Source of the DNA: Deltaproteobacteria bacterium
GTDB lineage: Bacteria; Myxococcota; Myxococcia; Myxococcales; JAHFDP01
NCBI GenBank assembly: GCA_023248955.1
Contig: JAHFDP010000050.1
Location: 1-32,602, forward strand
Reading direction: 5' to 3'
DNA length: 32,602 nt
The notes under the pieces were generated by a model. That model did not search any database and was not told where the DNA came from. It worked only from the letters and a program-made list of their open reading frames with translations. Each line of letters begins with the position of its first letter. Positions within the stretch are counted from its first letter, which is position 1. The position numbers were made by a program, and so were the translations under genes. Positions 1 through 32,602 of the stretch are shown here, in pieces.

Positions 1-31
1 GCTTTCGACCTTCGGCCACGATCCCAGAGAT

Positions 32-46
32 TTGATATTATATCAA
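32..46. promoter_or_regulatory. AT-rich perfect palindrome at the thiD stop codon
   Basis: Six-base arms TTGATA and TATCAA flank a TTA centre. The AT-rich palindrome stands out in GC-rich surroundings and overlaps the last codon of thiD. No T-run follows it on the minus strand within the window, so it is not a classic terminator. It could be an operator for a gene to the left of the window, or chance. Confidence 0.25.
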
Positions 47-765
47 GTCACTAAATAGCGCTGCACCACCGCCCGCGCCTTTCGCACGGCCTCCTCCAAC
101 GGAACGCCCCGCGCCAAAAGCGTCGCCAACGCCGACGCTAATCGACAGCCCGTACCGCGCGCCGCAGGGAGACGCTCTTCGCGAAACGTCCTTTCGTTTC
201 CGTTCTCTGTGAGTAGATCCACGGGCGCTCCGGGAAAATGTCCACCCTTCACCAGCACCGCCCGCGAACCCCAACCCGCCAACGCACGCGCCGACGTCCG
301 CATCGTCTCGATCGAATCGATCACCGGCCCGCCCGCCAGCAGCGCGGCCTCGGCGAGGTTGGGCGTCAAGATCGCTCGCCCATCCACGAGCGATGAATAC
401 GCCGCGCGCGCGTCGCCTTCGAAAAGCGAAAGCCCATTCGACGCCACGAGCACCGGATCGATCACGATGGGCAACGCCCAACCACGCAGCGCCTCGGCGA
501 GCGCGCGCGCCATCGTTTCGCTTCCCAACATGCCGAGTTTCACTGCGGCGATCGATTCTTCCTCGCGCAGCGTTTGAAGTTGACTCGTCACGGTCGACAC
601 ATTCACCGCTTCATACCCGCGCGGACCGCGGCGCGACTGAATGGTCCAAGCCGTAGCAATGGCCATCGCGCGCCCGCCCGCAGCGCCAATGGCCTCCACG
701 TCCGCGAGCAGCCCCGCACTTCCCGAGGGATCGAGACCGCCAATTGCGAGCACCGCTGGCGTCAA
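43..765 (-). CDS. thiD: Hydroxymethylpyrimidine/phosphomethylpyrimidine kinase (ThiD)
   Basis: Cytoplasmic ribokinase-family enzyme that phosphorylates HMP and then HMP-phosphate to HMP-diphosphate, the pyrimidine half of thiamine. Visible family signatures are AIGGLDPSGSAGL at the N terminus (substrate loop), IVIDPVLVASNG in the middle, and the C-terminal anion-hole and catalytic segment ARGTGC, where the His common before GTGC is replaced by Arg. The start chosen is a TTG at 765 (MTPAVLAIGG), whose TTGA overlaps the stop of the upstream hydrolase; this gives 240 aa, slightly below the usual 260-270. A longer reading frame to 831 would add a non-conserved N-terminal tail inside the neighbour. 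It is the last gene of the thiE-hydrolase-thiD run, and the overlap implies translational coupling. Confidence 0.93.
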   Translation of the reverse strand: MTPAVLAIGGLDPSGSAGLLADVEAIGAAGGRAMAIATAWTIQSRRGPRGYEAVNVSTVTSQLQTLREEESIAAVKLGMLGSETMARALAEALRGWALPIVIDPVLVASNGLSLFEGDARAAYSSLVDGRAILTPNLAEAALLAGGPVIDSIETMRTSARALAGWGSRAVLVKGGHFPGAPVDLLTENGNERTFREERLPAARGTGCRLASALATLLARGVPLEEAVRKARAVVQRYLVT

Positions 766-1484
766 CGCGAAGCCTCGACCAGCGCGCGGTAGACGCCCAG
801 GTGCGCGCCGCCCAAGAGCTCCGGATGCCACTGCACGCCCAGCGCAAACCAGGTGTCGCGTGCCTCGATCGCTTCGACCACACCATCCGGCGATTTCGCA
901 GAGACGATGAGTGTCGCTGGCACCGCGCGGACCGCTTGGTGATGCGTGGAGTTCACGCGCGGCAGCGCGGTGGCCAGCGCAACCGCAAGTCGTGTCTTGG
1001 GCACAATGACGATACGGTGCGACGGCGAGCGCGGATCGCCGGATTGTTCGTGCGCGAGCGCGCCAGGAATCTCAGCCGCAATGTCTTGATGCAGTTTTCC
1101 CTCGAGTACCACCGCGAGAATCTGCATGCCGCCGCAGATGCCGAGCAGCGGTTTTTTTTGTCCGCGCGCTAGCTCGCACAAACGGCGTTCGAAGCGCGTG
1201 CGCGTGCGTTTGGTGGTGAGCGGCCGCACCGATTTCGCGCCGTAAGCGGACGGCGAAATGTCGAACGCGCCACCGGTGATCACGAGTCCGTCGACGCTCG
1301 CGAAGAGCGCCTCCGCCTCCGTTGCATCACCGCCTGGCGCGAGCAACACGGGGAGCCCCCCGGCGGCGCGCACCGCCTCGGCGTACGCGGCTTTGAGCAG
1401 ATAGAGCGGCAATGCGGGCCGACCGCGCGCGGCCACGGTGGCGCCGGTGTCGAGGGTGATGCCGATGCGAGGGAGCATGGCCAA
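762..1484 (-). CDS. Class I glutamine amidotransferase-like hydrolase (gamma-glutamyl-GABA hydrolase/PuuD family)
   Basis: Peptidase C26 family, 240 aa. Known members hydrolyse gamma-glutamyl bonds, for example gamma-glutamyl-GABA in putrescine breakdown. The nucleophile elbow is LLGICGGMQ with Cys117. The remaining triad residues are in QWHPE, His220 and Glu222. The oxyanion-region motif VITGGAFDISPSAYG is present around residues 68-81. The gene starts 5 bp after the thiE stop, and its own TGA overlaps the thiD TTG start, so it sits inside a thiamine operon. No polyamine-catabolism genes adjoin it, although an agmatinase-family gene lies about 8 kb away. Its substrate is unknown. The family call is firm and the PuuD function is not; a role in thiamine-related salvage is only an inference from position. 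Confidence 0.85.
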   Translation of the reverse strand: MAMLPRIGITLDTGATVAARGRPALPLYLLKAAYAEAVRAAGGLPVLLAPGGDATEAEALFASVDGLVITGGAFDISPSAYGAKSVRPLTTKRTRTRFERRLCELARGQKKPLLGICGGMQILAVVLEGKLHQDIAAEIPGALAHEQSGDPRSPSHRIVIVPKTRLAVALATALPRVNSTHHQAVRAVPATLIVSAKSPDGVVEAIEARDTWFALGVQWHPELLGGAHLGVYRALVEASR

Positions 1485-1489
1485 TGAGT

Positions 1490-2107
1490 TTACGTTAACG
1501 CGCCGTACTGGCGCACGCGCGCGGCGACATCCGGTGCTCGACAGAGATCGCCGATCACTGCTACCGCTTGTGCACCAGCGTCGCGCGCTTGCACCGCGAG
1601 CTCGGGCGTGAAGCCACCGATCGCAACCACCGGCGTCGGACCCGCCCGAGCGCAGGCGCGACGCAGCCCGTCGAGTCCATGTGGTGGAGGAAGATGCGCG
1701 GCCTTGGTTGCGGTGTGGAAAATGGGGCCGAATCCGATGTAGTCCACACCGGCCGCAAGCGCGGCGTCGATCTCCGCATCACTGTGCGTCGAAACACCAA
1801 CCAGCGCGTTTGGCGGCAAGATTTTTCGCGCGACCGCAACGGGCACGTCATCTTGACCAAGATGCAGATGCGCGCCCACCAGCGCGGCCACATCCGGTCG
1901 ATCGTTCACGATAAAAAGAGCACCTGCCGCCGCACAAGCATTGGCGCAATCGCGCGACGCCTCGAACAGCTGACGACCATTTGCCGTCTTCCATCGCAGC
2001 TGAACAATGCGCGCGCCCCCCTCGAGGAGCGCAGTCACAAGCGGCAGCGCATCCCGTCTTGCGACGGCGGGATCGACGATGGCGTACAAGCCACGAATTC
2101 TAGTCAC
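1490..2107 (-). CDS. thiE: Thiamine-phosphate synthase (ThiE)
   Basis: TIM-barrel enzyme of 205 aa that joins HMP-diphosphate to carboxyethylthiazole phosphate, giving thiamine phosphate. Family motifs run in order: GLYAIVD near the N terminus, IVQLRWK (usually QLRxK), the diphosphate/Mg segment FIVNDRPDVAALVGAHLHLGQDD, then YIGFGPIFHTATK, and the phosphate-binding VVAIGGF near the C terminus. The start is GTG at 2107. I see no clear Shine-Dalgarno site directly before it, but a 12-codon reading frame with a good ribosome site ends with a TGA overlapping this GTG, which suggests coupled initiation. It is the first enzyme gene of the minus-strand thiamine unit. I found no TPP riboswitch signature upstream. 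Confidence 0.95.
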   Translation of the reverse strand: MTRIRGLYAIVDPAVARRDALPLVTALLEGGARIVQLRWKTANGRQLFEASRDCANACAAAGALFIVNDRPDVAALVGAHLHLGQDDVPVAVARKILPPNALVGVSTHSDAEIDAALAAGVDYIGFGPIFHTATKAAHLPPPHGLDGLRRACARAGPTPVVAIGGFTPELAVQARDAGAQAVAVIGDLCRAPDVAARVRQYGALT

Positions 2108-2142
2108 GCGGTTACACCGTGGACGACACCAATCGACTTCAT
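2104..2142 (-). CDS. Possible 12-codon leader peptide coupled to thiE
   Basis: ATG at 2142 reads MKSIGVVHGVTA and stops at TGA 2104-2106, overlapping the thiE GTG start as GTGA. A good ribosome site (AGGATGAGG) lies just upstream of this ATG, whereas thiE has none of its own. The arrangement fits a mini-cistron that delivers ribosomes to thiE by termination-reinitiation. At 12 codons it could also be chance; the peptide resembles nothing I recognise. Confidence 0.35.
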   Translation of the reverse strand: MKSIGVVHGVTA

Positions 2143-2224
2143 GACCTCATCCTAGTGACCTGTTTCAAGATTTGGCAGGCATTCAAAACCGTGCACTCCG
2201 TGCGAGACGCGGTGCACCCGGCGC

Positions 2225-2253
2225 TTGCAACTGATTATCAATCTCGCTAAAAC
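2225..2253 (+). promoter_or_regulatory. Candidate sigma-70 promoter, possibly giving a leaderless transcript
   Basis: TTGCAA (2225-2230) and TAAAAC (2248-2253) are separated by 17 bp; each matches the consensus at 4 of 6 positions. Transcription would start near 2260-2261, on or next to the ATG of the small gene at 2261, which lacks a Shine-Dalgarno site. The spacer holds the small palindrome TGATTATCA (2232-2240), a possible operator. Confidence 0.35.
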
Positions 2254-2260
2254 TTGGACC

Positions 2261-2446
2261 ATGGCTCAATCAGAATTCCCCAACAAAGTCTTGGACCGTC
2301 GCGTCTCGGAGCGCTACGTCCGCCGTGGCACAATCACCGAAAAAGATCTCGAGCGGCTCCTCAAGGCGCTCCCCGATCTCGAAGATCAAAAAGACGTGGT
2401 GAGCGCGGAGCTCAACACCGTCCTGGGCATTGGCCCGACGCAGTAA
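2261..2446 (+). CDS. Small uncharacterised protein (61 aa)
   Basis: The product starts MAQSEFPNKVLDRRVSERYV and is highly charged and probably soluble. It has a basic N-terminal half, an acidic-helical segment KDLERLLKALPDLEDQKD, and no signal peptide or membrane segment. I do not recognise a named domain. The ATG at 2261 is preferred over a TTG at 2225, because 2225 falls in the likely -35 box. The stop TAA overlaps the ATG of the DUF1844 gene (TAATG), so the two are almost certainly co-translated. The tight link is the main reason to accept this short gene as real. Function unknown. Confidence 0.7.
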   Translation: MAQSEFPNKVLDRRVSERYVRRGTITEKDLERLLKALPDLEDQKDVVSAELNTVLGIGPTQ

Positions 2447-2748
2447 TGGCCTCGGGCTCGTTCACGCAACCACCGACGGGTGGAGCACTCGAGATCGACA
2501 TCACCACGTTTTTTCTTTCGCTCGGATCGTCCGCGCTCATTCATCTCGGTGACGCGTCGATGCCCGACGGAACCAAAGCCGTCGATTTGGAAATGGCGCA
2601 TCAGTCCATCGATCTTCTCGCGCTCATGAAGGAGAAGACCAAGGGCAACCTCTCGCCTGAAGAAGCGCGTTTTCTGGAGTCGCTGATCGCCGACCTGCGT
2701 CTGCGGTACGTCCAGAAAACCCAGTCGTCGCCCGCAGCGCATCCGTGA
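2446..2748 (+). CDS. DUF1844 domain-containing protein
   Basis: A 100-aa protein with the DUF1844 pattern: FFLSLGSSALIHLGD, then a DLEMAHQSIDLLALMKEKTKGNLSPEEARFLESLIADLRLRYV core. Family members are short, probably soluble helical proteins of unknown function found in several bacterial phyla. The ATG at 2446 overlaps the stop of the upstream small gene, and its own TGA overlaps the GTG of the following secreted-protein gene, so three genes form one coupled unit. The long upstream extension of this frame (to 2254) is out-of-frame reading of the small gene and is rejected. Confidence 0.85.
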   Translation: MASGSFTQPPTGGALEIDITTFFLSLGSSALIHLGDASMPDGTKAVDLEMAHQSIDLLALMKEKTKGNLSPEEARFLESLIADLRLRYVQKTQSSPAAHP

Positions 2749-3317
2749 TCGCGCGCGCCACGTTCGCCGCGTTGCTGCTGGCAGTAAGCGCGCACGCCGA
2801 AGCCGCAGCCTGCTTACCGGAAGTCTTTCCCAGCGAACTAAAGTTGTCCGCCTTTTTGACGCCCTCGCGGCAAATTCTCCTCGATGCGGTGGCTGTTCCA
2901 GCGGGTCCCGGCGAGCATCGGTGGACGCTCTCGTGCAGGCTACCAACCGGCGCGTGGGCCCGCTTTCAAGCGAGCCAGCGCGGTGCCGACGCGCTTCTCG
3001 TCGCCGCGCCCAAGGATGCCGACGGTCTTTTGCAAGTTGCGCTTTTGTCAATCGGCACCACCGCGCATCCCAAGACCCGCAAAGCGCGCGCGCCCTTTCG
3101 CATCGGCCTTCGCAACGGCCAGGGCCTGGTCTTGTGGGGCGCCGAGCGCGAAGCGGTCGCGGAAGCAACGTTGCGCCTCGATGTGGACGAACGTCGCCAG
3201 CGTGCGGCGCTCGTACTCTACCCGTCGCCCTCGTTTGCTCCGGCGGTGTCGGGCGCTTCGCCTCCCTCTCCCGACGCGTTGACCCGCTCACTGGTTCGTG
3301 CTTTCGGCGAGCCGTAG
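2745..3317 (+). CDS. Secreted hypothetical protein (190 aa)
   Basis: It begins at GTG 2745, within the GTGA overlap with the DUF1844 gene. Residues 1-20 look like a Sec signal peptide: a short basic start, the hydrophobic FAALLLAVSA, and a likely cut near AHA or AEA. The mature part is probably beta-rich and has two cysteines (CLPEVF early and LSCRLP in the middle) that could pair outside the cytoplasm. No domain is recognised. The C terminus is low in complexity (Ser/Pro/Ala). It ends 57 bp before clpB. Function unknown; a periplasmic or exported role is inferred from the signal peptide. Confidence 0.72.
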   Translation: MIARATFAALLLAVSAHAEAAACLPEVFPSELKLSAFLTPSRQILLDAVAVPAGPGEHRWTLSCRLPTGAWARFQASQRGADALLVAAPKDADGLLQVALLSIGTTAHPKTRKARAPFRIGLRNGQGLVLWGAEREAVAEATLRLDVDERRQRAALVLYPSPSFAPAVSGASPPSPDALTRSLVRAFGEP

Positions 3318-3374
3318 CTGCCACGAGCGCGGCGCGGTCCTTGCTAAACCGGATCCGCGTTTTACGTTGGCGAT

Positions 3375-5948
<2,574 letters not shown>

Positions 5949-5953
5949 AGAGC

Positions 5954-7174
5954 CTACTTCCTCACAATCACGTCGCCAATGTCGATCCAGGGTGTCACTT
6001 CGGGATCGGCGCGATCGGCGCTGGGAATCGTGAGCGTTATTTTCTGAAAAGCGCCGCCACTATTGATGTTGCGCACGGAATACCTCTGGTCGCCCGGTTC
6101 GACGTCATTGAGATAGAAAATGCCGGCGCCATTTGTGTCCATCCCGATGGCAGAGCCCTCCGGCCACACGCCCCAACCTTGAATGGCCAATCCGTTTTGG
6201 TCCACGAGTCGCGCACGCACGTTCACTGCTCTATCCGGCTCCGTTGAGATACCCGAGAAGAGCGACCGAAGCGCGCGCCGCGCCTTGTAGTCGAAAGTAC
6301 CCATGGACGGAAAATTGATGGTTTCCACCGCGCCGTAATTGCCAAGCGAATCGGCCGCGGCATGCATCGCGTTGGCGCAGTCGCGCTGACAGATGTCCGT
6401 GATCCAAATCTTCTCCGGCGCACCGCTGCGCAGTGCGAGCACTTTGGCCACACCGTAAGCATTGCTGAACTGCGCATCGAAGGTGCGGTCGTCTTCCATA
6501 TGATGCTGTCCGTAGCTGCTGTAGTTGTCGCCGCGGCCGCCGCGAAGATCAATGACGTCGATGTTGACGTCGAACGGATAGAAGTCGCTGATCTTCTGCC
6601 CATCGGACGTCGGCGCAAAGACCCACTTCACGTTGGTAACGCCACGATCGGCGAACGCCTGCGCAACCCGCGCAAAGGCGTCCGTGAACGTCCGCGGATC
6701 GCTGATGTGGTCTGCCTTGTGCTCCATACGACGCCATCCATTGAAACCGTTCATTTCTGGCGCGACAGCCACATACACGGTCCGGCCACTCTCGCCGATC
6801 GCGTCCGCCCATTGCAGAACGATGGGATCGGACCCGAGCGACTTCATCGAATCGTCATTCTGTCGGTTAAAGCCGACATCAACATAAATTGCTGCGCCGT
6901 CGCCGAGACTGCTCGCCGCGCTCCGGAATTCCGAGAGATTGGAGAAGTCTTCCCCGTCTTTCGCCCAGCTCATGGTGATCATCGCCTGATCGACCGAGCG
7001 CCCCAGGTATTTCTGCGCGGCGTCAGCATTCCAGAGATGTGCTCCGATGCGCAGATTCCGCAAGCGCGACGACACGCCCTCCGCCTTTGTGTCGACCCCG
7101 GTGGCCATCGGCGGTGCACCACATGCCAGCGCACAAAGCGAAATAGCGAACGAACGCATCGTTGGTTTGGTCAC
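5954..7174 (-). CDS. Putative exported glycoside hydrolase, GH26 (beta-mannanase)-like
   Basis: 406 aa, starting at GTG 7174 behind a GGGGGA ribosome site. The N terminus is a signal peptide ending in CALACG, which resembles a lipobox, so it may be a lipoprotein. The middle resembles the GH26 TIM barrel: VAVAPEMNGFNGW (about 136-147) matches the family's HEMNG acid/base motif with Glu140; FYPFDVNIDVIDLRGG matches the YPGDxYVDxxGxDG strand; and KIWITDICQ sits where the nucleophile Glu of KPIxIxExG is expected, here Asp260. Residues about 315-406 look like a separate beta-sandwich. Mannan or another beta-glycan is the likely substrate class, if the protein is active. The Asp could mean altered or lost catalysis, or my alignment could be off by a residue. 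It is a single gene, transcribed toward clpB. Confidence 0.6.
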   Translation of the reverse strand: MTKPTMRSFAISLCALACGAPPMATGVDTKAEGVSSRLRNLRIGAHLWNADAAQKYLGRSVDQAMITMSWAKDGEDFSNLSEFRSAASSLGDGAAIYVDVGFNRQNDDSMKSLGSDPIVLQWADAIGESGRTVYVAVAPEMNGFNGWRRMEHKADHISDPRTFTDAFARVAQAFADRGVTNVKWVFAPTSDGQKISDFYPFDVNIDVIDLRGGRGDNYSSYGQHHMEDDRTFDAQFSNAYGVAKVLALRSGAPEKIWITDICQRDCANAMHAAADSLGNYGAVETINFPSMGTFDYKARRALRSLFSGISTEPDRAVNVRARLVDQNGLAIQGWGVWPEGSAIGMDTNGAGIFYLNDVEPGDQRYSVRNINSGGAFQKITLTIPSADRADPEVTPWIDIGDVIVRK

Positions 7175-7341
7175 AATGATTCCCCCATGAAGAACGTTCG
7201 ATCTCGCTACGCAAGACCGGTGCCACCCTGATCCGCTGGTGCTGCAACGAAAAAGGGGAGCGCGCGCAATCCATCCGGTGCGGACACGCGCAGTCCATCA
7301 TGCTCGGGCGATGCACCTGCCGGGCGCTGAGTATCGAAAGC

Positions 7342-7369
7342 TGGACAATATTCTTGAGCTACTCATAAT
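7342..7369 (+). promoter_or_regulatory. Candidate sigma-70 promoter for the PAP2 phosphatase gene
   Basis: TGGACA (7342-7347) and CATAAT (7364-7369) are spaced 16 bp apart; each matches the consensus at 5 of 6 bases. The element lies in the AT-richer part of the 255-bp gap and points toward the GTG start at 7430, leaving about 55 bases of leader. Confidence 0.4.
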
Positions 7370-7429
7370 TTGCACATGAAGCGCAGGCAGATTCGGTTTT
7401 GAGCGCGTCTTCAATCCGATCGGATAATC

Positions 7430-8251
7430 GTGCGCGCCCTTTCGTTTGCCGTCGCTCTTTCGCTTTCGTCGTCGGTCTTCGCCGATAACCTCCGTTCCGA
7501 TCTGCGCATCGACGCGCCGCTCGCAGCTACCGCGGCGGCCGCTTGGATCGGCTCGGAACTTTTGAAATCCCATTTCGCACCCGCGCGGTGCCGCTGGTGT
7601 GATCGCAACGCCGACGGATCCGATGCGCTCAATCCACTCGACGCGGGCGTGCGGGGGGCTTTGCGCTGGAACAACGTCGGCGCGGCGGACACGCTGTCCA
7701 ACGTGATGGCGTTCGGTGTCGCGCCGATCTTTTCGATGGGATTCGAGGCGCTCGTCGCTGCGCACGACGACGCGCTTACTAACGTCCCTGTCGATCTCAT
7801 TCTCATCGCAGAAGCCGTGGCGCTGGCGCAGGACGCCAACCAGATCACGAAATTCATGGTCGGTCGCGAACGTCCTTTCGTGCACGCACTAACGCCGGAC
7901 GCGCGCGCCAACACTGCGCAACCATCCGACAACAATCTGTCGTTCTACTCGGGCCACGCCACCTTTACGTTTGCGCTCGCGGCGGCCGCGGGAACCATCG
8001 CCCACCTGCGTGGCTACCGCCTGTGGCGCTGGGTTCTTGCGAGTGGGTTCGTCGCGGCCACGGCCACGGCCTATCTCCGAATCGGCGCCGACAAGCACTA
8101 CTTCACCGACGTGACCACTGGCGCGCTGCTCGGCTCCGCGTTTGGATTCGCCGTACCCATGCTTGCCCACGGCACCAACGAACCGACGGCATTGACGCGG
8201 CCGCTGCTCGTTCCGAACGTCGGCGGTGCAACACTCGCTTGGCTTTTCTGA
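7430..8251 (+). CDS. PAP2-superfamily phosphatase, exported or membrane-bound
   Basis: 273 aa with all three PAP2 phosphatase signatures: KFMVGRERP (KX6RP, Lys141-Pro149), YSGH (173-176) and RIGADKHYFTD (RX5HX3D, with Arg217, His223, Asp227). The family hydrolyses lipid phosphates such as phosphatidate or undecaprenyl diphosphate, with the active site facing the periplasm. A signal peptide covers about residues 1-18 (SVFA then DN), followed by several hydrophobic helices. A CRWC pair at 54-57 could form a disulfide. The start is GTG 7430; no better upstream start is seen. The substrate cannot be told from sequence. Confidence 0.87.
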   Translation: MRALSFAVALSLSSSVFADNLRSDLRIDAPLAATAAAAWIGSELLKSHFAPARCRWCDRNADGSDALNPLDAGVRGALRWNNVGAADTLSNVMAFGVAPIFSMGFEALVAAHDDALTNVPVDLILIAEAVALAQDANQITKFMVGRERPFVHALTPDARANTAQPSDNNLSFYSGHATFTFALAAAAGTIAHLRGYRLWRWVLASGFVAATATAYLRIGADKHYFTDVTTGALLGSAFGFAVPMLAHGTNEPTALTRPLLVPNVGGATLAWLF

Positions 8252-8337
8252 GACCCGGCGCCCCTTCGAGATTCCGGCGGCGCGGGCTATCCTTCACGCG
8301 TCAGAACGGACGCGTATAACAACCGAAAGCGAATGTA

Positions 8338-8916
8338 ATGCACACCAATTCCATGGATACTCTGTCGCAGAAGCTCGCCGAAGAGGCGGAGGCGGCGCCG
8401 CGATCCAGCACGGAAGAGCGGTGGCAGCAGCACCTCGCCCGGACAACCGCGATCCTTGCCGTCATCGCCGCCATGGCCACCGCGCGGTACGGCGGCGCGG
8501 GCGCGAACGCAATCCTCTTCCAGTCCAAAGAATCCGATGCCTGGAGTTACTACCAGGCCAAGAACATCAAGCTCGCGGTGATTGAAGCGCAAGGCGAGCT
8601 CGGCCAAGCGCTGGCGGCGACGCTGCCAGGCCACTGGGCACTCGAGCTCTACACGCAACAGCGCGCGGCAGACGCCGAACGATTGCAGCGAGAGCGGCAA
8701 CAGCTTCGCGATGAAGCGGAGAAGTTGCAGAAAAAGAAAGAGCGCTACACGCGGCAAGCCGATCGATTCGAGCTGGCTTTCATTGCGCTGCAAGTTGGTG
8801 TGGTGCTCTGTTCGGTAGCCGGCGCGGCGCGACGCCGCTGGATGTGGATGACTTCGATCGTGCTCGGTGTCGGCGGCGTGGTGCTCGTCCTCAACGCGTT
8901 TTTTCTTTTTATTTGA
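8338..8916 (+). CDS. DUF4337 membrane protein
   Basis: 192 aa. The order is a soluble N terminus, a first hydrophobic segment (about 36-57), the family motif ESDAWSYYQAKNIK, a charged coiled-coil (about 108-143, rich in Glu, Arg and Lys), and two C-terminal membrane helices (about 145-165 and 168-191). This matches DUF4337 proteins, which are of unknown function and usually have this N-TM/coil/2-TM plan. The start could be ATG 8338 or ATG 8353; 8338 is kept as the first. It lies 86 bp after the PAP2 gene on the same strand, and a TATAAC box just upstream could allow its own transcription. Confidence 0.82.
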   Translation: MHTNSMDTLSQKLAEEAEAAPRSSTEERWQQHLARTTAILAVIAAMATARYGGAGANAILFQSKESDAWSYYQAKNIKLAVIEAQGELGQALAATLPGHWALELYTQQRAADAERLQRERQQLRDEAEKLQKKKERYTRQADRFELAFIALQVGVVLCSVAGAARRRWMWMTSIVLGVGGVVLVLNAFFLFI

Positions 8917-8945
8917 GTGTGTACCGATTGATGATCGCTACACAC
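8917..8945. terminator. Nested inverted repeat between convergent genes
   Basis: GTGTGTA (8917-8923) pairs with TACACAC (8939-8945), and CGAT/ATCG pair inside, forming a 12-base arm with one mismatch. It begins right after the stop of the DUF4337 gene and covers the stop of the convergent gene. The T-rich run precedes the hairpin on the plus strand rather than following it, so it is not a textbook intrinsic terminator. A bidirectional stop or RNA 3'-end protector is the likely role. Confidence 0.4.
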
Positions 8946-9303
8946 CGCGCGACCGCACCACGATCAGCGCTAGCGTAAGCATCACACATCCGAGCACCGC
9001 CACGCCCCATCCCGCGGCGCCCGCGTAACTCCACGGCACCACACGGCGGCGCTCTTCCCTCGTGAGCCGCGCATGCAGCGCGATGGGTCCCAAGATCCAA
9101 CGTGCGGGCAAGGCACCGCGCGGCTTCAAGGCCCGGTAGAGGCGCACGTGATAAACGATGGCGGTCGGAATGCCGAAAAGAAGTCCGAGCCCGATGGCCC
9201 AAGCGCCGGCAAGCGCCAGCGTCGTCCACGCGGCGTACCGCAGTGCCAGCGAAGCGCCCGACAACGAAATGAAGATGGCGATCGCGATCAGAACTTCGCG
9301 CAC
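8938..9303 (-). CDS. Small integral membrane protein (121 aa)
   Basis: Three to four hydrophobic segments are visible at about residues 4-22, 26-52 and 92-115, separated by a basic loop containing RLYRALKPRG and RLTREERRRVV. I recognise no family. The start is GTG at 9303, only 4 bp after the stop of the agmatinase-family gene, so it belongs to the ABC-F/agmatinase transcription unit. An accessory or transport role would be a guess. Confidence 0.6.
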   Translation of the reverse strand: MREVLIAIAIFISLSGASLALRYAAWTTLALAGAWAIGLGLLFGIPTAIVYHVRLYRALKPRGALPARWILGPIALHARLTREERRRVVPWSYAGAAGWGVAVLGCVMLTLALIVVRSRGV

Positions 9304-9307
9304 GACA

Positions 9308-10354
9308 TCACGCTAAGACACGCTGGGAAACGAGCGTCCACCCGATGAGTTTATAGAGCAGTCGCGCGCCGACGTTGGCGTCCCATTCGTCACCATCAGG
9401 ACCGGGCGCGACTTCGGTAAGATCGAATCCGACGATGCGCCGCCCTGATTGCGCGCAGACGCGAATTACGGCGCACGCTTCCGCGAAGGAGAGTCCACTC
9501 GGCACCGGTGTTCCAGTGTGCGGACACAACGCGGGATCGAGTCCGTCGATGTCGAAGGAGATCCAAACTTTCTTCGGAAGCGCGGCCACGATGCGCGCCG
9601 CAACTTCCGAGAACCGAACGCCGTCGAATTTCGCGCGCTGCAAATCCGCGTCGAAATGGGTGACGATGCGCCCGGCGGACTGAGCGATGCGCGCGTGCTC
9701 TTCTTCGCAACAATCGCGAATGCCGACCTGTACCAGCTTGCCGAGTGCGGGGAGCCGCGACATCGCGTTGTCCATGATCGACGCGTGCGAAAAGGTGAAG
9801 CCTTCGTAGGCACAGCGCAAATCGGCGTGGGCGTCAAAATGAAGAATGCCGATTCCGGGATGCGCTTCCACCGCAGCTTGGAATGCGCCGAACGAAACCG
9901 CGTGATCGCCGCCAACGATTCCAGGAATTTTTTGGGCGGCAAGAATCCCTGCCGTTTGTTCGTGCACCCAACCATTCAGACGTGCCGACCATTCGTTCAC
10001 GGCAGCCGCCGCGCTGACGAGGTTGGCATCACTCGCGCCTTCCGAAACAACGCCGCCCGCTTCGATCACGGGTCGCGCCGCCGCGCGTGCTTGCCGATTC
10101 CAAGTCTGCACGTTGGCCGGATCCGCAAGCATGGCGATTCCAGACTCGTAGGGGCGGCCAGTCTCCACGTCGAACAGATCGACCTGGCGCGAGGCCGCGC
10201 GAATCGCTTCGGGACCGCCTGCGGTACCACCGCCATAGGAAGTCGTGGCCTCAAACGGAACGGGAACCAGGATGACGCGCGCTTCCTCTGATGTGTGCGG
10301 AAGACCGAAGACGCCGCTCGTTGCCGCCGCTGCTGCATTGGGATCGAAGGACAT
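9308..10354 (-). CDS. Agmatinase/arginase-family ureohydrolase
   Basis: A 348-aa binuclear-manganese enzyme. Its metal ligands are visible in GGDH (148-151), FDAHADLR (173-180) and SFDIDGLDP (266-274). The family cleaves guanidino compounds (agmatine, arginine, formiminoglutamate and others), releasing urea or a related product. Residues about 60-140 form a longer insertion than in E. coli SpeB, as in the long agmatinase-like group, so the exact substrate is uncertain. The start is ATG 10354. The stop of the ABC-F gene is 17 bp upstream and a small membrane protein follows after 4 bp, so the three form a likely operon. With the gamma-glutamyl-type hydrolase at 762-1484 it could hint at polyamine metabolism, but the two genes are far apart. 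Confidence 0.85.
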   Translation of the reverse strand: MSFDPNAAAAATSGVFGLPHTSEEARVILVPVPFEATTSYGGGTAGGPEAIRAASRQVDLFDVETGRPYESGIAMLADPANVQTWNRQARAAARPVIEAGGVVSEGASDANLVSAAAAVNEWSARLNGWVHEQTAGILAAQKIPGIVGGDHAVSFGAFQAAVEAHPGIGILHFDAHADLRCAYEGFTFSHASIMDNAMSRLPALGKLVQVGIRDCCEEEHARIAQSAGRIVTHFDADLQRAKFDGVRFSEVAARIVAALPKKVWISFDIDGLDPALCPHTGTPVPSGLSFAEACAVIRVCAQSGRRIVGFDLTEVAPGPDGDEWDANVGARLLYKLIGWTLVSQRVLA

Positions 10355-10371
10355 CAGACGCCTGTATCAGG

Positions 10372-12309
10372 TCACCCTTCGGCGACCAACTCCTGTTGCT
10401 CCGCCCAGCGTTCGTACAAAACGGCCAGCTCGTCTTTCGACGCCTGATAGGCCGACATCACAGGTCGCGCGCGCGCGAAATCGGAAAAAAAAGCGCCATC
10501 GGCGAGCAGCGCTTCACGTTCCTTCTGCTCCGATTCCAACGCGGCGATCCGCGATTCGATCCGCGCGATCTCCTCTCGAATGGGACGCTCGCGGACGGAT
10601 TTTTCCTGACGCGCTTGCGCTTCGAGGCGCCGCTGCTCTTTGCGTCCGCTGGTACGATCGCTCGAAGCGTGCAACGCGTCCGTCTCCGCGGCGGCGGTGG
10701 CTAGCAACTTTTGATGGTGCAGAAAATCGTCGAGGTTGCCGGGATGATCTTCGACGCGCCCGCTGGCCACGTTCCAGACGCGCGTGGCGAGCTGGTTCAC
10801 GAACCTTTTGTTGTGCGACACGAAGAGCAGCGTCCCCGCAAATCCGCGCAGCGCCTCGATCAGCGCTTCGCTGGAATCGAGATCGAGATGGTTGGTCGGT
10901 TCGTCGAGAAGCAAAAGATTCGCCGGCACCACCAGCAACTTCGCCAACGCCACGCGCGCCCGCTCGCCACCGGAAAGCACGCCGATGCGTTTTTCAACAT
11001 CGTCGCCCGGAAAGAGAAACGCGCCGAGCACGCCACGCACGTAGCTCTGCGGTTTGTCGGGAACCAGCGCGGCGATCTCCTCGAGCACCGTGCTCCCCAC
11101 CGTTAACTGATCCGCGTGCGACTGCGCGTAGTAACCGAGCGCCACGTTGTGCCCGAGGTGCACCGCGCCCGCGTCTTGTTCCAAAGTGCCAGCGATCAAT
11201 TTCAGCAAGGTCGACTTTCCCGCGCCGTTGGCCCCGATGACCGCCACACGTTCTCCGCGCAGCACTTGCGCCGAGAGATCGCGGTAGATCATTTTCTCGC
11301 CGAAGGACTTGCCGAGCGATTCGATCCGCACCACTTCGCGACCACTGCGCGCCGCTTCAGGAAAGGAAAACCGCAGCGTGGCGCGCGACTCGCGAACTTC
11401 GATGATCTCTTCTTTTTCGAGCTGCTTGATCCGGCTCTGTGCCTGCCGCGCCTTGGTGGCCTTGGCGCGAAAGCGATCGATGAACGCTTGCGTCTCGGCG
11501 CGTTTGGCCGCCTGCCGCTCAGCGCGCGCGGCGAGCTGCTCTTCCTCTTCCACGCGAAGCGAGCGGTAACGTTCATAGTCACCGCTGTAGCTGCGCAGGC
11601 CTTCCATCTCAAACGAGACCACGCGATCGATCTGCCGATTCAAAAACTGGCGATCGTGCGAGACGAGCATGAGCGCTTTTTTCGAGGTGCGCAGAAAATC
11701 GTCGAACCACTCTTGCGTCGGAATGTCGAGATGGTTGGTCGGCTCGTCGAGCAGGAGGAGCTCGGGATCTTGGAGCAGAAGCCCCGCCAACGCCGCGCGC
11801 ATCTTCCAGCCGCCAGAAAATTCTTCGGCGTTGCGCGCGAGATCCGCCGTCGTAAATCCGAGCCCGCCGAGAATGCGCTCGGCGCGATGGCGACCGTAGT
11901 GCTCTTCGAAATGATCGAGCTCTTCATGCAAGTCGGACAGTTCCTGCGCTAGCTCCAACGCTTCTGCCTCGACTGGCGCTCCAGCCAGCGCTTCCTCGAG
12001 CAAGCTGAGCCGCGCTTCGAGATCGGCGCGTCCCGGAACAACCGAAAGCACCGACTCCACCAGCGTTCCTTCCGGCAACGTAGAGAGATCTTGCGGCAAG
12101 TAGCCCGCCACCGCGCGGCGCATGAGCTGGATCGATCCAGAATCGGGCGCCAGCCGGCCGGACAAAACTTTAAGCAGCGTCGACTTCCCCGTTCCGTTCG
12201 CGCCGACGAGCCCAATGCGATCGCGCGGCCCGATGGTGAACGACGCCTCGTCGAAAATCACCTTCGGCCCGAAGGAGAGCGACAGTGCTTTAACGATGCA
12301 GAGGGACAC
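10372..12309 (-). CDS. ABC-F family ATPase (translation or ribosome-associated)
   Basis: 645 aa with two ABC domains and no membrane segment, the plan of ABC-F proteins that act on ribosomes. Domain 1 has Walker A GANGTGKST (36-44), signature FSGGWKMR and LLLLDEPTNHLD. The charged interdomain linker follows (arm region EEEQLAARAERQAAKRAE). Domain 2 has GANGAGKST, LSGGERARVALAKLL and a second LLLLDEPTNHLD. The C-terminal 90 residues form a charged coiled coil, as in Uup or YheS types. GTG 12309 is chosen because it places IVKALSLSFG at the conserved N terminus; a TTG at 12324 is possible. It is the first gene of a run with the agmatinase-family gene. Its upstream region is taken up by tandem palindromic repeats. 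Confidence 0.92.
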   Translation of the reverse strand: MSLCIVKALSLSFGPKVIFDEASFTIGPRDRIGLVGANGTGKSTLLKVLSGRLAPDSGSIQLMRRAVAGYLPQDLSTLPEGTLVESVLSVVPGRADLEARLSLLEEALAGAPVEAEALELAQELSDLHEELDHFEEHYGRHRAERILGGLGFTTADLARNAEEFSGGWKMRAALAGLLLQDPELLLLDEPTNHLDIPTQEWFDDFLRTSKKALMLVSHDRQFLNRQIDRVVSFEMEGLRSYSGDYERYRSLRVEEEEQLAARAERQAAKRAETQAFIDRFRAKATKARQAQSRIKQLEKEEIIEVRESRATLRFSFPEAARSGREVVRIESLGKSFGEKMIYRDLSAQVLRGERVAVIGANGAGKSTLLKLIAGTLEQDAGAVHLGHNVALGYYAQSHADQLTVGSTVLEEIAALVPDKPQSYVRGVLGAFLFPGDDVEKRIGVLSGGERARVALAKLLVVPANLLLLDEPTNHLDLDSSEALIEALRGFAGTLLFVSHNKRFVNQLATRVWNVASGRVEDHPGNLDDFLHHQKLLATAAAETDALHASSDRTSGRKEQRRLEAQARQEKSVRERPIREEIARIESRIAALESEQKEREALLADGAFFSDFARARPVMSAYQASKDELAVLYERWAEQQELVAEG

Positions 12310-12330
12310 GTCCCACAATACCAATTAGAT

Positions 12331-12480
12331 TCGGGGCAGACGCGAAGGTCGGCTTTGCCGACGAGCGCCTTGGGGGGAGAGCCCCAGCGCCTCCTGTCTA
12401 GCGGTAGAGTCGGGGCAGGCGCGAAGGTCGGCTTTGCCGACGAGCGCCTTGGGGCAGAGCCCCAGTGCCCCTCTGTCTAG
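12331..12480. repeat. Two tandem 71-bp palindromic repeat units
   Basis: Unit 1 is 12331-12401 and unit 2 is 12410-12480, with a period of 79 and an 8-bp spacer. Both start TCGGGGCAG and end CTGTCTAG and differ by a few bases. Each carries a perfect hairpin GTCGGC-TTT-GCCGAC (12348-12362 and 12427-12441) and a GC clamp (GGGGC-AGA-GCCCC in unit 2). It looks like a REP/MITE-type dispersed element duplicated in place. It fills most of the 192-bp gap between the divergent ABC-F and Nit1-type genes. Confidence 0.85.
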
Positions 12481-12501
12481 GGGGGCGGAGGGGGGTACCT
12501 A

Positions 12502-13302
12502 GTGAAAGCAGCCGTGTGCCAGATGAACAGCGGCGTCGATCGTGCGGCGAATTTGCGCACAGCGCTAGCGCTGCTCGACGAAGCAACCGAACGCGGCGCA
12601 CACTTCGCCGCACTTCCCGAGACCTGGGAATACTTTGGTGACGCGAAGGAAAAAGTTTCGGGCGCCGAGCCGCTTGGCGGTCCGACGCTGTCCGCGCTTC
12701 GCGCCAAAGCAAGAGCGCGCGCGCTGACGGTGCTCGCGGGCTCCGTCGCCGAGCCCGCATCGAACGGGAAGATATTCAATACCTCTGTTCTCATCGGACC
12801 AGATGGAAACGATCTCGCCGTCTATCGCAAACGCCATCTCTTCGACGTCGACGTTCCCGACGGCGCACGCTACCGCGAATCGGAAAACGTTCTCGCGGGA
12901 AATGATCTGGCGCTCGCCGACACCACGCTTGGGCGCATCGGACTTTCGATCTGCTACGACCTGCGCTTTCCCGAGCATTACCGTGCGCTCAGCGAACGCG
13001 GCGCCGAAATTCTCTGCGTCCCGAGTGCCTTCACCGAAATGACTGGCCGCGCGCATTGGGAACTTTTGCTTCGCGCGCGCGCGATCGAAAATCTCTCCTT
13101 CGTGCTCGCGCCCGCGCAAGTCGGCCGCCACTCGGAGAAGCGCGTCACGTGGGGACACGCCATGATCGTTTCACCGTGGGGCGAAGTGCTCGCCGAGCGA
13201 CCAAACGATGTCGGTGTCGCTGTTGCGGAGATCGATCTTGGAAAACTACGCGAACGGCGGCGCCAGCTCCCCGCGCTTAGCCACCGGCGTCCGCTTTCGT
13301 AG
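12502..13302 (+). CDS. Carbon-nitrogen hydrolase, Nit1/deaminated-glutathione amidase type
   Basis: 266 aa, nitrilase superfamily. The catalytic triad is visible as Glu40 (LPETWEYFG), Lys110 (YRKRHLFDVDVPDG) and Cys151 (ICYDLRFPE). The combination YRKxHLFDVD plus CYDLRFPE is typical of the Nit1 branch, whose known members hydrolyse deaminated glutathione as metabolite repair. The start is GTG 12502 with a purine-rich ribosome site (GGAGGGGGG) a few bases upstream. The tail overlaps the convergent small membrane-protein gene by 26 bp. The amidase call is firm; the exact substrate is inferred from the family branch. Confidence 0.9.
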   Translation: MKAAVCQMNSGVDRAANLRTALALLDEATERGAHFAALPETWEYFGDAKEKVSGAEPLGGPTLSALRAKARARALTVLAGSVAEPASNGKIFNTSVLIGPDGNDLAVYRKRHLFDVDVPDGARYRESENVLAGNDLALADTTLGRIGLSICYDLRFPEHYRALSERGAEILCVPSAFTEMTGRAHWELLLRARAIENLSFVLAPAQVGRHSEKRVTWGHAMIVSPWGEVLAERPNDVGVAVAEIDLGKLRERRRQLPALSHRRPLS

Positions 13303-13558
13303 TCACCGGCGGCCGCCGCGGGCGGTGTTTTTTCGTACCGCCGTTCATGTGCTCTGGAGCATGCACCGGCGCGCCGACGGCCTCGCGGAAAATTTTTCGG
13401 AGGAGCGCGCGTCCCTGCGGAACGGCCATGATCACGCCAGTGCCGACCACAAGCAGCGCGGCACAAACACACACGATGAGAAACGCGCGACTCGTTTCGA
13501 TCTCCCGATCAATCCGCGTAGCGTTTGCGCAACAGGAACAGAAGCGCGTCTTTCGCAC
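13277..13558 (-). CDS. Small membrane protein downstream of prkA, start uncertain
   Basis: The GTG at 13558 gives 93 aa. A single membrane helix, FLIVCVCAALLVVGTGVIMAV, is followed by a basic C-terminal tail. With that start the gene overlaps the end of prkA by 50 bp. The first 14 residues (CSCC and so on) merely reread prkA, so the true start may be later. An unusual ATT at 13513 shares one base with the prkA TGA, and no ATG, GTG or TTG lies nearby in frame. It is likely cotranscribed with prkA. The 3' end runs 26 bp into the convergent Nit1-type gene. Function unknown. Confidence 0.5.
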   Translation of the reverse strand: MRKTRFCSCCANATRIDREIETSRAFLIVCVCAALLVVGTGVIMAVPQGRALLRKIFREAVGAPVHAPEHMNGGTKKHRPRRPPVTTKADAGG

Positions 13559-15752
13559 AGTGCTCGCAATAGCCGTACTTGCTCGTCATGGCCGCCAGCG
13601 TGCTCTCCACCTGCGCGGCGTCCTTAGGCGAAAGTTGCGCGCGCTCGTCACCGAGATACTTGAGCACGTTCTCGCGATTGCGGTGGAGCGTCTTCTTGTG
13701 CTCCTCGAAATAGTGATCACGCAGCTTGCGGAAGAGATCCGGAAAAATGCGCGCGTAATCGATTTCGCCCTCGGGATGATCGAGCCGGTGCGCGCCCACC
13801 GTCGAGATCAGCGAGCGGCGAAATTCCCGGCGATCGTTCGGCCCCGGCATCAAGACCCGCTCCAACTCCACCATGAGATCTTCGTCCGGTCGGTCGTAAT
13901 CCTGCGTCACCCGGTTGTAGAGCTTCTCGCCCTTCACCCAGTGCGAGGCGTTGAGGATGTAGCGCTCGAAAATTTCGCGGTACTGCTTTTCGGTGATGAG
14001 CCCCATCGATTCGCGAATCTCTTCGTCGAGCTTGTCGAGGTATTTCCCCTCGACGATGCGCACGAACTCGTCGTTCTGGTGGTAGCCGTCGAGCTCTTCT
14101 TGTTGCAGAAATTCGTAGACGCTCTTGTCCTTCACCAGCGTTCCGAGCTCCTCCAAAACCGCCAGCGGAGTGAGGCAAGCGTGATCAGCATTCTGCGCGG
14201 CATAGTAAATCGCGCTCTTGATTTCACGCGCGCTCGCACCGAGTCGCCCCTCGTAATTCGGATACGTGTCCGACTCGTTGAAGAGATCGGGCAGGTGTTT
14301 CTTCAGCTCCTTGGCCTGCGCACCAGCCAGGCGATCGGGCGCTTCGCCGGTGTCGTAGAGCCCAAGTTTTTCGAACGGTGTGAGCCCGTCCACCAACTCG
14401 CGCAGCTCGCCTTTGTAACGCTCCGGCAACGGCTTCTTCAGACGCGTCAGCACCGCCCACATCGCCGCCACCGACGTGGCATACGGCGCGATGTGTTTGC
14501 CGATCGAAGCGCGCGTCACCTGCGCGTCGTAAATGCGCTTCTCCACTGAGTATCGACGTAGATAGGGCACGCGCACCAACTCAATGCGGCCCTTGAACGA
14601 GGCGAAATCTGGCAGCTCCTTGAACGCCTGCAAATGCTTTTCGTTGCTGGTGGCAATGAGCACGGCGTCGAGATGGAGCAACGTTGGCCCCACCATGGCG
14701 CGCCCCGACTCGCTCGTGGAGAGAAGATACTTGAACGCTTCCAGCGGACGCTTGAGCAGATCGCTGTACTCGATGAGCCCGCGATTTCCATTCGGCAACG
14801 GACCAACCGGCTCGAACAGCGTCAGGTTCTGCAACGCAGCGGGCAACGACGCATGCGATCGATCCGCGGTGACCTGCCGCAGCTCCGCATCGACAGCCAG
14901 CTGCGGCTCGATGGAAACCGCGGCCTGCTGGTAGCGACTCGACGCATAAAAGCGCTCGACCTGCACGTGGCGCAACAGCTTCACGTAGTCGCCGTTGCAG
15001 CTCGCAAGGAGCGCGCCGTAAATCGCGCGGCACTTTTGGCACAGCTCGCCGTAGAGCAGATAATCCGACAAAATAAATCCACCGTCGCCGCCGCGCTGCG
15101 CCGGATCGCAATGTTTCTCGAGGAGCTCGCGCCGTTCCGCGACGGGAATCAGAAACAGCGGATGATCTTTGAGCTCGCAAACCAGGCGCGCATCGATCTG
15201 CGTTCCATCGAGATGCGCATAACTCTCCATCGGCTCGGCGCCCTCTTTGCCGGTGAAGCCGAGCGAGCTTTTGGCGATTTTCTCCGAGGGGAAAAGCCAA
15301 TTGAAGCGATAAAGCGCGCCGTCCGCGGCACGCGAATAGTCTTCGAGCGCGCGCGCGATGCCCGCGATGAGCGACGTCTTCGCCGAACCGTTTGGACCGT
15401 GGAGCAGGACCAACTTATTGCTGCGCCCCGAGCGAACGAAGTTGCCGAGCAACCGATAGATGGCGTTTTGCGCGGTCTCCTGACCGAACACCGGACCTTC
15501 ACCGGAGGCCGAATCTTGCCCGCGATCGAAAATTCGAAACCGCCGCATCTTGCCTTGCGGCAGCTGCACTTCATCGGCGCCATACGCGTCGAAGCAGTCG
15601 CGCAGATACTGCGCTGCCGATCGCGCGAAGGCGCGCGGGTGCTCGAAAAAACCAGCCAGGTATTCATCGAACGAGAGGATGGTGCGGCCTTCGATGAAAC
15701 TTTTTTGAATGCCGCTGCCGATCGCCGTAAGCGCTGCTTTGGCCGTTTCCAT
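13509..15752 (-). CDS. prkA: PrkA-type AAA ATPase / serine protein kinase
   Basis: A 747-aa homologue of PrkA/YeaG, a stress-linked AAA protein reported to have Ser kinase or protease-like activity. Walker A is [11 protein letters not shown] (GPNGSAKT at 119-126). The characteristic segment around [15 protein letters not shown], the AAA core [17 protein letters not shown], and the C-terminal PrkA domain ([14 protein letters not shown]-like helices) follow. It is about 100 residues longer than E. coli YeaG (about 644). The C-terminal end has a CEHC pair, and another CQKC lies near the middle, so metal binding is conceivable. The start is ATG 15752 with GAGGAG 12 bases upstream. The usual partners yeaH (DUF444) and spoVR are absent here. 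Confidence 0.93.
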
Positions 15753-15772
15753 GGTCTAATTGTACTCCTCAA

Positions 15773-16254
15773 GTGCCGGACACGCCCATCATCGAAATCG
15801 ATCTCGGAACCACGAATTCCTGCGCCGCTGTGGTGGAAGGTGGCGCGGTGAAGCTCATCCCTTACAAAGGCGGCGACTTCACCATTCCCTCGATTTTCGC
15901 CATCGATGAAAGGCCGCGAGCTCGTGGGGCAAGAGGCGAAGCGGCAGTGGCAGCTCAATCCCACCAACACCACTTATGGCGCCAAGCGTCTGATTGGCCG
16001 CTCAGCGAAGAGTGACGTCGTCGCGGCGATGCGCAGACTCGTGAGCTATCCGATCGCCGCGGTCAAGGGAGCATGGAAAAGTCGCCAAGAACGAGTTGCT
16101 CGGCGACTTTCTTTTTTCGGGAATTCGTCCGGGGCCAGCGGGTAGCACGCAGATCGAGATTCTGTTCGACGTAAGCGTGGATGGGATGCTCACGTTATCG
16201 GCGCGCGACCTCGCCTCGGGCCAAGAGATGAAAACGACGGTGAAGGTGGATTAA
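15773..16254 (+). pseudogene. Broken hsp70 (DnaK-like) gene with frameshift and large internal deletion
   Basis: Three pieces of one Hsp70 are readable. Piece 1 (GTG 15773 to about 15912) reads IDLGTTNSC, the ATPase phosphate-1 loop, through [11 protein letters not shown]. Piece 2, one frame over (about 15907-16070), continues [18 protein letters not shown] and AKRLIGR. A one-base loss near 15910 joins the two. Piece 3, in the third frame (16081-16254), reads AKNELLGDFLFSGIRPGP and IEILFDVSVDGMLTLSARD, which is the substrate-binding beta domain, ending in TAA. Roughly 300 residues of the ATPase domain are missing between pieces 2 and 3, and no helical lid follows. This is a decayed paralogue. 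It lies only 20 bp from the divergent prkA start. Confidence 0.85.
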
Positions 16255-16261
16255 ATCAATT

Positions 16262-17527
16262 TTACTCGTCGCGAAACTTCACCAACGCCGGCATCACCAC
16301 CGCCGCGACAAGCGCCGCGACAACACACGCCACGCCTCCAGACGCCACGCTGATGCGCGGTCCAAACGCCTGCGCCACAAGGCCCGCCTCGGCTTCGCCC
16401 ATCTGCGGACCGCCGATGAAAAAGATCATGTTGATGGAAACCATCCGGCCGCGCAGCGCGTCCGGCGTGAGCTTGTTGCGCACGGTCTGGCGCACCACCA
16501 TCGACACGGTATCGGCCGCGCCAGCGATCGCGAGCAACAGAAGCGCCAACGGAAACGATCGGCTCATACCGAAGAATGTCGTGGCCAGGCCGTAAACGAC
16601 AATGCTTCCGAGAACCGTGGCGCCCGCACGACGAACGGGCTGCCTCGCGGCCATCATGGCAGCGGCGATGGCGGCGCCGGCGCTCGGTGCGGCAACAAGA
16701 AGTCCGTAACCGCGCGCGCCCGTACCGAGCAGATCGCTGGCGAAGATAGGAAGCAGCAAAAGCGAGCCCGCGAAAAATGTGGCGATGGCGTCCATCCACA
16801 TCATCGACCAGAGCACCGGCTGCCGGCGCACGAAGGAGATCCCTTCGCGAACCGCGGGGAGGAGCCGGGCGGCTTTGCCGACCGGAGGAAGGGATGCGTG
16901 CCCCCTCTCTGTATTCCAACTCGGTGGCGGTGACGGTGGAAGCGGTCGCGGTGTGTAGAGGAGAAGCGCAGCGATCGGCAGTGCAAAACTCACGGCGTTG
17001 AGCACGTAGCAAATCGCCGCACCGTGCGGCGTCGAGGAAGCAAGGAGAAGTCCTGCCACCGCGGGACCGAACACCGACGCGAGTTGGAATGCGATGGCGT
17101 TGAGGCTCATGGCGTTGCCCAGCGATTCGACGGGCACGAGTCCGGCAACCAGCGCTTGCCGCGCAGGATCGTCGAATGCCGAAGCCGCGCCGCCGAGCGC
17201 AACGAGCACGTAGATCGACGGCGCGGAGATCTGGCCAAGCATCGTCAACGCGGCGAGTGCCGCGGAGATGAGCAGCATGACGGACTGCGTGGCGATGAGC
17301 AGCCGCCGTCGGTCCACCGCATCGGCCACCACGCCCGCGAACAGCGCGCAGAGCACGAGCGGCACCGTGCGGACGAGACCCAGGCCGCCGAGCAATAATG
17401 GACTTTTTGTCAACTCGTAAAGTTGCCACGCCAACGCGGCGGACTGCACCTGCGTGCCCAGCTGGGAGAGGCCAAGCGCGAGCCAGAGTCGCGTGAAGTC
17501 GCGATGACGAAGCGCGGGAAAGGGCAC
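16262..17527 (-). CDS. MFS transporter, EntS-like exporter family
   Basis: 421 aa with about 12 hydrophobic helices and the MFS loop motif between helices 2 and 3 (GVVADAVDRRRLL, matching GxxaDrxxRR). The N terminus RHRDFTRLWLALGLSQLGTQ and the sequence GLVPVESLGNAMSLNAIAFQLASVFGPAVAG are typical of the MFS-3/EntS group of drug or siderophore exporters. A Pro/Ser-rich cytoplasmic loop joins the two halves (about 195-215). GTG 17527 is preceded by AAGGA. A competing frame on the same strand lacks membrane character and is a shadow. The substrate is unknown; no siderophore genes adjoin. Confidence 0.88.
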   Translation of the reverse strand: MPFPALRHRDFTRLWLALGLSQLGTQVQSAALAWQLYELTKSPLLLGGLGLVRTVPLVLCALFAGVVADAVDRRRLLIATQSVMLLISAALAALTMLGQISAPSIYVLVALGGAASAFDDPARQALVAGLVPVESLGNAMSLNAIAFQLASVFGPAVAGLLLASSTPHGAAICYVLNAVSFALPIAALLLYTPRPLPPSPPPSWNTERGHASLPPVGKAARLLPAVREGISFVRRQPVLWSMMWMDAIATFFAGSLLLLPIFASDLLGTGARGYGLLVAAPSAGAAIAAAMMAARQPVRRAGATVLGSIVVYGLATTFFGMSRSFPLALLLLAIAGAADTVSMVVRQTVRNKLTPDALRGRMVSINMIFFIGGPQMGEAEAGLVAQAFGPRISVASGGVACVVAALVAAVVMPALVKFRDE

Positions 17528-17549
17528 CTGGGAATCCTTTGAAAGCGAT

Positions 17550-17636
17550 TGTCATGGCCGGCCGCAGAGCCGGCCATCCACGGGAAGCGAACTGGCAACC
17601 ACCATGTGGATGGCCGGGTCAAGCCCGGCCATGACA
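17550..17636. repeat. 87-bp mosaic palindromic repeat (ATGGCCGG type)
   Basis: Hairpin A is ATGGCCGGC / GCCGGCCAT (17554-17577) and hairpin B is ATGGCCGGG / CCCGGCCAT (17610-17632). The element is bounded by the inverted termini TGTCATGGCCGG (17550-17561) and CCGGCCATGACA (17625-17636). Elements of this style are dispersed in many GC-rich proteobacterial genomes. It sits between fadJ and the MFS gene, downstream of fadJ, and may act as a transcript-end structure. Confidence 0.8.
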
Positions 17637-17653
17637 AAAGATCAAGACGCGAA

Positions 17654-19819
17654 TCAGTAAAAACGCTTTCCGTTCCGCGCGTTCTCCACCAGCAACGGCG
17701 CCGACTTGAAGCGCGCACCATGTTTCTGCTCCAGTCCCTCGAGCCGTTGCACGATCGCGTCCGCACCCTGTGCGTCGACGTACCGAAACGGTCCGCCCAG
17801 ATACGGTGGAAATCCGAGTCCAAAAAGCGCGCCCACGTCACCGTCGCGCGGCGAACGCAAAATCCCTTCGCCCAGACAGTGCGCAGCCTCGTTCACGAAC
17901 TGCAACGTGCATCGCTCAGCCATTTGGGCCGCCTCGAAATCTTGGCGCGGACCCGCGCCCAGCGTGGCGTAGACACTTTCGTCGACGCCTGCTTTTCGAC
18001 CCTTTTCATAGAGGTAAAAACCCTTTTTGGCCTTGCGACCGAGCCGTCCTTCCGTGACCAGTTTTTCCAAACCAGCCGGCGGCGCCAAGCGTGAACCGAA
18101 CGCGTGGTGCATCACTTTGCTCACCTTGTGACCAACGTCGATTCCCACTTCATCGAGCAACGTGATCGGCCCCACCGGCCAGCCGAAGTCCGTCAGCGCG
18201 CGGTCCAGCGTTTCGATTCGCGCACCTTCAGCGAGGAGAAACGCGGCTTCGTTCATGTAGGGCGCGAGAATCCGCGTAGTGTAAAAACCGGCGCCGTCAT
18301 TCACGACGATCACCGTCTTGCCCTGACGCTTGCCGACAGCGACCGCGGTAGCCACCGCTTCCGGCGCGGTCTTCGGCGTGGTGATCACTTCGAGCAGCGG
18401 CATTTTGTGGACCGGCGAAAAGTAGTGCATGCCCACCACGCTCTCGGGACGCCCCGCGGCCTGCTGCAATTCGCCAATCGGCAGCGAGCTCGTATTCGAC
18501 GCGAAGACCGTTCCTGGCCGCGTCGCCATTTCCGTTTCGCGCAACACGCGCCGCTTCAGCTCGAGATCCTCGAAGACGGCTTCGATGATCACCTCGCACG
18601 TTCCAAATCCGCTGGTATCGGTCGTGCCAGTCACCAACGCGAGCTTCTGCTGCGCGGCGAGCCGCGTGACCTGACGCTTCTTCACGCGCTCATCGAACAC
18701 CGCGCGCACCGCGGCCAGCCCGCGCCCCACGCCGTCGTCGTCTTTGTCTTTCAATCGCACCGCGTAGCCATTGTCCGCCGAGACCGCCGCGATGCCGCCG
18801 CCCATCAGCCCGCCGCCGATCACGCCGAGCTTCTTCACGGACCGCGCCTTCACGCCCGGCGCGACACCAGAATCTTTTTTCAATTCGTTGGTGGCGAAAA
18901 AAATTCCGATAAGCCGCTGCGCCACGTCGCCAACGATCAGCTCGCCAAAACGCTGCGCCTCCACATCGTAGCCGCGCGCGTTGCCTTTCTCGACACCCGC
19001 ACGCACTGCTTCCAGCACCGCCAACGGCGCGGGATAGTGACCGCGTGTCTTTTTCATGACCGACGTTCTGGCTTTGCGCCACATCACGCTGCGACCGATC
19101 GGCGTCTCCTCCAGCGCAGCTTGCGCCAAAAGCTTAGGGTCGAAAGGATTTTTGGAGAGCCGCGATTTAAATCCGCGGTCGAGCGTGAGCGATCCATCCG
19201 CGAGCGCGCGCGCACGCTGCTTGGCGATGGCCAGCAAAATCGGCCGCGGGACCACTTCATCGACCAGTCCAAGCTTCTTGGCCTTGGCCGGCCGCACATT
19301 TTTCCCAGTTAACAAAAGATCAAGTGCGTCGGCGATGCCGATGAGCCGCGGCAGGCGTTGCGTCCCACCCGCCGCGGGCAAGAGGCCCACCATCACCTCG
19401 GGCTGGCCCAGCATCGTCTTGGGGTCGTCGGTGCAAATTCGGTAGTGGCAAGCCAGCACCAATTCGCAACCGCCGCCCAGCGCGGCGCCGTTGATCGCGG
19501 CGACCACGGGTTTCTTCGAGGCTTCGATTCGCAAGGTTTGTTTCTGGGCCACGCGCACCATGGCCATCGCCTCGTCGGCGCTCTTCATGCCGGCGAACAT
19601 TTCGAGATCGGCGCCGGCGAGAAAATTGTCCGGTTTGCCGGAGATGAAGACGACCGCGCGAACGCTTGCATCCGCTTCCACCGTGTCCCAAACGCGCTCG
19701 AGCTCCGCAGCAGAACGCGGCGAAAGTTTGTTCACGCTCTCGCCGGGAAGATCCATGGTGATGACGGCGACGCCGTCGTCGATGTCGACACGGTAGATGG
19801 CGGATTCGTTTGCTGACAT
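17654..19819 (-). CDS. fadJ: Fatty acid oxidation multifunctional enzyme, alpha subunit (FadJ/FadB type)
   Basis: 721 aa. The N-terminal enoyl-CoA hydratase domain has LAGADLEMF, GGGCELVLACHYRI with Glu119 and LGQPEVMVGLLPAAGGTQRLPRL with Glu141. The central NAD-binding 3-hydroxyacyl-CoA dehydrogenase domain begins KLGVIGGGLMGGGIA, with catalytic His in GMHYFSPVHKMPLLEV. Two C-terminal HAD domains follow. Together they carry out the hydration and oxidation steps of beta-oxidation. The start is ATG 19819 behind GGAG; a longer frame to 19840 lacks a ribosome site. It lies downstream of fadI on the same strand, so the pair encodes both subunits of the trifunctional complex. Assignment to FadJ rather than FadB follows from the FadI-type partner. 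Confidence 0.93.
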   Translation of the reverse strand: MSANESAIYRVDIDDGVAVITMDLPGESVNKLSPRSAAELERVWDTVEADASVRAVVFISGKPDNFLAGADLEMFAGMKSADEAMAMVRVAQKQTLRIEASKKPVVAAINGAALGGGCELVLACHYRICTDDPKTMLGQPEVMVGLLPAAGGTQRLPRLIGIADALDLLLTGKNVRPAKAKKLGLVDEVVPRPILLAIAKQRARALADGSLTLDRGFKSRLSKNPFDPKLLAQAALEETPIGRSVMWRKARTSVMKKTRGHYPAPLAVLEAVRAGVEKGNARGYDVEAQRFGELIVGDVAQRLIGIFFATNELKKDSGVAPGVKARSVKKLGVIGGGLMGGGIAAVSADNGYAVRLKDKDDDGVGRGLAAVRAVFDERVKKRQVTRLAAQQKLALVTGTTDTSGFGTCEVIIEAVFEDLELKRRVLRETEMATRPGTVFASNTSSLPIGELQQAAGRPESVVGMHYFSPVHKMPLLEVITTPKTAPEAVATAVAVGKRQGKTVIVVNDGAGFYTTRILAPYMNEAAFLLAEGARIETLDRALTDFGWPVGPITLLDEVGIDVGHKVSKVMHHAFGSRLAPPAGLEKLVTEGRLGRKAKKGFYLYEKGRKAGVDESVYATLGAGPRQDFEAAQMAERCTLQFVNEAAHCLGEGILRSPRDGDVGALFGLGFPPYLGGPFRYVDAQGADAIVQRLEGLEQKHGARFKSAPLLVENARNGKRFY

Positions 19820-19851
19820 GCGTTCTCCGGTTGTTGTCATGGCCTTGATAT

Positions 19852-19979
19852 CCCCTCCCCCTCTGCGGGGGGAGGGCTAGCGGCGATGCCAAGTGAAATG
19901 ACGTTCACCCCCACCCTAACCCTCCCCCGTCATGGGGGAGGGGAATAGCACTGACCCTCCCCTCGTCACGGGGCAGGGG
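19852..19979. repeat. Three successive GC-rich hairpins between fadI and fadJ
   Basis: Hairpin 1 is 19853-19876 (CCCTCCCC / GGGGAGGG). Hairpin 2 is 19920-19942, perfect, CCCTCCCCC-GTCAT-GGGGGAGGG. Hairpin 3 is 19955-19979, imperfect, CCCTCCCC / CGGGGCAGGGG. They fill the 180-bp gap downstream of fadI and upstream of fadJ, giving a repeat-type intercistronic region. They could protect the fadI transcript end or lower fadJ expression. Confidence 0.8.
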
Positions 19980-19999
19980 AATCACGCGCTACTTGCTCC

Positions 20000-21286
20000 C
20001 TAATTCCGTTCCACCACCACTGCCGCACCAAATCCGCCCGCCGCGCAGACCGTCAGCAACGCGAACTGTCCACCGCGCCGTTTCAGTTCGTTGAGGGCCG
20101 TCATCACCATGCGAGCGCCGGTCGCCGCAAACGGATGCCCGAGCGCAATCGATCCGCCATTCACGTTGAGCTTCTCCGGATCCACTTCGCCGGGCGCGCG
20201 CGTGCCAAGCATGCGCTCATCGTAAAATTTTTGCGAGGCCATCGCCTGCACGTTGGAGAGCACTTGCGCGGCAAACGCTTCGTGCATCTCCACCAAATCC
20301 ATCTCGGCAAGTGAAAGTCCTGCACGGGCCAGCGCGATCGGCGCAGCCAGCGGCGGTGCTTGCAAAAGCTGCCACGCGGGATCGACCGCGGCGTATGCGT
20401 AGCTCTTCAGAAAACCAAGCGGCGTGCGGCCTTCCGCTTTGGCGCGCTCTTCGCTCATCAAGAGCAGCGCGCTCGCGCCATCCGTCAGCGGAGACGCATT
20501 TCCGGCGGTGATCGTTCCATATTTGCGATCGAACACCGGCGGCAATTTGCCGTAGCTCGCCAACTCCGAATCCTTGCGTACGATGTTGTCTTCCTTCACG
20601 TGCGTGGAAAATTTAGGAGGCACGTGCACGGTCATCACCTCATCCGCGTATTTTCCCGCGGCCCAAGCCGCCGCCGCGTTGGTGTGCGATCGATGCGCCA
20701 GCACGTCTTGCGCTTCGCGGGAGATGCCATTCTCCTTGGCCATCTTCTCGCCGCTCTCGCCCATGGTGAGGCCCGTCGTCGGCTCGGCCAACGCTGGCGG
20801 CACCGGAAGAAGATCACGGCCCTTCACGCCGGCAAACGCGCCCAACTTCGCTTTCAGCGATCGCCCTTTCGAAGCCCCGACGATCGCGCGCGCCAGCGGC
20901 CGCGACACCGCAATCGGAACATCCGACAAACACTCCGCGCCACCGGCGATCGCGCTCTCTGAAAATCCGAGCATGATGCTTTGCGCGGCATTCGTCATGG
21001 CTTGAATTGCCGTTGCGCAGGCGAGCGATACTGAGTGTGCACGCGTCCGGCGATCGAGACCGCTGGTCAACACGATTTCGCGCGCGATGTTCGCCGTCAG
21101 TGCGGAGGGAATGACCTGACCGTAAACCAACTCATCGACCTCGGTCGGCCTCAGCTCGGCACGCTGCATAAGCTCGGACACCACGATGCACCCCAACTCG
21201 AGCCCGGACAGCTCGGCGAAAGGTCCACCCGACTTCACGAACGGTGTGCGCAGACCAGCAACGACAGCGACGCGGCGAGTGGACAC
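20000..21286 (-). CDS. fadI: Acetyl-CoA acyltransferase, thiolase beta subunit (FadI type)
   Basis: 428-aa thiolase that cleaves 3-ketoacyl-CoA to acetyl-CoA in beta-oxidation. The nucleophile Cys90 is in VSLACATA. NVNGGSIALGHPFAATGAR carries the catalytic His. The second active-site Cys is in TVCAAGGFGAA. Length and the N terminus RVAVVAGLRTPF fit the FadI branch. GTG 21286 is chosen because GGGAGG lies 5 bases upstream; a GTG at 21292 is too close to it. A perfect -35 box, TTGACA, is found upstream. It is transcribed ahead of fadJ on the same strand. Confidence 0.94.
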   Translation of the reverse strand: MSTRRVAVVAGLRTPFVKSGGPFAELSGLELGCIVVSELMQRAELRPTEVDELVYGQVIPSALTANIAREIVLTSGLDRRTRAHSVSLACATAIQAMTNAAQSIMLGFSESAIAGGAECLSDVPIAVSRPLARAIVGASKGRSLKAKLGAFAGVKGRDLLPVPPALAEPTTGLTMGESGEKMAKENGISREAQDVLAHRSHTNAAAAWAAGKYADEVMTVHVPPKFSTHVKEDNIVRKDSELASYGKLPPVFDRKYGTITAGNASPLTDGASALLLMSEERAKAEGRTPLGFLKSYAYAAVDPAWQLLQAPPLAAPIALARAGLSLAEMDLVEMHEAFAAQVLSNVQAMASQKFYDERMLGTRAPGEVDPEKLNVNGGSIALGHPFAATGARMVMTALNELKRRGGQFALLTVCAAGGFGAAVVVERN

Positions 21287-21313
21287 GAACACCTCCCAAG
21301 ACGTGAGCGCGCG

Positions 21314-21342
21314 ACGCTAGGGCCGTCAACGCATCGTGTCAA
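21314..21342 (-). promoter_or_regulatory. Candidate fadI promoter
   Basis: On the minus strand, TTGACA (21342-21337) is followed after 17 bp by TAGCGT (21319-21314). The -35 box is perfect and the -10 box is weak (3 of 6). The start would fall about 20 bases before the fadI GTG. No clear FadR-type operator is seen. Confidence 0.35.
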
Positions 21343-21442
21343 TCGCCCAACGAAAGCGTCGCGTGTGACGAACCGCGTCTTGCCAATGCGAAACCGCGAG
21401 TGTTAGGCCGCGCCCACGTTTCTCTTAACGAAAGGATCCGAA

Positions 21443-22849
21443 ATGTTCCGCAAGATTTCGCTCGCACTGCTCTTCCCTGCCATCGCCTTCGCCACGCCCA
21501 CGCGCGTCGTTTCGCTTGGCGATCAAAACTTTTTCATCGAGGATGAATCGAACGTCTTCCTCTTCCCCGCCGCAGTTTCGCGGAACGGTCAATACTTTTC
21601 ATTGGATCTGGCCAGCAACATCGCCCCCAACGGCACGACCGCCGGCCCGGTCGCCGGAGCGCCGCCAGCCACCACGTCTCAACTCAGCCAACTCCAGCAG
21701 ACCGCCGGTGGCGGCGCCTTCCTCCGCATGGGCCAGAAGCTGACGCTCGGCGTGTGGACCAGCGACTACACCGACAGCACCGTCGGAAACTTCTTCACCT
21801 CGGTAAGCCACTTCCCGGCCGACGCCAACAAGGGCAAGTTCGAAACGCTGGCCACGCTGGCCGGCCTTGCCACCGGCAGTCCCGAGCGAAAATACGACGT
21901 CTTCGCCAGCTACCTCCTCGGTGAAACGCTCGCCGGCGCCGTGCATCTCTCCTACGGCAGCGACGGCGCTACCGCGGTCGACACCAAGGCCAAGCGCGAT
22001 CCCGACAGCTTCACCGCGCGCGAAGTTCGTTTGTCGATGGGCCTCTCCAGCGGCGGCAAGGACGACGACGGCTTCGACACCAAACTCGAAATTCAGCACT
22101 TCGGCGCCGACTACACGCTCGACGGCCAGAGCCAATTCGTGAACGGCACGCTCGGCCTCGGCAACGGCGCTGATCTCACTGCGCGCTACCGCATGAAAGT
22201 GAGCCCCTACTGGACCTTCGTTCCCGGCTTCAAATACGCCGTCCAGTCCTTTTCGCTTCGCGAAGATTCGCTCCTCGGGCCGTTCGGCAGCCCCAAGCAC
22301 ACCGATCTTCCAGCAGCGGAAGCACGCGATCACTCGATGACCAACCACACCTTGGTGTTTCTTGCGGGCGGCAAGCTCAAGGCCACCGACCGCGTGAACT
22401 TCTGGGGCTCGGTTGGCGTGGGGTTCGCCTACTCCGGTGCCAGCGCCAAAATCAATCTCAAGAATGGCGGCCCAACCAACAACGTGACGCTCGGTGAATC
22501 GACCTGGATCTGGATGGCGCCCTCGGTGCGCATGGGCCTCGAGGCGCAGCTCAACGATTGGCTCGTGTTCCGCGGCGGCGTGCGCAAGGACGTGCTCTAC
22601 AAGTCCGGAGACAAGTCGCTCGACGATCCGAACACCAGCGGCAATTCGAAAGACGCGCAGACGTTCGGCGACCTCGGTATCAACGAGGGCGTAGCGGGTT
22701 GGGCGGGGTTCGTTGGCTTTGGCGTGAAGTACAGCGGCCTGGTGGCCGACTTGCTGTTCGATCCGCAATTCTTTTTCCGCGGACCGAATTTCGTCTCTGG
22801 CGCCAGCGGAAATCTGGCCACGCGCGCGACGCTCAGCTACGCGTTTTAA
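21443..22849 (+). CDS. Putative outer-membrane beta-barrel protein
   Basis: 468 aa. The N-terminal signal peptide MFRKISLALLFPAIAFA is cleaved before TP. The mature protein alternates polar and hydrophobic residues through many Gly/Asp-rich strands and ends in SYAF, the terminal Phe typical of BAM-inserted barrels. The opening DQNFFIEDESNVFLFPA is a conserved-looking N-terminal motif I cannot name. The codons are strongly biased to GC-ending forms and the start ATG has AAGGAT upstream, both suggesting strong expression. It is divergent from fadI. Its position beside beta-oxidation genes raises the idea of lipid uptake, but I do not see FadL signatures. It could equally be a porin. Confidence 0.7.
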   Translation: MFRKISLALLFPAIAFATPTRVVSLGDQNFFIEDESNVFLFPAAVSRNGQYFSLDLASNIAPNGTTAGPVAGAPPATTSQLSQLQQTAGGGAFLRMGQKLTLGVWTSDYTDSTVGNFFTSVSHFPADANKGKFETLATLAGLATGSPERKYDVFASYLLGETLAGAVHLSYGSDGATAVDTKAKRDPDSFTAREVRLSMGLSSGGKDDDGFDTKLEIQHFGADYTLDGQSQFVNGTLGLGNGADLTARYRMKVSPYWTFVPGFKYAVQSFSLREDSLLGPFGSPKHTDLPAAEARDHSMTNHTLVFLAGGKLKATDRVNFWGSVGVGFAYSGASAKINLKNGGPTNNVTLGESTWIWMAPSVRMGLEAQLNDWLVFRGGVRKDVLYKSGDKSLDDPNTSGNSKDAQTFGDLGINEGVAGWAGFVGFGVKYSGLVADLLFDPQFFFRGPNFVSGASGNLATRATLSYAF

Positions 22850-22852
22850 AAA

Positions 22853-23188
22853 CTAGCGCGTCCAGGTTTCCATCAACGTTCGCAAGTAGTCCCACGAGTA
22901 GATACCCGTTGCGTGCTGGTCGCTGAAGGCAAGCGCCAGCGCGTAACGGCCACTCTCGGTGAGGCCGGCGATGCGCAGATCCGCGGGCACCGCCGCTTCG
23001 TTGATGGTGCGCTTTCCCGACCACTCATCGACGCAACCCGCGCAGGGACAGGCCAGCCGCAGCGCGCGCGCGGCGTAGGCGTAGGCCTTCTTGTCGTCCC
23101 ATTCGACGTGAATGAGCTCGGGTGTGTGTGACCAGGAAATCGGCCGATGCTTTTTTTGAGGCGGCTTGATGTCGTCGAGAATGCCCAT
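22853..23188 (-). CDS. DUF971 (GBBH-like N-terminal) domain protein
   Basis: 111 aa with the whole domain visible: CPCAGCVDEWSGKRTI, then VPADLRIAGLTESGRYALALAFSDQHATGIYSWDYLR. The domain is known as the N-terminal part of gamma-butyrobetaine hydroxylase-like proteins and as a C-terminal domain of HCF101, a plant Fe-S scaffold/carrier of the Mrp family. Small free-standing versions are widespread and uncharacterised; the Cys pair suggests metal or Fe-S handling. The gene starts 2 bp after the pdhC stop, so it is very likely the last gene of the pyruvate dehydrogenase operon. It converges on the barrel gene with 3 bp between stops. Confidence 0.88.
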   Translation of the reverse strand: MGILDDIKPPQKKHRPISWSHTPELIHVEWDDKKAYAYAARALRLACPCAGCVDEWSGKRTINEAAVPADLRIAGLTESGRYALALAFSDQHATGIYSWDYLRTLMETWTR

Positions 23189-23190
23189 CG

Positions 23191-24405
23191 CTACAGCACC
23201 ATCCGCAGCGGTTGCTCGAGCGACTCGCGAAGCGTTTGCAAAAATTTCGCGCCGGTCGCGCCATCGATCACGCGGTGATCGCCCGAGAGCGTAACGGTCA
23301 TGCGCGTGCCCACGGTGAGCGCGTCGCCGACGACAACGGCCCGTTTCTCCACCGCGCCCACGGCGAGAATCGCGGCTTGCGGCGGATTGATGATGGCCGA
23401 AAATTCACGAATGCCGAACATGCCAAGGTTCGACACGGTGAAGGTTCCGCCCTCGTACTGCGCCGGTTTGAGCTTGCGCGCGCGCGCCTGCTCGGCCAGC
23501 TCACGCGCTTCGGTTCCAAGCTGGGCAATCGATTTTCGCTGCGCATCGCGAATCACCGGCGTGATCAAACCCTCGTCAATGGCCACGGCCACGCCGAGGT
23601 GCACCGCCCCCGAAATGAAAAACGTCTCGCCGCGGTAGCTGGCATTCACCTGCGGATGCTTCCCCAGCGCGACGACGCAAGCGCGCAGCACGAGATCGTT
23701 CACACTCGCCTGCGTGCCTATCTCCTTGAGTTGCGCGCGCAGATCCATGGCGCGCGCCATGTCGATGTCAGCGGTCAAATAAAAGTGCGGCACGCCCGGC
23801 TTCGACTCGGTCATCCGCTTGGCGATGGCCTTGCGCATCTGCGATAGCTCAACCTCGCGATCGACCGCAGCCGCCGTGGGCGCGGTTTTGCCACCGATCT
23901 CCTGATCCACGTCCGCGCGAATAATCCGCCCACTCGGACCGGAGCCTTGCACGCGCGTAATGTCGACACCGCGCTCACGTGCAATCCGCCGCGCCAACGG
24001 CGACGCTTTCACCCGACCGGGCGTCACGTCATGATTCGCATTTCGCACACCCTGCCGCATCATCGTCTCCGTTGCCTTTGCGGCTACGGCTGCGGCTGCC
24101 GTTGACGCTGACGTGGTCGTTGACGGCGACGGCGACATTCCCGCCACCATCCCCTCCACCGATTCCCCCGCCTCGCCAATCACCGCAATCGCCACACCAA
24201 TTTTGACCGTCTGCCCTTCCTTCGCCAACTGCTTCAAGAGCACGCCTCCGTCAATCGACTCCACATCGAGGTTGGCCTTGCTGGTCTCCACCTCGGCGAT
24301 CGCCTCTCCCGGCTCGACGCGCTCACCTTCTTTTTTCTTCCAGTGCCGAATGGTCCCCTCGGCCATTTCGTCAGACAGTTTGGGCATCAAAATTGGCGTA
24401 GCCAT
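23191..24405 (-). CDS. pdhC: Dihydrolipoamide acetyltransferase, E2 of pyruvate dehydrogenase
   Basis: 404 aa. Residues 1-80 are a single lipoyl domain with the lipoylated Lys43 in EVETSKANLDVES. An Ala/Ser/Thr linker follows (about 85-125). The peripheral-subunit binding domain is KASPLARRIARERGVD to GPSGRIIRADV (about 133-166). The catalytic domain ends with LSGDHRVIDGATGA, the acyltransferase HRxxDG motif. Its product transfers acetyl groups from E1 to CoA. It lies 10 bp after pdhB with GAGGA before its ATG. No E3 (lipoamide dehydrogenase) gene is in the window. Confidence 0.95.
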   Translation of the reverse strand: MATPILMPKLSDEMAEGTIRHWKKKEGERVEPGEAIAEVETSKANLDVESIDGGVLLKQLAKEGQTVKIGVAIAVIGEAGESVEGMVAGMSPSPSTTTSASTAAAAVAAKATETMMRQGVRNANHDVTPGRVKASPLARRIARERGVDITRVQGSGPSGRIIRADVDQEIGGKTAPTAAAVDREVELSQMRKAIAKRMTESKPGVPHFYLTADIDMARAMDLRAQLKEIGTQASVNDLVLRACVVALGKHPQVNASYRGETFFISGAVHLGVAVAIDEGLITPVIRDAQRKSIAQLGTEARELAEQARARKLKPAQYEGGTFTVSNLGMFGIREFSAIINPPQAAILAVGAVEKRAVVVGDALTVGTRMTVTLSGDHRVIDGATGAKFLQTLRESLEQPLRMVL

Positions 24406-24415
24406 TTAAAATCCT

Positions 24416-25396
24416 CTATTCACGATAACAGGCGCGTTTCGCCGCGGCGGCGATCGTTTCCGCCGTGGGCAGCGCGAGATGTTCCAGACTCTTCGCATAA
24501 GGCATCGGTCCATCGATCCCGTGCACGCGCTCGACCGGTGCGTCGAGATCGTCGAATCCCGTCGTCGACACCAGCGCCGCCACGCTTGCGCCAACACCGG
24601 CCCACGGCCAACCTTCCTCGATAACCACGCAGCGATTCGTCTTCGCCACCGACGTCAAAATCGCTGCTTTGTCGACCGGCCGCACGGTGCGCAGGTCGAT
24701 CACTTCCGCGTCGATCCCTTCTTTGGCTAGCAGCTCAGCCGCATCCAGCGTGGCGTAAACCATCTTTGACCAGGTGACGAGCGTGACGTCCTTACCCTCC
24801 CGTTTCACCTCGGCCTCGCCAATGGGAATAATATATTCGTTATCTGGAACGTCGCCTTTGAGTCCGTACAGCGTCTCACCCTCGATGCAGATCACCGGGC
24901 TCTCATCGCGAATGGCGCTCTTCAAAAGCCCCTTCACGTCGCGCGGCGTGGCCGGCATCACCACTTTCAATCCGGGAATGTGCGCGTACTGCGCCTCCAG
25001 ACATTGCGAATGCTGCGCGCCGAGTTGGTGCGCCGCGCCGCCCGGACCGCGAAAGACCGCTGGGCAGCGGAACTGTCCCGCGCTCATCGAATAGATTTTC
25101 GCCGCGTTGTTGATCACCTGATCGAGCGCCAGCACAGCGAAGTTCATGGTCATGAATTCAATGACCGGCCGCAGCCCCGCCATCGCCGCGCCCACGCCCA
25201 GCCCCGCAAATCCGGCTTCGCTGATCGGCGCATCAATCACGCGCTTCTCGCCGAAACGCTCGTAAAGTCCTTGGCTACACTTGAACGCGCCCTGGTAAAG
25301 CGCGACCTCTTCGCCCATCAGAAAAACACGATCATCGCGCTCCATCTCTTCGCGAAGCGCCTGCGCGATGGCCTCACGGTAAGCGATGACGGCCAT
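24416..25396 (-). CDS. pdhB: Pyruvate dehydrogenase E1 component, beta subunit
   Basis: 326-aa transketolase-like subunit. It shows VFLMGEEVALYQGAFKCSQGL (cofactor-site Glu region), the DAPISEAGFAGLGVGAAMAGLRPV strand, RGPGGAAHQLGAQHSQ, and the C-terminal transketolase domain around VTLVTWSKMV and DAEVIDLRTVRPVDK. With PdhA it forms the alpha2beta2 E1 that decarboxylates pyruvate using thiamine diphosphate. Its ATG overlaps the pdhA stop (TAATG), ensuring balanced production. A short AT-rich stretch encoding NEYIIPIG near 24830 departs from the local base composition. Confidence 0.95.
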   Translation of the reverse strand: MAVIAYREAIAQALREEMERDDRVFLMGEEVALYQGAFKCSQGLYERFGEKRVIDAPISEAGFAGLGVGAAMAGLRPVIEFMTMNFAVLALDQVINNAAKIYSMSAGQFRCPAVFRGPGGAAHQLGAQHSQCLEAQYAHIPGLKVVMPATPRDVKGLLKSAIRDESPVICIEGETLYGLKGDVPDNEYIIPIGEAEVKREGKDVTLVTWSKMVYATLDAAELLAKEGIDAEVIDLRTVRPVDKAAILTSVAKTNRCVVIEEGWPWAGVGASVAALVSTTGFDDLDAPVERVHGIDGPMPYAKSLEHLALPTAETIAAAAKRACYRE

Positions 25397-26373
25397 TAGG
25401 CGCGCTCCGGAGCGTTGTTATCGTTTGTAGGATGAATGTATTGCATCAGCTCCGACGCATCGGGCTCGGGCGACTCGTCGGCGAACTTCACCGATGCGTC
25501 AACCACGGCCTTCACTTCGGCTTCCATAGCCTTCCACTTGTCCTCGGTTATTTTCAAACGATCGCGCAGCGAAAGCACCGGGTCCTGCTTACGGTACGCC
25601 TCGAGCTCTTCCTTCGTGCGGTAGGTCGCCGGGTCCGCCATCGAGTGGCCGCGAAAACGGTAGGTGCGGCACTCCAGAACCGCAGGCTTCGATTCCTCGC
25701 GCGCGCGCTCGACCAAGCGCTCCGCGGCTTCGCGCACCTTGATGACATCCATGCCATCCACCCACTCGCTGTGCACGCCGAGGCCTTCCGATTTTTTGTA
25801 CAGCTCGGTCACCGCACTCGCGCGCGCCACCGCCGTGCCCATGCCGTAGCCGTTGTTTTCGATGATGCAGATCAGCGGCAAATTCCACAGCGCGGCCATG
25901 TTGAGCGACTCGTAATAGACGCCCTGATTCACCGCCGCGTCGCCGAGAAAGGCCTGCACCACCGTGCTATCGCCGCGGTACTTCGACGCGAACGCATAGC
26001 CAAGCCCGAGCGGAACTTGCCCGCCGACGATTCCGTAGCCTCCGAGGAACCGATGCTCCGCGGACATGATGTGCATCGAACCGCCCTTGCCGCGCGAGGT
26101 GCCGGTGGCCTTACCGAAAAGTTCCGCCATCACCGCTCCGGGAGGAACGCCGCGCACCAGCGCGTGGCCATGCTCGCGGTAGCCGCTGATGGCGTAGTCG
26201 TCTTTGTCGAGCGCGGTTAGGCAGCCGACGGCGACTGCTTCTTGGCCGATGTAGAGATGGCAGAAGCCGTTGATCTTGCCGAGCCCATACTGCTGGCCGG
26301 CCCGCTCCTCGAAGCGGCGGACCAAAAGCATGCGGGAAAGAAGACCGATTTGGGTTTCGCGAGAGAGCGCCAT
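25396..26373 (-). CDS. pdhA: Pyruvate dehydrogenase E1 component, alpha subunit
   Basis: 325 aa. ATG 26373 (MALSRETQIGLLSRMLLVRRFEE) gives the normal family N terminus; a frame extending to 26484 adds a basic non-conserved tail and is rejected. The thiamine diphosphate motif usually reads GDG...NN; here it is GDAAVNQG (from 144) and IENNGYGMGT (172-180), with Ala for the second Gly, a variation seen in some E1 alpha proteins. Phosphorylation-loop-like SMHIMS and RGHSMADPATYRT are present. First gene of the pdhABC-DUF971 operon. A perfect palindrome lies about 90 bp upstream. Confidence 0.95.
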   Translation of the reverse strand: MALSRETQIGLLSRMLLVRRFEERAGQQYGLGKINGFCHLYIGQEAVAVGCLTALDKDDYAISGYREHGHALVRGVPPGAVMAELFGKATGTSRGKGGSMHIMSAEHRFLGGYGIVGGQVPLGLGYAFASKYRGDSTVVQAFLGDAAVNQGVYYESLNMAALWNLPLICIIENNGYGMGTAVARASAVTELYKKSEGLGVHSEWVDGMDVIKVREAAERLVERAREESKPAVLECRTYRFRGHSMADPATYRTKEELEAYRKQDPVLSLRDRLKITEDKWKAMEAEVKAVVDASVKFADESPEPDASELMQYIHPTNDNNAPERA

Positions 26374-26461
26374 AGCGGCAGCGAATGTGCACTGAGCGTG
26401 AGAGCGGCGCAAGCTTTGCGAAGACCGCGCGTTCGCAGCTAGTCTCCTTAAGTCAGAAGTT

Positions 26462-26479
26462 CGCCGCATAAATGCGGCG
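26462..26479. promoter_or_regulatory. Perfect 18-bp palindrome upstream of pdhA, possible operator
   Basis: CGCCGCAT and ATGCGGCG arms flank a two-base AA centre, about 89 bp upstream of the pdhA start. No T-run follows on the minus strand, so a terminator is unlikely. It is placed where a repressor or activator of the pyruvate dehydrogenase operon might bind. The protein that binds it, if any, is unknown. Confidence 0.4.
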
Positions 26480-26507
26480 GTCATTTCTAGGAGCCTAGCC
26501 GTCTGGA

Positions 26508-26580
26508 AGGGGCTCGCCGCCCCTCCCCGTCAAACGAAGCTCGCCGGGGACCCCACCTTGCTTCGGCGCGACTCCGCGCC
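26508..26580. repeat. GC-rich hairpin cluster downstream of the PilT-like gene
   Basis: Hairpin AGGGGC-TCGCC-GCCCCT (26508-26524) and hairpin GGCGCG-ACTC-CGCGCC (26565-26580) lie in the 239-bp gap between the PilT-like stop and pdhA. No U-tract follows, so they are not clear intrinsic terminators. The segment resembles a dispersed intergenic repeat; I found no second copy in the window. Confidence 0.5.
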
Positions 26581-26612
26581 GCGGCCGCCTTTGGCGTCCG
26601 AAAGGATTAGCC

Positions 26613-28118
26613 CTATCGCTCCGCCTTCTTTTGATCTTCACGCCACGGTCCGCGAAACCCGCCCTGCGTCAGCAACGCGCCAAATTCCTTCCGATCCGGC
26701 GCGCGCTCATAGGCGACTTGCGCTTCGATCTGCCCGCTCTTCACCGCTTCGAAAAGCGAGTCGCTAAACGTCAGCATGCCGGCGTTGCGGTTCATCTGCA
26801 TCAGCGATGGAATCTGAAACGTCTTTCCCTCGCGGATCAGGTTCACCACCGGGGGAATCACCGTCAGCACTTCCAACACCGCAACGCGCCCTCCGCCCTT
26901 TTTTGGCAAGAGCGTTTGCGCCACCACGCCCTTGAGCGCGTCGGAAAGCATGGCGCGAATCTGCGACTGCTGATCGGCCGGATATTGATCGATGAGCCGA
27001 TCCACCGCCGACGACGCCGTGTTGGTGTGCAGCGTCCCGAACACCAGGTGTCCGGTCTCCGCCGTCTCGATAGCCATGGCCGCGGTTTCCAGATCGCGCA
27101 GCTCGCCGACCATCACGATGTCAGGATCCTCACGCAGCGCCGCCCGCAGCGCGTTCTTGAAGCTGCGCGTGTGCGCACCGATTTCGCGCTGGTTGATGTG
27201 GCAACGTTTGTCGCTGTGCACGAACTCGATCGGATCTTCGATGGTGATGAGGTGGCCGTCGCGCTGCGCGTTGATCCAATTCACCATCGCCGCGAGCGTC
27301 GTGGACTTGCCGCTGCCGGTTGGGCCGGTCACCACCACGAGGCCTTTGTGAAGCTCGCAAAATTTCATTACCGACGACGGCAAGCCCAACTCTTCGACGG
27401 TGGGAATTTTCACGGGAACCTGCCGAAACGCCGCCGCCACCCCGGCCAAATCGCGGAACACGTTGCAGCGCATGCGCGCGCGCCCACCCACCTCGTGTGC
27501 AAAATCGCCGTCGTTGGTCTGGCTAAACTCCTGCTGACTGCGCTCGGGCATGATGCCGTGCACGATGCGGTTGATGGTCTCCCCGTCAAGCGCCGCGCGG
27601 CCTGGCATCGGAATCATTTTTCCATCGACGCGAACGGTGGGAATCTTTCCCGCCTTCAAATGAAGATCCGATGCGTTGAGATCGATCATCTGGTGAAAAA
27701 GTTCATCGATGTGCCGAATCGCGCCGACGCGCGCGACCGCTTTGGGCGGCGTCGGAAGTGGCGGCGGAGGCGGCACGGGCGCGGAGGCCGACAGCAGCGC
27801 GGCCAGCCCCGCCACATCGCCATCCGCGCGTTGCACACGAATGGCCATCGCGCCCTCGGGCCGGGTCACCCGCAACGCCACGCTGCCGAATGGACTTTGA
27901 TAGCGAAAATCGCCGCCTGCGCCATTCATGCGCTGTACCGTCTCGGCGCCTAGGGCCTCCGCGAGCAGACTCAGCAATTGTTCGGTGTTCACCGGCCGCG
28001 CGGAAATCGTCTTCGACGCGCCACCCACCAGAAGCTCTACGGCCGTACCGCTCTTGAAAACAAGCGCCTCGCCGCGCTGTTTGGACATCGCCTCAAGGTA
28101 CTTGTCCAGTATCGGCAA
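26613..28118 (-). CDS. PilT-type pilus retraction ATPase with extra N-terminal domain
   Basis: 501 aa; PilT is usually 340-380. Residues 135-480 are a complete PilT: ASDLHLKAGKIPTVRVDGKMIP, Walker A GPTGSGKS (265-272), the Asp box TIEDPIEFVH, Walker B LREDPDIVMVGELRDLET, the His box GTLHTNTA, and NLIREGKTFQI near the C terminus (like AIRNLIRE). Residues 18-95 read like a worn copy of the PilT N domain and are joined by a Pro-rich hinge (about 112-126). PilT hexamers power type IV pilus retraction at the inner membrane. TTG 28118 is preferred because GGGGGAA precedes it and the kinase gene ends 25 bp upstream; ATG 28088 is the alternative. No pilB, pilC or pilin gene is in the window. Confidence 0.88.
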   Translation of the reverse strand: MPILDKYLEAMSKQRGEALVFKSGTAVELLVGGASKTISARPVNTEQLLSLLAEALGAETVQRMNGAGGDFRYQSPFGSVALRVTRPEGAMAIRVQRADGDVAGLAALLSASAPVPPPPPLPTPPKAVARVGAIRHIDELFHQMIDLNASDLHLKAGKIPTVRVDGKMIPMPGRAALDGETINRIVHGIMPERSQQEFSQTNDGDFAHEVGGRARMRCNVFRDLAGVAAAFRQVPVKIPTVEELGLPSSVMKFCELHKGLVVVTGPTGSGKSTTLAAMVNWINAQRDGHLITIEDPIEFVHSDKRCHINQREIGAHTRSFKNALRAALREDPDIVMVGELRDLETAAMAIETAETGHLVFGTLHTNTASSAVDRLIDQYPADQQSQIRAMLSDALKGVVAQTLLPKKGGGRVAVLEVLTVIPPVVNLIREGKTFQIPSLMQMNRNAGMLTFSDSLFEAVKSGQIEAQVAYERAPDRKEFGALLTQGGFRGPWREDQKKAER

Positions 28119-28143
28119 CGTTCCCCCGGCGCAATGCCGCGCT

Positions 28144-30000
28144 TCACTCCCGTAATGCCTTGCGCAGAGCAGTATAACTCGAGTCGTCCACGGCAACGAA
28201 TCCGCTGACCCGTTCGACTTTTCCGAGAAGCGGAACGCCCAGATCACGCTCGGGGTTGAAGGCCAGCAACGCGCGTTTGAGGAGCGCGGAATCCTCGGGT
28301 CGCGCCGACGCCCCCGCACAAACCGCGTCGTTGGGCGAGCGACCCGTCACGGCGAGGACGCGCATGCGACCCACGGAGATTCCCGCGCGATCGGCGGTGC
28401 GGTAGGCGCTGCTGTAAGTCGCGCCGGCGTCGCAGAGACCGGCGTTGAGATCGCGCAGCACCTCGAGATGATTTCCGGAAAAACGCACGCCGGCCAAATC
28501 GTGATCGGGATCGACGCCCGCCGCGCGCAGCGCAGCGCGCGGGAACACATAGCCGGTGGTGGAATTGGGATCGCTGTAGCAGAAGCGCCGTCCCTTGACC
28601 TCCGACACCGAATTGATTGGCGATGACTCCAGCACGAGGAGCACGCCCGAATCGCCCGTGCTGCCCTCGAAGAGCTCCATCGCCAACGGTTCGATGTGAT
28701 CGTGCTGAGCGCGCGTGCGGACGTAAAGATAGGGCGGCAGCGAAGCGTAGGGAATTTGCCCAGAGGTGAGACGCTCCGCCAACTCCGCGTAGGTCTTGGC
28801 GACGATCAAGTGGATCGGGCGTCCCGTGTGGCGCTCGAGGTAGCGACGCCACGGCTCATACTCGTCGAGCACGACTGCGGCATCGAGCGTCGGGGGCAGA
28901 CCGATGGTGAGCGGTTCACCCTGCAACACCACGGCGGGCGCGCCGCGCATGAAAAATCCGAGTGCCAACGCTCCCGCCAAGAGCCCGAGGAGCGCACCCA
29001 TGCGCGACCATTTCGCCCGGCGATTTTTCGACGGACATAGCGCTTTGGCGATGCTCGCACGCGTGCGGGCATGGGTTTCACCAAGCGCATCCAACACGAA
29101 CGTGGCCACCGCGCGATCGGTCGGAGCGAGTCCGGCGTCCTTCGCCGCGGCGAAAATCTGCTGGCGAAAAAGCTCCGCCGTGGCCGTCCGCCGCGCGGGA
29201 TCTCGCTCGAGCGCGCTCGACAAAGCTTGCGCCAACGCCTCGGGGACGTCCGGCCGCGACGCGCGCAAATTCGGCAACGTCGCTTGAAGCACGGCCTGCA
29301 TGGTCGACAGATCGGTGTCGCGCTTGAAGAGCGGCTCGCCGGTCAAAAGCTCCCACAGCGTGATGCCCAGCGCGAAAACATCGGAGCGGCGATCGAGCGC
29401 CTCTTGCCGCACCTGCTCGGGCGAGAGGTAGTGCAACTTGCCTCGAATACCACCGGTGCGTGTGAGCTCATCCTGCGCGGTGGCCTTGGCGATGCCAAAA
29501 TCGAGGAGCTTCACGCGCCCCGTGTCGTTCACCATCAGGTTGTGCGGCGAGATGTCGCGGTGGACAAGGCCCAGCAGCGCGCCGGCGGAATCGGTCAGTT
29601 CGTGCGCAGCCTGCGCCCCGCGACAAGCCTGGACCATGATGGCCACCGCCACCTCGACCGGAATCTGGCGGTGGTGGTAGGAACTTGCCGCCAGAAGATC
29701 CTTGAGCGTGCTGCCGTCAACGTACTCCATGACTAGGAACGCAGCGCCGTCGGCTTCGACGAATTCCAAAATGTCGACGATGTGCGGGTGGCGAAGCTGC
29801 GCCGCAAAACGCGCCTCCTGCCGAAACTGCTCCGCGAACGTCGGGTCGGCGGCCAGATGTGGCAACAGCCGCTTGATGGCCAGCGGCTGCGTGGCGCCAC
29901 TTTCCCGCGCCAAGAAAATCTCCGCCATGCCGCCGGATCCCAGGCGCGCCAAGAGCACGTAGCGGCCAAGGCGGCGTTCAGAAAATGAATCCGTATTCAT
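28144..30000 (-). CDS. Transmembrane Ser/Thr kinase with PhnD-like periplasmic binding domain
   Basis: 618 aa. Residues 14-290 are a Hanks-type kinase: Gly loop GSGGMAEIF (21-29), Lys43, helix-C Glu62, catalytic loop HRDISPHN (147-154), DFG (167-169) and SPEQ in place of APE. A basic stretch (KNRRAKWSR) precedes one membrane helix (about 334-352). Residues 363-615 resemble the PhnD/phosphonate-binding solute-binding fold: TIGLPP, YEPWRRYLERHTGRPIHLIVAKTYAELAERL, a PYASLPPYLYV patch, and CYSDPNSTTGYVFPRAALR, the family's DPxSTxG motif. Topology places the kinase inside and the sensor outside the cytoplasm. This is a one-component receptor kinase; ligand and substrate are unknown. The gene lies between a rhodanese and a PilT-like gene, 36 and 25 bp away. 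Confidence 0.9.
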   Translation of the reverse strand: MNTDSFSERRLGRYVLLARLGSGGMAEIFLARESGATQPLAIKRLLPHLAADPTFAEQFRQEARFAAQLRHPHIVDILEFVEADGAAFLVMEYVDGSTLKDLLAASSYHHRQIPVEVAVAIMVQACRGAQAAHELTDSAGALLGLVHRDISPHNLMVNDTGRVKLLDFGIAKATAQDELTRTGGIRGKLHYLSPEQVRQEALDRRSDVFALGITLWELLTGEPLFKRDTDLSTMQAVLQATLPNLRASRPDVPEALAQALSSALERDPARRTATAELFRQQIFAAAKDAGLAPTDRAVATFVLDALGETHARTRASIAKALCPSKNRRAKWSRMGALLGLLAGALALGFFMRGAPAVVLQGEPLTIGLPPTLDAAVVLDEYEPWRRYLERHTGRPIHLIVAKTYAELAERLTSGQIPYASLPPYLYVRTRAQHDHIEPLAMELFEGSTGDSGVLLVLESSPINSVSEVKGRRFCYSDPNSTTGYVFPRAALRAAGVDPDHDLAGVRFSGNHLEVLRDLNAGLCDAGATYSSAYRTADRAGISVGRMRVLAVTGRSPNDAVCAGASARPEDSALLKRALLAFNPERDLGVPLLGKVERVSGFVAVDDSSYTALRKALRE

Positions 30001-30021
30001 TTGAGTGAACCGAGATTCATT
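29984..30021 (-). promoter_or_regulatory. Inverted repeat surrounding the kinase start codon
   Basis: On the mRNA, AATGAATC (30021-30014) can pair with GATTCATT (29991-29984), enclosing a 22-base loop that holds the ATG. A third ATTCAT copy lies at 29995-30000. The region is AT-rich in a GC-rich setting and the start has no strong ribosome site. It could be an mRNA hairpin that controls initiation or a DNA operator. Confidence 0.3.
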
Positions 30022-30036
30022 ATTTAGAAAACGTGC

Positions 30037-30456
30037 TCACTTCTTGAGGAGATATTCGTAAGCGCGCCCCGCCGGACGGCCCGTCTCCACCGGAAGGTTC
30101 TCGTCGAGCCAGCCACGCTCGATCACCTGCCCTTGCGCATCACGCGCGCCGCCGAATCCGCAGCGCTGATCGACGATGCTCGCGTAGCCGCTCCGCTCGA
30201 GAATCCCCGCGGCATTGAGCGATCGGCCACCCGACTTGCAGCCCACCACGATCTTGGCGTCCGTGGCGAACACGCTGGTCACCACGCGCACAAAATCTGG
30301 ATTGGGCGAAAGCCCCACCGGCCCGGCGTTCAAGAGCGGAATGTTCAGCGCTCCTGCCGGATGCCCCGCTTGAAACTCCGGCTCCGAGCGAACGTCCAGG
30401 TAGGTCCAGCCATCCTCCATCAACGCTTTGGCTTCCTTGGGTGAAACACGTTTCAT
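30037..30456 (-). CDS. Single-domain rhodanese (sulfurtransferase-like)
   Basis: 139 aa. The fold motifs are YLDVRSEPEFQAGHPAGALNIP and the active-site loop VVGCKSGGRS with Cys73. Rhodaneses move sulfur from thiosulfate or persulfides, and some act as phosphatase-like or signalling domains. The ATG at 30456 has GGAGG five bases upstream, which fixes the start; longer reading frames into the upstream gene are rejected. It has no signal peptide, so it is cytoplasmic. It sits 26 bp after the PilZ gene and 36 bp before the kinase gene, in one apparent operon. Why a rhodanese is there is unclear. Confidence 0.9.
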   Translation of the reverse strand: MKRVSPKEAKALMEDGWTYLDVRSEPEFQAGHPAGALNIPLLNAGPVGLSPNPDFVRVVTSVFATDAKIVVGCKSGGRSLNAAGILERSGYASIVDQRCGFGGARDAQGQVIERGWLDENLPVETGRPAGRAYEYLLKK

Positions 30457-30482
30457 GTTGCCTCCGAAAAAAGTCGATGTAT

Positions 30483-31187
30483 TTACCTTCGCATAAAAGC
30501 GTGCGGCAGCGCCGGTTCGAGCACTTTGCCCCCTCGGCAACACAGCGCCGGGTGCGCAACTTCCCGCGTCAGCTGCCACGCTTCGCGTGCCGCTTCGAAA
30601 AGTCGCGTGGAGGCCTTGCGCCACTCGGGATCGCTGCGCAAAAGCGTAATGCCGGCTTCGCGATCGCCCACCCGCGCCAGGCGCCCGCGACCGAGCTCCG
30701 TGGGCCAGCCGCGGGGCGGCAGAAAAAGGCTCAGCTCCAGTTCGCTGCCCACCGTGCCGAGCTCACCGACGCCCGTCAGCCGCATCCCCATCATACTAAC
30801 GTCGAATATGCGGCCCAGCATCGGTTCTGGCTGCCCTGCCCTTTTCACGCGCACCATCACATCGGTAGCGATGCGGCCGTGGCGTCGCTCGGCCGTGCTC
30901 TGCTCGCGCCAGCGTTGAAGAAACCCCGAGGGAAACACCACCCAGTATCCGGGAAGCGCGCCGGTTTCTCGGGTCGCCACCGTGCCTCGGAGCGTACTTT
31001 TCTGCTCGTTCGTCGCGAAGGAGATTTCCAGCAAGATGCGCGTTCCCTCGGCGAACGTCGCCAAATTTGCGCTCCAGAAGAAAACCGCGCGGCGATCGAT
31101 GACGTGAAAGTGGCGCTCCAACTGATCGGGCGCATCGAATCGGTAGCGGAGGAGCTGCGCGGGGCTGGACGTCGAGGCGACCGGCAA
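30483..31187 (-). CDS. PilZ-domain protein
   Basis: 234 aa. Residues 97-190 hold a PilZ domain with RRHGR (101-105) and DVSMMG (129-134), matching RxxxR and D/NxSxxG that contact cyclic di-GMP. Residues 10-90 form a second, degenerate PilZ-like or YcgR-N domain (FFWSANL, ILLEISF, YWVVFP). The C terminus is a basic helix with a CC pair. TTG 31187 is chosen because GGAGG lies five bases before it; the frame open to 31301 would run into the hemY promoter region. It is cytoplasmic and divergent from hemY by 95 bp. In the gene order PilZ-rhodanese-kinase-PilT it is the likely c-di-GMP effector for surface motility. Confidence 0.85.
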   Translation of the reverse strand: MPVASTSSPAQLLRYRFDAPDQLERHFHVIDRRAVFFWSANLATFAEGTRILLEISFATNEQKSTLRGTVATRETGALPGYWVVFPSGFLQRWREQSTAERRHGRIATDVMVRVKRAGQPEPMLGRIFDVSMMGMRLTGVGELGTVGSELELSLFLPPRGWPTELGRGRLARVGDREAGITLLRSDPEWRKASTRLFEAAREAWQLTREVAHPALCCRGGKVLEPALPHAFMRR

Positions 31188-31209
31188 ACGAACCTCCGAA
31201 GGGCTGCCG

Positions 31210-31218
31210 ATTCTAGCA
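31210..31218 (-). promoter_or_regulatory. Candidate extended -10 promoter for the PilZ operon
   Basis: On the minus strand TGCTAGAAT matches the extended -10 form TGnTAnAAT. Transcription would begin near 31203, about 16 bases before the TTG start, with GGAGG in the leader. No good -35 is visible, as is common for extended -10 promoters. Confidence 0.4.
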
Positions 31219-31282
31219 GAGGACCGGCGCTGATCTCGCGACTTCTTCGCAGCGCGGATTTGTGCGAATCGTACGCCACGCA

Positions 31283-32602
31283 ATGTCCTCGTCTCCGCCA
31301 ATCGTGGTCATCGGCGCCGGTGTGGCTGGGCTTTCCATCGCCGCAGCATTGCGGGCGCTCGGGCGCGCAGCGATCATTTTTGAATCGAGCGATCGTGCGG
31401 GCGGAAAGATCCGCTCGATTTGCGACGGCGATTTTCTCCTCGAAGCCGGTCCCGCCGGATTCGTGGACACGTCGCCTGAAGTCCAAGCGCTGCTGACGCG
31501 CTTGAACCTTCAATCGCGAATCATTCGGAGTGGCGCCGACGCACAGCGGCGTTTTCTCTACCTCGATGGTCGACTCGTTCCAGCGCCGGACTCGCCGTTA
31601 TCTGCCGCGCGCAGCGTAGTCCTTTCGCGGTCCGCACGACTACGTGCGCTGGGCGATCTGGTTCTTCCGCGTGGACCGTCGGGACTTGGCGAAGAGGAGA
31701 GCGTTGCGGATCTGGCGCGTCGCCGACTTGGCAGCGACGCAGCCGATCGGATCATCGCACCGTTCGTGTCGGGCCTCTTTGCCGGCGATCCCGAAGCGCT
31801 CTCCGCGGCCGCCGCCTATCCGAAGCTCGCCGCCGCCGAGCGCGATCATCGCAGTCTGCTCGTTGCCGCATGGCGCGCGTGGAAGGAAGAACGATCGCGG
31901 CCAGGCGCGCTGTCGACGCACGTGTCTTTCGTAGATGGAATGCAAGAGCTGACCAACGCGCTGGGGCAGGCTGCGGGAGCTTCACTCCATCTCGGCGCAA
32001 CCGTGAAGCGCATCGAAAAACGCGGCGATATATTCGAAATATATGTCGAGGAAGCTGGTGCGGTAAAAACTCTCACCGCTGCGGGCGTCGCGCTGACCGT
32101 GCCCGCGTTTGTCGCCGCTCCGCTCGTCGCCCCGCTCGACGCCGCGCTCGCCGATGCAGCCGCGGCAATTCCCTACGCTCCAATCGCCGTAATACATTTG
32201 GCTTACAATCGATCAGCGGTACGCCATCCGCTTGACGGCTATGGGTTTCTGGCGCCGGCGGGCCAAGGCTTGCGAATTCTCGGCGCGGCGTTCTCGTCGA
32301 ACATTTACGACGGCCGCGCCCCAAGCGGGACGGTGCTCTTCTTGGCGCGATTGGGCGGTGCCAACAATCCGGATTTGGCCGCGCTGCCCGAGGACGCGCT
32401 CATCGCTACGGTGCACGAAGATCTCTCGCGCGCGCTCGGCATCGATGCACCGCCGATCTTTGCACGCGTCTTTCGCCATCCGCGCGCCATGCCGCAATAC
32501 ACGCTCGGACATCTCAAGCGCGTGGCCACGATCGAAGCAGCGGAACGCCGTGTTGGAAAAATCGCGCTCGCGGGAAATGCGTATCGCGGACTCGCGCTCA
32601 CC
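31283..32602 (+). CDS. hemY: Protoporphyrinogen oxidase (HemY-type), 3' end outside window
   Basis: 440 codons from ATG 31283 run open to the window edge, so the C terminus is missing. The FAD-binding Rossmann motif is VIGAGVAGLSIAAAL (9-23) with FESSDRAGGKIRS (33-45). FLLEAGPAGFV, APFVSGLFAGDPEALSAAAAYPKL and the C-terminal RVFRHPRAMPQYTLGH and GNAYRGLALT are HemG/HemY family signatures. The flavoenzyme oxidises protoporphyrinogen IX to protoporphyrin IX in haem synthesis, at the membrane. I see no ribosome site before the ATG. It is divergent from the PilZ gene. A short AT-rich island is at 32028-32044. Confidence 0.92.
   Translation, partial: MSSSPPIVVIGAGVAGLSIAAALRALGRAAIIFESSDRAGGKIRSICDGDFLLEAGPAGFVDTSPEVQALLTRLNLQSRIIRSGADAQRRFLYLDGRLVPAPDSPLSAARSVVLSRSARLRALGDLVLPRGPSGLGEEESVADLARRRLGSDAADRIIAPFVSGLFAGDPEALSAAAAYPKLAAAERDHRSLLVAAWRAWKEERSRPGALSTHVSFVDGMQELTNALGQAAGASLHLGATVKRIEKRGDIFEIYVEEAGAVKTLTAAGVALTVPAFVAAPLVAPLDAALADAAAAIPYAPIAVIHLAYNRSAVRHPLDGYGFLAPAGQGLRILGAAFSSNIYDGRAPSGTVLFLARLGGANNPDLAALPEDALIATVHEDLSRALGIDAPPIFARVFRHPRAMPQYTLGHLKRVATIEAAERRVGKIALAGNAYRGLALT

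Follow-up and report, generated by a model that had tools for sequence, protein, structure and literature searches.

Descriptions of small palindromic repeats usually place them near the ends of genes. Among the systems closest to the one reported here, the REP and REPIN sequences of the GTAG and CGTC super-families are tagged palindromes lying near genes, in pairs and in some cases inside genes near the N-terminus; in the account given in PMC3733652, a REP is defined as a 20-40 bp stem with an unpaired GTAG or CGTC tag at one end, tagged REPs mostly adjoin the 3' end of the upstream gene, and there are CGTC families without a dedicated transposase. The Rickettsia palindromic elements (RPE), as described in PMC10969869, measure ~100-150 bp, belong to one lineage and are in some cases carried in frame in genes for unrelated proteins. 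The BOX, RUP and SPRITE repeats of pneumococcus, together with ERIC, are presented in PMC3049150 and PMC2229807 as small, structured and interspersed, and as able to act on RNA once they are transcribed.

The repeat described here occurs as a tandem pair between an ABC-F ATPase gene and a Nit1-type gene (nit1) in a 32,602-nucleotide stretch of DNA from a myxococcal genome (the window). It is ~90 bp long, contains three hairpins and terminates in GGAGGGGGGTAC. It represents a new family, but one of an already known kind of small repeat, having the several dispersed copies with conserved hairpins by which small interspersed palindromic repeats are generally recognized. As with REPs, its copies are dispersed palindromes close to genes, partly paired and in some cases intragenic near the N-terminus, and the CGTC families likewise have no dedicated transposase; it differs from REPs in its three hairpins over 90 bp, in having no end tag and in having no RAYT in its genome, and whereas REPs are located close to the 3' end of upstream genes, its right end abuts start codons at 3/8 sites. 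The resemblance to RPE, as these are described, lies in being palindromic, dispersed within one lineage and in some copies in frame inside unrelated protein genes (here grpE and a LivM-type permease); the differences are that there are only eight sites here, mostly intergenic, and that the lineage is another one. With BOX, RUP, SPRITE and ERIC it shares the general character of a small structured interspersed repeat, but it has no modular box structure apart from one nested copy; those repeats presumably also differ from it in sequence and architecture. In the literature on such repeats found with Shine-Dalgarno or ribosome-binding terms, titles and abstract openings describe no repeat as supplying a Shine-Dalgarno sequence.

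Extent of the element and the tandem pair

An earlier note on this DNA had reported two 71-bp units with identical ends and internal perfect hairpins, filling almost the entire gap between the ABC-F and Nit1-type genes. Both 71-bp stretches are present (12331-12401 and 12410-12480), with the ends quoted there, and the pair does take up most of the space separating the ABC-F ORF (start at 12324, or perhaps at GTG 12309) from the nit1 GTG at 12502. Their length and exact ends had to be revised, however, as the element does not stop at CTGTCTAG: in the alignment of copies, the other copies extend ~19 bases beyond it, through GGGGGGCGGAGGGGGGTAC, which places the right end of unit 2 at 12499 and the length at ~90 rather than 71 bp. 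The description of the hairpins as perfect applies to the second hairpin of unit 2 but not to that of unit 1 (GGGGGG-AGA-GCCCC). The left end of the element is GCGGGGCAGG. Its right end, GGAGGGGGGTAC, is also found in copies away from protein starts (before tRNA-Ser, inside livM and grpE) and is therefore part of the element rather than of the host site.

Identity is 96% over the opening 50 bp of the pair (12326-12375 versus 12405-12454), at a spacing of 79, and an exact copy of the hairpin GTCGGCTTTGCCGAC is found at both 12348 and 12427. If as many as 2 mismatches are allowed, this hairpin sequence has 4 matches in the window against 0.19 expected, a number reached by 0/100 shuffles. The sequence CCTTGGGG is common to units 1 and 2 and is found in no other compared copy; the pair therefore looks like the product of a local duplication followed by decay. 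Table 1 gives the features of the locus and the sites of all copies.

Table 1. Features of the nit1 locus and sites of the element in the genome
Feature	Location	Strand	Evidence or context
ABC-F ATPase gene, start TTG 12324 or GTG 12309	10372..12324	-	PF00005, PF12848, PF16326
Unit 1, apparently decayed local duplicate without both G-runs of the third hairpin	12331..12406	+	Covariance model match 12331-12403, E 2e-4
Unit 2, full ~90-bp element, three hairpins, end GGAGGGGGGTAC	12410..12499	+	Covariance model match 12410-12499, E 2.1e-14 (one of the six sequences used to build the model)
Hairpin 1 of unit 2 (GGCGC ... GTCGGC TTT GCCGAC ... GCGCC)	12418..12448	+	Folding and copy alignment
Hairpin 2 of unit 2 (TGGGGC AGA GCCCCA)	12450..12464	+	Folding and copy alignment
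Hairpin 3 of unit 2, CCCCTCTGTCT pairs with GGGCGGAGGGG, covers the Shine-Dalgarno-like sequence	12468..12493	+	Predicted folding
Shine-Dalgarno-like GGAGGGGGG of the element	12487..12495	+	6 nt before the nit1 GTG
Carbon-nitrogen hydrolase gene (Nit1-type), GTG start	12502..13302	+	PF00795, E 6.1e-63; homologues align from residue 1-7
Element copy, two units	Window	+	Between ABC-F gene and nit1
Element copy	C27		Before tRNA-Ser (tRNA confirmed)
Element copy	C49		Before PTS EIIA gene (Pfam naming)
Element copy	C67		Inside N-terminus of LivM-type permease/ATPase ORF, in frame
Element copy	C62		Between rsfS and rlmH, antisense
Element copy	C48		Inside grpE N-terminus, in frame
Element copy	C84		Between DUF6754 gene and unassigned ORF; carries nested repeat
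Element 5' fragment	C113		Between presumed hprK and rapZ, antisense

Copies across the genome and in other genomes

By the terms of the earlier note, absence of the unit from the rest of the genome would have counted against a mobilised element. A search of the whole assembly (3.83 Mb, 116 contigs, 95.6% complete) placed the element at seven other sites, as five full copies, one full copy with a nested repeat and one 5' fragment, so that it is clearly dispersed. BLAST rows with E > 0.02 (17/25) were taken as chance and dropped. A covariance model built on six copies gave ten matches at E <= 1 in this genome, nine of them at E <= 0.005, six of these nine being the model-building sequences themselves, which match by construction; the counts leave out the tenth match, which is doubtful (C66, E 0.68). 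Pairwise identities among copies range from 69% to 91% and suggest a division into two subfamilies; L007 and L008 have the same alternative stem in hairpin 1.

The element is in sense orientation to the downstream gene at 6/8 sites, an orientation bias that is not significant with eight sites. At the rsfS-rlmH and presumed hprK-rapZ sites it is antisense and offers no Shine-Dalgarno sequence (we take the neighbours of the C113 fragment to be hprK and rapZ, the gene names serS, LivH and P-type ATPase being likewise presumed). At two of the eight sites, grpE and the LivM-type permease, ORF reading and predicted translation indicate that the element keeps the frame open and is read in phase close to the N-terminus; in GrpE homologues of relatives this stretch is not seen. 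Selection for stop-free frames was considered and rejected, as freedom from stops in all six frames is also found in 5% of random 90-mers from the window and in 5% of dinucleotide shuffles.

Beyond this genome, the covariance model found the element in 0/59 other genomes of the order set, 0/146 of the class set and 0/194 of the phylum set; these sets overlap, genomes were scored with strict filters on limited candidates per genome (72, 29 and 22 for the order, class and phylum sets, respectively), a procedure by which weak relatives may be missed, and the relatives listed in the order-set search included no genome of the same family. A pattern of hairpins 2 and 3, which demands uninterrupted C6 and G6 and would miss decayed copies (unit 2 itself has CCCCTC), found 0 matches in viral contigs and none in plasmids or phages; its two hits in a large genome collection were G/C runs without the rest of the element and were discarded. 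Within the genomes searched, the element family is confined to this lineage, a restriction typical of small palindromic repeats.

Other repeats are found in the same genome. A second, more numerous palindromic repeat with the core GAGCCAGCCCAGCTTCGCTGGGTGGCGGAGGGGGA has 33 matches at E <= 0.01 (for example L068-L075, from 1501) and is found in 0/39 other genomes at E <= 1e-6. A third repeat, of 57 bp, occupies 14 places including the one nested in the C84 copy (for example L133-L136, from 1501), with three in tandem at C86:21944-22116. The strongly self-complementary stretch L004:2540-2660, across which an ORF reads a PPPFTGEGQGGG-type peptide, is probably a further palindromic repeat; its weak matches to miRNA-type Rfam models are far below threshold and were rejected.

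Conservation of the fold

RNAalifold applied to six copies recovered three hairpins, with four base pairs changed on both sides, two of which depend on L007, a copy with a shifted stem alignment. In hairpin 2, a U-A to C-G change on both sides is seen in 2/6 copies, and in L007 and L008 the hairpin 1 stem GTCGGC/GCCGAC is exchanged for a different but perfect stem. These paired changes, along with the swapped stem of hairpin 1, argue that the fold, in DNA or RNA, is maintained while the sequence changes. Set against shuffled sequences, unit 2 stands out in folding energy (z -3.69), and unit 1 (z -0.81) does not.

Proposed mobility of the element

A mobilised REP or MITE was the origin suggested in the earlier note, with an association with REP-associated transposases as a point to check. 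The dispersal that this implies is borne out, but the association is not supported: a profile search for Y1_Tnp (PF01797) in the element's own genome, 95.6% complete, gave 0 matches, the same search finding matches in 5/14 known genomes as a control. A REP or REPIN element moved by a RAYT transposase would account for a repeat that is short, palindromic, dispersed, mostly intergenic and found in a tandem pair. Besides this missing Y1_Tnp match, its ~90 bp and three hairpins stand against a single 20-40 bp stem, and the alignment of copies has no unpaired GTAG or CGTC tag at the ends, as the definition in PMC3733652 would have it, all of which makes this origin very unlikely. Nor do we give much credence to a classical MITE that originated from a DDE-transposase insertion sequence, even though the element is small and dispersed and would need no coding capacity: its two ends, GCGGGGCAGG and GGAGGGGGGTAC, do not form an inverted repeat, and when flanking sequences were compared for target duplications in seven copies, they shared only 3-4-mers at non-matching places, with no convincing duplication. 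The transposase search covered the Y1_Tnp family.

One copy has itself been the target of an insertion. Nested in the C84 copy is the 57-bp repeat, which belongs to another family and is flanked by CTG at either side; removing this insert restores the family consensus CCCCCCTGTCTAGGGGGG of the element. This shows that the C84 copy already existed as a target when the 57-bp repeat inserted, and says nothing about the element's own mode of moving. We infer that the element itself has moved, probably through an enzyme that copies or transfers it in the form of a DNA hairpin.

The translation start of nit1

For nit1 in the window, the GGAGGGGGG of the element is the only Shine-Dalgarno candidate. 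Its duplex with the anti-Shine-Dalgarno sequence has an energy of -12.5 kcal/mol; in six nit1 homologues, out of 25, the leaders give -3.8 to -10.7 kcal/mol. The G-rich end lies 3-4 nt upstream of a start codon at three of the eight sites, namely nit1 (CTA-GTG), the PTS-EIIA gene (ATCA-ATG) and the C84 ORF (ATT-ATG). The chance of three in eight copies lying this near start codons is P 0.0005-0.0018 when 3600 genes and 10-15% noncoding DNA are assumed, a value computed after the pattern was seen and to be read as a rough guide. At these three sites the G-rich end would serve as a Shine-Dalgarno sequence, partly masked by hairpin 3. The predicted masking varies, with a mean unpaired probability of GGAGG of 0.03 at nit1, 0.20 at EIIA and 0.40 at the C84 ORF. 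At nit1, positions 12483-12498 have predicted unpaired probabilities of no more than 0.14 in two longer folds, and folding the last hairpin alone raises the values at 12494-12497; freeing GGAGG is predicted to take ~5 kcal/mol. Because the sole Shine-Dalgarno candidate is predicted to pair in hairpin 3, a supplied but dampened translation start of nit1 seems likely.

These same observations could be read as a cis-acting regulatory RNA of nit1, of the thermometer or riboswitch type, kept for regulation and with the tandem copy as a second module: the three-hairpin fold is conserved with compensatory changes, the nit1 Shine-Dalgarno sequence is predicted to be masked, and start codons directly follow three copies. 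We regard this as improbable, as copies are also found ahead of a tRNA gene, within two coding regions and, in antisense orientation, in two gene pairs, the downstream genes have no obvious pathway in common, the DNA preceding nit1 in relatives appears unrelated, and an Rfam search returned no model match over the element. A further reading gives the translational effect a larger role, the repeat being a mobile translation-start module that carries its own lidded Shine-Dalgarno sequence, is preferentially fixed a few bases before start codons and imposes the same masked start with each insertion. This is unlikely, if somewhat less so than the regulatory RNA.

The earlier note held that the promoters of both flanking genes must be located within the repeat or be provided by it. 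A scan of 12150-12620 for sigma-70 consensus promoters found none, a consensus that promoters of this lineage may not fit. On the other side of the pair, we presume from family resemblance that the ABC-F gene starts at GTG 12309 (MSLCIV...) rather than at TTG 12324. No ABC-F gene is found within the flanking ~1.5 kb per side in 25 relatives with nit1, and the nit1/ABC-F neighbourhood therefore seems specific to this lineage.

Conclusions

We think it probable that the element is a non-autonomous dispersed palindromic repeat of ~90 bp with three hairpins, which landed ahead of nit1, was duplicated there, and spreads passively, supplying and dampening translation starts only incidentally. One copy would have been inserted between the ABC-F gene and nit1 and then doubled in tandem, the upstream duplicate later decaying with the loss of its two G-runs. 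Copies would survive where they are least harmful, that is between closely packed genes, just before start codons, or in frame in flexible N-termini. The G-rich right end could replace a Shine-Dalgarno sequence and, at nit1, the pairing of hairpin 3 with GGAGGGGGG would yield the supplied but dampened start.

If this is true, the replacement of the next gene's Shine-Dalgarno sequence by a G-rich end, along with the in-frame reading in grpE, would show repeats settling in packed operons, and such repeats could reset the translation of neighbouring genes.

Follow-up and report, generated by a model that had tools for sequence, protein, structure and literature searches.

The locus raises two questions: whether a Ser/Thr kinase and a solute-binding domain encoded together form a genuine receptor, and what such a receptor would bind. 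The window analysed here is the whole 32,602-nucleotide stretch of contig JAHFDP010000050.1 (Deltaproteobacteria bacterium). Sequence comparison and structural modelling suggest that the gene product is probably a one-chain transmembrane receptor Ser/Thr kinase with a periplasmic flytrap for a small anion, which senses its ligand and does not transport it.

Gene integrity and domain organization

The kinase/PhnD-like receptor ORF occupies positions 28144-30000 on the minus strand, with the ATG at 30000 and the stop codon at 28146-28144. It has 618 codons for 618 amino acids and no internal stop, whereas the plus-strand translation of the same positions is broken by stops. The initial annotation had described one protein of 618 residues at these positions; it gave no strand, and the description holds for the minus strand. 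Its alternative of two separate genes, like a frame error, was ruled out by the single uninterrupted frame and by the same fusion in relatives. A MAG chimera was also ruled out, as the fusion is common to about 20 genomes. The Pfam E-values given below and the retention of the fusion in other genomes rule out a chance joining. The fusion is therefore neither a chance nor an assembly product. The main features are as follows:

28144..30000, minus strand: gene of the 618-residue kinase / membrane helix / PhnD-like receptor (ORF, Pfam and NCBIfam matches, homologous fusions)
29155..29961, minus strand: Hanks-type Ser/Thr kinase domain, residues 14-282 (Pfam, motif positions)
29413..29502, minus strand: activation segment, residues 167-196, with T180 and T182 as candidate autophosphorylation sites (putative site assignment)
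28939..29004, minus strand: predicted single membrane helix, about residues 333-354 (hydropathy, charge asymmetry, segment present in relatives)
28174..28905, minus strand: PhnD-like (PF12974) type II periplasmic binding domain, residues 366-609 (Pfam, AlphaFold, Foldseek)

The N-terminal domain matches Pfam Pkinase PF00069 over residues 14-282 (E=2.3e-43). It contains the Gly loop (21-26), K43, E62, HRD (147-149), N154, DFG (167-169), and SPE (193-195). By sequence and modelling it is a complete RD-type Hanks kinase, with the Lys, Glu, HRD, Asn, and DFG residues from which catalytic activity is predicted. The intact Ser/Thr kinase first recognized from Lys43, HRDISPHN, and DFG was thus confirmed, and the HRDISPHN string was found. 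The NCBIfam PASTA-kinase model aligned with nothing outside the kinase portion and scored 268.6 bits, below its cut-off of 450. Residues 172-185 of the activation segment have low confidence in the predicted model.

Hydropathy analysis showed one hydrophobic segment between the kinase and the outer domain, near residues 333-351; a hydrophobic segment lies at the matching place in all 15 rows of alignment A3. The 15 residues preceding it include five K/R and those following it 0-1, which would place the kinase inside and the C-terminus outside. The one membrane helix of the initial annotation agrees with both hydropathy and charges. The predicted layout is that of a receptor kinase: a single helix between the domains, a cytoplasmic kinase, and a C-terminal flytrap domain in the periplasm. 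The full-length model kept both domains, and their relative placement was uninformative (pTM 0.55; linker pLDDT about 50).

The outer domain matches the Pfam Phosphonate-bd family PF12974 at residues 366-609, covering the full model (1-242 of 242) with E=4.7e-54 and 183.8 bits against a cut-off of 27. The phosphonate/phosphite-binding hallmarks noted earlier (TIGLPP and DPNSTTGYVFP) are present. The NCBIfam model TIGR01098, for general phosphate/phosphite/phosphonate binding proteins, was barely passed (112.4 vs 112.05 bits), and the PhnD equivalog cut-off was missed by the 618-residue protein (94.5 vs 261.1 bits).

The initial annotation had proposed comparing the predicted structure of residues 363-615 with PhnD, PtxB, and HtxB. 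Residues 357-618 were modelled by AlphaFold2 with 15 relatives (mean pLDDT 93.2, pTM 0.87), and a PhnD-like fold was obtained rather than another fold. The best Foldseek match in the PDB was Pseudomonas stutzeri PtxB (5o37, E=4.6e-26, TM 0.87), followed by ArrX, AioX, other PtxB, HtxB, PhnD, and GpxB. HtxB is a hypophosphite binder with Trp52 next to its ligand. The sterol binder BstB was a clearly poorer match (TM 0.69-0.70). Thus, membership in PF12974 is supported by both the whole-model Pfam match and the fold. In the viral structure library, kinases were among the named top matches, none with both domains recognized.

Distribution, ancestry and neighbouring genes

A search with the whole protein gave 17 matches in the genome of the window (3.83 Mb, 95.6% complete). 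Except for the gene under study, these cover the kinase part and the linker, and none extends past residue 373. The fusion is the sole PF12974 protein above the cut-off in this genome. In a survey of 195 phylum genomes, the kinase and the binding domain share one frame at 15 loci, the window's among them; five further loci belong to the same clade but lie at a contig end or are interrupted. In one Archangiaceae MAG (L071, about 7700-7760), the frame is broken once, by a stop codon that separates the kinase from the membrane helix; the gene may be split there, or the sequence may contain an error. A scan of 84,980 GTDB species, made with a 5-row alignment (the first alignment was too diverse) and two peptide patterns specific to the fusion clade, found 15 fusion loci; independent fusions outside Myxococcota would be missed by these patterns. 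The titled records were uncultured Myxococcales/Deltaproteobacteria-type MAGs, plus one bacterium. Together, the survey of the phylum and the clade-specific scan, which answer the domain-architecture search suggested at the outset, give about 20 genomes carrying the fusion; all are Myxococcota, and those with record titles are uncultured MAGs. Hidden fusions were also sought in the long open frames that accompany more distant PF12974 matches. No kinase motif was seen in the stretches inspected, and many of the long frames were out-of-frame GGDEF genes.

In the phylogenetic tree of binding domains, the 20 fusions form one clade against 29 standalone rows (support 100/100). The fused kinases (18 rows, 16 distinct) also form one clade (support 100/99) when compared with paralogues from the window's genome. 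Because the kinase halves and the binding halves each form one clade, a single old fusion with mostly vertical inheritance is the simplest reading of these sequences.

The fusion gene in the window is preceded by rhodanese and PilZ-like genes and followed by a gene for a type II/IV secretion (PilT-like) ATPase. The rhodanese and PilZ-like genes (30037-31301, minus strand) end 36 bases before the kinase start on the same strand. A rhodanese/PilZ-like/kinase operon is possible in the window, although the arrangement is not kept in relatives. Comparison of the window with 15 related loci showed no consistently recurring neighbour, and a conserved operon partner was thus ruled out. At another locus (L075), a second PF12974-like gene (4712-5518, minus strand) is convergent to the fusion gene.

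A component of a PhnCDE-type ABC transporter would be expected together with the permease PhnE. None of the 20 fusion-bearing genomes (that of the window and 19 others) has PhnE above the cut-off. A clear PhnE (E<=1e-40) occurs in 23 of 195 phylum genomes, and against this background its absence from 20 genomes is suggestive only and may be due to chance. The window's genome also has no PhnJ (C-P lyase).

The standalone PhnD-like relatives form two groups in the tree, one of which is nearer to the fusions in sequence identity. In this nearer group, 14 of 17 distinct members immediately follow a GGDEF gene and in most cases overlap with it (L035, L037, L038, L040, L041, L043-L048, L050, L053, and L061). 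Such a pair is perhaps a diguanylate cyclase controlled by a binding protein. From this proportion, sensing rather than transport seems common for the PhnD-like domain in this phylum.

The binding pocket and its likely ligand

The pocket was analysed by alignment to solved structures, with the roles of residues and cap taken from PMC5700983. Conservation was counted in alignments A1 (18 rows) and A4 (16 rows). The pocket positions and two further conserved residues are:

28789..28791, minus strand: Tyr404, anion-head ligand position (Te_PtxB Y55), invariant (alignment; PMC5700983)
28555..28563, minus strand: Ser480-Thr481-Thr482, anion-holding motif (Te_PtxB S130-T131-S132) (alignment; PMC5700983)
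28468..28470, minus strand: His511, anion-head ligand position (Te_PtxB H160), invariant (alignment)
28327..28329, minus strand: Asp558, cap position (Te_PtxB Tyr208, E. coli PhnD Asp205) (alignment; PMC5700983)
28579..28581, minus strand: Cys474, invariant in the fusion clade, putative disulfide partner of Cys523
28432..28434, minus strand: Cys523, invariant in the fusion clade (conservation)

The equivalents of Y404, S480, T481, T482, and H511 hold the three anion oxygens (PMC5700983). A check of the Ser/Thr/Tyr residues of the anion site, as advised initially, showed that Y404 and S480-T481-T482 are conserved, together with H511. Y404, S480, T482, and H511 are invariant (18/18 in A1 and 16/16 in A4), and T481 is kept in 17 of 18 and 16 of 16 rows, respectively. 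The hinge Tyr is Y426 in the window protein and mostly Phe in relatives. Cys474 and Cys523 might form a disulfide in lobe 2.

The ligand-contact residues are invariant, whereas mean column identity in the domain is 58-62%. This contrast makes it very improbable that the binding domain senses no ligand and instead serves a constitutively active kinase as a static anchor or protein-interaction module, a role with which the lack of conserved neighbours at the window and 15 related loci would agree. A ligand-sensing flytrap is the preferred reading.

A receptor specific for phosphite or 2-aminoethylphosphonate (2AEP), as the motifs first suggested, would fit the retained head-group residues and the rank of PtxB as best PDB match. 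However, the cap residues differ. Te_PtxB needs Y208 and D22 for phosphite (PMC5700983); Asp558 and Thr371 stand at these positions, Asp558 in 16 of 18 rows of A1 and 15 of 16 rows of A4. A phosphite receptor is thus not supported. Asp558 and Thr371 are the residues of the E. coli PhnD cap (D205 and T14), but at the position of PhnD E177, the residue that contacts the 2AEP amino group (PMC5700983), the fusion has Ser531. This position, located via AioX Tyr212 (PMC5908839), is Gly, Ala, Asn, or Thr in relatives. A 2AEP receptor of the E. coli PhnD type is therefore not supported either. The window's genome also lacks a phosphonate permease above the cut-off and PhnJ, and specificity for phosphite or 2AEP is considered improbable.

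The PhnD-like fold might instead be reused for a non-phosphorus ligand, such as an arsenic or sulfur oxyanion, selenate, a sterol, or another compound. Arsenite or arsenate is the ligand of AioX and ArrX (PMC5908839), both of which rank near the top of the matching solved structures; PhnD-like domains also occur in TtrS and in its counterpart for thiosulfate (PMC5408782); and BstB binds sterols (PMC10942540). The lack of PhnJ and PhnE above the cut-off in the window's genome would also be compatible with such a ligand. However, AioX Cys106 aligns with the invariant Pro422, the Ser-Thr-Thr and His head site is that of PtxB and PhnD, and the BstB fold is much poorer as a match. A non-phosphorus ligand therefore appears rather unlikely.

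A small phosphorus-type anion is most likely the ligand class. The best estimate from the aligned residues would be an anion head resembling phosphonate or phosphate, with the tail left undefined. The initial proposal of a receptor for phosphonate, phosphate, or a related anion agrees with the conserved head site; the phosphite cap Tyr, the AioX Cys, and PhnD Glu177, which would narrow it to a named ligand, are absent. Because the fold family also includes glycerol-phosphate binders, arsenic sensors, and sterol binders, this ligand assignment is tentative. With different cap residues, no second PF12974 protein above the cut-off in the window's genome, and no PhnE above the cut-off in the 20 fusion genomes, the protein looks like a sensor for which only a ligand class can be proposed.

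Proposed mechanism and comparison with known systems

In the proposed mechanism, the periplasmic flytrap would bind a small anion whose head resembles phosphonate or phosphate and whose tail exceeds a hydrogen atom in size. As the two lobes close, two receptor chains might be paired or oriented differently across the membrane. Mutual phosphorylation of the kinase domains on the activation segment (T180/T182) would follow, and the activated kinase could phosphorylate further cytoplasmic targets. We tentatively suggest, as one possibility, that this PhnD-like flytrap gates a Hanks kinase within one chain, that an organophosphorus-type ligand not imported by PhnDCE serves as a dedicated signal rather than an uptake cue, and that these proteins form an undescribed old receptor family of Myxococcota.

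Few bacterial Ser/Thr kinases have a known stimulus, and the sensor here belongs to a family with structurally understood pockets. Direct ligand screening and tests of kinase control by pocket mutants would thus be possible. The fusion and the GGDEF-linked relatives suggest that one anion-binding fold has been reused for several signalling outputs in Myxococcota.

PknB-type Hanks kinases have an N-terminal kinase, a single membrane helix, and a C-terminal extracellular sensor. The fusion has the same order; however, the outer part consists of PASTA repeats in the former and of a two-lobed solute-binding fold here. In some actinobacteria, proteins are annotated as fusions of a kinase with substrate-binding domains of other families.

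The initial statement that solute-binding domains normally feed ABC transporters was overstated, given the 838 sensor histidine kinases with PhnD-like sensor domains in UniProtKB (PMC5408782) and the sensing proteins AioX and ArrX (PMC5908839). TtrS and ThsS likewise combine a PhnD-like periplasmic sensor and a kinase in one chain (PMC5408782), but they are histidine kinases acting with a response regulator, whereas the fusion has an N-terminal Hanks kinase and a C-terminal sensor. The NCBIfam TtrS model gave 17 bits over 59 residues. AioX, ArxX, and ArrX, which include top structural matches, use a PtxB/PhnD-type binding protein for sensing rather than transport (PMC5908839). They differ in being separate binding proteins acting on an AioS-type histidine kinase, and the arsenite Cys106 is absent from the fusion. 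In GlnH-GlnX-PknG, an outside solute-binding protein also controls an inside Ser/Thr kinase (PMC6069109, PMC9769921); these are separate proteins with an amino-acid ligand, while the fusion is one chain with another binding-protein family. PtxB, HtxB, PhnD, and the glycerol-phosphate binder GpxB share the fold and the anion-head residues (PMC5700983, PMC12718374), but deliver their ligands to ABC transporters, whereas the fusion is tethered to a kinase and has another cap. The open-access literature searched contained no receptor that joins a PhnD-like domain and a Hanks kinase in one chain. The principle is already known; the novelty lies in having a Hanks kinase as the output on the sensor's own chain, within an old Myxococcota family.
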